NCBI GenBank assembly: GCA_031263025.1
Contig: JAISGO010000034.1
Coordinates: 1-47,842, forward strand
Reading direction: 5' to 3'
Length of the DNA: 47,842 nt
Origin: Coriobacteriales bacterium
GTDB lineage: Bacteria > Actinomycetota > Coriobacteriia > Coriobacteriales > UBA8131
The notes under the pieces: model-generated
The model's database searches: none
The model's input: only the letters and a program-made list of their open reading frames with translations
What the model was told of the DNA's origin: nothing
In this document: positions 1 through 47,842 of the stretch, one piece after another
Layout: each line of letters begins with the position of its first letter
How positions within the stretch are numbered: position 1 is the first letter of the stretch
Position numbers and translations under genes: made by a program

Positions 1-25
1 GCTCTAGCATTGTTACTAAGCCCAT
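1..25 (-). CDS. Start of a leftward gene, possibly class II fructose-bisphosphate aldolase (partial)
   Basis: Only the first eight codons are in the window (MGLVTMLE, ATG at 25-23). A strong ribosome-binding site, AGGAGGTGAACCC, lies directly upstream on the minus strand, so this is a real start. The N-terminus resembles class II fructose-bisphosphate aldolases (M-x-LVT-x-x-E-M), but eight residues cannot prove a family. The 220-bp region up to the next gene on the plus strand must hold its promoter. Confidence 0.45.
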
Positions 26-214
26 GGGTTCACCTCCTTTACCAAAAAATCTTGGGGAGCAGGATCGCTCCCAGGTAAGACCAAAGAGGTATACCCACAC
101 ATCTGGGCACATGGGGCCGAATTCTTTTATAACCGGGCGGTCTTAACTTCTTCTTACTTTTTCCTTAAGAAAAACTAACCCTAGAAAAGAGCAACGCGCT
201 CCTAACACGCATGT

Positions 215-220
215 TATAAT
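215..220 (+). promoter_or_regulatory. -10 box for the first TA-like pair
   Basis: TATAAT lies 32 nt before the ATG at 253. The gene also has a GAAGG ribosome-binding site, so this is an ordinary leadered promoter. No good -35 box is visible. Confidence 0.5.
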
Positions 221-252
221 CTTCATGTTCTTCAACCGAACGAAGGTTTTGA

Positions 253-549
253 ATGCAGCTACCAGATTGGAGCAAACGGCTCGACCACCTGAAACGTTCG
301 ATTCGCTATTCCGGTGATACCGATATCCTGCCAGAATGGGCGAACGAGGCATATGCGGATCCAGATGCCGCGATCTTCGATCCCGACTATGCGAGTATTT
401 CAGGACGTAGCGTGCGCACGATAGGCTATTCAAAGAGTGCAGATTTCCTGATAACGGTAATCACCTTGGAAGACAACGGAACGCTCTGGGGTTTGTCAGC
501 GTGGAAATCGAACGAGAGCGACACCAGAAGTTATGAGGAGGAATCATGA
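253..549 (+). CDS. BrnT-like small protein, probable toxin
   Basis: A 98-residue soluble protein with no signal peptide. Its C-terminal half has the look of BrnT-type RNase toxins: an acidic DPDY segment (about residues 43-46), then RTIGYS (55-60), a hydrophobic strand (64-70) and a closing aromatic/acidic tail. The start has GAAGG 7 nt upstream. It overlaps the next gene by 4 nt (ATGA), the coupling typical of toxin-antitoxin pairs. Here the putative toxin comes first, as in brnTA. The family call rests on pattern only. It could also be an uncharacterised TA toxin of another fold. Confidence 0.5.
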   Translation: MQLPDWSKRLDHLKRSIRYSGDTDILPEWANEAYADPDAAIFDPDYASISGRSVRTIGYSKSADFLITVITLEDNGTLWGLSAWKSNESDTRSYEEES

Positions 550-791
550 AGATAGACGACATGCTGGAACTTGAGGCGAAACATTATATCGAAGCGCGGG
601 ACGTAGCGGCGCCTGTTGGGCTGAAGCCGACCCGACGCGGACATCAGATGGAAACCATCGAGATTGAAGTCGAGCCGACTTTCGCTGCGAACCTGCGCTC
701 CATCTTCGGTTATAACGCCACGAAAATCGGTGCTTTCGTCGAAGATGCCGTCAACGCGCGTTTCAAGCAAGACGGCATCGCAGTTGCTTAA
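546..791 (+). CDS. Probable antitoxin partner of the BrnT-like protein
   Basis: An 81-residue protein translated from an ATG inside the stop of the upstream gene (ATGA), with GAGGAG just before it. The first 35 residues are charged. The rest (about residues 36-78) alternates strand and helix and could be a ribbon-helix-helix-like or small DNA-binding unit. I do not recognise the family. The antitoxin role is inferred from size, overlap and order. A 12-bp perfect palindrome starts 3 nt after the stop. Confidence 0.45.
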   Translation: MKIDDMLELEAKHYIEARDVAAPVGLKPTRRGHQMETIEIEVEPTFAANLRSIFGYNATKIGAFVEDAVNARFKQDGIAVA

Positions 792-793
792 AC

Positions 794-819
794 ATATCAA
801 AGGGACTTCCCTTTGATAT
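794..819. repeat. Perfect palindrome of the TATCAAAGGGAC repeat family
   Basis: ATATCAAAGGGA (794-805), CT, then TCCCTTTGATAT (808-819): 12-bp perfect arms. It sits 2 nt after the stop codon of the preceding gene and could end its transcript, although no T-run follows. Related cores occur at 2364-2379, 27954-27985 and 29911-29942. Fragments of the family lie at 914-927 and 1576-1586. Confidence 0.7.
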
Positions 820-861
820 ATGCTGTGCCCCTATCGTCATAGCCCGGTTTATCTCTTCGTC
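820..861 (+). repeat. 42-bp direct repeat, copy 1
   Basis: Identical over 42 bp to 2378-2419 (begins ATGCTGTGCCCCTATCGTCA). Each copy lies downstream of a TA-like pair and directly after a TTTGATA or TTGATA palindrome arm, so the repeat and palindrome appear to be one composite element. Confidence 0.85.
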
Positions 862-998
862 TGCCCTACCACCGGGGGAAGAATGGAGATGGCAGTCGGG
901 ACATGACGAGTGAGGACGTTTCATTTGTTGTGGCATAGTTACCACTATCACAATTATGATAAAATAATATCAAAATCAGGATAGAAGGCGAGCTACAG

Positions 999-1253
999 AT
1001 GACGATTAAACCTGTTTCAGATCTACGCAACCATTACCCACAGATTGAGACGGCGGTGATGGAGGAGGGCCCGGTCTTCCTGACTAAGAACGGGAGTGGC
1101 GCGATGGTGGTGATGAGCATGGACGATTATTCCTTCCTGACCTCACAGACAGAGCGCAAGCTGGAAGAAGCCGATTTCCTGGCGGCTCGCGACAGCCGGC
1201 GCATCGCCCATGCAGACTTGTTCACCGCAATCGACCGGGCTCTCGATGCTTGA
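999..1253 (+). CDS. Phd/YefM-family antitoxin
   Basis: 84 residues. The N-terminal part matches the Phd/YefM DNA-binding fold: a KPVSDLRNHYPQI helix near residues 4-16, the strand PVFLTKNGSGAMVVMS (25-40), and a C-terminal acidic helix that would wrap the toxin. Members neutralise RelE/ParE-type toxins and repress their own operon. The ATG has AAGG 9 nt upstream. It overlaps the toxin gene by 8 nt. AT-rich dyads upstream at 946-971 (TATCA/TGATA) may be the operator. Confidence 0.85.
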   Translation: MTIKPVSDLRNHYPQIETAVMEEGPVFLTKNGSGAMVVMSMDDYSFLTSQTERKLEEADFLAARDSRRIAHADLFTAIDRALDA

Positions 1254-1569
1254 ATCCCCGGACGCGCCTTACCAAGTCGTCTACCTGCCGCAATTCTACC
1301 TGGATGTGATGGAGACGCTGGGCTATATCCGCGACGTATTGGAGAACCCTGCGGCCGCAAGACGGCTACGGGACAAGCTCGAAGCCGCTATCCTCGAGCG
1401 CAGCGAACATCCTGGAAACCAGGCGATCTGTCCCTCGATACGGCCGCACGACCTGCCTTACCGCCGCATCCACGTCGGTAATTTCTCGGTCTTCTACGTG
1501 GTTTATGACCACACGATGGAGGTTCGCCGCTTCCTCTACGCTCGCCGCGACCTCCGCCGGATTCTCTAA
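1246..1569 (+). CDS. RelE/ParE-family toxin
   Basis: 107 residues from the ATG at 1246. This start overlaps the antitoxin stop and fits coupled translation better than the in-frame ATG at 1210. The RelE/ParE fold is visible: an N-terminal strand (QVVYLPQFYLD), a long helical pair (about residues 18-55), and the closing strands YRRIHVGNFSVFYVVYD and VRRFLYARRDL. Known members cleave mRNA at the ribosome or poison gyrase, and the sequence alone does not separate these. The partner is the Phd/YefM protein upstream. Confidence 0.85.
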   Translation: MLESPDAPYQVVYLPQFYLDVMETLGYIRDVLENPAAARRLRDKLEAAILERSEHPGNQAICPSIRPHDLPYRRIHVGNFSVFYVVYDHTMEVRRFLYARRDLRRIL

Positions 1570-1648
1570 TAGCATCGTTTCATTTGCTACAATATCGATA
1601 AAAGGCCCCACGCACCGTGTCAGACGGTGGGTACGCCTAGACTTTATT

Positions 1649-1676
1649 GAAAACGTCGGTTAATGCCGGCGTTTTC
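1649..1676. terminator. Probable intrinsic terminator
   Basis: GAAAACGTCGG, loop TTAATG, then CCGGCGTTTTC: an 11-bp stem with one G-T pair and a T-rich 3' side. It lies 80 nt after the RelE/ParE gene. The flanking 1570-1861 region otherwise holds only a small CACCGT/ACGGTG hairpin and a fragment (1576-1586) of the TATCAAAGGGAC repeat family; I see no gene there. Confidence 0.65.
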
Positions 1677-1861
1677 GCTTATCCTGGCATAACTGCCAGA
1701 TGCTGGTGGCTGTTCGCGCCGCCTTGGCTAGGGTCGCAAAACATAATCCCGTTTCTACTTGCGAATGCGCGTGCTGACCCAAGGTAATTTTAGATGTCCC
1801 CACTAGAAGGAAGAATGGATACCCCAAACAAGTCCGCACGCTTCGAGCGCAGAGAGGCTGG

Positions 1862-1867
1862 TATAAT
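1862..1867 (+). promoter_or_regulatory. -10 box of a probable leaderless gene
   Basis: TATAAT ends exactly 6 nt before the ATG at 1874 and no Shine-Dalgarno is present, so transcription should begin at or next to the start codon. No clear -35 box. Confidence 0.65.
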
Positions 1868-1873
1868 ATCGGC

Positions 1874-2119
1874 ATGCGTTTCCTGCGCTCAGCACACAAA
1901 CACAGGATTTCCGAAGACGATGCGTTGATGGTCTTGAAGGAGCCAAAAGTCATCGCAAGGCTACGCGAAGAGCCGGAGAAATTATTATTCCTCGGTTTTG
2001 ATTCCCATGCGCGTGCACTGGAAGTCATTACAGACTCAGGGCTCGACGGTGAGACTTATGTCATACATGTGGACAAGATCACGCCGATTTACGAGCGTTT
2101 ATTAGAGGAGGCATTATGA
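1874..2119 (+). CDS. BrnT-like small protein, probable toxin
   Basis: 81 residues. The pattern RSAHKHRISEDDAL (about residues 5-18), a central LLFLGFDSHARALEVI (38-53) and a C-terminal VIHVDKI strand resemble actinobacterial toxin-like proteins near BrnT. It appears to be expressed from a leaderless transcript. It overlaps the following gene by 4 nt (ATGA). The sequence differs from the BrnT-like protein at 253, so this is not a simple duplication. Toxin activity is inferred from context. Confidence 0.55.
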   Translation: MRFLRSAHKHRISEDDALMVLKEPKVIARLREEPEKLLFLGFDSHARALEVITDSGLDGETYVIHVDKITPIYERLLEEAL

Positions 2120-2337
2120 AAAGCAAGGATGTCGATGTGATATGGCGAGCTGGTGACGGGGCCATGCCAGAAGACGCACGGCGGGTCGTTGACGAAGCGC
2201 AAAATGAGTACCTCTTCCGTACTTTCGGTTTCTCCGAGGCGACCGCGAACACGATTCGCTACAACTCAGAGAAGCAGTCGCTCTCCATCGTCGAATACCT
2301 CTCAAAGTTGATCAAACACGATCTGCAGACCGCGTAA
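2116..2337 (+). CDS. Probable antitoxin partner
   Basis: 73 residues, translated from an ATG overlapping the upstream stop, with AGAGGAGG close before it. Residues about 25-70 form two predicted helices around a turn, compatible with a small DNA-binding antitoxin, but I do not recognise a named family. The role is inferred from the overlapping pair arrangement. A 42-bp repeat shared with the first TA-like pair begins 40 nt downstream. Confidence 0.5.
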   Translation: MKSKDVDVIWRAGDGAMPEDARRVVDEAQNEYLFRTFGFSEATANTIRYNSEKQSLSIVEYLSKLIKHDLQTA

Positions 2338-2377
2338 GTTGTGCGAGTTGGACGTCAGAGTGACGTCCCCTTGATAC

Positions 2378-2419
2378 ATGCTGTGCCCCTATCGTCATAG
2401 CCCGGTTTATCTCTTCGTC
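2378..2419 (+). repeat. 42-bp direct repeat, copy 2
   Basis: Identical to 820-861. It is preceded by GTCCCCTTGATAC, a degenerate arm of the palindrome family. With copy 1 it brackets the Phd/RelE pair and the third TA-like pair (1558 bp between start points). Confidence 0.85.
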
Positions 2420-2433
2420 ATTGCCCTACTCCA

Positions 2434-2511
2434 CGGGGACACCCTAAATAGCCTAGAAACGGTTTGTGAATAAGTGGGCTTAAACGGGGCTAGGGATTAG
2501 GGTGTCCCCGG
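2434..2511. repeat. Inverted pair of GGGGACAC repeats
   Basis: CGGGGACACCCTAAATAGCC (2434-2453) faces ATTAGGGTGTCCCCG (2496-2510). It lies just after the 3' end of the leftward secreted-protein gene and may end transcription from both sides. It belongs to the dispersed GGGGACAC family. Confidence 0.75.
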
Positions 2512-2528
2512 AGTGCGTTATGCCGCTC

Positions 2529-4970
2529 TTACTTCCAGACCACCTTGCAGCCGCGCCCGACCAGGTAGCAGACCTCGCCATGGTATCTGATCCGGTACCA
2601 TTTTTTGTGTCCTCTGAGGTAGACAACGTTGACCACGCGCGCCTTGCTTCCCGCATGGAGGACGCCGACCACTCCGCGGCTGACCGCGTGTGCGGCCGGG
2701 TGGGTGCGGACGTAAAGCGACTGGCTGGCCTTGACGTATCGCTTGAGTTTACGCCAGTGCGCGTAGACTGTAGTCGGGGCGTACAGTTTGGTCGCCTTTG
2801 ACAACTTCTTACCGCCCTTGGCCTTGCTATACCATCCGCGCAGGGTATAATGGTGGGCGCGGGTGGCCTTGGGCAGCTTGCCGAGCTTCTTGCCGGCAAG
2901 GTAAGAGCGGCTCTTGGCCTGTTTGCCCGGTTGCAGGACGAACTTGACCTTAATCCGCTTGGCCTGCCAATGCGCGTAGAGGCGTATATCCCGCGTGACC
3001 TGCGCCGCAGCACTGGCCCGGCTACCGCCCTTGGCCTTGCTGTACCAGCCGAGGAAACGGTAACCTGTGCGGCTGGCCTGGGGCAGCGCGCCCAGCGCGT
3101 CGCCTTGGTCGCGCTGGCAGGCGGCGACCGGCTTGCCCCCACAAGCGTCAAAAGTGATAGCGTAGCGCGCGACCGCGAGATTGGACCAGATACCCTGGAA
3201 GACGGCGGCGTGGTCGGGCATCAGCGCAGTCTGCCCAGCGGCGAAGTCATAGCGCCTGCCGTCCTGGCCCCGCCAGGCCGAGATGTAGCGGCCGTCCAAG
3301 TATTGGTTGAGGATGGTCGGGCTGAGCGGGTCCACCGCCGCCGGCACCGCCTGGCCGGCGGGGATCACGATAACGGACTCGCCGGCGGTCTCGTAACGGA
3401 GCACCGTGTCATCGGGGTCGTTGATCTGGAAGGACGTCGTGTAGCAAGGCTCGGCGCCGCTCGGCGCGTTCACATCGAAGCCGGTGAAGACCAGGCGGCT
3501 CCGGAGGTCGGACAGGCCGCTCACGCTCGGATCGGCATAGGGGAAACTCTCAAGATGCAGCGTGGTGCCCGAGATACGGGCCTGGAAGCCACTGGGCGCG
3601 GCGAAGTCCCTCAGATCGTCGCCTGCCCGGCTGGCCTCGTTTTGGGCGAAGAAGAGCCCACACTGGTCGGCCGTGAGATTGGCGATGCGTGGATCCGAGC
3701 TGTAGATGGCGCCGCCGTCCCCGCCTGCTCGGTTGGCGGCGAAGTCGTTCTCCGCATAGTCGCCGCTCGGCGGGACCAGCCCCACGTCCAGGGGGCTGCC
3801 CAGGAAGAGCTGGGCCCGGTCTACCTGGTCGAGCCAGATGGCGCCGCCGTCCTCAGTCGCCACGTTCTCCTCGAAGACGCTCCCGTATACCCGCAGAACG
3901 ACAGCAGACCCGCTGGCCGCCTCGCAACAGACGGCGCCGCCGCGTTCGGCCTGGTTGCCCAACAGATGGCTTTGGTCGATCTGCACCTTACTCTGTGCCA
4001 GTGCGCCCAGGTCGCCGCAGTTGGCCAGGTAGAGGGCGCCGCCGGCGTCGGCCAGGTTGCCCTCGAAGTAACTGTTCTGCAGGCTGAAGATGGCTGCCTG
4101 TGACCCCGCCGCCAGATAGACCGCCCCGCCTTGGCCGGGCGCGCTATCGCTCGCGGGTGTGGCGCAATTGTTCTCGAAGCGGGCCTGCTCGGCCTGGACG
4201 TCCCCGGAAGAGCTGACCGCCAGCGCCCCGCCGCAGTGGGCCGCGCTGTCGTTATCGACCACGCAGTCCCTCATGGTCACATGGTCGAGGGCGAGCGCCA
4301 CCTGGTCGCTAAGCGAGATACCGCCGCCCTCGGAACTGGCATAGCCGCCGCGCAAGACCACGTCCTTGAAGACGACCTTGGTGTCAGCCGCGCTGGACAG
4401 GCCCTGGTTGTCGATGGTCGCGACCCGCACACCGGATAAGACGACCTGGTTGTTGATACAGCCCACCCCGTCGTCCGGCGTAGAGGTGGCCGCACAGCTA
4501 TCACCGTCATCGTCTGAGTCCGGGTCATAGTAGAGGGTGCCGCCGCTCAGGTAACAGGGCTGGGATGGCTCAGCCGAAGTGAAAGTGATACTACTGTGGT
4601 CGGCCAGCGCCTCGATCGACAGGCCCGCGGCCGCGCTCGAATCTGCGGCATACTCGGCTTGCCCCCCACCTGCGGCGTCCATGCAGGCGTTCCAGCGTTG
4701 GGCGTTGGCGAAGACATAGCTCTTATAAAGGGTGATGGTGTAATCGGTGTTGGCCTCGCTGCAGGCGTTGACCGCCGCCTGGGGCGTGGCGTAGTCGTCG
4801 CCTTCCTGGGCGGGCGTGCTCCCACCGCCCGGGCCACGGCCGACGCTCAGCGAGACCTGGGTAGCTTGCTCGGCATAGGCCGACTTAAGCGGAGCCGTTG
4901 CCGGTAGCAGGGCCAGCGCTACGGTGAGGCATAAGAACGCCGTCAAGGCTTTTCTGCTCACGCTTCCCAT
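2529..4970 (-). CDS. Secreted beta-helix protein with InlB-type repeats and SH3-like C-terminus
   Basis: 813 residues from the ATG at 4970, which has GGGAGG 8 nt upstream; an in-frame ATG at 5018 lacks one. Residues 1-33 are a signal peptide ending SAYA. About residues 60-480 contain at least seven GGA(I/V/L)-type motifs (GGALYL, GGAVYL, GGAIWL), the mark of right-handed beta-helix/POMP-like repeats. Two InlB B-repeats follow, each with GWYSKAKGG and YAHW, and then a bacterial SH3-like domain (YVKASQSLYVRTHP to the end). No LPXTG or membrane anchor is seen, so the basic C-terminus may hold it on the wall. It probably acts in adhesion or surface binding. It is monocistronic between repeat elements. 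Confidence 0.85.
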   Translation of the reverse strand: MGSVSRKALTAFLCLTVALALLPATAPLKSAYAEQATQVSLSVGRGPGGGSTPAQEGDDYATPQAAVNACSEANTDYTITLYKSYVFANAQRWNACMDAAGGGQAEYAADSSAAAGLSIEALADHSSITFTSAEPSQPCYLSGGTLYYDPDSDDDGDSCAATSTPDDGVGCINNQVVLSGVRVATIDNQGLSSAADTKVVFKDVVLRGGYASSEGGGISLSDQVALALDHVTMRDCVVDNDSAAHCGGALAVSSSGDVQAEQARFENNCATPASDSAPGQGGAVYLAAGSQAAIFSLQNSYFEGNLADAGGALYLANCGDLGALAQSKVQIDQSHLLGNQAERGGAVCCEAASGSAVVLRVYGSVFEENVATEDGGAIWLDQVDRAQLFLGSPLDVGLVPPSGDYAENDFAANRAGGDGGAIYSSDPRIANLTADQCGLFFAQNEASRAGDDLRDFAAPSGFQARISGTTLHLESFPYADPSVSGLSDLRSRLVFTGFDVNAPSGAEPCYTTSFQINDPDDTVLRYETAGESVIVIPAGQAVPAAVDPLSPTILNQYLDGRYISAWRGQDGRRYDFAAGQTALMPDHAAVFQGIWSNLAVARYAITFDACGGKPVAACQRDQGDALGALPQASRTGYRFLGWYSKAKGGSRASAAAQVTRDIRLYAHWQAKRIKVKFVLQPGKQAKSRSYLAGKKLGKLPKATRAHHYTLRGWYSKAKGGKKLSKATKLYAPTTVYAHWRKLKRYVKASQSLYVRTHPAAHAVSRGVVGVLHAGSKARVVNVVYLRGHKKWYRIRYHGEVCYLVGRGCKVVWK

Positions 4971-5004
4971 AACTTTTCCTCCCTTATCGTTCAAGGGCAC
5001 ACCC

Positions 5005-5124
5005 CCATCCGGGGACACCTTAAATAGCCCATCTTAAGCCGCTCACGGGGACACCCTAAACAGCCTTGGGCTAGCTCACTCATAAGTAGGCGATAGCTGG
5101 GCTATTTAAGGTGTCCCCGGATGG
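5005..5124. repeat. 120-bp MITE-like element with 26-bp perfect inverted ends
   Basis: Ends CCATCCGGGGACACCTTAAA (5005 onward; arm to 5030) and its exact complement at 5099-5124, with a 68-bp spacer holding a third GGGGACAC copy (5046-5065). No coding capacity. It lies between the secreted-protein start and the MazF/DinJ-like module. The rest of 5125-5404 shows no gene I can support. Confidence 0.85.
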
Positions 5125-5319
5125 TTCGAAAATACTACCCCTATAGAATAACTGTCGCGCACATGCGGAAATACACGTTTCATTGCAGGCGCAAAACTCA
5201 AAATCCGTCCAACCCCGCAGCTTGGATAGTTGTTTCCCGCTTTCGGCGCATCTATGGCAGAAGTTTGTTTGTTCTGAAAAAGGAAAGGGGCGTCTTTGCC
5301 GCATCTTCATCAGAACACT

Positions 5320-5379
5320 CCGGGGACACCCTAAATCATCGCCTCCATCGGGGGCGAGACAATTTTGGGCGTCCCCGAT
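5320..5379. repeat. Degenerate GGGGACAC inverted pair
   Basis: CCGGGGACACCCTAAATCATC (5320-5340) faces GGGCGTCCCCGAT (5368-5380). It is a decayed member of the same family, 25 nt beyond the 3' end of the leftward toxin gene. Confidence 0.65.
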
Positions 5380-5404
5380 ACTTGGCCTGGATCCTCTCGT
5401 TACA

Positions 5405-5749
5405 TCAATCGCTGAGCTTGTCGACCAGACGAACAAGGTCGGTATCGGACAAGTGGCCAGCAAGCGTTACGTCGTCACCAAGTCGGAGAGCGGTCAGATA
5501 GAGCATATTATCCGTATCTATATAAGACAGATGGTCGAGACCTGCCTGCGCCCAGTCTTCGATTGCTAGGGCATCAGGGCGATAGGTCTTGTTGCGGCGC
5601 GAATAAACCGGGAGGACGCCTACTCTGCCGGCATCATTTTCGACCACCAGAACCACCGCCGGTCGCTCTTTGCCGGCATCTTCATCAGCATAGTCAACCC
5701 AGATATCGCGCAGGACGTCGCCGGGGGCGACATCGCTGATGCTAACCAT
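5405..5749 (-). CDS. MazF/PemK-like endoribonuclease toxin
   Basis: 114 residues. The MazF/PemK beta-barrel is recognisable: GDVLRDIWVDYAD (residues 10-22), then KERPAVVLVV (28-37, the K-x-RPavVl motif that holds catalytic residues), VGVLPVYS (43-50) and a hydrophobic LTALRLGDDV strand. Known members cut mRNA at short sequences. The gene overlaps the upstream antitoxin by 8 nt. The length is normal for the family, and the region after about residue 88 is a helix as in MazF. Confidence 0.8.
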   Translation of the reverse strand: MVSISDVAPGDVLRDIWVDYADEDAGKERPAVVLVVENDAGRVGVLPVYSRRNKTYRPDALAIEDWAQAGLDHLSYIDTDNMLYLTALRLGDDVTLAGHLSDTDLVRLVDKLSD

Positions 5750-6092
5750 GTAAGGCCCAGTCTTGCAAGTCCTGCGGATCGTCTTGGGTGATCAGGAGGT
5801 GGCCGGTCTTTGGGTTCACCCGGCTGACCGCGCCGCGTTTCAGTTGCTTGAATTTCTCGCTGTCTGTCGGAATCAAACTGCGAATGCGTCCGGACGTCCC
5901 GAAAGCAGGGGGGAATTGTTGCTCGTTAGCGGTCGAAACGATTACCATGCGCAGGACCGTTGGAATGTCCAGCCCATAAAAGGAAAGTACTTCCGCCGCC
6001 TTCTCCTTGATCTCAGGAGAGACCCGGGTCGCGATCTGCACTTGTTTCGGCTGTGCTTTCTGCTTCGTAACAGGCATAAGAATTCCCATCAT
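5742..6092 (-). CDS. RelB/DinJ-like antitoxin
   Basis: Up to 116 residues. The N-terminal core QVQIATRVSPEIKEKAAEVL (about 18-37), then YGLDIPTVLRMVI, matches the ribbon-helix-helix of RelB/DinJ antitoxins. The C-terminal 60 residues would bind the toxin. The exact start is uncertain. ATG 6092 has no Shine-Dalgarno; ATG 6077 has GGGA 8 nt upstream. The pairing with a MazF-like rather than a RelE/YafQ-like toxin is a mosaic arrangement. Confidence 0.75.
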   Translation of the reverse strand: MMGILMPVTKQKAQPKQVQIATRVSPEIKEKAAEVLSFYGLDIPTVLRMVIVSTANEQQFPPAFGTSGRIRSLIPTDSEKFKQLKRGAVSRVNPKTGHLLITQDDPQDLQDWALHG

Positions 6093-6118
6093 TTGTTAAC
6101 AATATTTAGCATATTATA
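6093..6118 (-). promoter_or_regulatory. Promoter and probable operator of the MazF/DinJ-like module
   Basis: On the minus strand a TATAAT box (6118-6113) is followed by the perfect 10-bp palindrome TTGTTAACAA (6102-6093) just before the start codon. A palindrome between -10 box and start suits autorepression by the antitoxin. Confidence 0.5.
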
Positions 6119-6187
6119 ACGTCACCCAGATAAACCAGGGGATGACAGGAAAATAAAACAGGAGATGACGTCCACCCACAGGAGCGC

Positions 6188-7696
6188 TCAGCGCTCGACC
6201 TTGACGCCCGCTTTCTGCATCCGGGAGAGCCTCCGGAACTCCCGCAGCATCATCAGACCGGCGGTGACCAGGCTTAAGAAATCCGCGATCGGGAAGGCCC
6301 AGTAGACCCCGTCTAAGGGTAGCAGCCCCGGCATGATATGGGGCAGGAGCAGGGGCATCAAGAATACCAAGGGTACCAGGTAGAGGAACTGCCTGGTCAA
6401 GGATAGAAAAATGGACTTCAAGGGCTGCCCGGTGGACTGGAAGAGGTTGGAGCCGACCACCTGCACCCCGCTCACGATAATCAAAAAGGTCTGCACCTGG
6501 AGCGCTCCGGCGGCGAAGTCGCGCAGGTTGCCGGTGAGGTTGAAGGCCCCAACGATCGGCCCGGGCATCACCCGGATCAAGATGAAGAAGACCACGCCGA
6601 TCACCGCCGTCCAAAGCAGGGCGACCAGATAGGCCCGCTTCACCCGGTCGAACTTACCGGCCCCGTAGTTGTAGCCGAAGAGCGGACTCGAGCCCACCGC
6701 CACCCCGATCACCGGGAAGAAGGTGAACATGGCGATCCGGTTGACCACGCCGATCGAGGCCAGGGCTCCCTCCGGGCCGACCGGCGTACCCGCCCCGAGC
6801 CCGGCCAGCTGGCTGTTCACCACCACGTTGATCACCACGTTGGCCGCCTGCAGCAGGAAAGAGGAAGAACCCAGGGCCATGATGTCGCGCACCAGCCTGG
6901 GCTTAAGCCGCAGCCAGTGCAGGCGCAAGTGGAAGGGCGCCTTCTTGGAGAAGACGAAATAATAGAAGATCTGCACCGCGCTGACCGTCTGGCCGCTAAT
7001 GGTGGCGATGGCCGAGCCGGCCACCCCCATATGCAAACCCAGCACCAGGAGGGCGTTGAGCAGGATGCAGACCGCCGTGCCCGAGACCATGGTGTAGAGG
7101 GCGCGGTTTGGGTCGCCGGCGGTACGGATGAAGTTGGAGAAGGCCCCGGCGAAGAACTGCACGATGAAGCCCAGCGCGATGATATGCACGAAGGTTCGGC
7201 ACATCGGCAGGGTGTCCGGCGTCGCCGAGCAGAGCTTAAGCAGGGGGTCGATGAAGACGGTCGCGAGCACCGTCATCGCCACCGCCACGATCACGGTCAG
7301 GGTGAAGGCGTTGCCCATCACTTTCTCGGCGTCTTCATGGCGCCCCTCGCCCAGGCGGATCGCCATCAAGGCGTTGCCGCCGGCCCCGATCAACATCGAG
7401 ATGGCCATGCCCACGATCATGATCGGCACCGCAATGGTGGCGGTGGCCTGGCCGAGCGGCCCCACCCCGAAGCCCATGAAGATGGCGTCGATGATGTTGT
7501 AGAGGCCGTTGACCACGAACATCACGATCGAGGGGATGGCGAACTCCCGCACCAGCCGCCCCACCCGGGCCGTGCCCATCCGAGTGACCTGGCCGGGGCT
7601 TTGCTCTTGCTTATCTATATCCTGCCCCTGCGGGCTTATGTCTTGATCCGGCACAGGTTCCTTGGCCGCCTGTGCCGCGCTGCCCTGGTCTGGCAC
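6188..7696 (-). CDS. MATE-family multidrug/Na+ antiporter
   Basis: 502 residues from a GTG at 7696, with GGAG about 10 nt upstream. A hydrophilic 45-residue tail is followed by about 12 hydrophobic segments in two homologous halves. The first half opens with REFAIPSIVMFVVNGLYNII and DAIFMGFGVGPLGQAT, the usual MATE signature; the second begins near SFLLQAANVV. These membrane exporters swap Na+ or H+ for cationic drugs or metabolites. The substrate cannot be told from sequence. A TAGAAT box on the minus strand at 7754-7749 is a possible promoter. Confidence 0.9.
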   Translation of the reverse strand: MPDQGSAAQAAKEPVPDQDISPQGQDIDKQEQSPGQVTRMGTARVGRLVREFAIPSIVMFVVNGLYNIIDAIFMGFGVGPLGQATATIAVPIMIVGMAISMLIGAGGNALMAIRLGEGRHEDAEKVMGNAFTLTVIVAVAMTVLATVFIDPLLKLCSATPDTLPMCRTFVHIIALGFIVQFFAGAFSNFIRTAGDPNRALYTMVSGTAVCILLNALLVLGLHMGVAGSAIATISGQTVSAVQIFYYFVFSKKAPFHLRLHWLRLKPRLVRDIMALGSSSFLLQAANVVINVVVNSQLAGLGAGTPVGPEGALASIGVVNRIAMFTFFPVIGVAVGSSPLFGYNYGAGKFDRVKRAYLVALLWTAVIGVVFFILIRVMPGPIVGAFNLTGNLRDFAAGALQVQTFLIIVSGVQVVGSNLFQSTGQPLKSIFLSLTRQFLYLVPLVFLMPLLLPHIMPGLLPLDGVYWAFPIADFLSLVTAGLMMLREFRRLSRMQKAGVKVER

Positions 7697-7838
7697 CTTG
7701 ACACGCTCCGTTCGTCTTACTTTAAGCGCAAATTGCTGTTTTACAACTATTCTAGCAGTACTTTGTTGCGTATTACAGCAGTTTTCCTAACACTGGCAGA
7801 ATGGGCACAGACTTGGCAATCCCCTCTTCTGCGCAAAA

Positions 7839-7862
7839 CCGGGGACACTCTGAATCGCCCCC
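7839..7862. repeat. GGGGACAC repeat, single copy
   Basis: CCGGGGACACTCTGAATCGC and following Cs. A degenerate single arm of the dispersed family, between the divergent MATE and SDR genes. Confidence 0.6.
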
Positions 7863-7954
7863 CAACGGCAGAAAATCATGCTACGTGATATGTTCTTACT
7901 GAGAGGCGTATGCCTTGGTTTATTCCGTGTTGACGACATCTGGAAGGGAAGCCT

Positions 7955-8713
7955 ATGTTTGATTTGACTGGAAGAGTGGCGGTAGTGAGCGGAGCCTCGA
8001 GCGGTCTCGGCCGCCAGATGGCCAAGGCGCTGGCCCGCCAAGGCGCGAGCCTGGTTCTGATCGCCCGGCGTGAGAACAAGTTGCAGGAGGTCAAGGCCGA
8101 GATCGAAGCGCTCGGCGCCAACTGCATGTACGTCCCCACCGACATCACCGACACTGAGGCGGTCAAGGCCGCTGCGGCCAAGGTCGAGGCCGAGTTCGGT
8201 AAGGTCGACATCATGGTCAACGACGCCGGCGCCGGCGCCACCGACCCGATCGAGGAGACCTCGGACGAGGTCTGGGAGAAGGACATCTCGGTCGACCTGA
8301 CCGGGCAGTTCAAGATGATCCGCGAGTTCGGCAAGATCATGATCAAGAACCACTACGGCCGCATCATCAACATCGCCTCGATGTACGGTCTAGTAGGCAA
8401 CACCGCGCTTCCGAGCGGCGCCTACCACGCCGCCAAGGGCGCGATGGTCAACTTCACCCGCGCGGTCGCGGCCGAGTGGGCCAAGTACGGCATCAACTGC
8501 AACAGCATCTGTCCGGGCTACTTCGGCACCGAGCTGACCAAGGCCACCTTGGACACCCCGGACTTCCAGGCCTACATGAAGCAGACCGTGCCACTCGAGC
8601 GCTATGGCGCCGAGGGCGAGCTGGACGCCGCCGCGGTCTTCCTCGCCTCAGACGAGGCCAGCTACGTGACTGGTGCCATCCTGCCGGTAGACGGCGGCTA
8701 CACCTGCGTCTAA
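7955..8713 (+). CDS. Short-chain dehydrogenase/reductase (classical SDR)
   Basis: 252 residues. A Rossmann NAD(P)-binding motif SGASSGLG (residues 12-19), a variant VNDAG in place of VNNAG (near 88-92), a catalytic Ser in NIASMYG, and YHAAK carrying the Tyr/Lys pair are all present; PVDGGYTCV ends the protein. This is the fold of FabG and gluconate 5-dehydrogenase-type oxidoreductases; the true substrate is unknown. The ATG has AAGGGAAG 5 nt upstream. The gene stands alone and is followed within 7 nt by a large hairpin of the 3'-end family. Confidence 0.88.
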   Translation: MFDLTGRVAVVSGASSGLGRQMAKALARQGASLVLIARRENKLQEVKAEIEALGANCMYVPTDITDTEAVKAAAAKVEAEFGKVDIMVNDAGAGATDPIEETSDEVWEKDISVDLTGQFKMIREFGKIMIKNHYGRIINIASMYGLVGNTALPSGAYHAAKGAMVNFTRAVAAEWAKYGINCNSICPGYFGTELTKATLDTPDFQAYMKQTVPLERYGAEGELDAAAVFLASDEASYVTGAILPVDGGYTCV

Positions 8714-8719
8714 GTTACT

Positions 8720-8820
8720 GAAAAGCCAGGGCTTGAGCACATTCTGCGCCCGTCCGTGCTCGAGTATATTTATACACTGCGCGCGCACGAACGCAGACTG
8801 CACTCGAACCCAGGCTTTTC
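8720..8820 (+). repeat. 3'-end hairpin unit H1 (loop type 1)
   Basis: GAAAAGCC (8720-8727) pairs with GGCTTTTC (8813-8820), and imperfect pairing continues inward for about 30 bp. The inner part has the conserved CCGTGCTCGAGTA ... TACACTGCGCGCGC loop, itself able to fold (GAGTAT/ATAC). The upstream arm carries GAGCACATTC against GAGTGCAGTC in the complement of the other arm. It begins 7 nt after the SDR stop, in the same orientation. Confidence 0.8.
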
Positions 8821-8842
8821 TTCTCGCCTTGGCCTAGCATCC

Positions 8843-8870
8843 ATGGGGGCAGTTTATAAGCTGTCCCCAT
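8843..8870. terminator. Hairpin between convergent genes
   Basis: ATGGGGGCAG (8843-8852) and CTGTCCCCAT (8861-8870) form a 10-bp stem with one mismatch around TTTATAAG. It lies between the SDR and the leftward ATPase gene and could stop either transcript. The core resembles the GGGGACAC repeats. Confidence 0.55.
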
Positions 8871-8888
8871 CTTCTCATCTTGTTCCGC

Positions 8889-10178
8889 TTAAATGCAGAA
8901 GGCGGCGTAGAGCGGAACCGATAGGATGCCGCCTGCATCGCCGAAAGGCTTGGTCGATAGGCGGATGGCCCGCCAGGGAGCGTAGCGCTTCACGAAAGAG
9001 GTCAGACTCTTGGAGCGGGTGTTCTCGGAGCTTTTCACCTCGATGGCGCTTACCCCCTGCTGCCCCTGGATGAGGAAATCCACCTCCGCCGTCCCCGCGC
9101 TAGTCCAATAGAAAAGCGCGTGCCCACTAGCCTTGAGCTGCTGCGCGACATAATTCTCGGTCAAAGCGCCTTTGAAATGGTAGGCGCCCCCGGAGAGGAT
9201 GTCGCCTACGCGCACTTCGGATTTTGCGCATAGCAGGCCGACGTCTCCCAAATAGAGTTTGAAAGAGGAGGCGTCCAGACTACTGGACAGCGGCTGTAGG
9301 CCCTGGTTGACCTTACTGCAACGTAGGGTGATGCCGGCCATGTCCAGCCACTCGATAGCCGCGTCGTAACGCGGCCCCGTTGCACCTCGCTTGACCACGC
9401 TGTATTGAAATTTATGGTTCTCCTTGCCAAGCTGTGCAACCATCGAGTCATAACATTCGCGAGCTTTGACTGCCTCACTTGGACTCGCGTACTTGGCCAT
9501 ATCGGCCAGATAGCCGTTATTGATGCCAGCGGCGATAAAGGGCGCTTGCGAAAGGTCGCCGTCCTGCGCTGTCGCGCTCACAACCGCTGGCATGCCCCCG
9601 CACACCAGATAGCGCCGCCACAACTCCAAGGCCTTCAGGTGCAGGCCTTGGTTCAGTGGTTTCATGCTCATGTAATGCTCTTTGATTTGCCCGGCCAGGA
9701 AATCCTCGTCCGAAGCCCAAAGGAATTCCTCGAAATCGAGGGGATAGAGGGTCATTGAATGCACTTTACCCACCGGGAAAGAGAATTCCTGGCGGTCCAA
9801 CGCAACCCCAAGCAGGCTACCAGCCGCCACGATGTGATACTCAGGAGCCAACTCAGCGAAATATTTGAGGCTCGCAAGCGCCCGTTCGCTCGCCTGGATC
9901 TCATCCAGGATTATCAGGGTAGTACCAGGGTTAATCGGCTGACCCGTCTCTGCCGCCAGCATCCTGACGATAGTACGCGGCTCAATGGATTCCTCAAAAT
10001 AAGCGGCAATCCGTTGGTTGATGTCCAAGCTCACGTAAACCTGGTTCTGATATGCCTCTTCAGCGAACGTACGCAGGAGCCAGGTCTTTCCGCACTGCCG
10101 CACCCCCTGGAGCAGCAAGGGCTTACGTTCCTTGCTTTCCCGCCAGACGAAGAGGTCTTGCCAAAGCTTTCTTTTCAT
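8889..10178 (-). CDS. AAA-family ATPase with DUF4143 domain
   Basis: 429 residues. Walker A GVRQCGKT (about 25-32) and Walker B LIILDEIQ (about 88-95) define the AAA_14 domain. The C-terminal DUF4143 part carries AEVDFLIQG ... AIEVKSSE, a PD-(D/E)XK nuclease-like core. Such proteins are common accessory genes, and their function is unproven. They often sit near toxin-antitoxin loci, as here. The gene is monocistronic and apparently leaderless: TACAAT ends 6 nt before the ATG, with no Shine-Dalgarno. Confidence 0.88.
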   Translation of the reverse strand: MKRKLWQDLFVWRESKERKPLLLQGVRQCGKTWLLRTFAEEAYQNQVYVSLDINQRIAAYFEESIEPRTIVRMLAAETGQPINPGTTLIILDEIQASERALASLKYFAELAPEYHIVAAGSLLGVALDRQEFSFPVGKVHSMTLYPLDFEEFLWASDEDFLAGQIKEHYMSMKPLNQGLHLKALELWRRYLVCGGMPAVVSATAQDGDLSQAPFIAAGINNGYLADMAKYASPSEAVKARECYDSMVAQLGKENHKFQYSVVKRGATGPRYDAAIEWLDMAGITLRCSKVNQGLQPLSSSLDASSFKLYLGDVGLLCAKSEVRVGDILSGGAYHFKGALTENYVAQQLKASGHALFYWTSAGTAEVDFLIQGQQGVSAIEVKSSENTRSKSLTSFVKRYAPWRAIRLSTKPFGDAGGILSVPLYAAFCI

Positions 10179-10184
10179 AATCTA

Positions 10185-10190
10185 ATTGTA
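10185..10190 (-). promoter_or_regulatory. -10 box of the DUF4143 ATPase, leaderless
   Basis: TACAAT on the minus strand with exactly 6 nt (TAGATT) to the ATG at 10178. Confidence 0.6.
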
Positions 10191-10210
10191 GCTTATCTTA
10201 GTATTTTCAG

Positions 10211-10257
10211 CATTTCGGTTATTTTTTTCAATTTAAAAATAACATTTCCGTTATTTT
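10211..10257. promoter_or_regulatory. AT-rich operator-like repeats upstream of the ATPase
   Basis: CATTTCGGTTATTTT (10211-10225) recurs as CATTTCCGTTATTTT (10243-10257), 32 bp apart, about three helical turns. Overlapping these, GTTATTTTT (10218-10226) and AAAAATAAC (10235-10243) form a perfect 9-bp inverted repeat. The block lies just upstream of the ATPase -10 box and looks like a repressor site. The rest of the 10258-10526 gap holds one GGGGACAC palindrome and the leader of the next gene. Confidence 0.5.
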
Positions 10258-10330
10258 CATAGCCTAACCTAGAGCCAGGGCGAAAACAATACGCCGATGG
10301 CGCCGGGCAAAGCAGACAGGGGGAGTACGT

Positions 10331-10352
10331 GGGACACTCGATAGAGTGTCCC
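10331..10352. repeat. GGGGACAC-family palindrome
   Basis: GGGACACTC, loop GATA, GAGTGTCCC: perfect 9-bp arms. Intergenic. Confidence 0.8.
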
Positions 10353-10526
10353 CCAGCTTGGTCTTGCTGTCTTGAATGGGCCTGTTCTGTCAAAACACAA
10401 CAAAGACGCCTAAGCTCCCTGTTTTCGTGCTATTATGCCGCTCAGAAGATGTTTCGCGCTGGGAGAGCGACGCCGGTCGTGCAAACGTTTTGCGCGAGGC
10501 GCCGACCCCACAGATAAGGAGCGCCC

Positions 10527-12500
10527 ATGCAAAGGAAATACCCCCACCTCGCCGAGCCCTTAGCCGTCGGCCGGGCCCTGCTCAAGAACCGGATGGTCTC
10601 GGCACCGCTGGGCGCCACCGACATCACGGCGGACGGCAGCCCCGGGCCGCGCACCTCGGGCTTCTATGAGCTGCGCGCCAAGGGCGGGGCGGCGGCCGTC
10701 ACCGCCAGCGAGCTGACCGTGCACCCGGCCACCGACGGCTCGCAGATGCTCCACCTCTCGCTCAAGAACCCCGGCCAGCTGGCCGCTTTCACTTTCCTGG
10801 CTGACGCCATTAACCGCCACGGCGCGCTGGCCTCGGTCGAGCTCTCGCACTCCGGCCAGTACGCCGGCACTTATATGGTGGACAAGAAAAGCAAGGGCGA
10901 GCTCCATCAGTGGGGGCCGAGTGACTGGACCCGCCCGGACGGGATGCCAGTCAAGGCCCTCGCCGTCGAGCAGCTGCAGGACATCGTCAAAGCCTACGCC
11001 GAGGCCGCCAGCCTGGCCAAGCGGGCCGGCTTCCGCATGGTGATGGTCCACGCCGGCCATACCTGGCTGCTCAATCAGTTCCTCTCGCCCTTCTTCAACC
11101 ACCGCAAAGACCGATACGGCGGTTCGCTCGAAAACCGCGCCCGCCTGGCGGTCGAGGTCCTGCAGGCAGTGCGCGAGGCGGTCGGGCCGGGCTTTCCCAT
11201 CGAGTGCCGGATCAGCGGTTCGGAGTTCTTCGAGGGCGGCTACGACCTGGACGATGGGGTGCGCATCGCCCAGATCTTCCAGGACTACTGCGACATCTTG
11301 CACGTCTCGGCCGGCTCCTACCAGTATGGTTTCTCGATCACCCACCCTTCGCAGTTCCGCCCCCACGGTTGCAACGTCTTCCTTGCCGAGGAGATCAAGA
11401 GGCACCTGCGCATCCCGGTGGCGACGGTGGGCGGGCTCTCCGACCCCGACCAGATGGAGGAGATCGTCGCTAGCGGCAAGGCCGACATCGTGGTGATGGG
11501 ACGCGGCCTTCTGGCCGACCCCTATATCCCGCGTAAGGTCTTAGCCGGCCACGGCGATGACGTCAACAAATGCCTGCGCTGCTTCGTCTGCATGGCCGAG
11601 CGCCCGGCCACCCAGACCCGGCGCTGCGCGATCAACCCCCTAATCGGGCGGGAGATCGAGGGCACGGAGATCGAGCCGGCCCCGGTCAAGCGCAAAGTCC
11701 TGGTGGTCGGCGGTGGCATCGCCGGCCTGGTCGCGGCCTGCACCGCGGCAAAACGCGGCCATCAGGTGACTTTGGCCGAGAAAGGCGGCGCGCTCGGCGG
11801 CATCCTCTTGGCCGAGCAGGCCCTGCCCTTCAAGCGCGAGATGTACGAACTGACCCAGACCTACGCCCGCCGCGCCGCCCGGCTCGGGGTCGAGGTCCTG
11901 CTCGACACCGAAGTTGACGCGGCCTGGGCAGAAGGGCGCGACTTTGACGCGGCCATCCTGGCCCTGGGTTCGGCGGCGTTGGGCTCACCTTTGAAGCTGA
12001 CTGATAGTAGCACCACCCCCACCGCCGCCCACGTCCACGACCTAGAGGACTACTACCTGCACGGCGGCGAGCTGGCCGACGAAGTGATCGTGCTCGGCGC
12101 CGGCCTCTCCGGGGTCGAATGTGCCATCGGCTTGGCCGAGCAGGGTAAGACCGTGCACCTGGTCGGCGCCGACCCCGAGCTCTGCCCCGACGCCAACATC
12201 CGCCAGCGCCCCATCTTGCTCGACAAACTGTCAGAGCTGAAGATCGATGCCCAAGTAGGGCTGTTCGGCCAGAGCTACGACGGCCAGACCTTGCGCGCCA
12301 GTGAAGCGGGCGACCCAGCGGCCTGGCACGAGTTCAAGGGTGGCGACGTGGTCCTGGCGGTCGGCCGCAAGGCCCGCGCCGACGCCGCCAAGGCCCTGCT
12401 CGAGATCGCGCCGCTCACCCGCATGGTCGGCGATTGCCTGCGCCCCGCCAACGTCACTACCGCCGTCTACGAGGCCTACCACGCGGCGCTGGACCTCTAG
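10527..12500 (+). CDS. NADH:flavin oxidoreductase, 2,4-dienoyl-CoA reductase/enoate reductase type
   Basis: 657 residues, the usual length. The N-terminal half is an old-yellow-enzyme TIM barrel binding FMN, with HAGHTWLLNQFLSP (about 173-186) and YGGSLENRARL. Cysteines in CLRCFVC (about 350-356) and a further Cys 12 residues on fit the [4Fe-4S] site of this family. The C-terminal half has two dinucleotide-binding motifs, VVGGGIAGL (FAD) and VLGAGLSGVECA (NAD(P)). Relatives reduce enoyl- or dienoyl-type double bonds, bile-acid intermediates or xenobiotics; the substrate here is unknown. The ATG follows AAGGAGCGCCC. It is a single gene. Confidence 0.9.
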   Translation: MQRKYPHLAEPLAVGRALLKNRMVSAPLGATDITADGSPGPRTSGFYELRAKGGAAAVTASELTVHPATDGSQMLHLSLKNPGQLAAFTFLADAINRHGALASVELSHSGQYAGTYMVDKKSKGELHQWGPSDWTRPDGMPVKALAVEQLQDIVKAYAEAASLAKRAGFRMVMVHAGHTWLLNQFLSPFFNHRKDRYGGSLENRARLAVEVLQAVREAVGPGFPIECRISGSEFFEGGYDLDDGVRIAQIFQDYCDILHVSAGSYQYGFSITHPSQFRPHGCNVFLAEEIKRHLRIPVATVGGLSDPDQMEEIVASGKADIVVMGRGLLADPYIPRKVLAGHGDDVNKCLRCFVCMAERPATQTRRCAINPLIGREIEGTEIEPAPVKRKVLVVGGGIAGLVAACTAAKRGHQVTLAEKGGALGGILLAEQALPFKREMYELTQTYARRAARLGVEVLLDTEVDAAWAEGRDFDAAILALGSAALGSPLKLTDSSTTPTAAHVHDLEDYYLHGGELADEVIVLGAGLSGVECAIGLAEQGKTVHLVGADPELCPDANIRQRPILLDKLSELKIDAQVGLFGQSYDGQTLRASEAGDPAAWHEFKGGDVVLAVGRKARADAAKALLEIAPLTRMVGDCLRPANVTTAVYEAYHAALDL

Positions 12501-12533
12501 GAAGCCAGAAGTTCAAGCATCGTATCGGCTCCT

Positions 12534-12559
12534 CGGGGACACCCTATAGGGTGTCCCCG
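12534..12559. repeat. Perfect 26-bp GGGGACAC palindrome
   Basis: CGGGGACACCCTA followed directly by its reverse complement, with no loop. A second half-site (AGTGTCCCCCGAT) follows at 12571-12583. It lies 34 nt after the oxidoreductase stop and is the best consensus copy of the family. Confidence 0.85.
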
Positions 12560-12592
12560 ATGGTTCATAAAGTGTCCCCCGATGCAGCCATT

Positions 12593-12622
12593 CTGACACA
12601 TAGTAGTTCCACTCGTTATAAT
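12593..12622 (+). promoter_or_regulatory. Promoter of the FnIII-domain secreted protein
   Basis: CTGACA (12593-12598), 18-bp spacer, TATAAT (12617-12622). Because the -10 box ends 2 nt before the ATG at 12625, that codon cannot be well inside the transcript, which supports the later start at 12652. Confidence 0.65.
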
Positions 12623-12651
12623 CTATGCGTTTCCTTTCTGAAAGGTCATCT

Positions 12652-14145
12652 ATGCCGCCCATTGCCGGTAGATTGCGTCTCCTCTGCTGCGTCATCGTTT
12701 CTTTTCTGACTATTTGTAGCTTAATGCTCCTGAACGACGGCGTTCCTGCCGCTCGTAAAAAAGCCTTTGCGGCAACCAGCGTCTACCCGTCGACCGCCTA
12801 CAGCCTTGGCCAGACCGTCAAGGGCACGGCCACTAAGACGGACGTCGCCTTCAAGTTCACGGTGGCGCCGACCGCGCCGGCGGTGGCCGAGGCCATCCAT
12901 TTCAGCCTGTCCACCAGCAGCAAGACCGAGTCGTATCTCATAATCTCGCCCTATGACAAGAACGCCATCATGTTCGACGAGCCAGGGGAGCTCGCCATCT
13001 GCAACGGTTGGGACAAGAACGACTTGATCCTCAAGGCGGGGACCTATTATGCCACCGCTGTTTTCAGCGGAAGTGATTGGTACCTCGAAGACGCCGCCGA
13101 CGGGGACGACGCTCCCCCTGCCTATAAAGGCGCTTATAGCTTTTCGAGTAAGGTCGAGGAGCAGGTCTACGCTGCGCCTAAAGACCTCAAGATCAGCCAA
13201 ACGGCGACCAAGGTCTCGCTGTCCTGGCAGCCGGTAGCTGGCGCCAGCCATTATGCGGTCGAGCTCGCCGTGCCTTTCACTGAAGGCGACGACGAGGTGC
13301 CCAGCCTCTCCGCCAGTGGCAGCGACCAGCTGAACACGACCAGCTTCTCCTTCGACCCGACCCAGGGCGCGGTCGAGAAATACCTGACCAACCCCAAAGT
13401 CCAGGCCAGCTCGGGCAGCCTTGGCCTGCGCGTCTATGCCATCAGCGGCAAGCTGCACATCCCCGACTATGAGGACATGACGGTCGACATCATGGACGAC
13501 TGGCGCGACCTTCTTAGCGCGAGTAGTTATTACGACTGCTCCTGCGTTGCTGCGCCCAAGACCCTCAAGGTACCCTGGGCCAAGGATTTCAGCTATCACA
13601 AGAGCGCGGCTTACAACGGTAAGGCCCATAATGCCAAAGTCAAGGTCAAGAAGAGCGGCGTCGGTGTGCTCTCTCAGGTCATCTACAACCCCAAGGGGTC
13701 TCAGGGCGACACCACCAAGACGCCCAAGAAGATCGGCAGCTATACGGTCTATGCCAGCGTCAAGGTGGGCGCAATGGGGGCCAACGGCTATTATCTGCCC
13801 AACCAACGCATCAAGTTGGGCAGCTTCCAGATAAGACCTAGGGCGCCGAAGTCGATCAGCAAACTCAGCTCAGGCTACCGCAGCCTGACCGTCAAGTGGC
13901 ACCGTCAAAAGTCTGCTACCAACACTTCTGGCTACAAGATCGCCTACCGGGCCAAAGGCAGCAAGAAATGGCGTTACCGCTACGTCAGCGGGCGCAAGGC
14001 TGGCAAGCTGCGCCTGCGCGGGCTCGGCGCCGGGCATAGCTACTACGTCAAAGTCGCGGTCTATAAGAAGGTCACTAAGGACGTCAAGGACTACAAGGTC
14101 TGCTCAACGTGGACCAAGGCCAAGCTCAGCCACAGACTAGCCTGA
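12652..14145 (+). CDS. Secreted protein with fibronectin type III-like domains
   Basis: 497 residues from the ATG at 12652 (AAGG 7 nt upstream); the in-frame ATG at 12625 abuts the -10 box. A signal peptide covers about the first 40 residues, ending near KAFA. Residues about 170-300 contain a fibronectin-like unit (PKDLKISQTATKVSLSWQPV). A strand-rich segment with YNGKAHNAKVKV follows, and the last 110 residues form a second FnIII-like domain (LTVKWHRQKS, SGYKIAYRAKGSKKWRYRYV). The C-terminal two-domain block is related to the end of the leucine-rich-repeat protein at 28021-29823. No sorting signal is seen. Function unknown; probably surface or wall bound through its basic C-terminus. Confidence 0.8.
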   Translation: MPPIAGRLRLLCCVIVSFLTICSLMLLNDGVPAARKKAFAATSVYPSTAYSLGQTVKGTATKTDVAFKFTVAPTAPAVAEAIHFSLSTSSKTESYLIISPYDKNAIMFDEPGELAICNGWDKNDLILKAGTYYATAVFSGSDWYLEDAADGDDAPPAYKGAYSFSSKVEEQVYAAPKDLKISQTATKVSLSWQPVAGASHYAVELAVPFTEGDDEVPSLSASGSDQLNTTSFSFDPTQGAVEKYLTNPKVQASSGSLGLRVYAISGKLHIPDYEDMTVDIMDDWRDLLSASSYYDCSCVAAPKTLKVPWAKDFSYHKSAAYNGKAHNAKVKVKKSGVGVLSQVIYNPKGSQGDTTKTPKKIGSYTVYASVKVGAMGANGYYLPNQRIKLGSFQIRPRAPKSISKLSSGYRSLTVKWHRQKSATNTSGYKIAYRAKGSKKWRYRYVSGRKAGKLRLRGLGAGHSYYVKVAVYKKVTKDVKDYKVCSTWTKAKLSHRLA

Positions 14146-14172
14146 CCGGGGACACTCTATAGGGTGCCCCGG
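14146..14172. repeat. GGGGACAC-family palindrome
   Basis: CCGGGGACACTCTATAGGGT followed by GCCCCGG: near-perfect palindrome starting at the base after the stop codon of the secreted-protein gene. It probably doubles as a transcription stop. Confidence 0.8.
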
Positions 14173-14247
14173 GTGGAGAGTGTTCAGGTCTGCAACAGTT
14201 TTGCCCCTGAACACCGTCCAGCGCGCAAGCCCCCGGGCCAAATCCCT

Positions 14248-14253
14248 TATACT
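14248..14253 (+). promoter_or_regulatory. -10 box upstream of cysE
   Basis: TATACT lies 9 nt before the ATG at 14263, with no Shine-Dalgarno. The transcript would have a leader of at most a few nucleotides. Confidence 0.45.
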
Positions 14254-14262
14254 ATATTCCCT

Positions 14263-14910
14263 ATGTTCAAGAACATCAGACGCGACATCCGTGCGGTCAA
14301 GGAGCACGACCCGGCGGCCAACTCCTCCTTTGGGATCTTCATCAATTATCCCGGGGTGCAGGCTGCAAATGCCCATCGCTTCGAGAACCTACTCTGGCGC
14401 CACGGCCTCAAGGGCATCGCGCGCTGGCTCTCACAGCGCACCCGCCACCACACCGGGATCGAGATCCACCCGGCGGCCAAGCTCGGCCACGGGGTCTTCA
14501 TCGACCACGGCATGGGCGTGATCATCGGCGAGACTGCGGTGGTAGGCGATGACGTGGTGCTTTACCAGGGCGTGACCCTGGGCGGCACCGGCAAGCAAAG
14601 CGGCAAGCGCCACCCCAACATCGGCGACGGCTGCATCATCGGGGTCGGGGCTTGCGTACTCGGCAATATCACCCTGGGCGATCAGGTCAAGGTCGGCGGC
14701 GGCGCGGTGGTGCTCGACGACGTGCCTTCCAACTCCACCGTGGTCGGCATCCCCGGCCGAGTGGTGACCAAGGACGGCATCCGCATCTGCCCGGCCGACC
14801 CGGCCCGGCGCGAGCTGATGCCCGACCCGATCGAAGACCAGATCGCCGCCTTGCAAGAACAAGTCCAAGACCTGCAGAATACCGTCCAGAAGTTGGCCCA
14901 TCATGCCTGA
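14263..14910 (+). CDS. cysE: Serine O-acetyltransferase
   Basis: 215 residues. It transfers acetyl from acetyl-CoA to serine, the first step of cysteine synthesis. The left-handed beta-helix hexapeptide repeats run from about residue 68 to 165. The family signature HGMGVIIGETAVVGDDVVLYQ (His at about 84) and VTLGGTGKQSGKRHPNIGDG are intact. It is the short form of CysE, lacking most of the long N-terminal helical domain seen in enterobacteria, as is normal in Gram-positives. A C-terminal coiled coil (DQIAALQEQVQDLQNTVQKL) is present. It overlaps dnaB by 8 nt. Confidence 0.93.
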   Translation: MFKNIRRDIRAVKEHDPAANSSFGIFINYPGVQAANAHRFENLLWRHGLKGIARWLSQRTRHHTGIEIHPAAKLGHGVFIDHGMGVIIGETAVVGDDVVLYQGVTLGGTGKQSGKRHPNIGDGCIIGVGACVLGNITLGDQVKVGGGAVVLDDVPSNSTVVGIPGRVVTKDGIRICPADPARRELMPDPIEDQIAALQEQVQDLQNTVQKLAHHA

Positions 14911-16288
14911 AGACCTCCCCCGCGATATCCTCAACCGCGAACCGCCCAACAACCTCGACGCCGAGCGCTCCGTCCTGGCAGCGATGATCCTTGACCAGGA
15001 GGTCTGCGAGGACGCGATCGCCATCGTCAAGGTCGATCATTTCTACCGCCCCTCACACCAACTGATCTATGCCGCTATCCAGGAGTTGCAGCAAGGCGGC
15101 ACTCCGGTCGACCAGGTGACCTTAGCCGACAAGCTTGAGGCCAAGGGTGATCTGGACAAGATCGGCGGCAAGGGCTACATCCTCGAGCTCGCCAACCTTT
15201 CCATGTCCGTCCTCAACTGGCAAGCCTATGCCCGCATCATCAAGACCGACGCGATGATGCGCGAGCTGATCAAGGCGGCCGTGCGTATCCAGGCCATCGG
15301 CTACAGCGACGCTGACGATTCGGACAAGATCGTAGCCGACGCCGAGGCTGAGCTCTTCAACGTCACCGACCGCGCCCTCTCGCACAGCGCCCAGAAGATC
15401 GTCCCCCTCATGGAGCAGATGGTCGAGCAGGTCGAGGAGATGTGCAAAGACCCCAACAAGATCTTCGGCGTGCCCTCGGGCTACCGCGACCTGGACAACC
15501 TGCTGGCGGGTTTTCGCTCTGGCCAGCTGATCGTTGTGGGTGCCAGCACCGGCATGGGCAAGACCTCGCTCGCCCTCAATCTCGCGGTCAACGCCGCGCT
15601 CGCGGGCACCCGAGTGATCTTCTACTCCCTGGAGATGCCGGCAATCGAGCTCACCCAGAGGGTCGCCTCCTATCTCGGCTCGATCGAGCTGGCCCACATC
15701 CGCAAAGGCCGCATGCAACAAGAGGACTGGAAGAACCTACCCAGGGTCGAAGAACAGCTGATGAAGTGCGACCTCTGTTTCGACGAGTCGCCCTCGCTTT
15801 CGGTGACCGAGCTCCTCGCCAAGTCGCGCCGCCACCTGCGCAACACCGAATCTGGCAAAGGGCTGATCGTGGTCGACTATTTGCAGCTGATGAACGCTGG
15901 CGGCAGCGGCGGCGGCTACAGCGACCAACAGCGCTACCAAGAAGTCGGCAAGATCTCCCGTGGCCTGAAGATGATCTCGAAAGAGCTAGGACAGCCAGTG
16001 ATCGCCCTCTCCCAGCTCAACCGTACCGCCACCACCACCGGCACCCACGTCAAGCCGCAGCTCTCGATGCTACGCGAATCTGGATCGATTGAGCAAGACG
16101 CCGACGTGGTGCTCCTGCTCGACCGCTCGACTAGCGCCGAAGAGGCGGAAAACCACAGCCGTCCTGACCTCGGCACCGCCAACCTGATCGTCGCCAAGAA
16201 CCGCAACGGCGAGACCCGTGAGGAGGGCATCGTGCTCACCTTCCTCAAACAGTACGCGAGCTTCTATGACTACACCGCCGAACAGTAG
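14903..16288 (+). CDS. dnaB: Replicative DNA helicase
   Basis: 461 residues, normal for DnaB. The N-terminal helical domain (about 10-115) begins PPNNLDAERSVLAAMI. The RecA-like C-terminal ATPase has Walker A GASTGMGKTS (about 212-221) and Walker B LIVVDYLQLM; QDADVVLLLDR and the arginine-finger region (IVAKNRNG) follow. It unwinds DNA at replication forks as a hexameric ring. No intein is present. The ATG lies inside the cysE end, so the two genes are probably co-transcribed. Hairpin H2 starts at the base after the stop codon. Confidence 0.96.
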   Translation: MPEDLPRDILNREPPNNLDAERSVLAAMILDQEVCEDAIAIVKVDHFYRPSHQLIYAAIQELQQGGTPVDQVTLADKLEAKGDLDKIGGKGYILELANLSMSVLNWQAYARIIKTDAMMRELIKAAVRIQAIGYSDADDSDKIVADAEAELFNVTDRALSHSAQKIVPLMEQMVEQVEEMCKDPNKIFGVPSGYRDLDNLLAGFRSGQLIVVGASTGMGKTSLALNLAVNAALAGTRVIFYSLEMPAIELTQRVASYLGSIELAHIRKGRMQQEDWKNLPRVEEQLMKCDLCFDESPSLSVTELLAKSRRHLRNTESGKGLIVVDYLQLMNAGGSGGGYSDQQRYQEVGKISRGLKMISKELGQPVIALSQLNRTATTTGTHVKPQLSMLRESGSIEQDADVVLLLDRSTSAEEAENHSRPDLGTANLIVAKNRNGETREEGIVLTFLKQYASFYDYTAEQ

Positions 16289-16391
16289 GGAAAACCCGCT
16301 ATTTTGGCAGCTTCGCGTCCGTCCGTGCTCGAGTACCTTACGTACACTCCGCGCGCGCGGACGCGAATCTACTCAAAATATCGGCTTTTCC
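16289..16391 (+). repeat. 3'-end hairpin unit H2 (loop type 1)
   Basis: GGAAAACCCGCTATTTTG (16289-16306) pairs, with few mismatches, with CAAAATATCGGCTTTTCC at the right end. The inner stem is CGTCCGTGC against GCGCGGACG, with one U-G pair if read as plus-strand RNA. The innermost loop stem is GAGTAC/GTAC. It abuts the dnaB stop. Confidence 0.85.
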
Positions 16392-16429
16392 TTGCCTCAT
16401 TGAGCGTTTGAACAGAAAGGACCTTTATA

Positions 16430-17647
16430 GTGTCTGCGACAGTACTGATAGGAACCCAGTGGGGCGACGAGGGCAAAGGCAAAATCACTGACCTGATTTG
16501 CGCGGACTACGATTATTGCGTGCGCTACCAGGGCGGCAACAACGCCGGTCACACCGTGATCGCGAACGGCCACGAGCTGGCCCTGCACCTAGTGCCGAGC
16601 GGCGTGATGTACGAACAGGTCACCCCAGTGATCGGCAACGGCTGCGTAATCGACCCCAAGGTCTTGCTCGAAGAGATCGACAAGCTCGAGGCCGAGGGTA
16701 TCTCCTGTGCGCGCCTCAAGATATCCGCCCACGCCCACATGATCATGCCCTACCATGTCGCCCTCGACCACGCCGCCGAGGACAACCGCGCCCACAAGGT
16801 CGGCACCACCGGCCGTGGTATCGGCCCTTGTTACCAGGACAAGGCCGCCCGGATCGGCTTGCGCATGGAGAACCTGCTCGACCTGGAGCGTTTTGAAGCC
16901 CACTTAAAAGCGGTCTTACCGGGCAAAAAATGCCTGCTCAGTGAATTCTATGGCCAGCCTACCCTGGACGGCGACCGGATCCTGGCCGACTATAGCGGCT
17001 ATGCCGCCCGCCTCAGGGACAAGATCTGCGACACTGGTCTGCTCCTCAACCTTGCCCTCGACGCGGGCAAGCAGGTCTTGCTGGAGGGCGCCCAAGGCAC
17101 CCAGCTCGACCTCGACCACGGCACCTATCCCTACGTGACCAGCTCCAGCTGCAGCGCCGGCGGAGCCACCGTCGGCTCCGGCATCGGGCCCACCCGGATC
17201 GACCGGGTACTCGGCATCGCCAAGGCCTACCTCACCCGGGTGGGCGAGGGGCCATTCCCGACCGAGCTCGATGACGAGGATGGCGCTACCCTGGGTAGCG
17301 CCGGCGCCGAGGTCGGCGTCACCACCGGCCGGGCCCGCCGCTGCGGCTGGTATGACGCTCCGGTGGTCAAGTACGCCGCCCAAGTCAACGGCCTGACCGA
17401 GCTAGCTTTGACTAAATTGGACGTGCTGAGTGCTTTCGCCGAGATCAAGGTCTGCGTGGACTACCAAGACGGCCGGCCGGTCTATGAGACCCTACCGGGC
17501 TGGCAGACGGACATCACAGGCTGCCGCAGCTTCGAGGAGCTGCCGATGGCGGCCCAGGCCTACGTCAAGCGCCTCGAGGAGCTGGCCGGTGTGCCGGTCA
17601 CGATCGTGGCGGTAGGCCCCGACCGCGCCCAGACCATCCTGCGCTAA
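16430..17647 (+). CDS. purA: Adenylosuccinate synthetase
   Basis: 405 residues, slightly short of the usual 425-430. It joins aspartate to IMP using GTP on the way to AMP. The P-loop GTQWGDEGKGK (about residues 7-17), QGGNNAGHT (about 35-43), the TTGRGIGPCYQDKAAR segment and EGAQGTQLDLDHGTYPYVTSS are intact. It starts with GTG at 16430, with AAAGGA about 9 nt upstream. It stands alone between two 3'-end hairpins, H2 before it and H3 overlapping its stop codon. Confidence 0.96.
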   Translation: MSATVLIGTQWGDEGKGKITDLICADYDYCVRYQGGNNAGHTVIANGHELALHLVPSGVMYEQVTPVIGNGCVIDPKVLLEEIDKLEAEGISCARLKISAHAHMIMPYHVALDHAAEDNRAHKVGTTGRGIGPCYQDKAARIGLRMENLLDLERFEAHLKAVLPGKKCLLSEFYGQPTLDGDRILADYSGYAARLRDKICDTGLLLNLALDAGKQVLLEGAQGTQLDLDHGTYPYVTSSSCSAGGATVGSGIGPTRIDRVLGIAKAYLTRVGEGPFPTELDDEDGATLGSAGAEVGVTTGRARRCGWYDAPVVKYAAQVNGLTELALTKLDVLSAFAEIKVCVDYQDGRPVYETLPGWQTDITGCRSFEELPMAAQAYVKRLEELAGVPVTIVAVGPDRAQTILR

Positions 17648-17747
17648 CCTGCATTTGGCACATTCTGGCTTTGCAGCACAGTTCGATACCAACCAGGTAA
17701 CTTCGCTGTACTGCAAGACCAGCCTGCACTCAAATGCAGGCTAGCGC
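17641..17747 (+). repeat. 3'-end hairpin unit H3 (loop type 2)
   Basis: GCGCTAACCTGCATTTG (17641-17657) pairs with CAAATGCAGGCTAGCGC (17731-17747), 16 of 17. The left arm includes the last codons and stop of purA. The loop TTCGATACCAACCAGGTAAC carries the TACC/GGTA mini-stem of type 2 units. The upstream arm has TTTGGCACATT against TTTGAGTGCAG in the complement of the other arm. Confidence 0.88.
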
Positions 17748-17772
17748 AATCATTTCCCCAAACGGGAACACC

Positions 17773-18129
17773 TTATTCGTCCGATGATTCGATGAGCGAT
17801 AGCAAAGTCACTGCCAACCCCGGAAAGTCTTCATTGAGGGTGCGCCAAACCAGCTCGTAATTCACTTTCGCGTAATCGTGGAGAAGCACGTTGCGCATAC
17901 CGATGATATCGGACCAGGCGATCTCGGGGTGCGACTTTTGGAAACGGTCCGAGACGTGATTGAGCGACTCTCCGGTCATGATGATCCGATGGGTCGCAAG
18001 ATCTTGGGCGTTGCGGTTCTCGAGCAACCGAGCCAAAGTGAGCCCGTTATCTACTTCTTGCAGTTCTAGCTGGACGTACTCAAGAGCGTCTTCCAGATAG
18101 ACAGAGTCTTGTTTAGGCGCGTTCAGCAT
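17773..18129 (-). CDS. HepT-like toxin (HEPN domain)
   Basis: 118 residues, all helical. The HEPN motif R-x4-6-H-x-Y is present as RNVLLHDYAKV (about residues 79-89). HepT is an RNase toxin silenced when its partner MntA adds AMP to the motif tyrosine. It overlaps mntA by 7 nt, in antitoxin-first order. It is convergent with purA and separated from it by hairpin H3. Confidence 0.87.
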   Translation of the reverse strand: MLNAPKQDSVYLEDALEYVQLELQEVDNGLTLARLLENRNAQDLATHRIIMTGESLNHVSDRFQKSHPEIAWSDIIGMRNVLLHDYAKVNYELVWRTLNEDFPGLAVTLLSLIESSDE

Positions 18130-18458
18130 AAGGTGAACTGGGGCGAAGAATCGATGAAAGCGCGGCGGTTCTCCTTGATCTGGTCGGAGAAGACTAAGTC
18201 AACCTTGCGGCCGATAATCTCCTCAAGTTGGCCGACCAGGTGAGAGAGGGCAAGCAAGCTTCCACGGAATGATCTCGAGTCGTCAATCAACAAGTCGACG
18301 TCGCTGTTCTCGCTCGCGGCACCCTGTGCGACCGATCCGAAAACCCGGACGTTGCGCAAACCATATCCACGGGTCAACTCGCTGATGCGACCACGGTTCG
18401 CGTCCAAGAGTTTCCGTAAGGCGAGGGAATCCGGGGATATGTCCTGTCCATTTGCCAT
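18123..18458 (-). CDS. MntA-like nucleotidyltransferase antitoxin
   Basis: 111 residues. The minimal nucleotidyltransferase motif GSVAQGAASENSDVDLLID (about 41-59) matches G-S-x10-D-x-D, with both metal-binding Asp present; a further acidic residue in KVDLVFSD completes the site. Known homologues AMPylate HepT. The gene appears leaderless: TACAAT ends 6 nt before the ATG. Confidence 0.87.
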   Translation of the reverse strand: MANGQDISPDSLALRKLLDANRGRISELTRGYGLRNVRVFGSVAQGAASENSDVDLLIDDSRSFRGSLLALSHLVGQLEEIIGRKVDLVFSDQIKENRRAFIDSSPQFTLC

Positions 18459-18464
18459 GGCTAG

Positions 18465-18470
18465 ATTGTA
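18465..18470 (-). promoter_or_regulatory. -10 box of mntA-hepT, leaderless
   Basis: TACAAT on the minus strand, then CTAGCC, then ATG. Confidence 0.6.
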
Positions 18471-18605
18471 ACACGGGGATAGGAAAACGGAAAATCCAGA
18501 GATGAAAGTGCGCTAGCACCAGGACTAAGGCCATGCGCTTTAGTCATTGCCCGCCTAATCCCCGGCTCGTCATTGCTCCCGTTATCGCTTTTTAAGCTGC
18601 CTCTG

Positions 18606-19409
18606 CTACCTCAAATCCATGCCCAGGTACTTCTGACCGTTTTGCCAGAGGATCTGCTCTCGCGAGGCAACATCGAGCTGGCAGGCGTCAAAACGGCGCA
18701 GCTCGTTCTCGGTGGTCTCCATCGGGAAGTCACTGCCGAACATCACCCGATCGGCCCCATAGATCTCGATCAGCTCACGGGTACGCCGCGCACCCAACCA
18801 ATACATCGAGCTAGAGAGGTCCATCATGCAGCTCTCATGCTCGAGGTACTCGACCGCGAGGTCCCAGAGCGACCAGCCGCCGAAGTGGGCGGCGTCCACC
18901 ACCAAGTTGGGGAAGGTATGCAATATATTGACTAAGCGACGAGGGTGCGAATAGTCGTAGCGGTAGTCGCCGCAGTGGATCATGATCGGCAGCTTACCCT
19001 CGATCAGCTCATAGAGGCGCATTAGACGCGGGTCGTCCATGTTCACCTTCTGCGAATCCGGATGGATCTTGATCCCATGCAGGCCCAGCTCCTGGATACG
19101 CGCGAGCTCGCCCTCCATGTCCTCGAAATCCTGGTGTATCGTCGCGAAGCCGATGAACTCGGGATGGAGACGCTGCTGCTTGGCGATGAAATCGTTGATA
19201 GAGGTCACCTGATGGGCGGTGGTCGCCACCGAATGCACCAGGCAATAGTCGATACCATGCCGCTCGGCGCTGGCTGCGAGCGCTTCCGGCGAGCCTTCGC
19301 CCTCCATATGCATGCCATAGAAAGCCCCCACTCCGGCGACCGCCTTGGCGGCGATCTTCTCCGGATAGATGTGGCAATGGATGTCAATGATGCGCTCATG
19401 TGTGGACAT
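18606..19409 (-). CDS. Amidohydrolase family 2 (ACMSD-like) metal-dependent hydrolase
   Basis: 267 residues with a TIM-barrel metallo-hydrolase pattern. The HxH metal motif is IDIHCHIYP (about 8-16); GIKIHPDSQ (about 113-121) and PIMIHCGDY (about 146-154) supply further His ligands; VMFGSDFPME (about 227-236) gives the C-terminal Asp. The group includes decarboxylases and lactonases such as ACMSD; the substrate here is not deducible. GGGGAA lies just before the ATG. It is divergent from hisH, with which it shares a 163-bp control region. Confidence 0.82.
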   Translation of the reverse strand: MSTHERIIDIHCHIYPEKIAAKAVAGVGAFYGMHMEGEGSPEALAASAERHGIDYCLVHSVATTAHQVTSINDFIAKQQRLHPEFIGFATIHQDFEDMEGELARIQELGLHGIKIHPDSQKVNMDDPRLMRLYELIEGKLPIMIHCGDYRYDYSHPRRLVNILHTFPNLVVDAAHFGGWSLWDLAVEYLEHESCMMDLSSSMYWLGARRTRELIEIYGADRVMFGSDFPMETTENELRRFDACQLDVASREQILWQNGQKYLGMDLR

Positions 19410-19435
19410 GTTTCCCCGTTCCTGTTCTGTCGCTC

Positions 19436-19455
19436 TTCTAGACTCTAGTCTAGAA
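19436..19455. promoter_or_regulatory. Perfect dyad in the amidohydrolase/hisH divergent region
   Basis: TTCTAGAC, TCTA, GTCTAGAA: perfect 8-bp arms 27 nt upstream of the leftward start. Position and symmetry suit a repressor site, though a cruciform or leader hairpin is also possible. Confidence 0.45.
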
Positions 19456-19560
19456 CAAAACCGGCCCAGGCCTGGCGGCTAGCTCGGCCTCGTCACCACT
19501 CTGCGCGGGCCCAAAGCTGCGGCGGACGCACCCCGCCCTTGTATCTTCCCCGCTACGGGT

Positions 19561-19566
19561 TAGAAT
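19561..19566 (+). promoter_or_regulatory. -10 box of hisH, leaderless
   Basis: TAGAAT ends exactly 6 nt before the ATG at 19573; no Shine-Dalgarno. Confidence 0.6.
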
Positions 19567-19572
19567 GAGAAC

Positions 19573-20289
19573 ATGTTTTCTCCGCACGTGACCGTGATCA
19601 ACTATCGCAAGGGCAATCTGACCAATGTGGCGAGGATGCTCAGGGCGGCGGGTGCCTCGGCGGAGATCAGCTCCGGCTCAGACCAGGCTAGGGCCATTCA
19701 CCAAATCAAAAACGCAGACGCTCTGGTCCTACCCGGCGTCGGTAGCTTCGCCGATGCGATGGGCTTCTTAGATAGCTTCGACCTGAGCACGCTACTACGT
19801 CAGAGGATAACAGAGGGGCTGCCCTTCCTCGGTATCTGCCTGGGCCTCCAGCTGCTCTTCGAAAGCGGCGAAGAGGGCGGGGTAGGCGGAACGTCTCCCC
19901 AGGGTTTGGGCGTTTTACCTGGGCATGCCGCTCTACTGGCCAAGCAGGATCGCTCCGGACACAGCTATAAGGTACCTCACGTAGGTTGGAACCAAGTCTG
20001 TTATACCGGCCTTGCCGACGGCTCCTCAGCCTCTAGCGGGGCAGCAACGGCCCATCTTTTCAAGGGCATCCCCGACCAGAGCAATTTCTATTTCACCCAC
20101 TCTTATGTGGTCTGTCCGGATGACCGCGCGCTCGTGGTCGGCGAGACCGATTACTCCTGTCACTTCGTCTCGGCGGTGGCCAAAGATACGCTTTTCGGAG
20201 TGCAGTTCCATCCCGAGAAATCTGCCCGGCTGGGTGCCCAGCTACTCAATAATTTTGTCGAGATCGTCAGAACGGAGATGCGAAAATGA
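19573..20289 (+). CDS. hisH: Imidazole glycerol phosphate synthase, glutaminase subunit
   Basis: 238 residues. It releases ammonia from glutamine for the HisF cyclase in histidine synthesis. The glutaminase triad is visible: nucleophile Cys in LGICLGLQLLFESG (about residues 89-102), His in QFHPEKSARLG, and Glu in the same motif; LPGVGSFADAMG is the oxyanion-strand region. It overlaps hisA by 4 nt (ATGA). Its obligate partner hisF is not in the window, although hisH-hisA-hisF is the usual order. Confidence 0.95.
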   Translation: MFSPHVTVINYRKGNLTNVARMLRAAGASAEISSGSDQARAIHQIKNADALVLPGVGSFADAMGFLDSFDLSTLLRQRITEGLPFLGICLGLQLLFESGEEGGVGGTSPQGLGVLPGHAALLAKQDRSGHSYKVPHVGWNQVCYTGLADGSSASSGAATAHLFKGIPDQSNFYFTHSYVVCPDDRALVVGETDYSCHFVSAVAKDTLFGVQFHPEKSARLGAQLLNNFVEIVRTEMRK

Positions 20290-21008
20290 AACTCCTACCC
20301 GCCATCGACCTGCTCAACGGCCAAGTAGTGCGCCTGGCTCAAGGCCGCTATGACCAAGCCACCGTCTATAACTACCATCCTGTGGCCCAGGCCCTCACTT
20401 TCAAAGCGGCAGGGGTCGAGTGGCTCCACGTGGTTGACTTGAACGGCGCGCGTTCTGGCGAGCCGGAGAACCTCCCCCTGATCCGAGACATCGTAAGCGA
20501 AAGCGGCCTCAAGGTCGAAGTGGGCGGCGGCATCCGCACTTTCGACACCATCGACTCACTGCTCCGGGCCGGCGTAGCCCGGGTGGTGCTGGGCACCATG
20601 CTGGTCTCCGACCCTGGCTTCGCCCGTGAAGCGAGCCTGCGCTATGGCGACCAGGTCTGCGCCGGAGTCGATGCCAAGGACGGCGAGGCCGAGATCTCCG
20701 GCTGGGAGCAGGATAGCGGTCAAGACGCCACCAGCTTAGTCAGACAGCTTGCCGACATCGGTATTAAACACCTGGTCTACACTGACATCGCCCGCGACGG
20801 TCTGCAGGTCGGGGTCGACCCCGAGGCTTATCGCAAAATCGCGGAGGCAGCTGGCTTCCCCGTGGTCGCCTCTGGCGGCATCGGCAGTTTAGACGACTTG
20901 CGCGCCCTGGCCGCCTTGGGCACAGAGAGGATAGAGGGAGTGATCGTGGGCCGGGCCCTCTATGAGCGCAGCTTCACTGTCGAACAGGCCCTGGAGGCAC
21001 TCGCCTAG
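20286..21008 (+). CDS. hisA: ProFAR isomerase
   Basis: 240 residues, standard length. It converts ProFAR to PRFAR in histidine synthesis. The TIM-barrel phosphate sites are intact: LPAIDLLNGQVVRLAQG at the start with catalytic Asp, VEVGGGIRT near 78-86, the second Asp in YTDIARDG (about 160-167) and ASGGIGSLDDL. It is translationally coupled to hisH. A GC-rich hairpin follows 90 nt downstream and no hisF follows. Confidence 0.95.
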   Translation: MKLLPAIDLLNGQVVRLAQGRYDQATVYNYHPVAQALTFKAAGVEWLHVVDLNGARSGEPENLPLIRDIVSESGLKVEVGGGIRTFDTIDSLLRAGVARVVLGTMLVSDPGFAREASLRYGDQVCAGVDAKDGEAEISGWEQDSGQDATSLVRQLADIGIKHLVYTDIARDGLQVGVDPEAYRKIAEAAGFPVVASGGIGSLDDLRALAALGTERIEGVIVGRALYERSFTVEQALEALA

Positions 21009-21097
21009 GGCATGTCTGCTTTCCCCAAACCGGCCATCGGCTTCGTGGGATGTTGCGTAAACCGGTCGTTTTCTGCCTTGATGCTTTCAGCGACCGA

Positions 21098-21121
21098 CCC
21101 CTCCCGCTACCACGGGAGGGG
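21098..21121 (+). terminator. GC-rich hairpin after hisA
   Basis: CCCCTCCCG, loop CTACCA, CGGGAGGGG: perfect 9-bp stem with no T-run. It probably marks the end of the hisHA transcript or works with Rho. Confidence 0.55.
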
Positions 21122-21174
21122 CATATCATCTATTCTTACACTATGTAGCACAATCCGAGAAAGCGTATCTACAT

Positions 21175-22230
21175 ATGTGTAAGGTTATCTTGATGGTCTC
21201 CGGCGGCGCCGATTCGGCTTTCCTCGCCCACTACCTCCCTGCCGCCGCGCCCGGCCTAGACTACCGGGTACTCCACGTCAACCACGGCTTACGCGGCCAG
21301 GCAAGCGAAGCCGACCAGGCTTTCGTGCTCAAGCTCTGCGCTGAGCTTAGTCTACCTTGCACCCTGCGCCGGGCTGATCTCACCGGCCAGGGCAACCTCG
21401 AACAAGCCGGCCGCCGCATTCGCTATGCTGCCGCCGTCGAATTGGCGGGCCCAGATGGCATGATTATCACCGCCCATACCCTAAACGACCGGGTCGAGAC
21501 TTTCCTTTCCCGGGTCATCCACGGAGCCGGCCTGGACACCTTGGTCGGCATGGGCTACGAGGGCTCAGTTGACGGGGTGCCCCTACTACGCCCCTTGCTC
21601 GGGCTCAGCCACCAAGAGATCACAGCCGAGCTCAGACGTAGGAAAATCCCTTGGCGGGAAGATCTTAGCAACAACGACACCCGTTATGACCGGGCCTTCA
21701 TCCGCCATCGCCTAATCCCTTTGCTCGAACAGCGCAACCCCGATTTCCTCCACACCTGTGCCCGTACCTTGAACGCCTTGGCCGCCGACAACGCCTACAT
21801 CGAACAGGCCACACCCGAGCCACTCTTCACCCGCTACCTGAAGAAAGCGACCCGGCAGGCGATGCTCGAGCTTGCTCCGGATGCCCGTCTCACTCAGCAA
21901 CACCTACAGGACATCACCGAGCATGCCCTCGACCCCGACTTCAGTGTCCATCTTCCCGGCGGGATCGAGATCCGCAACCACCAACACAAGCTCTTCTTCT
22001 GCAAAGCCAAGCCGCCCCGTAGGGCGCAGGTCAAAACCAAGGCGGCCTCCCCAAAAAAAGTCCAACCCCGCCGCAAGACCCCGGGCAAGGCTAAGCCTCG
22101 CCCCCAAAACGGGACCCTACACGATAAGGGCAAGCAGGCTTTTTGGGACATCTTGCTCGGCCCTGACGCACCTGCCCTGCTTGAAGAGCACAACCCCAAT
22201 CCGGCCTTAGACAAGGCAAAAACCCACTAG
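21175..22230 (+). CDS. tilS: tRNA(Ile)-lysidine synthase
   Basis: 351 residues. It ligates lysine to C34 of the CAU-anticodon tRNA-Ile using ATP. The PP-loop SGGADS (residues 9-14) and the downstream FLSRVIHGAGLDTLVGM and WREDLSNNDTRYDRAFIRHRL motifs are those of TilS. The C-terminal 80 residues are very basic (PRRAQVKTKAASPKKVQPRR) instead of the usual compact TilS C-domain and may bind RNA. Translation is coupled to the next gene, with TAG and GTG sharing one base at 22230. Confidence 0.88.
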   Translation: MCKVILMVSGGADSAFLAHYLPAAAPGLDYRVLHVNHGLRGQASEADQAFVLKLCAELSLPCTLRRADLTGQGNLEQAGRRIRYAAAVELAGPDGMIITAHTLNDRVETFLSRVIHGAGLDTLVGMGYEGSVDGVPLLRPLLGLSHQEITAELRRRKIPWREDLSNNDTRYDRAFIRHRLIPLLEQRNPDFLHTCARTLNALAADNAYIEQATPEPLFTRYLKKATRQAMLELAPDARLTQQHLQDITEHALDPDFSVHLPGGIEIRNHQHKLFFCKAKPPRRAQVKTKAASPKKVQPRRKTPGKAKPRPQNGTLHDKGKQAFWDILLGPDAPALLEEHNPNPALDKAKTH

Positions 22231-25200
22231 TGCGAGACCTGCTCGCCCGCACCCTCAGCGCCCGGGGCTATTCCACAAGGGCCGAGCAGGAGTCTTTCTT
22301 AAAGGCAAGCTTGGACGATACCTGGGGCGACCCGGCCCGCATCGCCGGGCTGCCCGAGATCGCCGAGCGTATCCGTCAGGCGGTCACCGCACAGACGAGG
22401 ATCCTGGTCTTCGGCGACTACGACGCCGACGGCGTGACCTCGACCGCTACCTTGCTGCTCGCTCTGCGCGAACTCGGCGCCAAGCTCTGTGAGCCCGCCT
22501 ACGTCATTCCCAACCGCCTCAGCCAGGGCTACAGCCTGACCGCCACCGTTATGCCTGAGATTTTAGCGGCCGCTCCCCAACTGATGATCACCGTGGACAA
22601 CGGCATCGCCGCCGGCCCGGAGATCGCAGAGCTTATGGCCCAGGGCATCGAGGTGCTGGTCTCAGACCACCATGAACGCCCCACCGCCCTGCCGGACTGC
22701 CTCTGGGCAGATCCCCGTTGCCAGGATGGCTCGCCCGACGGCGACCTGGCCGGGGTCGGGGTGGTCTTAAAACTCGTCCAGCTACTCCTGCCGGATGCTT
22801 GGCGACAGTTCACCGACCTGGCCGCGATCGGCACCGTCGGCGATGCCATGGATTTGTCCGGCCAGAACCGTGGCCTGGTCAAGGCCGGCCTGGGGCTGAT
22901 CACCGAGCGCCCCCGCCCGGCCCTGGCCGCCATCCTCGGCCAGGGCAAGTATGCCACCACGACCCCAACCGCACGCGACTTGGCCTTCAGCGTCTGTCCC
23001 CGCCTCAACGCCGCCGGGCGCATGGAGCACGCCCGGATCGCGCTCGAGACCTTGCTCGCCCCGGACGCCGCTAGCGCCGCGCCCTTAGTCGAGCGGCTCG
23101 AGGCCATCAACCAGCGGCGCCGCACTGGCACTGCCGCCATCGTCGAGGCCGCCCTGGCTATGGTGGAACAACAGATGGAGGGTCTGCCGTCCTCTCCGTC
23201 ATCCCCCGGCTTTTCCGGGGGATCCATTCCACCTCAGACTGTGGATTACCCGCATAAAGAGGGTAATGACGGGGACGATGGAGCGCCTAGTCCGTCCATC
23301 CCGCCGATCATCCTGGTCGGCGATGGCAGCTTCCAGCGCGGCCTACTCGGCCTGGCCGCTTCCAAGCTGGCCGAGACCTACCAGCGTCCTGCCATCGTCT
23401 ACACCGTGGAGGCAGGCGAACTCAACGCCTCCTGCAGGAGCGTCGGACGCGTCGACCTCTTCGCCCTGCTCGCGCAATGCCAGGAGCTCTTCAGCCGCTT
23501 CGGTGGCCACCCCATGGCCTGCGCTTTCACCATGGGCCTAGACGCCCTGCCCGCCCTGCGCGAGCGACTCGCCGAGCTCGGCGGCACAATCCCCGAGGCC
23601 GACTTCAAAGCGGCTGCAAGCTATGACCTTGATTTACAAGCCAGCTCCCTCACTGCCAAACAAGTCGATGACCTGGACGCGCTCGAGCCCTGCGGCAACG
23701 GCAACCCCCGCCCGCTCTACCGCTTCCCCGCCGCCCACCTCACGGACGTCCGCTGGGTCGGACAGGACAAGCAGCACCTTTCCTGCAAGGCTGACGGCGT
23801 CAAGGCAATCTACTTCAACGCCGATCAGAAGTCCGGCCTTTGGCAGGAGCCGATAGTCGACCTTTGCGCCGAGCTGGCCATCGACGAATTCCGCGGCCAC
23901 AAGCAAGTCCAGCTGATGGTCAAAGGGTTGGAATACCCCGAGTCTGGACTTGATTTTGCTAAAAAAGCGCTACAGGACAGCGGAGTCAAGTTGTTCGACG
24001 CCCAACGCCAGGCCCTGGCCGCGCTCTCCCACGGCGAGAACACCCTCGCCGTCCTGCCCACCGGGCGCGGCAAATCGCTCATCTTCCAGCTCTTCGCCGC
24101 CTACCTGGCCGAGCGCCGGGGGCAGGTCAGCATCTTCGTCTATCCCCTGCGCGCCCTGATCGCCGACCAGTACCTGGCCCTGCAGAAGCTGGGCCTGCGC
24201 GCCGAGCGGTTGACCGGTGAGAGCAGCCCGGCCGAGCGCGCCCGCGTCTATGCCGAGCTGCAAAACCCGAATACGAACGCAGGACATCCCCTCGCCGCCA
24301 TCCTCACCACTCCGGAGTTCCTCCAGTTCAATGCCGCAAAGCTGCTACCGGATGCGAGTGCTTGCGCCCGCATCGGCTTCATCGCCATCGACGAGGCCCA
24401 TCATCTGGCCGGCGCCAGCGAACAGCAGCGCCCGGCCTACCGGCACCTGGGCGAGATCCTGCACCCCTTCCAGGCTGCCACCATCCTGGCCTGTACCGCC
24501 ACCGCAGACGCAGCCGCAGCTGAGCAGATTGTTGGCGAGCTTGCGATCACCACCACGCTAAGCGATGACTTCCACCGCGACAACCTCGCCCTCGACGACG
24601 CCCGTGACCATGCCGAAGCGGAGCGTGACCAGATCATCGCCGAGTCTATCCGCCGGGGCGAGAAAGGCATCGTCTACGTCAATTCGCGCGGCTTCGCGGT
24701 CCTGCTCTGCAAGCGCCTGCGCAAGCTCTGCCCCGAGCAGGGCGAGCGCGTCGTCTTCTACCACGGTAAGCTCGACGCCGCGCAGCGCACGCGCGTAGCC
24801 GACGCTTTCCACTCTGGCGAGGCCCTTTGTGTGGTCGCCACCAGCGCCTTCGGCGAGGGCATGAACATCCCTGACGTCCGCCACGTCTTCCTCTATCACT
24901 TGCCTTTCTCCTTGATCGAGTTCAACCAGCTAGCCGGGCGGGCTGGCCGCGACGGCAAGCCGGCCACCGTCCATCTACTCTTCGGCGCGGACGACGTCGC
25001 GCTTAACCTCAAGCTGCTCGCCCAAAGCTCCCCGCCGCGCGAGCTGCTCGCCCAGACCTGGCGCGAGCTGGTCGAGGCCGGGCGCACGGCCAAAGCCGCC
25101 GGCCAGGACTGCTTCGCAGTCGACGCCGACCGCCAAGAGCAGAGCTGCCTCAAGGTCTTTGCCGAGCTCGGCCTACTTGAGGCTGGCGCGCAAAACGGCT

Positions 25201-25385
25201 CTGACCCGGCGACTTTCCAGATTCGCCTGCCCGAGAGCGTGCGCAAGGTCGACCTCGCCCAGAGCAGCCTACTTGCCGAGGGCGCCGCAGAGCGCGCCCG
25301 CTTCGAGGGCTTCAAGGACCTCGCCCTCTCTGCAGGCCCTGCCGCCCTACTCGCCAAGATTAACCGCGCCCTGCGCCCGAAATGA
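22230..25385 (+). CDS. RecJ exonuclease fused to a RecQ-like helicase
   Basis: 1051 residues from a GTG overlapping the tilS stop. Residues about 1-575 are RecJ: GDYDADGVTST, ITVDNGIAA, VSDHHE (the DHH), AGVGVV, LNAAGRM and DHHA1 FGGHPMACAFT are all intact, followed by an OB-like part. Residues about 585-930 are a superfamily 2 helicase: Walker A LPTGRGKS, DEAHHLA, ACTATA and QLAGRAGRDG, closest to RecQ. No RecQ zinc cysteines or HRDC domain are seen; the last 110 residues look winged-helix-like. RecJ and RecQ cooperate in recombinational repair, so the fusion would join unwinding and 5'-3' degradation. A palindromic repeat is inserted in frame at about residues 320-351. Confidence 0.9.
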   Translation: MRDLLARTLSARGYSTRAEQESFLKASLDDTWGDPARIAGLPEIAERIRQAVTAQTRILVFGDYDADGVTSTATLLLALRELGAKLCEPAYVIPNRLSQGYSLTATVMPEILAAAPQLMITVDNGIAAGPEIAELMAQGIEVLVSDHHERPTALPDCLWADPRCQDGSPDGDLAGVGVVLKLVQLLLPDAWRQFTDLAAIGTVGDAMDLSGQNRGLVKAGLGLITERPRPALAAILGQGKYATTTPTARDLAFSVCPRLNAAGRMEHARIALETLLAPDAASAAPLVERLEAINQRRRTGTAAIVEAALAMVEQQMEGLPSSPSSPGFSGGSIPPQTVDYPHKEGNDGDDGAPSPSIPPIILVGDGSFQRGLLGLAASKLAETYQRPAIVYTVEAGELNASCRSVGRVDLFALLAQCQELFSRFGGHPMACAFTMGLDALPALRERLAELGGTIPEADFKAAASYDLDLQASSLTAKQVDDLDALEPCGNGNPRPLYRFPAAHLTDVRWVGQDKQHLSCKADGVKAIYFNADQKSGLWQEPIVDLCAELAIDEFRGHKQVQLMVKGLEYPESGLDFAKKALQDSGVKLFDAQRQALAALSHGENTLAVLPTGRGKSLIFQLFAAYLAERRGQVSIFVYPLRALIADQYLALQKLGLRAERLTGESSPAERARVYAELQNPNTNAGHPLAAILTTPEFLQFNAAKLLPDASACARIGFIAIDEAHHLAGASEQQRPAYRHLGEILHPFQAATILACTATADAAAAEQIVGELAITTTLSDDFHRDNLALDDARDHAEAERDQIIAESIRRGEKGIVYVNSRGFAVLLCKRLRKLCPEQGERVVFYHGKLDAAQRTRVADAFHSGEALCVVATSAFGEGMNIPDVRHVFLYHLPFSLIEFNQLAGRAGRDGKPATVHLLFGADDVALNLKLLAQSSPPRELLAQTWRELVEAGRTAKAAGQDCFAVDADRQEQSCLKVFAELGLLEAGAQNGSDPATFQIRLPESVRKVDLAQSSLLAEGAAERARFEGFKDLALSAGPAALLAKINRALRPK
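23187..23281. repeat. 95-bp palindromic repeat inserted in frame within recJ
   Basis: Outer arms CCGTCCTCTCCGTCAT (23187-23202) and ATGACGGGGACGATGG (23266-23281) pair at 13 of 16. Inside lie CCCCCGG/CCGGGGG (23203-23221) and TACCC/GGGTA. The frame stays open, adding about 32 low-complexity Ser/Pro/Gly residues between the DHH and DHHA1 domains. Confidence 0.78.
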
Positions 25386-25397
25386 CAACCAGCTGAG

Positions 25398-25493
25398 GGA
25401 CAAAAGGGTCGGCGATTTTTGTCCTACTCATACCGGGGACAAACGACCCCTATATCGGGGACACCCTAAATCGTCTCACCCCCACCGGGGACG
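25398..25493. repeat. Hairpin and GGGGACAC repeat cluster after recJ
   Basis: GGACAAAA (25398-25405) pairs with TTTTGTCC (25417-25424), a possible terminator 12 nt after the recJ stop. Three GGGGAC half-sites follow (25435, 25457, 25488 regions). Confidence 0.6.
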
Positions 25494-25529
25494 TCAACTG
25501 GCGGATACAAGCAGTCAAAAGCTTCTCGG

Positions 25530-25535
25530 TATAAT
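25530..25535 (+). promoter_or_regulatory. -10 box of rel, leaderless
   Basis: TATAAT ends 7 nt before the ATG at 25543; no Shine-Dalgarno. This also fixes the start against longer in-frame options that run back into recJ. Confidence 0.65.
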
Positions 25536-25542
25536 AGTTAGG

Positions 25543-27930
25543 ATGGATTCTATCAAGACAGCTGCCAATACGCCAATCGCCAACAACGGCGAGGGAGAAC
25601 TGAGCACCGGCGTGCGCATGCTCAAGGGTGCAGGTGACCGAAGCGCCGCACATCCCGAAGAACGCGACCCCGTCCAACAGGTCGACCTGCAGAGCAAGGA
25701 GATCACCTACGCCCTCAAAGACCTCACCGACAAGGTCGCGACCTATATGGACAAGAAGACGGTCGCCGAGATCATCAAAGCCTATAACTTCGCCTCTACC
25801 GCCCACAAGGGCCAGCTCCGTAAATCCGGCGAAGCCTATATCAACCACCCCATCCAAGTCGCCATCATCTTGGCCGACCTGCATATGGACCGGGACAGCA
25901 TCATCGCCGCCCTGCTCCATGACACCGTCGAGGACACCTCTGTCTCGCTCGCACAGGTTTCCGAGAAGTTCGGCCCAGCTGTCTCTGAGCTGGTCGACGG
26001 TGTGACCAAGATCAGCCAACTCGAGATCGAGACCCTCTCCGACCAACAAGCCAACAACATCCGCAAGATGCTGGTAGCGATGTCCAAGGACATCCGGGTA
26101 ATCGTGATCAAGCTAGCCGACCGCTTGCACAACATGCGCACCCTCGAGGCCCTCCCCCAAGACCGGCGTATCTTCAAGGCCCATGAGACCATGGAGATCT
26201 ACGCTCCCCTGGCCAACCGCCTGGGCATCTCCCAAATCAAATGGGAGCTGGAAGACCTCTCATTCTACTACCTTGACCCTTTCCGCTATCGTCAGATCCA
26301 GCGCATGGTGCAAGAGTCCCGCGAGGTGCGCGAGGCCTACCTCAAGCGCGCCATCTACCTGCTCGAAAAAGAGCTCGACGAGATCAAGGTCAAGGCTAAA
26401 ATCCAAGGCCGCCCCAAGCACCTCTACTCGATCTACCGCAAAATGGTCTCCAAGGGCAAGGACTTCTCACAGATCTATGACCTGATCGCCCTGCGCGTGA
26501 TCGTCGGCGACGTCGCTGAGTGCTATAGCGTGCTGGGCGCGGTACATACCCTATGGCGCCCGATGCCCGGCCGTTTCAAGGACTACATCGCCATGCCCAA
26601 GCAGAACTTCTACCAGTCCTTGCACACCACCGTGATCGGGCCGGCCGCCCGGCCCCTGGAGATCCAGATCCGCACCCAGGAGATGCACCAGATGAGCGAA
26701 TACGGCGTAGCTGCCCACTGGCGTTACAAGGGCGGCAAGGTCGACGACTTCGGCAAGCAATTCCAGGGCCAGTTGGAGTGGCTTAAGTCCATCCTCGAGC
26801 TCTCTGACGAGACCAAGGATCCCCAGGTCTTTTTGCGCACCCTCAAAAGCGACCTGACCTCGGACGAAGTCTTCGTCTTTACCCCCAAAGGCGACGTAAT
26901 CTCCCTGCGCAATGGTTCAAGCCCACTCGACTTCGCCTATGCCATCCACACCGACGTCGGCAATCACTGCGTTGGTGCCAAGGTCAACGGAGCGATCGTG
27001 CCACTCAACTCCCGCCTCGAGATGGGCGACCGGGTCGAGGTGCTGACCAACCCCAACGCCCGTCCCTCACGCGACTGGTTGCAATACGTGCGCACCCCCG
27101 GCGCCCGTCAGAAGATTCGCTCCTTCCTCGGCAAGATCAGCCGCGAGAGCGACATCGAACGCGGCCGCGAAGAGCTCTCTCACGAGCTCCATGAGCACAA
27201 GCTCGGCCTGACTTCGCGCAAGACCACCAAGGCCCTGCAAGAGCTGGCTGAAGACCTACAACTCGGCGACAGCGACACCGTCTTCGCCCATATCGGCGCC
27301 GGTAAGCTGACTGCCCAGTTCGTCAGCAACCGTCTAGCCAAGCTGCTCGGCCGCGATCTTGAGCACGCATCTGACCGCCAGGGCGGCTTAAGGCTACCTT
27401 TGCTCACTAACGTCAAACGCCGCCCCCATGGCCACACCCCCAGCGCAGCTCTGCAGAACAAAGCAGCGGTGATGATCGAGGGTATGGACAACCCACCAGT
27501 GCGCTTAGCCAGCTGCTGCAACCCCATCCCTGGTGACCAGATCGCCGGTTTCATCACCCGAGGCAAGGGCATCTCAGTGCACCGCAGCGCCTGTCCAAAT
27601 TTCATCAACCTCAACAAACGCGAGCCAGAACGCGTGGTCAAGGCCGACTGGCAGGCAGGCGCCGGATCCAGTGGCACCTATACGACCTCAGCCTACCTCA
27701 CCGCCACCGACCGTTTGCGCCTACTCCAGGACATCACGGCCGCCCTCTCCGACCTCGCGGTCAACATCACCAACATCAACACCCATTCCAACAAAGACGG
27801 TTTGGTCGAGATGCAGATCACCTTCGAGATCGCCCTACCGGTCACGGTCGAACAGGTGATCACCGTCCTACGCCAGATTCGTGGCGTGATCTCGGTCTCG
27901 CGCCGGCGCCACTCCCAGCTCGCGGCATAA
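25543..27930 (+). CDS. rel: Bifunctional (p)ppGpp synthetase/hydrolase
   Basis: 795 residues, slightly long because of a 60-residue polar N-terminus. The HD hydrolase domain is intact (AHKGQLRKSGEAYINHP, LLHDTVEDT). In the synthetase domain GRFKDYIAMPKQNFYQSLHT has the RxKD motif of bifunctional Rel, not the ExDD of monofunctional RelA. TGS (VFVFTPKGDVISL ... ) and a C-terminal ACT domain (about 715-795) follow, so ribosome sensing is possible. It sets the stringent response to starvation. A leaderless transcript is likely. Confidence 0.95.
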   Translation: MDSIKTAANTPIANNGEGELSTGVRMLKGAGDRSAAHPEERDPVQQVDLQSKEITYALKDLTDKVATYMDKKTVAEIIKAYNFASTAHKGQLRKSGEAYINHPIQVAIILADLHMDRDSIIAALLHDTVEDTSVSLAQVSEKFGPAVSELVDGVTKISQLEIETLSDQQANNIRKMLVAMSKDIRVIVIKLADRLHNMRTLEALPQDRRIFKAHETMEIYAPLANRLGISQIKWELEDLSFYYLDPFRYRQIQRMVQESREVREAYLKRAIYLLEKELDEIKVKAKIQGRPKHLYSIYRKMVSKGKDFSQIYDLIALRVIVGDVAECYSVLGAVHTLWRPMPGRFKDYIAMPKQNFYQSLHTTVIGPAARPLEIQIRTQEMHQMSEYGVAAHWRYKGGKVDDFGKQFQGQLEWLKSILELSDETKDPQVFLRTLKSDLTSDEVFVFTPKGDVISLRNGSSPLDFAYAIHTDVGNHCVGAKVNGAIVPLNSRLEMGDRVEVLTNPNARPSRDWLQYVRTPGARQKIRSFLGKISRESDIERGREELSHELHEHKLGLTSRKTTKALQELAEDLQLGDSDTVFAHIGAGKLTAQFVSNRLAKLLGRDLEHASDRQGGLRLPLLTNVKRRPHGHTPSAALQNKAAVMIEGMDNPPVRLASCCNPIPGDQIAGFITRGKGISVHRSACPNFINLNKREPERVVKADWQAGAGSSGTYTTSAYLTATDRLRLLQDITAALSDLAVNITNINTHSNKDGLVEMQITFEIALPVTVEQVITVLRQIRGVISVSRRRHSQLAA

Positions 27931-27953
27931 TCCCCCACGATACGGACCCAAGT

Positions 27954-27985
27954 GTGTATCAAAGGGACGTTTCATTTGATACATT
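27954..27985. repeat. 32-bp palindromic repeat, copy 1
   Basis: GTGTATCAAAGGGACGTTTC and following bases, identical over 32 bp to 29911-29942. TGTATCAAA and TTTGATACA form 9-bp arms. The two copies flank the leucine-rich-repeat gene in direct orientation. Confidence 0.88.
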
Positions 27986-28020
27986 TATCGCCATCGCCTA
28001 CCCAAGCGCAGACCCTTTGC

Positions 28021-29823
28021 TCATTTTGTTTTCTTATGCACCGTCGCGCTGTAGTGGGAGGCCAGGGTGCGACCATGGCTCGAGTGGCAGACCTGCACCT
28101 TCAGGTAATACTTCTTCTTGTCGGCGAGCTTGAGGGTGGTCTTCTTCGCTTTTTTTGCTCGCAAGGTCTTATAGCGCCACTTGCCGGATCCCGCTTTGCG
28201 GTAATAGACCCGATAAGAGCTCACGTTGTCGGCGCTGGTCGAATAGTTCTTCCAGGAGAGGGTGAGCTTGTTGCTACCAGCCTTGGCCCTGAGCTTGGAG
28301 ACGCCGCGCGGGGTGATCTGGAAGCCCCCCAGCCTCAAATAGGAGTTCCTGGCATAGTAATGGGATCCCTGGGTGGTCTTCACATAGAGGTCGTAGCGGC
28401 CCGCCGCCTTGGGCGCCACGGTGCTATATCGCGACGAGCCCTGCGCCTTGTAGTAGGTCGTGACCCTGCCCATGCCCCAGACCCCGGGCGCCGCGCTGAC
28501 CTTGGCCGAGCGGGGCTTGCCGTTATAGTTGTATTTTTTTTGATAACGGAAGTCCTTGACTGCGGGATGTGGGTCGATATCGGTCAGGATACTCTGCGGC
28601 ATCGCACTGTCGTAACCGAAACGCCGCGCCACCGTGGAGACGTTGTAGATCAGGTTGCGGTCACAGACAAAGCCCAGCAGACGGCGATTACGCGCCACGT
28701 CCACCTGCCGAAGTCGGTTATCTGAGCAATCAACCCAGGTTAAATCCAAGTTATGGGAAAGATCGAGGGCAGTGATCTTGTTGTCATCGCAATAAAGCCG
28801 GCCCAGCTGGGGACAATGTGAAAGGTCGAGAGCAGTGAGCTGGTTGGCGTCACAATACAGGGTGACGAGGGCGGAGTTGTGTGAGAGATCGAGGTGGTCT
28901 AGCTTGACGCTGCCGCAATAGAGAATAGCAAGGGCAGGGTTGCGCGAGAGGTCGAGGCTGCGCAGATCCTGCTCGCTGCACTCCAGATCATTCAGATCCG
29001 GGTTGTTGCTCACATCGAGGGCTGTCAATGAATTGCCACTGCATTCCAGAGTGCGCAGGTTCTCGCAAGCGGAGAGGTCCAGGGAAGTCAGCAGGTTCTG
29101 GGAACACCTCAGGTAAAGCAGGGCGTTTCCGCGCAGGTCGAGGCTGCGAATCTGGTTATCGTCACAATCGAGTTCTTCTAGGTTGAGGTTGTTCGAAACG
29201 TCGAGGCTAGTGAGTTTGTTATCGCTACAGTGGAGCTCGCTGAGATTGCTGTCGCTGGCTACGTTGATCGAGGTCAGCATGTTGTTGTCACAGTAGAATT
29301 TTTCCAGGTTCAACCCCTGGGCGAGATTGAGGGCGCGCAATCGGTTGAGCGAGCAATTCAGTTCCTTGAGATTGGGGTTGCGGCGTAGGTTAAGCGTCGC
29401 CAGGTAATTACTCGCACAGGACAAGTATTGGAGATTGGGGTTGTTAGAGACGTTAATCGAGCTCAAACCGTCATAGTCGCAGTTGAGCGCCTGCAGCGAC
29501 CCACCGCAGTTCGAGGTGTCCAACCTGAGCGTATTGCGCGGCAGCAGGATCGAGCCCCAACGCTCGCTGCCCACCTCCGTGACCGTCAGGTTATCGACCG
29601 TTGCTGGAACCCTGCAGATAAGGCTGCGCCCGGTATAGGCCATCAGGGTGATCCCTGTGGCATTGGGCAGGTAGGCCCACTCCCCCGAGGTGACCGGGCC
29701 GTCGGCGAAAGCCTGCTTCTTCTCCAGCGAACCAAGTGCCCAAGGCCCATTCAAGAATAGAACCAGGGCCAGGCTGAGAACAGCAGACTGGACGGCAACA
29801 ACGATTTTCCTTGCTTTTCCCAT
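28021..29823 (-). CDS. Secreted leucine-rich-repeat protein with FnIII-like C-terminus
   Basis: 600 residues. A signal peptide (about 1-41, ending near AFA) is followed by 14 leucine-rich repeats of about 21 residues, from about 105 to 400, of the type LxxLxCxxNxLTxLDLSxN; a cysteine sits at the same place in each (LNCDYDGL, LHCSDNKL, LECSGNSL). Then comes a strand-rich YNYNGKPRSAKV domain and an FnIII-like domain with KWRYKTL, ending in a Lys-rich tail; this block resembles the end of the protein at 12652. It is likely to be surface exposed and bind ligands or host. GGGAGAGG lies before the ATG. Confidence 0.87.
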   Translation of the reverse strand: MGKARKIVVAVQSAVLSLALVLFLNGPWALGSLEKKQAFADGPVTSGEWAYLPNATGITLMAYTGRSLICRVPATVDNLTVTEVGSERWGSILLPRNTLRLDTSNCGGSLQALNCDYDGLSSINVSNNPNLQYLSCASNYLATLNLRRNPNLKELNCSLNRLRALNLAQGLNLEKFYCDNNMLTSINVASDSNLSELHCSDNKLTSLDVSNNLNLEELDCDDNQIRSLDLRGNALLYLRCSQNLLTSLDLSACENLRTLECSGNSLTALDVSNNPDLNDLECSEQDLRSLDLSRNPALAILYCGSVKLDHLDLSHNSALVTLYCDANQLTALDLSHCPQLGRLYCDDNKITALDLSHNLDLTWVDCSDNRLRQVDVARNRRLLGFVCDRNLIYNVSTVARRFGYDSAMPQSILTDIDPHPAVKDFRYQKKYNYNGKPRSAKVSAAPGVWGMGRVTTYYKAQGSSRYSTVAPKAAGRYDLYVKTTQGSHYYARNSYLRLGGFQITPRGVSKLRAKAGSNKLTLSWKNYSTSADNVSSYRVYYRKAGSGKWRYKTLRAKKAKKTTLKLADKKKYYLKVQVCHSSHGRTLASHYSATVHKKTK

Positions 29824-29846
29824 AGCCCCTCTCCCTAAGAGAGGCT

Positions 29847-29852
29847 ATTATA
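29847..29852 (-). promoter_or_regulatory. -10 box of the LRR gene
   Basis: TATAAT on the minus strand 23 nt before the ATG. The short leader contains CCTCT/AGAGG arms that could fold over the ribosome-binding site. Confidence 0.5.
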
Positions 29853-29910
29853 ACATCCGCCGCCGCCCTCACTTCCCACGTCCCCTAGTTACTTTCGTCC
29901 TGCATAAAGG

Positions 29911-29942
29911 GTGTATCAAAGGGACGTTTCATTTGATACATT
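29911..29942. repeat. 32-bp palindromic repeat, copy 2
   Basis: Identical to 27954-27985; see that entry. It lies upstream of the LRR promoter. Confidence 0.88.
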
Positions 29943-30067
29943 CACATATTATTCCTATTCGTTGTGATTGAATGTAGCCGTGTAAAATGCAGCAGGGGAA
30001 GCCTTTTCCCACCTCTTTGCTGTGTTACCGGCAATAATTATCAAAGCTGTTCGAAGGGAAGTCAGAA

Positions 30068-30544
30068 ATGATGGATTTGAATGCAATCGTTGACCAGCTC
30101 AACAACGCCAACGACATACCAGGCTTGGAGTACAAACTCGACGACGACAATATCATCTTGGACTACACTTGGGTCGACCGCGCCGACGCCGGCCTGGGCG
30201 CCATCGGAGACGTCAAGAAGAATTACAAATACATCGTGAAAGTAGAGGCAGACGGAACCTACACCGATAAAGAGAAGACCAAAGACGCTTCCAACAGCTT
30301 GAGTTTCGGCGCAGACGGAATCAGTTTCGGTGGCGATTACTCTACTTTCAGCGGACACACGACACACTCCAAGCAGGTCTCGATCGGGGCCTTTTCCAAG
30401 GACAAGAACACCGGCGAGGTAGGCCTGGTCGTCAACCACATCGATATGGACGCAGTCAAATCCTCTCTACAGGAGGTCTTGGCAAGCTATGGCTTACATA
30501 GAGCCGAGAAGAAGGGTTTTTTCAGCAAGCATTTCAAGGTGTAA
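30068..30544 (+). CDS. Hypothetical soluble protein
   Basis: 158 residues, acidic, with no signal peptide or membrane segment. GAAGGGAAG lies 7 nt before the first of two adjacent ATG codons. Residues about 20-110 alternate short strands (LEYKLDDDNIILDYTWV, YKYIVKVEADGTYTDKE), and the last 40 form a helix and a basic tail. I do not recognise the family. It stands between the LRR gene (divergent) and the relE gene (convergent, 11 nt apart). Confidence 0.65.
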   Translation: MMDLNAIVDQLNNANDIPGLEYKLDDDNIILDYTWVDRADAGLGAIGDVKKNYKYIVKVEADGTYTDKEKTKDASNSLSFGADGISFGGDYSTFSGHTTHSKQVSIGAFSKDKNTGEVGLVVNHIDMDAVKSSLQEVLASYGLHRAEKKGFFSKHFKV

Positions 30545-30555
30545 GATACAGCGTT

Positions 30556-30825
30556 TTAGCGTCTCTTGTAAACCTCAGATCGATGGCCAGCGTCAATTGC
30601 CAATACCAGGCAGGCATCATCCTCGATCCCTGCGATTACTCGGTAATCGCCAACGCGATAACGCCAATAACCGCGTAGGTTTTGGCTAAGCGCTTTGCCT
30701 CTCTTCCTCGGATCAGGGAGATCTTGTAGGCTATCCATGTAATCTAATATCCTCCGAGCAATCGGTTTGTCAAACTTCGCAAGTTGTTTGATGAAGCTAT
30801 CCGAATATCTGACTTTCCACATCAA
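30556..30825 (-). CDS. relE: RelE-family mRNA interferase toxin
   Basis: 89 residues. The RelE pattern is clear: KVRYSDSFIKQLAKFDKPI at the start, RGKALSQNLRGYWRYRVGDYRVI (about 42-64) with the basic catalytic strand, and VLAIDAGHRSEVYKR at the end. RelE enzymes cut mRNA in the ribosomal A site. It overlaps relB by 4 nt (ATGA) and is translated second. Confidence 0.88.
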   Translation of the reverse strand: MMWKVRYSDSFIKQLAKFDKPIARRILDYMDSLQDLPDPRKRGKALSQNLRGYWRYRVGDYRVIAGIEDDACLVLAIDAGHRSEVYKRR

Positions 30826-31097
30826 TCAAGTCCTAGGCGTTTGCGAGCTTCAGCCGGACTATAGCTCTTTTGATCCGACGCCTCCCAATCGGCCACAGCC
30901 TTGGCCTCCCATTCATAGTAAGGGTCAAATTCCTTGTAGTCCCCCACCACAAAGGGCAGGTGGCGGGTCTCAACCAGATTAGTCAAGAACATGCGGATAG
31001 CCGTGGACATGTCAAGGCCCCAGGCTTTGAGGTCACGCTCGGCTTGGCGCTTGAGCTCTGGATTGACTTTTGCTTGGACGAATGCGGTCGCCGCCAT
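30822..31097 (-). CDS. relB: RelB/DinJ-family antitoxin
   Basis: 91 residues. The ribbon-helix-helix is at VQAKVNPELKRQAERDLKAW (about 7-26), then GLDMSTAIRMFLTNLV. The acidic C-terminus would wrap RelE. AGAGG lies 6 nt before the ATG. A 10-bp inverted repeat 17 nt upstream is the likely operator. Confidence 0.88.
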   Translation of the reverse strand: MAATAFVQAKVNPELKRQAERDLKAWGLDMSTAIRMFLTNLVETRHLPFVVGDYKEFDPYYEWEAKAVADWEASDQKSYSPAEARKRLGLD

Positions 31098-31113
31098 AGG
31101 ACACCTCTCTTAA

Positions 31114-31136
31114 AAAGTATTACTTTGTAATACTTT
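31114..31136. promoter_or_regulatory. Probable relBE operator
   Basis: AAAGTATTAC, TTT, GTAATACTTT: perfect 10-bp arms with a 3-bp centre, 17 nt upstream of relB, in an AT-rich block. RelB-type proteins repress their own promoters by binding such dyads. Confidence 0.65.
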
Positions 31137-31207
31137 AACATAAAAGGAGTAAAATGGCGTTATATATCTCAAACAACGAAAACAAGCCGCCCCTACGGAG
31201 ATGTAAG

Positions 31208-31270
31208 ACAAGTTACCTAGTCGGTATAGCGCTGCTACTGCAAAGCCAGAATGTGCCAAATGCTGAAGAA
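31208..31270 (-). repeat. 3'-end hairpin unit H4 (loop type 2, half)
   Basis: The AAGTTACCTAGTCGGTAT loop and one arm (CTGCAAAGCCAGAATGTGCC, AAATGCTGAAGAA) are present. No complementary left arm is visible. The arm is the complement of the upstream arm of H3. Truncated or nested copy. Confidence 0.7.
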
Positions 31271-31292
31271 ACACCATTCCAAGCACTAAAAG

Positions 31293-31386
31293 CAGATATT
31301 TGGATGCAGTTGGACCTTTGCAGAACGCCGAAGTTACCTAGTCGGTATCGAGGGGTTCTGCAAAGCCCAAATGCGCCAAATAGCTG
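31293..31386 (-). repeat. 3'-end hairpin unit H5 (loop type 2)
   Basis: CAGATATTTGG (31293-31303) pairs with CCAAATAGCTG (31376-31386), and CTTTGCAGAAC with GTTCTGCAAAG around the GAAGTTACCTAGTCGGTATC loop. The orientation matches leftward transcription from iscU. It lies between H4 and H6, whose outer arms could pair with each other, so H5 may be nested. Confidence 0.82.
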
Positions 31387-31397
31387 TATTGATATGG

Positions 31398-31495
31398 CTT
31401 CTTCAGCATTTGAGTGCAGTTCGCGTTCGGGCGCGCGCAGTGTACTGGAGTACTCGAGCACGGCCGGACGCGAACTGTGCCAAATGCTGAAGAAG
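31398..31495 (-). repeat. 3'-end hairpin unit H6 (loop type 1)
   Basis: CTTCTTCAGCATTTG (31398-31412) and CAAATGCTGAAGAAG (31481-31495) are perfectly complementary. Inner pairs CAGTTCGCG/CGCGAACTG and the type 1 loop (complement of CCGTGCTCGAGTACTCCAGT) follow. It starts 8 nt after the iscU stop, oriented with that gene. Confidence 0.88.
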
Positions 31496-31502
31496 CAGAT
31501 AC

Positions 31503-31943
31503 TTAGTAGTCTTCTTCCTCTATACACTCGGATATATCATTGACCGGTTTCTTCAGCCCCTCGATCTTGATGCCGTTCTTCTCGGCGTAGTCCCAGAGCG
31601 CGGCGTGAATGGCCTGCTCGGCCAGAAGCGAACAGTGGATCTTGATCGGCGGCAGGCCGTCCAAAGCTTCCATCACCGCCTTGTTGGTGACCTCGAGGGC
31701 CTCCTGCACGGTCTTGCCCTTGACCATCTCGGTCGACATCGAGGAGGTGGCCACCGCTGCGGCGCAGCCGAAGGTCTTGAACTTGACGTCGCGGATGATA
31801 CCCTCGTCGTCGATGTCGAAGTAGACCCGCATGATGTCGCCGCACTGGGCGTTACCGACGGTGCCGACCCCGGAGGGGTTCTCGATCTCACCGACGTTAC
31901 GCGGATGCTGGAAGTGGTCCATCACTTTCTCTGAATATGCCAT
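31503..31943 (-). CDS. iscU: Iron-sulfur cluster assembly scaffold (IscU/NifU N-domain)
   Basis: 146 residues. It holds the nascent Fe-S cluster made with sulfur from IscS. The three ligand cysteines are present: VGNAQCGDIMRVY (about 29-41), FKTFGCAAAVATSSM (about 57-71) and IKIHCSLLAEQAI (about 101-113). GAGAGGAAAG precedes the ATG. It is the last gene of a leftward operon with iscS and a tiny membrane protein. The C-terminal IEEEDY tail is acidic. Confidence 0.93.
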   Translation of the reverse strand: MAYSEKVMDHFQHPRNVGEIENPSGVGTVGNAQCGDIMRVYFDIDDEGIIRDVKFKTFGCAAAVATSSMSTEMVKGKTVQEALEVTNKAVMEALDGLPPIKIHCSLLAEQAIHAALWDYAEKNGIKIEGLKKPVNDISECIEEEDY

Positions 31944-31998
31944 TTTGTTCTTTCCTCTCTTTAACCTATTATCTCAACGCTGCCAGCTGGCAGCGGCC

Positions 31999-32142
31999 TT
32001 ACTTTTTGGGCTTAACCTCGATCACGTCCTTTTCCAGGGCTTCCTTCATGCCGTTGCGCACGGCGGCTTTGAGTACCAGATAGGACAGGCCGAGTAGCAG
32101 GACGAAGAGCACGATCGCGATGATGATGGCGAAATAGACCAT
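31999..32142 (-). CDS. 47-residue single-pass membrane protein in the isc operon
   Basis: A short frame with GGAGGG 11 nt before the ATG. Residues about 3-24 form one transmembrane helix (VYFAIIIAIVLFVLLLGLSY), followed by LVLKAAVRNGMKEALEKD and a Lys-rich end. Small proteins with a similar LKxAVxNG motif after one helix occur widely in Gram-positives (DUF6019-like; recalled, not searched). It lies between iscS (31 nt away) and iscU (55 nt), so it is co-transcribed. Its function is unknown; it might tether or regulate Fe-S assembly at the membrane. Confidence 0.72.
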   Translation of the reverse strand: MVYFAIIIAIVLFVLLLGLSYLVLKAAVRNGMKEALEKDVIEVKPKK

Positions 32143-32173
32143 ATGCGCTCAGCCCTCCGTCCCTGCACCCGTT

Positions 32174-33388
32174 TTACTTCTTGTCCACGAAACCGGCAAT
32201 GTCGGCCTTGCCGGCGACGAAGTCCTCGTAAAGCGGCGACATCTTACGCAGGGTGCCGACCACCTCCTTGAGCGACTCCACCGTGTAGTCAATGTCCTCC
32301 AAGGTGGTGTCCTCGGACAAGGTCAGGCGCAGCGAGCCATGGGCAATCTCATGGGGCAGGCCGATCGCCAGCAGCACGTGCGAGGGGTCGAGCGAGCCCG
32401 AGGCGCAGGCCGAACCGCTGGAGGCCATGATGCCCTTCTGCTCCATCATCATCAGGAGGGATTCGCCCTCGACGAACTGGAAGGAGAAGTTGGTGTTGTT
32501 GGGCAGGCGCTGGTCGCGCGAGCCGTTCAGGCGGACGTGCTCCATCTCGCCCAGGACGCGCTCGATCAGGTGGTCGCGCAGCTTGATCTCCTGGGGCACC
32601 CGGGTGTCGAAGTTGGCCATCTGGATGTCCAGGGCCTTGGCCATGCCCATGATATAGGGAACGTTCTCGGTGCCGGCGCGGCGCTTACGCTCCTGGTCGC
32701 CGCCGTCGATGAAGTTCTTGGTCTTGACGCCCTTGCGGATGTAGAGGAAGCCGACCCCCTTGGGCGCGTGGAACTTATGCCCAGAGGCGGACAGCATGTC
32801 GACCTCGGTCTTGCTCACGTCGATCGGCAGGTTGGTCATCGCCTGGACCGCGTCGGTGTGGAAGATGATCCCGTGCTGGTGGGCGATCTGGCAGAGCTGG
32901 TCGATCGGCTGGACGGTGCCGATCTCATTGTTGGCGTAGATGATCGAGGCCATCACGGTGTCCGGGCGGATGGCCGCCTCGAATGCCGCCGGATCGACCA
33001 GGCCATCGCCGTCCACCGGCAGATAGGTTACCTCACAACCGCGCTGCTCCAGCCACTTGCAGGTGTTCATGATGGCGTGGTGCTCGGTGGTGGTCGTGAT
33101 GATATGCTTGCCCTTATCACGGTAGGCGAACATGGTCTCCTTCAGGGCCCAGTTGTCGGACTCGGTGCCGCAGCCGGTGAAGTAGATGTTCTTGGCCTCA
33201 GTGCCCAGATGGCCGGCGATGCGCTCACGCGCGTCCGAGATGGCGGCTTTGGCGTCCTGGCCGATCTTATAAAGCGAGGAGGGGTTGCCCCAGCCGGTCA
33301 AAAAATAGGGCTCCATCTCCGCCACGACTTCCGGTAAGACCCGGGTGGTGGCGGCGTTGTCCAGATATATGAAAGCTGTGTCGCTCAT
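32174..33388 (-). CDS. iscS: Cysteine desulfurase
   Basis: 404 residues from the ATG at 33388, with AAAGGAG 6 nt upstream. It removes sulfur from cysteine for Fe-S clusters and tRNA thiolation. The PLP lysine is in SASGHKFHAPKGVGFLYI (about 202-219); TTTEHHAI (about 99-106) holds the stacking His; the mobile-loop catalytic Cys is in SSGSACASGSLDPSHVL. YLDNAATTRV marks the N-terminus. First gene of the isc operon. Confidence 0.94.
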   Translation of the reverse strand: MSDTAFIYLDNAATTRVLPEVVAEMEPYFLTGWGNPSSLYKIGQDAKAAISDARERIAGHLGTEAKNIYFTGCGTESDNWALKETMFAYRDKGKHIITTTTEHHAIMNTCKWLEQRGCEVTYLPVDGDGLVDPAAFEAAIRPDTVMASIIYANNEIGTVQPIDQLCQIAHQHGIIFHTDAVQAMTNLPIDVSKTEVDMLSASGHKFHAPKGVGFLYIRKGVKTKNFIDGGDQERKRRAGTENVPYIMGMAKALDIQMANFDTRVPQEIKLRDHLIERVLGEMEHVRLNGSRDQRLPNNTNFSFQFVEGESLLMMMEQKGIMASSGSACASGSLDPSHVLLAIGLPHEIAHGSLRLTLSEDTTLEDIDYTVESLKEVVGTLRKMSPLYEDFVAGKADIAGFVDKK

Positions 33389-33430
33389 CGGTGCTCCTTT
33401 TGACTCAGGGATAGGCGTTATCAAGGGCTT

Positions 33431-33436
33431 ATTATA
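33431..33436 (-). promoter_or_regulatory. -10 box of the isc operon
   Basis: TATAAT on the minus strand, 42 nt before the iscS ATG, with CTAACT 16 nt upstream as a weak -35 inside the adjacent dyad. Confidence 0.5.
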
Positions 33437-33450
33437 GCGCTAATCCGGGC

Positions 33451-33476
33451 AAAGTTAGAGTAGTCTAACTTTTTTT
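33451..33476. terminator. Dyad with flanking A/T runs: terminator or isc operator
   Basis: AAAGTTAGA, GTAG, TCTAACTTT then a T-run on the plus strand. It overlaps the probable -35 of the isc operon and lies just past the upstream leftward gene. It can act as a terminator for either side, or as an operator controlling isc. Confidence 0.5.
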
Positions 33477-33519
33477 ACCAAAGCGTTACCTTCGCCCCTA
33501 GCCGCCCTCTCGCACAAGC

Positions 33520-34665
33520 TTATTGCAGTTTACTCGACTTCTTGTAGAAATTATAGTCGGCCATGCTAAAGACCGCGTAAACGGCAGGTGTGGTCAGGTT
33601 CTGCGCCCGGTAGATGCGGCTGAAGTCAGTGGCCTGAACCTCATAGTAGAACTTATGGCTACCGATATGGATAGTGCCACGCTGGCACAGATAGCCGCCG
33701 CTGTCAGTGCCGCTTGCGCTGGTCTTGGCCTTATAGCCGATCAGGCCCTGCTTTGAGATAAGGTAGTTGAGCTCACCTGCGACATCGGCGCTCTTCAAGT
33801 TGACATAGCTCAGCTGGTAAAGGGCGCCCTTGCTGTCCTTGCACCAATCCAATTCATAGGCGCCATTGAAATATTCTTGTAGTTGACTAGCCTTGTAGGC
33901 GCTGTAGCGTCCTTCGTAATAACCGTTAAGCACATCCGCCGGCAGCACCTGGGGGGTAGAGATAAACTCACTGCCGGTAGCTTTCTTGGCGCCCAAGGGC
34001 GGCACGAAACTCTGATTGACGCTCACGTTGCCAGGCAAGTTGGCACTGGTTTCAAAACCCCCACTAACGACGTTAATGAGCTGGGGCAGGGCCGGCAGGT
34101 TGGCGTCGATGGCCTGGCGGGTCTGGGTAGCGCTCAAGCTAATCGCACCTGAGCCGCCACTGACCGTATCCTGGACTGCGTGCACGACCAAAGCCGCTGC
34201 GACCAACAGGATAAGCACGATCAAGATGGTCACACCCAGCCGGATCGGCCAACGTCGATAGTGGCGCGGCATCTCCTGGGCCATCTCAGGGGTAGCCCGG
34301 CGTTGCGGGCGCGGATGCCGGGATGCGGGCGTTACCTGGGGCTGGCGTTGTGGCCTTGTTCTTTGGGTCTTACTACCATGTCTGGCTGGTGGCCGAGCAG
34401 CAGCACGATTGTGAGGGGACAAACTGCGCGCCTGCCCTTGACTGCGCGCCTTTGGGGTCGTGGGAAGCGCGCGCGTCCGCCCCTTGGCTGTTGCACTGCG
34501 CTCCTTTTGCACAGGCTTGGCTTGGCTTTTCGCAGGAGCAGCCGAGCCCGGGCGTTTCGCTGGGACGGTACCACGGTGGCGAGGGGGCGCCGCCGTAGCT
34601 TTTGTGACAGCCTTGCGGTGTTGTGGGGCAGTCGAGCGCTCCCCGTTTGGTTTTTCCGTACTCAC
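33520..34665 (-). CDS. Membrane-anchored protein with long basic cytoplasmic tail
   Basis: 381 residues from the GTG at 34665, which overlaps the metA stop (GTGA) with AGG 6 nt upstream. Residues 1-140 are disordered and rich in Lys, Arg, Pro, Thr and Ala. One transmembrane helix (VTILIVLILLVAAALVVHAV) lies at about 144-165. The remaining 215 residues are outside, with no cysteine-rich or enzymatic motif that I recognise; strands such as YQLSYVNLKSADVAGEL and KFYYEVQATDFS suggest a small binding domain. Despite coupling to metA there is no evident link to methionine. The topology resembles the foldase at 38377-40377. Confidence 0.75.
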   Translation of the reverse strand: MSTEKPNGERSTAPQHRKAVTKATAAPPRHRGTVPAKRPGSAAPAKSQAKPVQKERSATAKGRTRALPTTPKARSQGQARSLSPHNRAAARPPARHGSKTQRTRPQRQPQVTPASRHPRPQRRATPEMAQEMPRHYRRWPIRLGVTILIVLILLVAAALVVHAVQDTVSGGSGAISLSATQTRQAIDANLPALPQLINVVSGGFETSANLPGNVSVNQSFVPPLGAKKATGSEFISTPQVLPADVLNGYYEGRYSAYKASQLQEYFNGAYELDWCKDSKGALYQLSYVNLKSADVAGELNYLISKQGLIGYKAKTSASGTDSGGYLCQRGTIHIGSHKFYYEVQATDFSRIYRAQNLTTPAVYAVFSMADYNFYKKSSKLQ

Positions 34666-35576
34666 CTTAACCTCGTCAGGTCGAATGGTGTCTCTTGGTA
34701 GACGTAGTGGTTCAGCCAATTTGAATAGAACTGATGGGCATAGGTGCGCCAACGCATCATCGGATGGCGGCGGGGATCGTCTGCGGGGTAATAGTTGAAG
34801 GGCGGGTCTATACTGATCCCTGCCTTACGGTCGCGTTTGTACTCCCGGTCGAGGGTGGTCCCGTCGTACTCGAGATGCCCGGTGATATAGGCTTGGCGGT
34901 GGTTGGCGCTGGAGAAGACCACCGCGCCGCATTTGCGGCTGGCGGCCAGCACGCGCAAGCCGGTACCCTCGAGGTCCTCAGGCAACACTGTCATATAGCG
35001 CGACTGCGGCACTAGCCAGGGGTCGTCGAAACCGCGCAGAAGGTGACTGGTCTTGTCGCGCAAGGCGACCGGGTAGACCCCGAAGAGCTTCTTGCGGAGG
35101 AGATGCCTCTCTATCCCATAGTAATAATACAGGGCCGCGTTGACCCCCCAACAAATAAAAAGACTACTGAAGACATTGCGGCGCGCCCAGGCCAAGATGG
35201 CCTTGAGCTCCTCCCAATAATCGACTTCCTCAAAAGGAGTGGCTTCAAGCGGCGCCCCGGTCACGATCAGGCCGTCGAAACGGCGCTTGAGCACCTGCTC
35301 CGACGGGACATAAAATGTGTCCATATGTTGCTGTGATGTGTTCTTGGGCAGGTACCCGCTCATCGCCACCAGGGTCACGTTGACCTGCAGGGGCGAATTG
35401 GAAAGAAGGCGGATCAGCTGGGTCTCAGTGGCGACCTTAGTCGGCATCAAATTAACGATGGCGATCTCCAAGGGGCGGATGTCTTGGTGGGCAGCGCGAC
35501 GATGGGTCATCACGAAGATGTTCTCCCTCTCCAAGGTCTGGACGGCCGGCAGGCCGTTTTTCACTGTAACCGGCAA
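34662..35576 (-). CDS. metAA: Homoserine O-acyltransferase, probably acetyl-specific (MetA type)
   Basis: 304 residues from a TTG at 35576, with AAGGAG close upstream; this restores the family N-terminus (PVTVKNGLPAVQTLERENIF). It activates homoserine for methionine synthesis. Catalytic Cys is in LFICWGVNAALYYYYG and His/Glu in ITGHLEYD. Position 111 of the E. coli enzyme, Gly in succinyltransferases, is Glu here (VTGAPLEATPFEEVDYW), the residue linked in studied homologues to acetyl-CoA use. No SAM riboswitch or T-box is evident in the 150 bp upstream. Confidence 0.9.
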   Translation of the reverse strand: MPVTVKNGLPAVQTLERENIFVMTHRRAAHQDIRPLEIAIVNLMPTKVATETQLIRLLSNSPLQVNVTLVAMSGYLPKNTSQQHMDTFYVPSEQVLKRRFDGLIVTGAPLEATPFEEVDYWEELKAILAWARRNVFSSLFICWGVNAALYYYYGIERHLLRKKLFGVYPVALRDKTSHLLRGFDDPWLVPQSRYMTVLPEDLEGTGLRVLAASRKCGAVVFSSANHRQAYITGHLEYDGTTLDREYKRDRKAGISIDPPFNYYPADDPRRHPMMRWRTYAHQFYSNWLNHYVYQETPFDLTRLR

Positions 35577-35726
35577 TGGGCTCCTTTGCTGACTTGGACA
35601 AGCACCAGGCCATGAGCGGCGGGGCTTGGTCGATGCTGCAAACATTTTAACCTTTTTATGTTACACTCTCTCTGTCGACGTTCGTCGCATTCTATTCTTT
35701 CCCATTCAGTCCCAAGGAGTTTGACA

Positions 35727-36392
35727 ATGCAATTTTTCATTGACACTGCTGATTTGCAGGAGATCCGAGAAGCGGCCAGCTGGGGCGTGGTCGCTGGCGT
35801 GACGACCAATCCTTCGCTTTATGCCAAGATCGGCGGCAAACTCGCCGACTTCGAAGACCATATCAAGCGCATCTGCGAGACCGTCGACGGCCCGGTCTCG
35901 GCCGAGGTCACCGCTGACGACCGGGCGGAGATGATTGCCCAGGGCGAGCATCTGGCCGGACTGGCCGACAACGTCGCGGTCAAGGTACCGACCACCATCG
36001 AGGGCCTGGCTTGCTGCCACGCCCTGGCCGAGGAGGGCATCGCGGTCAACATGACCCTTTGCTTCACCGTTCCCCAGGCGATCATGGCCGCTCGGGCCGG
36101 TGCTAGTTTCATCAGTCCTTTCATCGGCCGCTTCGACGACATCGGCGAAGATGGCTTAGCCCAGCTTAGCGAGGTGGTCGACGCCATCGCCAACTATTGG
36201 CCGAACGAGGACGAGGAGGGCCCCCAGATCATCGCCGCCTCGGTGCGCAGCGTTAACCACGTGACCCAGGCCGCTTTGATGGGCGCCGATATCGCCACCG
36301 TGCCATTCAAAGTGCTCCAGCAATGTGTCAAGCATCCTCTGACCGATCAGGGGCTGGAAAAATTCAAACGCGACTGGGCCACCGTTAGATAA
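35727..36392 (+). CDS. fsa: Transaldolase-like fructose-6-phosphate aldolase
   Basis: 221 residues from the ATG at 35727, with AAGGAG 7 nt upstream. Small-form transaldolase/FSA: MQFFIDTADLQEI and GVTTNPSLYAK at the N-terminus, the Schiff-base Lys in VAVKVPTTIEGL (about 84-95), and SPFIGRFDDIGEDGL. It moves three-carbon units between sugar phosphates, or splits fructose 6-phosphate; sequence alone does not decide. It precedes rho by 41 bp and is probably co-transcribed. Confidence 0.9.
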   Translation: MQFFIDTADLQEIREAASWGVVAGVTTNPSLYAKIGGKLADFEDHIKRICETVDGPVSAEVTADDRAEMIAQGEHLAGLADNVAVKVPTTIEGLACCHALAEEGIAVNMTLCFTVPQAIMAARAGASFISPFIGRFDDIGEDGLAQLSEVVDAIANYWPNEDEEGPQIIAASVRSVNHVTQAALMGADIATVPFKVLQQCVKHPLTDQGLEKFKRDWATVR

Positions 36393-36433
36393 GCCCCCGC
36401 AGGACAGTCCGATCAAGGAGCAGCAAAGCGAGT

Positions 36434-37858
36434 ATGTCGAACAACAGCAATAACAATAATAACGGCAACAATAGCGGCAACTACCAGAAGAAGAACTTCA
36501 AACCGCGCCGCAAGAATAACCAAAACGGATACCGCAACAACCGCAACAACTACCAAAGCCACTTCAAGGCGCCCTCCGAAGAGGAGCTGAAGAAACTAAA
36601 GCTCCCTGAGCTGAAGGAGAAGGCTGCTGAGTACCAAGTCGAGCTAGGCAGCGGCTACGTCAAGAAAGGCGAGCTGATCCAGCTGATCCTAGAGGCCTAT
36701 GAGAAGAAGTACGGCCTGCAAGAGGTTCATGGCATCCTGCAAATCCTCCCCGATGGCTATGGGTTTTTGCGCGGACATGATTACCTACCAGGCAAAAACG
36801 ATATTTATGTTCCGGCCCAGCTGGTCAAACAATATGGCTTGCGCAAAGGCGACATCGTCTTGGGCAAATCCAAACCGAACGTCAAATCCGACAAATTCGC
36901 CCGTCTCCACGAAGTCAGCACGGTCAATGGACATGACCCAGAAGTCGCTAAACTGCGGCCCCACTTCGGCCAACTCACCCCGGTTTACCCCGACGAGCGG
37001 TTGCTGATGGAACACGGCAAAGACGCCCTCACCGCCCGGGTGATTGACTTGGTGTCCCCCATCGGCAAGGGCCAGCGCGGCTTGATCGTCTCGCCACCCA
37101 AAGCCGGTAAGACGACCGTACTGAAAGACATCGCCGAGGCCGTCTTTGCCAACAACCCCGAGGTAAAGATCATCTGCCTATTGGTGGACGAGCGTCCCGA
37201 AGAAGTCACTGACATGGAGCGCTCCATCCATGGCGAAGTGGTCTCCTCGACTTTCGACATGCCCTATGAGAACCATATCAGCGTCTCTGAGCTGGTCATC
37301 GAACGGGCCAAACGCATGGTCGAAGAAGGCAGCGACGTCTTGATCCTACTGGACAGCATCACCCGCCTGGCCCGGGCCTACAACTTGGGCGCGCCTGCCT
37401 CCGGGCGCATCCTCTCCGGTGGCGTCGATTCCACCGCCCTCTATCCGCCGAAGAAGTTCCTCGGTGCCGCCCGCAATATCGAGGGTGGTGGCTCGCTGAC
37501 CATCTTAGCTTCTGCCTTGGTCGAGACTGGTTCGAAGATGGACGAGGTGATCTTTGAGGAGTTCAAGGGCACCGGCAACATGGAGTTGCGCCTTGACCGA
37601 GAGCTCGCCGATAAGCGCATCTACCCTGCCATCGACCCTGTGGCCAGCGGCACCCGCAAAGAAGACCTCCTGATGAACCCCCAAGAGGCGCCTCTGATCT
37701 GGGCAGTACGCAGGATCCTGGCCAACCTCAACAACGTAGAACGGGCGATGGAGATGCTGATCCGCTCCCTCAAACAGACCTCCAGCAACGCGGAGTTCTT
37801 GATCAGGACGGCGAAAAAGGCCCAAGCGGCTTCTTCAGGGGACAAGGTGGAGCTGTAA
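36434..37858 (+). CDS. rho: Transcription termination factor Rho with Asn-rich N-terminus
   Basis: 474 residues. The first 41 residues hold 18 Asn plus Arg/Lys/Gly, a disordered prion-like stretch. A Rho N-terminal helix bundle ([16 protein letters not shown]) and an RNA-binding CSD ([16 protein letters not shown], about 99-114) follow. The hexameric RNA helicase core has Walker [10 protein letters not shown] (about 220-228), Walker [18 protein letters not shown], and the Q-loop/R-loop segments intact. AAGGAG lies 12 nt before the ATG. The stop codon abuts the stop of the next, convergent gene with no intervening base. Confidence 0.95.
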
Positions 37859-38299
37859 TTATAGGAGTGCCAACCTGAAGACCAGGTTGTAGGCGGTCGC
37901 CAGCGCCAAAAGGATGACCGCAATCGCAAGGCTCAGCCAAGCCCAGCTGCGTTCGCGCCTCAGATATTTGTCGATGGGGACGCGTTCGGCAACCCTGAGA
38001 TAGGCTTTGGGGCCTATCGTCTTGGCATAGAAGACCATTAGCAGGGCCGTCCCGACGGCGACACAGACGCCCAATGGAATCGCCACTCCCCTATAGGTCA
38101 CAGCGTTACAAAGGCAGCTGTCCGCGACCAGCCATAACGGATAGAACAGGATAGTCAGCCACTGCCCATGGGCCGGGCCCCACACCCCCGGCATGAAGAG
38201 GGCGCCCAGGTTGATCTTGGGCAGCTGCGCCAAACCCTCGGCGTACTTACGCTCCTCGGCCTGGCGCAGTTTATAGATCTCGTCCTCTAGATCAGGCAT
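37859..38299 (-). CDS. Small integral membrane protein, unknown function
   Basis: 146 residues. A charged N-terminal segment (DEIYKLRQAEERKYAEGLAQ) is followed by hydrophobic spans at about 45-62, 70-90 and 122-144. No family recognised. A Shine-Dalgarno is not evident before the ATG at 38299, so the exact start is uncertain. It is convergent with rho and its stop codon touches that of rho. It lies downstream of the leftward foldase gene, after half-hairpin H7. Confidence 0.6.
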   Translation of the reverse strand: MPDLEDEIYKLRQAEERKYAEGLAQLPKINLGALFMPGVWGPAHGQWLTILFYPLWLVADSCLCNAVTYRGVAIPLGVCVAVGTALLMVFYAKTIGPKAYLRVAERVPIDKYLRRERSWAWLSLAIAVILLALATAYNLVFRLALL

Positions 38300-38310
38300 A
38301 GCTTACATGG

Positions 38311-38376
38311 TAGCCCGAAGTTACCTTGTCGGTATCGAGGGATACCACGGAGTCCGAATGTGCCGAATAGCCGCTT
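38311..38376 (-). repeat. 3'-end hairpin unit H7 (loop type 2, half)
   Basis: The GAAGTTACCTTGTCGGTATC loop and one arm (GAGTCCGAATGTGCCGAATA) are present, with no clear opposite arm. The arm abuts the stop codon of the leftward foldase gene and has the family orientation for that gene. Confidence 0.7.
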
Positions 38377-40377
38377 TTACTTGATCTTCTTTAGGGTGAT
38401 CTTGAAGTGCAGCGTGCTGTTAGCCGGGATACTGCCCTGAGCTTGACTGCCATAGCCAAGGCTGGCCGGGATCGTCAGCTCGCGCACGCCGCCGACTTTC
38501 ATGCCGATCACGCCCCACTTCCAGCCCTCGATGACCTGGCCGCTCGCACCTGCGGTAAAGGTGAAGATCTGCTTACCGCTGCTCACGGTCTGGCTATCGC
38601 TGGTATTAGAGTCGAAGACGGTGCCGTCATCCAAGGTGCCGATATAGAGCACCTCGCAGCTGTCACCGGCCTTGACGGCTTTGCCGCTGCCGACGGTGTC
38701 GTCTTTGATCACCAGCCCATCCTTGGTCGCCTCCTCCTGTGAGCTGACCGTAGTGGTGCCGTTGCTGTTGTCGGTCTTAGTGTTGTCAGTGGAGGCCGGA
38801 TTATCGCCAGGAGCCGACTTGTCGGTGTCATAAGCAAGGCCGGTCGGCATCGGGTCGACCACGATATCGGCTTGGTCTTTGTGCTGTTGCAGTTCAAAGG
38901 CAAACTGATCGGCCTGGCCCACGGTCAAACCGTCGTAGCTGGCATTGTTCTTGTTGTCCTCGGCGCTGCTATCCTGCTGCTGCCATTGGCCCTTGAGTCC
39001 GTTCAGGATGTCAGCTGGCAGGGTCTTGTAGGCATAGTTGGCAGGGTCGTAAGTGGCAACAGGGATTTTCTGATCCTTGCAATATCGTGCGACGTGATCC
39101 TTGCAATAGCTCTTGAAATCCTTAACATAGGCGTCGGCCACGTCCTTGGCATTAGTATTGTCTTGGTCGTCGCTGCTGGTGCTGCTGGTCGACTTCTTGG
39201 CGGTTTTGCTGTTAGCCTTGTCTGTGGCACTGGCTGGCGCTGGCTTGGTGCCGGCAGCCGTCACCGTGGTCGTTTTGGTCTTGCTGTCATAGGTATAGGT
39301 CGCGGTCGGATCGAAAGGCTGCAAGGTCTGGCCGATCTGCTTGGCCTGGTCTTTCTGAACCAAGCTCATCCGGTAGTAGTCGACACTATAGTAGCCGTTA
39401 GTCTGGAGGATGCTCAGCCAATTGGCGTCATTACCGGCTGCCCCGACCGCGGCTTGGTTGTCGCTGATGGTCTTATTGATGGCATCCATATCGGTCTTGA
39501 TCCCGAGTTGGTCGGCCCATTGTTGGGTGAGCAGGGTTGGCGCGAAGACGTTCTTGATGATGTTCTCACGCATCTTGGCGGCAGTCGTGCCCTGGGCCTG
39601 CAGGGCCTGCGTCCAAGTGCTGTCCGTGGTCAGATCCTGGCTAGAAGTGCTGTTGGTCTTGCGCAGGTTGGCGATATAGTCGGTGACGTTCTGCTCTTTG
39701 ACGGGGACGCCGTTGACCGTGGCGGCGATGCTCGGATGCAGATCGTCCACCCAGCTCACGTAGTTGCTGTTAACCTTTTGAATCAGCCCGGTGCCCGGCC
39801 AGTGGTTCCAGGTGAAGAGGAAAGAGCCCAGCAGGAGCAAGACTATCACGATCGCGATGACCAGGAGCACGAAAGGCCACTTGCGATGATGGGCGCGCAG
39901 GGTGCCAGCATCGGCCCGCTCGCGTAGGGCGCCTTGTTGCTTCTTGAACCGGGCAAGCTCCTTCTCCTGGCGCTGGGCGGCTTTGGCTGACTTCTTGGAT
40001 TGTTTTGCGTTGTACTTCTCAAGCGGTGTGGGCTTTGCCTTAACTCCCTTTGCCGCCGCATCTGCGGCAGAGGAGGCGCCGGGCTGGCTGCCCTTGGCAG
40101 AACCGCGTACTCCGCTTTCGGCGGCACCGATACCCCTGAGAGCGACCTTCTTGGCCGCGTTGAGCTTTTTCTCCTTAAGGGCCTTATTGCCGCTCTCCAC
40201 CACCACTTTGCGTTTCTTGGTCGGTTTGGTCGCTTTCTCGGCGACAGGCTTGGTGGGCTTGGTCGCTCCCTTGGGGCCGCTTGCCTGCTTCGCGGGCGTC
40301 TTCTTAACAGCGGCCGACTTGGTCGCGGCCGTCGTCTTCTTCTCGGATTCTTCCGTCGTCACTTTTTTCTCAGGCAT
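38377..40377 (-). CDS. Membrane-anchored foldase: SurA-like region plus FKBP-type prolyl isomerase
   Basis: 666 residues from the ATG at 40377, with GGGAGAG 8 nt upstream. Residues 1-160 form a very Lys/Ala-rich cytoplasmic tail. One transmembrane helix (VLLVIAIVIVLLLLGSFLFT) is near 167-186. The outer part has a SurA-N-like chaperone region (VNGVPVKEQNVTDYIANLRK, about 218-237), a long Ser/Thr/Asp-rich linker, and a C-terminal FKBP domain (VLYIGTLDDGTVFDSN, GWKWGVIGMKVGGVREL, IPASLGYGSQ). It probably folds exported proteins, such as the secreted proteins of this window. Its promoter lies back to back with that of the next gene. Confidence 0.87.
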   Translation of the reverse strand: MPEKKVTTEESEKKTTAATKSAAVKKTPAKQASGPKGATKPTKPVAEKATKPTKKRKVVVESGNKALKEKKLNAAKKVALRGIGAAESGVRGSAKGSQPGASSAADAAAKGVKAKPTPLEKYNAKQSKKSAKAAQRQEKELARFKKQQGALRERADAGTLRAHHRKWPFVLLVIAIVIVLLLLGSFLFTWNHWPGTGLIQKVNSNYVSWVDDLHPSIAATVNGVPVKEQNVTDYIANLRKTNSTSSQDLTTDSTWTQALQAQGTTAAKMRENIIKNVFAPTLLTQQWADQLGIKTDMDAINKTISDNQAAVGAAGNDANWLSILQTNGYYSVDYYRMSLVQKDQAKQIGQTLQPFDPTATYTYDSKTKTTTVTAAGTKPAPASATDKANSKTAKKSTSSTSSDDQDNTNAKDVADAYVKDFKSYCKDHVARYCKDQKIPVATYDPANYAYKTLPADILNGLKGQWQQQDSSAEDNKNNASYDGLTVGQADQFAFELQQHKDQADIVVDPMPTGLAYDTDKSAPGDNPASTDNTKTDNSNGTTTVSSQEEATKDGLVIKDDTVGSGKAVKAGDSCEVLYIGTLDDGTVFDSNTSDSQTVSSGKQIFTFTAGASGQVIEGWKWGVIGMKVGGVRELTIPASLGYGSQAQGSIPANSTLHFKITLKKIK

Positions 40378-40416
40378 TAATCTACTCTCCCACAGGGAAC
40401 CTTTTGCAAGACAGGA

Positions 40417-40431
40417 ATTATAGCATATAAT
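40417..40431. promoter_or_regulatory. Back-to-back -10 boxes of the foldase and phosphohexomutase
   Basis: Plus: TTGCAA (40404-40409), 16 bp, TATAAT (40426-40431), then 6 nt to the ATG at 40438, leaderless. Minus: TATAAT at 40422-40417 for the leftward foldase. The two -10 boxes are 3 bp apart, so polymerases would compete. Confidence 0.65.
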
Positions 40432-40437
40432 AAGGCC

Positions 40438-41814
40438 ATGGCTAAAATTCACTTCGGCACTGACGGCTGGCGAGCGATCATCGGCGAGGATTTTACCGAG
40501 CCTAACCTCGCCCGGGTGATTGAAGCGGTCGCCGCCACATATCAGGCGGAATTCGCGAACCAGATTAAATCCGGACAAGACCTTTTGGTGGTCGGCTATG
40601 ACTGCCGTTTAGAGGCCGACCGCTATGCTTTGCTAGCGGCGCAGGTCTTACAAGGCGCCGGCTTCAGGGTTCTGCTTTCCGATGCCTACTGCCCGACCCC
40701 CTGCCTCTGCTGGACGATCTCCCGCAATCCCCAGGCGATCGGCGGCGTGATGCTCACCTCATCACATAATCCCGCAGAGTATCTTGGCGTCAAGCTGCGC
40801 ATGCCCGACGGCGGCGCCTCGCCCAAGGCTTTCACCGACAAGCTCGAAAAGCTGATCCCCGACACGGCAGCAGCACTCCCCCAGGCCGAAGTCACAACCG
40901 GTAACATCGTGACCCCTTACCTCGAAGACCTGCTCAGCCTCGTCGACGCCCAAGCGATCGCTGGCGCCCGCCTCCAGGTGGTGGTTGACCCGATGTTCGG
41001 CGCCGGGCGCCATTACCTCTCCAAGCTCCTACGCATCCTCGGAGTAGCGGTCGAAGAGGTCAATGACGCAGCCGACCCCACTTTCGGCGGCCTCCACCCC
41101 GAGCCGATCGATCCCTGGATCGAGACTGGCCGCCAAGCCGTCCTTAAGAGCGGTGCTTGCTGCGGTTTCGTCAATGACGGTGACGCTGACCGGATCGGCG
41201 CCATCTGCGCCGACGGGGAGTTCGTCTCACCCCATAAGATCTTGGCATTGGTGACGAAGCACCTGGTCGCCTATCACCATAATTTTGGCCGGGTAGTGCG
41301 CACCCAGAGCGGCTCCAACCTAATCGCCGCCCTCTGCGAACAGCTCGGGCTCGAGCTGACCACCACTCCGGTCGGATTCAAATGGATCTACCAGGAGATG
41401 TGCAAAGGCGATGTGCTGATCGGCGGCGAGGAGTCCGGCGGTATCGGCATCCCCGCCCATGTCCGTGAGCGCGACGGGCTTTTGATGGCCCTGCTCCTGA
41501 CTGAGATGATGGCGGTGACCGGCAAGACCTTACGCCAGCTGGTCGACGCGCTGCTCGAGCAATGTGGCGACTGGCACTATCAGCGCCGCGACCTCAAGGT
41601 CAGCCCCGCCCAAATCGAGAACTTCAAGGCTTATGCCAAAGCCCACCGCGAGGGCCCCTATGATGGGATCAAACAGGTCTCAGAAGACGGCAGTTGGCTC
41701 CTTTTGCGGGCAAGTGGTACCGAGCCACTGGTACGCATCTACGCAGAAGCCACTACCGACCAGGCCGTTCGCCGCCTCTTAGACGAAGGGGAAAAACTTG
41801 CTACTGAGTGCTAA
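40438..41814 (+). CDS. Phosphoglucomutase/phosphomannomutase family
   Basis: 458 residues, alpha-D-phosphohexomutase fold of four domains. The catalytic serine is in MLTSSHNPAEY (about 101-111), the metal loop is NDGDADRIG (about 246-254), the sugar-binding loop GGEESGGIG (about 328-336), and the phosphate loop RASGTEPLVRIY near 430. It interconverts hexose 1- and 6-phosphates for cell-wall or polysaccharide precursors; glucose or mannose preference cannot be read off. Leaderless start. It overlaps the next gene by 17 nt. Confidence 0.92.
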   Translation: MAKIHFGTDGWRAIIGEDFTEPNLARVIEAVAATYQAEFANQIKSGQDLLVVGYDCRLEADRYALLAAQVLQGAGFRVLLSDAYCPTPCLCWTISRNPQAIGGVMLTSSHNPAEYLGVKLRMPDGGASPKAFTDKLEKLIPDTAAALPQAEVTTGNIVTPYLEDLLSLVDAQAIAGARLQVVVDPMFGAGRHYLSKLLRILGVAVEEVNDAADPTFGGLHPEPIDPWIETGRQAVLKSGACCGFVNDGDADRIGAICADGEFVSPHKILALVTKHLVAYHHNFGRVVRTQSGSNLIAALCEQLGLELTTTPVGFKWIYQEMCKGDVLIGGEESGGIGIPAHVRERDGLLMALLLTEMMAVTGKTLRQLVDALLEQCGDWHYQRRDLKVSPAQIENFKAYAKAHREGPYDGIKQVSEDGSWLLLRASGTEPLVRIYAEATTDQAVRRLLDEGEKLATEC

Positions 41815-43165
41815 ATACGTCCTACCAGTCTCCTCTGACTTCATCGAGGACGGATCAGTCTTGGTGCGCGACGACCAAATCGCCGACATCGGACCGAGCG
41901 CCCAGTTGCGCCAGCGCTATCCGCAGGAACCCGAGACCGACTACGGCCTTGCCGCGATCCTGCCTGGTTTCATCGACTGTCACACCCATCTCGAGTATTC
42001 GGTCTTGCGCGGGCTGGTGCACGATAGCCCCTATGCCGCCTGGAAGCTGCGCCTATCTAAGAAGGAGCGCCTGCTCACCACCATGGACTGGGAGGACTCC
42101 GCCGCCTTAGGCGTACTCGAGGCCCTGCGCAGCGGCGTCACCACCATAGCTGACATCACCGACACCGGCGCGCCTTTCCGGGCTGCCGCCAACGTCGGCT
42201 TGCGCGGGGTGATCTACCGCGAATGCGGCACCGTTGACCGACACAAGCTTGATTTCGTCTTCGACCAGGCCACACAGGACATCGCCGAATGGCGTGAACA
42301 TGAGCGCGGCAGACAGCTCTTACGCATCGGGATCGCCCCTACAGCGCTTTACAAGTGCCATCCTGAGATGTTCCACAAGATCGCCGCCTACGCCACCGAC
42401 GGCACCCCGGTTGCCCTGCATCTTGCGGGCAGCCGCGAAGAATATGATTTCGTGCGCTACGGCGCTTCGCCCTTCTCCGTACATGCTACCGAAGTCGAAG
42501 GCGAGGGCTACTCGATAGAGATGCCGCCTTGGCTAGCCACCGGCGTCTCGCCTGTCCAATACGTCCTCAACTGGGGCATCTTGGACGTGCCCAACGTCTT
42601 GGCCGTACACTGTGTCCATGTCGACGATGCGGACATCGAGGCCTTGGCCGAACGCGATGTCGCAGTCGCGCTCTGCAGCCGCTGCAACGCCCAATTGGCC
42701 ATGGGAGTCGCGCCCCTGCCCAAATTCATCCGGGCCGGCCTCTGTCTCGGCCTCGGCACTGATTCACCGGCCGCGACCGACGCCACCGACATGATCGCCG
42801 AGATGCGCATCGGCATGCTGATCCAACGCGCGGTCGCTGGTCGAATCAAGTTCGTCACCGCCCAACGTATGCTGGAGCTGGGCACGCTCGGATCGGCCCG
42901 CGCGCTCGGCTTGTCCGACCAGGTTGGCAGCCTTGAACCCGGCAAACAGGCCGACATCATCTGCCTCGACCTCTCCAACTCCAACCAAGCCCCCACCCAT
43001 GACCCCAACTCCGCCATCGTCAACACTGCTACCCAGGACAACGTCCTGCTCACCATGATCGCTGGCAAGATCCTCTACGACGGGCACCACCGTAGCGGGC
43101 TCGACGTCGAACGCATCTTCGCCCGCGCCGAAGAGATCCGCCAAAAGCTGCGGAGCAACCACTGA
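41798..43165 (+). CDS. Amidohydrolase of the MTA/SAH deaminase type
   Basis: 455 residues from a TTG at 41798, with AAGGGG 6 nt upstream, overlapping the previous gene. It has the SsnA/TrzN-like metal-dependent deaminase fold: DCHTHLEYSVLRGL (about 64-77), LAVHCVHVDD (about 268-277), CSRCNAQLAMG and GLGTDSPAATD with the metal Asp. These enzymes deaminate methylthioadenosine, adenosylhomocysteine or related purines and pterins. The motif HLAES/HVSET that supplies a catalytic Glu reads HLAGS here, so activity may be changed or lost. It is coupled to alr by a 1-nt overlap. Confidence 0.83.
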   Translation: MLLSAKYVLPVSSDFIEDGSVLVRDDQIADIGPSAQLRQRYPQEPETDYGLAAILPGFIDCHTHLEYSVLRGLVHDSPYAAWKLRLSKKERLLTTMDWEDSAALGVLEALRSGVTTIADITDTGAPFRAAANVGLRGVIYRECGTVDRHKLDFVFDQATQDIAEWREHERGRQLLRIGIAPTALYKCHPEMFHKIAAYATDGTPVALHLAGSREEYDFVRYGASPFSVHATEVEGEGYSIEMPPWLATGVSPVQYVLNWGILDVPNVLAVHCVHVDDADIEALAERDVAVALCSRCNAQLAMGVAPLPKFIRAGLCLGLGTDSPAATDATDMIAEMRIGMLIQRAVAGRIKFVTAQRMLELGTLGSARALGLSDQVGSLEPGKQADIICLDLSNSNQAPTHDPNSAIVNTATQDNVLLTMIAGKILYDGHHRSGLDVERIFARAEEIRQKLRSNH

Positions 43166-44277
43166 TGAACCGGGCTGCCTGGATAGAGGTCGATCTCGAA
43201 GCCATCCGCGACAATCTCAAGACTATCCGCAAACTGATCGGCCCCGAGGTCAAGATCATGTCAGTGGTCAAAGCCGATGCGTACGGGCACGGCGCGGAGC
43301 AGGTCGCCGAGACTGCAGTACATTGTGGCGCCAAATACCTGGGAGTGGCCACTGTTGATGAGGCGGCCCGCCTCGCCCGGCTTAACCTACCGGCCAAGAT
43401 CATGATCCTGTCGCAGCCAGATGTTGAAGCCATCCCCCAGATCCTCGACTTCCACCTGGTCCCGACTGTCTTCACCCAGCAGTTCGCCCTCGCCCTGGGC
43501 GAAGCCGCCGATGCCCGCGGCCAGATCGCCGACTACCAACTAAAGATCGACACCGGCTTCAACCGCATCGGTGTACCCTGGTCAGACGCCGCCGCTTTCC
43601 TGCACAGCATCGACTTCCATCGCGCGCTGCACCTCGATGGGGTATTCACCCATTTCGCCACCGCTGACGAGGTCGATACCTCGGGTGTGCTCCTCCAGCT
43701 GCAGCGTTTCAACGAGGCCATCGAGACCATCCGCTACATGGGCATCAAGCCGGGGCTAATCCACGCCGCCAACAGTGCGGCGACCATCCGCTTTCGTGAG
43801 ACCCATTTCGACATGGTGCGCGTGGGCCTGGCCCAATACGGGCTGCACCCTTCTCCGGTGACCCAGGCCCTGGCCACGCTCAAACCCGCCATGAGCGTGC
43901 ACGCCCGCATCGTGCGCATCGAGGAAGTGCCCTTCGGCGAGGGGGTCAGCTACAATTGGACCTACCAGTCCCCCGGCAACGTCGAGGTCTTCACCTTGCC
44001 GATCGGCTATGCCGACGGCCTACGCCGGGCCCTTTCCAACAATTTTAGTGTCTCCATCGATGGTTTGGCCTATCGTAGCGCTGGTAATATCTGCATGGAT
44101 ATGTCAATGTATGAACACCAACTACGGCCCCTTTATGGCACAGCCCCGGTCGAGCTGAAGATCGGCGACGAGGCTGTTTTCCCACCGATGGACGAGTTAG
44201 CTGCTACGTTGGGCACGATCAGCTATGAGCTCTGCTGTGGCTTTGGCGCACGGCTAGAGAAAGTCTATAAGAACTAA
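43165..44277 (+). CDS. alr: Alanine racemase
   Basis: 370 residues, normal length. It makes D-alanine for peptidoglycan. The PLP lysine is in VVKADAYGHG (about 33-42), the C-terminal catalytic Tyr in YNWTYQSPGNVEVFTLPIGYADG, and ICMDMSMYE is the conserved C-domain motif. The ATG shares one base with the TGA of the upstream gene, so the three genes from 40438 to 44277 form one operon. It is convergent with pheS, with a palindrome between. Confidence 0.95.
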   Translation: MNRAAWIEVDLEAIRDNLKTIRKLIGPEVKIMSVVKADAYGHGAEQVAETAVHCGAKYLGVATVDEAARLARLNLPAKIMILSQPDVEAIPQILDFHLVPTVFTQQFALALGEAADARGQIADYQLKIDTGFNRIGVPWSDAAAFLHSIDFHRALHLDGVFTHFATADEVDTSGVLLQLQRFNEAIETIRYMGIKPGLIHAANSAATIRFRETHFDMVRVGLAQYGLHPSPVTQALATLKPAMSVHARIVRIEEVPFGEGVSYNWTYQSPGNVEVFTLPIGYADGLRRALSNNFSVSIDGLAYRSAGNICMDMSMYEHQLRPLYGTAPVELKIGDEAVFPPMDELAATLGTISYELCCGFGARLEKVYKN

Positions 44278-44304
44278 GGTCTTCCGATTTGTCGCTGCGA
44301 GGCT

Positions 44305-44330
44305 CGGGGACACTTTATAAGGTGCCCCCG
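44305..44330. repeat. GGGGACAC palindrome between convergent alr and pheS
   Basis: CGGGGACACTTTATAAGGTG followed by CCCCCG: near-perfect palindrome in the 60-bp gap between the two stop codons. It is well placed as a two-way terminator. Confidence 0.75.
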
Positions 44331-44337
44331 GCCCGTG

Positions 44338-45420
44338 CTAGAACTGCCGGAGAAAGCGCATGTCCCCGGTCAAGAGCATACGCAGGTCTTGTACATTGTG
44401 CTTCAGGCAGGCGATGCGCTCCACGCCCAGGCCAAAGGCGAAGCCGCTGTAGAGCTCTGGGTCGACCTCGACAAAAGAATAGACATTGGGATCGACCATG
44501 CCACAACCAAGGATCTCCAGCCAGCCAGTGCCTTTGCAAAAGCGGCAGGGCTTAGCCTCATTCGGACCCTCTTGCACAACGCCGGTTCCGTGGCAGATGC
44601 CACAGGAGACGTCGACTTCGGCCGAAGGCTCAGTGAAGGGGAAATAATGGGGCCGGAAGCGGGTCTCGCGGTCTGCCCCGAACATCTGCTTACAGAAATA
44701 ATCCAAAGTGCCCTTAAGGTCTCCGAAAGTGATCCCCTTGTCCACCACCAGACCCTCCACTTGGGTAAACTGCGGGAGGTGCGAGGGGTCAGCGACGTCC
44801 CGGCGGTAAACCCGTCCCGGCGCTAGCATATAAATCGGCGGACGCTGCTTCTCCATGGCGTGGATCTGGGTACCGCTGGTCTGGGTGCGCAACAGCACAT
44901 CGCTCTCGCCGCTCACTTTCGCGGCCGCTCCCGAATTGTCCACCAGATAAAAAGTGTCCTGCATACCCCGGGCCGGGTGGTCAGGAGGAGTGTTCAGGGC
45001 CTCGAAATTGTAATAGTCGGTCTCGACCTCGCGGCCTTCCATCGTGGTGTATCCAAGCCCCCGGAAGATGCTGACGATCTCGTCTGTGATCTGGCTGATC
45101 AGATGCTCGGTGCCGACCGTGCGACGGCGCCCCGGTAGCGTCACATCAACCACCCCGCCAGCGATACTCTGCTCGAGCTCGCTGGCCGCCAGCTGCTCCT
45201 TACGTGACTCGAGGGCCGCTTCAACCTCTGCCTTGACCGCATTGACCATTTGGCCGAAAGCCGCTCGTTCTGCCTTGGGAAGGGAGCCCACCTGTTTGAA
45301 GAACGCAGTCAGCGAACCACTCCGTCCCAGGTAGCGTACCCGCACCTGATCCAAGGCCTCAGTCGATGCGGCGGCGGCGATCGCTGCTAAGGCCGCCTGT
45401 TTTTCTTCTTGAATATCCAT
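44338..45420 (-). CDS. pheS: Phenylalanyl-tRNA synthetase alpha subunit
   Basis: 360 residues, complete. Class II aminoacyl-tRNA synthetase: an N-terminal coiled coil (about 1-85), motif 2 RPPIYMLAPGRVYRRD (about 194-209), and motif 3 GFAFGLGVERIACLKH near the end. A four-cysteine insert (CGICHGTG, CRFCKGTGW) is present, as in some other bacteria. The leader is absent: TATAAT ends 6 nt before the ATG. The beta subunit pheT, which almost always follows, is not here; alr is convergent 61 nt beyond the stop. Confidence 0.95.
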   Translation of the reverse strand: MDIQEEKQAALAAIAAAASTEALDQVRVRYLGRSGSLTAFFKQVGSLPKAERAAFGQMVNAVKAEVEAALESRKEQLAASELEQSIAGGVVDVTLPGRRRTVGTEHLISQITDEIVSIFRGLGYTTMEGREVETDYYNFEALNTPPDHPARGMQDTFYLVDNSGAAAKVSGESDVLLRTQTSGTQIHAMEKQRPPIYMLAPGRVYRRDVADPSHLPQFTQVEGLVVDKGITFGDLKGTLDYFCKQMFGADRETRFRPHYFPFTEPSAEVDVSCGICHGTGVVQEGPNEAKPCRFCKGTGWLEILGCGMVDPNVYSFVEVDPELYSGFAFGLGVERIACLKHNVQDLRMLLTGDMRFLRQF

Positions 45421-45426
45421 ATCGAA

Positions 45427-45432
45427 ATTATA
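45427..45432 (-). promoter_or_regulatory. -10 box of pheS, leaderless, inside the end of folD
   Basis: TATAAT, then TTCGAT, then ATG on the minus strand. The box overlaps the folD stop codon. Confidence 0.65.
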
Positions 45433-46156
45433 CCGCCAACGTGCAGGCTCTTACCACGTGTTCCATCAAAATAGCAGTGGTCACTGCGCCCACCCCACCC
45501 GGAACCGGAGTGATGGCCGCGACCTGGTCGGCGACCTCGCCTGTGGCGACGTCGCCGACCAGGCTACCGTCCGCTTTGACGTTGATGCCAACGTCAATCA
45601 CCACCTGGTCTTTCTGGTGCTCGCGGAAATATTCCCGTCCCAGCATCTGGGCGCGACCGATGGCGGCGATTACCACGTCGGCCGCTCGGCACTCGGCTGG
45701 CAGGTTCAGGGTCTTGGAATGGCAGATGGTCACAGTCGCATCCTTGGCCAGCGCCAGCATCGCGGCGGGTTTTCCCACCACCATGCTGCGTCCAACCACG
45801 GTGACTTTTTTGCCACGCAGCTCATAACCATAAAAATCAAGAATACGCAGAGCCGCCTCGGCGGTGCAAGGCGCGAAATAATCGTTCCAGCCATCGATGT
45901 CCTGGCGCGGAGCGAGCTCTAGCCCCTGGTGGTCGCCAAGCACGATCACCGCCGGCATCGCCAAGGCTTCTTCAGCATCTTCGGTCTGGATCACCTTAAT
46001 GCCGACCTTCTCGGCGGCCTTGGCGATATTCCTGGCATAGGCCAGGTCATCGGGCTGGGCGTTCTGGCTGAGGATGGCCAAAGTCGCACCCTCGGGCACC
46101 TCCAACTTCGCGTAGATGTCCTGGGCGACTTCCTTGCCAGTCAACAGACTGCTCAT
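45428..46156 (-). CDS. folD: FolD-like protein, shortened and lacking key catalytic residues
   Basis: 242 residues against the usual 280-300. The C-terminal NADP-binding domain is typical: VVGRSMVVGKPAAMLAL (about 119-135), ICHSKT, and VIDVGIN ... TPVPGGVGAVTTAIL. The N-terminal domain is short. The Y-x-x-x-K catalytic motif reads YARNI (about 39-43), with Ile for Lys, and the QLPLP substrate loop is missing, although the following DIDGWN matches the family DVDG motif. Normal FolD makes 10-formyl-THF from methylene-THF. Here dehydrogenase or cyclohydrolase activity is doubtful. The ATG (AGGAG upstream) overlaps the udg stop. Confidence 0.8.
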   Translation of the reverse strand: MSSLLTGKEVAQDIYAKLEVPEGATLAILSQNAQPDDLAYARNIAKAAEKVGIKVIQTEDAEEALAMPAVIVLGDHQGLELAPRQDIDGWNDYFAPCTAEAALRILDFYGYELRGKKVTVVGRSMVVGKPAAMLALAKDATVTICHSKTLNLPAECRAADVVIAAIGRAQMLGREYFREHQKDQVVIDVGINVKADGSLVGDVATGEVADQVAAITPVPGGVGAVTTAILMEHVVRACTLAV

Positions 46157-46704
46157 GTCAGCAGCTCCTTGATCATCCCAAAATCATGTTCCAACAAGGG
46201 CAGCTTCTTCTGGTCGTAGATGCTCGCCGCCGGATGGAAGGTCGGCAGCACCTTGAAGGCGCCGGTCACATAAGAGCGCCCACGCAGATGGGTGATCCCC
46301 ATGTCGGTCTTGAGGATGAACTGCGAAGCGAAACGCCCCAGGGTGACGATCACCTTCGGCCAAATCGCCCGCACCTGATCACGCAGGTAGTCGGCGCACA
46401 TGTCCACTTCGAAGGGCGTGGGGTCGTGGTTGCCCGGTGGGCGGCATTTCAGGAGATTGGCGATGTAGATGTCCTCGCGCTTTAACCCAGAGAGCTCGAG
46501 CAGCATGTCCAAGCGCTTGCCGGCGGCGCCGATGAAAGGCAGGCCGCCCTCGTCCTCGTTGCGCCCCGGGGCCTCCCCTATCAGCATGACCTCGGCTTGG
46601 GGGTTACCGCTACCCAAGACGATATTGGTACGCGTCTCACAGAGCTCGCATTTGCGACAATCTGTCAGCCTTAATCGGACTTCTTCAAGGGTGATCTTGG
46701 ACAT
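46153..46704 (-). CDS. Family 4 uracil-DNA glycosylase
   Basis: 183 residues. It removes uracil from DNA and carries an Fe-S cluster. Cysteines C16 and C19 (CRKCELC) and C87 (LLKCRPPGN) are cluster ligands. GEAPGRNEDEGGLPFIGAAG (about 43-62) is the uracil-binding motif A, and LPTFHPAASIY (about 153-163) motif B; VTLGRFASQ is also typical. A leaderless start is likely (TAGAAT, 6 nt, ATG). It is followed by folD with a 4-nt overlap. Confidence 0.9.
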   Translation of the reverse strand: MSKITLEEVRLRLTDCRKCELCETRTNIVLGSGNPQAEVMLIGEAPGRNEDEGGLPFIGAAGKRLDMLLELSGLKREDIYIANLLKCRPPGNHDPTPFEVDMCADYLRDQVRAIWPKVIVTLGRFASQFILKTDMGITHLRGRSYVTGAFKVLPTFHPAASIYDQKKLPLLEHDFGMIKELLT

Positions 46705-46710
46705 CGCCCT

Positions 46711-46716
46711 ATTCTA
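46711..46716 (-). promoter_or_regulatory. -10 box of udg-folD, leaderless
   Basis: TAGAAT, AGGGCG, ATG on the minus strand; no clear -35. Confidence 0.6.
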
Positions 46717-46749
46717 ACGTATTTACCCAAGGGCCCTGCAGCGATGTGC

Positions 46750-46755
46750 TAAAAT
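46750..46755 (+). promoter_or_regulatory. Possible -10 box of tRNA-Arg
   Basis: TAAAAT 11 nt before the mature 5' end; -35 not clear. Confidence 0.35.
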
Positions 46756-46766
46756 CATCTCAGCGT

Positions 46767-46843
46767 GCGCCATTACCTCAGCTGGATAGAGGGCCTGACT
46801 ACGAATCAGGACGTCGTAGGTTCGAGTCCTACATGGCGCACCA
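46767..46843 (+). tRNA. tRNA-Arg (anticodon ACG)
   Basis: 77 nt including an encoded CCA. Acceptor GCGCCAT pairs with ATGGCGC. The D-arm is CCTC/GAGG, the anticodon arm CCTGA-CTACGAA-TCAGG with ACG, and the T-arm GTAGG-TTCGAGT-CCTAC. It reads CGN arginine codons once A34 is converted to inosine. Hairpin H8 begins at the very next base, and the last 11 nt recur at 47121-47131. Confidence 0.96.
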
Positions 46844-46948
46844 ATTTCTTTTCTATTTGGCGCATTTGGGCTTCGCGCCAGCCCTCATTACACATCAGGT
46901 AACTTCGGTCTGTCACTCAGCCCAACTACGCTCAAATATAAAAGAAAT
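46844..46948 (+). repeat. 3'-end hairpin unit H8 (loop type 2)
   Basis: ATTTCTTTTCTATTTG (46844-46859) pairs with CAAATATAAAAGAAAT (46933-46948), 15 of 16. TTGGGCT/AGCCCAA continue inward to a loop with TTAC/GTAA and the conserved CAGGTAACTTCGG. It abuts the tRNA CCA. Confidence 0.87.
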
Positions 46949-46980
46949 CAAGAAAGAATCAAGCTTACTGTTCTGCTGTC

Positions 46981-47080
46981 ATTTTGCCCCATACTGCGTC
47001 GACTGCAGAAAATTCTTCGGTCATTACCGTCCAGGTAACTCCCTTCAGAATTTTCTTTGTCTCCTTATTACAGGCAAAAT
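46981..47080 (+). repeat. 3'-end hairpin unit H9 (loop type 2, diverged)
   Basis: ATTTTGCC (46981-46988) pairs with GGCAAAAT (47073-47080), and AGAAAATTCT with AGAATTTTCT around CATTACCGTCCAGGTAAC. The middle of the stem is poorly paired. It is tandem with H8. Confidence 0.7.
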
Positions 47081-47120
47081 ACCCTACGTCAGATCGGTTT
47101 TGACTCGATTATCCCCTAAT

Positions 47121-47131
47121 ATGGCGCACCA
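47121..47131 (+). repeat. Duplicated tRNA-Arg 3' end (attachment-site-like)
   Basis: ATGGCGCACCA, identical to 46833-46843. A second shared block, TTCGCGCCAGCCCT, follows each copy at nearly the same distance (46872-46885 and 47161-47174). The 277-bp segment between contains H8 and H9 and no gene. Confidence 0.7.
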
Positions 47132-47179
47132 TCTTGCTTGTTAAAATCGCCCAGCTAGCTTTCGCGCCAGCCCTGAAAA

Positions 47180-47842
47180 TTAGGCTAGCGGTGCCACTTG
47201 GTGCCACTGGTAGACGCTCTCCAGGGCGCCGGCGGCCTGGATGATGTTCTCGTCCTTGAACTGCGGCCCGATGATCTGCACCGCCACCGGCAGCTGGGAG
47301 CTCTCGCCCAGGCCCACCGGCAGGGAAAGGCCGCCATTGCCGGCGATGTTGATCGGAATGGTGAAGATGTCGTTCAAGTACATACTGGTCGGATCCTGCA
47401 CCTCGCCGAACTTGAAAGCCGGACGGGGCGTGGTCGGGGTGAGCAAGACGTCACAGCTCTGAAAGGCCCGCTCATAGTCCTGGGTGATCAAGGTGCGGAT
47501 CTGCTGGGCCGGATAATAATAGTCATAGTAGGTACCGCTGGAAAGCAGATAGCTGCCCAGCATAATGCGGCGCACTACTTCCTCGCCGAAACCCTCGGTG
47601 CGTGAGCGCTCGGTCTGCTCGGCCAGGGTCTTGGCACCATCAACTGACAGTCCATAGCGCACCGAGTCGAAGCGGCTGAGATTGGAGAAGGCCTCGGCCG
47701 GGCCGATCACATAGTAGGCGGAAAGCGCGGCCTTGGCGTTGGGCAGCTCGACCTCGACGATCTCAGCGCCCAGTTTCTCGAACTGCACGATGGCATCGCG
47801 GAGTGCCTGGGCGATGTCGGGGTGCAAGCCCTCGGCCTCAAG
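47180..47842 (-). CDS. gatA: Aspartyl/glutamyl-tRNA amidotransferase subunit A (3' part)
   Basis: The last 220 codons are in the window; the frame is open to the edge, so the true start lies outside. The segment matches the C-terminal half of GatA: SYYVIGPAEA-like AYYVIGPAEAFSNLSRFDSVRYG, EGFGEEVVRRIMLGSYLLSSG, YDYYYPAQQIRTLI, and DVLLTPTTPRPAFKFGE, ending with NGGLSLPVGL. The catalytic Ser-Ser-Lys triad is upstream of the window. In the GatCAB complex it supplies ammonia to convert Glu-tRNA-Gln or Asp-tRNA-Asn to the amidated form. Confidence 0.93.
   Translation of the reverse strand, partial: LEAEGLHPDIAQALRDAIVQFEKLGAEIVEVELPNAKAALSAYYVIGPAEAFSNLSRFDSVRYGLSVDGAKTLAEQTERSRTEGFGEEVVRRIMLGSYLLSSGTYYDYYYPAQQIRTLITQDYERAFQSCDVLLTPTTPRPAFKFGEVQDPTSMYLNDIFTIPINIAGNGGLSLPVGLGESSQLPVAVQIIGPQFKDENIIQAAGALESVYQWHQVAPLA

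Follow-up and report, generated by a model that had tools for sequence, protein, structure and literature searches.

What kind of palindromic sequence is read in frame within a recJ gene, and how did it come to be there? The gene lies in a stretch of 47,842 nt from a Coriobacteriales bacterium (contig JAISGO010000034.1), referred to here as the window. The original prediction was of a 95 bp palindromic repeat at 23187-23281. The features of the locus, in window coordinates, are as follows.

22230-25385, + strand: recJ-recQ fusion gene, 1051 aa, GTG start (from the open reading frame list and domain search)
23174-23192, + strand: candidate degenerate direct repeat, upstream copy (GATGGAGGGTCTGCCGTCC); weak, with a chance probability of about 1-4%
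23197-23271: CGTC-type REP head-to-head dimer, 75 nt, from codon 323 position 2 to codon 348 position 1, with ends set by similarity to the copy on contig C22
23197-23226, - strand: left half, CGTC plus stem ATCCCCCGG/CCGGGGGAT, loop CTTTT and tail CCA (covariance model 49.4 bits, E 6e-12, not an independent score as both recJ halves were among the sequences used to build the model)
23227-23241: 15-nt spacer, in which a small TCCAC/GTGGA stem is possible with adjoining bases
23242-23271, + strand: right half, of like design with another stem (heterodimer) and one mismatched pair (same covariance model, 46.2 bits, E 7e-11, likewise not independent)
23277-23297, + strand: candidate degenerate direct repeat, downstream copy (GATGGAGCGCCTAGTCCGTCC); weak, with a chance probability of about 1-4%

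In the 1051-aa protein, Pfam domains were found for DHH (residues 57-202), DHHA1 (368-449), RecJ_OB (465-565), DEAD (591-763) and Helicase_C (806-909). As all of these are encoded by one open reading frame, the product is a RecJ-RecQ fusion and not RecJ alone. The placement of the repeat between the DHH and DHHA1 domains agrees with the Pfam coordinates.

The palindrome itself is real. As a single strand, 23187-23281 folds at -25.1 kcal/mol relative to -14.0 +/- 2.5 for shuffled sequences (z = -4.4), and none of 200 shuffles folded as well. The 40-nt arms are 70% complementary and the inner 9-nt arms are perfect. However, the length of 95 bp could not be upheld. A second full copy in the same assembly, on contig C22, matches only bases 11-85 of this query and ends exactly at the CGTC tags found at each end (23197-23200 and 23268-23271), so the repeated unit is the 75 nt from 23197 to 23271. 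The 10 nt at either end of the 95 bp stretch are absent from the C22 copy and represent flank that pairs by chance. The unit reads CGTCATCCCCCGGCTTTTCCGGGGGATCCA, the 15-nt spacer, then TGGATTACCCGCATAAAGAGGGTAATGACG, and its design is that of two inverted 30-nt halves flanking the spacer. Each half is made up of a CGTC tag, a 9 bp stem, a 5-nt loop and a CCA tail, and the loop and tail are present in both. The core contains no stop in the frame used by recJ. Because 75 nt make 25 codons, it keeps the frame unaided, and the trimming or target duplication invoked on the grounds that the length was not a multiple of 3 is needless for the core.

By these sequence features, all of which match those of the superfamily, the recJ element is a CGTC-tagged REP dimer. 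CGTC REPs were defined by Di Nocera, De Gregorio and Rocco in 2013 (PMC3733652) as having a CGTC tag, an 8-9 bp stem beginning AT, a 4-5-nt loop and a CCA tail, and are usually found as head-to-head dimers.

The arms, which it had been proposed to seek elsewhere in the genome, recur. The assembly that includes the window is 1.39 Mb in 58 contigs and 89% complete, and copies in it were counted using covariance-model and pattern searches. Sequence search recovered the second full dimer (C22:17263-17347) and several half copies. A covariance model for the 30-nt half-unit gave 11 matches at E < 0.01, two of which are the recJ halves. Beyond recJ, half-unit sites are on contigs C5 (twice), C22 (the one dimer), C24, C26 and C1, with weaker ones on C42 and C11. 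Full head-to-head dimers were seen only in recJ and on C22, the remaining copies being single, and recJ is the only certain coding insertion. The 9 bp stem is kept by paired changes, with 97.8% of cells pairing and 0 of 500 shuffles as high (from five distinct sequences only), and it begins with A-T then T-A in all five of the distinct copies. Other repeats were also noted in the window. Near-identical, decayed CGTC-like repeats are found at 820-920 and 2370-2440, the former between apparent remnants of a TATCAAA... repeat, and another dispersed inverted repeat (GGGGACACCCTAAATAGCC / GGTGTCCCCGG) is found at 2440-2520 and 5000-5120.

The recJ site was compared using a protein search of 40 genomes, namely this one and 39 relatives. 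The matches in most relatives stop at about residue 314 and resume at about residue 360, and the two parts are often separated by only a few codons. An alignment was made of 30 homologous sequences, two of which share a contig (L028 and L044). L044, L045 and L046 come from Coriobacteriales/Coriobacteriia MAGs. In the 30 homologues the junction is uninterrupted and the linker is short; its length is constant apart from slight variation in two. Thus, the relatives do not share an equally long, non-palindromic linker. As the comparison contained no same-genus genome, the orthologues that show the empty site are all distant ones, with protein identities of about 28-39%.

Relative to the 30 homologues, the window protein is longer by 39 residues, not the approximately 32 predicted, and the added residues are rich in Ser, Pro, Gly and Asp, in line with the Ser/Pro/Gly-rich composition expected. 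This amounts to a net gain of about 117 nt, approximately 42 nt beyond the 75-nt core. The degenerate direct repeat listed above could be the source of part of this excess. However, a target-site duplication is weakly supported, as the score of the imperfect repeat was equalled by 36 of 5000 shuffles, at 201 of 9539 window positions and at 127 of 3005 positions in recJ. In an AlphaFold model of modest quality (mean pLDDT 65.7, four sequences), residues 280-317 form a helix, 319-357 a coil with pLDDT < 50 and 360-365 a strand. The match to a solved RecJ (5f54) is likewise interrupted, between residues 300 and 354. The insert is therefore predicted to be disordered and to lie between the long connecting helix and the first DHHA1 strand.

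The CGTC family extends to related genomes. Among 33 genomes of the family, covariance-model matches numbered 14 in G008, 50 in G021 and 2 in G042; G001 and G002 each gave one weaker match. Full copies in G008 measure 81-84 nt and are arranged like the recJ core. In G021, copies are in frame in genes for RNase R (L151), an EamA transporter (L159), a DUF3866 protein (L192), HisG (L218) and an ABC ATPase (L217), although the repeat in HisG is so close to the N-terminus that the true start could be downstream of it. Two tandem copies in an open frame of 140 residues without a Pfam match (L216) are a tentative addition. The long open reading frames over seven other copies (L150, L155, L156, L162, L164, L174 and L183) were not counted as coding because none of these repeats seemed, as we read them, to be crossed by a recognised conserved gene. 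The inserted peptide is RHSGLVPESN in most of the G021 coding copies and VIPGLSRNL in one, indicating that more than one reading frame is used, and the recJ copy uses a third, unlike both. The RNase R of G003, from the same genus as G021, lacks the repeat; the length of the RNase R linker is variable among relatives. A DNA search of G021 recovered 72 copies and, with subtype and gene status assigned by eye, a location in a conserved gene was recorded for 3 of 7 copies with an ACG-type tail versus 0 of the 65 others (Fisher p ~6e-4). In addition, CGTC repeats in G021 (L162-L201) are followed by one of two recurrent longer tails, ACCGGGCGCGATAGCGACCGG... and GTCGCACGCGATAGCGGGCGACGC..., which suggests composite elements of > 80 nt.

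We consider it highly probable (about 0.9) that a CGTC-tagged REP dimer was inserted into recJ in this lineage and is translated through, adding a disordered loop that is tolerated. A miniature element carrying no gene would have entered at the junction of the connecting helix and DHHA1, presumably moved by an enzyme acting in trans. Translation would then run through the stop-free 25 codons, and the flanking domains most likely tolerate the resulting 39-residue loop. The insertion was probably kept owing to its location in a tolerant loop, RecJ presumably still works and the loop would have no function of its own.

We note, however, that the DHHA1 motif shortly 3′ of the insert, near residues 367-373, reads FQRGL where WHEGV is conserved in the aligned relatives, and RecJ may therefore have been altered. 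Loss of the conserved W-H could indicate a recJ that is decaying, with the insert marking a nuclease that no longer works, and the TIGR00644 (recJ) score of 382.5 bits over residues 3-565 is slightly below the 396.9 cut-off. However, the frame of 1051 codons is unbroken across DHH, DHHA1, OB and helicase, and the motifs DYDADG, DHH and RFGGH are retained, making decay very unlikely. The same motif change, together with the recurrence of published REPs in replication and repair genes (PMC3733652), could instead point to an adaptive insertion, in which the loop, or a hairpin in RNA or DNA, changes RecJ activity or expression. A mutator effect of REPs in repair genes, one form this could take, is a speculation of Di Nocera et al. 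(PMC3733652). We regard an adaptive role as very unlikely, as the insert is predicted to be disordered, the inserts in G021 are in unrelated genes (for the transporter, HisG and DUF3866) and neither an Rfam RNA family nor a terminator-like site was found at the recJ insert site. Expansion of a non-mobile linker, palindromic by chance or through local slippage, would fit the Ser/Pro-rich flanks and the weak imperfect direct repeat around the core, but it is hardly credible given the fold statistics, and is refuted by the dispersed homologous copies with the same ends in this genome and its relatives.

If insertion of a mobile REP is accepted, the mobilising enzyme has to be considered. As in RAYT/TIRYT systems, this genome has two Y1_Tnp (PF01797) genes with inverted repeats of their own. 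The first (C26:2912-3235) is flanked by the 18-mer TATCAAATGAAACGTCCC, which belongs to a TIR family with 54 copies in the genome. The second (L124, C21:5873-6196) has its own terminal repeats, TGCCAAA...GGGGACAGG, that resemble the GGGGWSAS motif of published TIRYT genes (PMC3733652). However, neither set of repeats is of the CGTC type or borders the recJ copy, and no CGTC units were found at either PF01797 locus. A RAYT as dedicated mobiliser was rejected on this basis, and because none was found in the CGTC-rich genomes G008 and G021. CGTC repeats are nested between head-to-head copies of TATCAAATGAAACGTCCC at C22:17233-17377 and C26:42469-42550 (L256 and L259), and having 2 of about 9 CGTC sites inside such pairs has a chance of approximately 2e-5 by a simple binomial. 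These nested sites are a lead to the missing mobiliser, not a demonstration. That CGTC repeats, for which no transposase is known, are carried as TIRYT/RAYT cargo between inverted repeats, and that a coding-competent subtype has spread through the protein genes of G021, is a combination we consider doubtful.

The novelty attributed to insertion into a repair gene does not hold, as many intragenic CGTC REPs are in replication and repair genes, including uvrA, uvrB, DNA polymerase I and recBCD (PMC3733652). As such insertions are already known from other phyla, the recJ case mainly widens the host range. CGTC palindromes that invade proteins now also have a host in a Gram-positive lineage not among the phyla of the 2013 survey, and a further lineage is added to those with such palindromes in several conserved genes. 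With it, the neutrality of in-frame spread can be examined, as can the identity of the enzyme that mobilises CGTC repeats, which has been an open matter since the superfamily received its name.

Relative to the published CGTC REPs, the recJ element shares the tag, the 9 bp stem starting AT, the 5-nt loop, the CCA tail and the head-to-head heterodimer form, heterodimers being common in some families (PMC3733652). By stem and loop length, the nearest families are CGTC-3 and CGTC-4 (PMC3733652). Further likenesses are the presence of some copies within open reading frames, including those of repair genes, and the lack of any transposase gene flanked by CGTC units, which holds for the published units also (PMC3733652). 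The copies here are dispersed, and the head-to-head dimer usual among the published units is seen in the recJ and C22 copies, most of the others in this genome being single. The differences are that recJ is not mentioned in the main text of PMC3733652, and that the host belongs to the Actinobacteria, which are absent from the five phyla listed there. An earlier report of CGTC repeats in Actinobacteria was not found in the open-licence PubMed Central literature, though one elsewhere is possible. As for protein-coding palindromic insertions of the RPE type, the recJ copy is in frame, stop-free and in a conserved gene that is uninterrupted in relatives, although no NCBIfam RPE model was among the 25 listed matches to the RecJ-RecQ protein. 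The predicted resemblance to the Rickettsia elements (for which facts were drawn from PMC3733652 and PMC10969869) is borne out, as RPE-4 and RPE-6 of R. conorii are CGTC-4 and CGTC-1 REPs, respectively (PMC3733652), and the recJ element has the superfamily hallmarks. Both belong to the CGTC superfamily and are inserted in frame in protein genes, but they differ in host phylum and in that only one certain coding insertion is found in the genome studied here.
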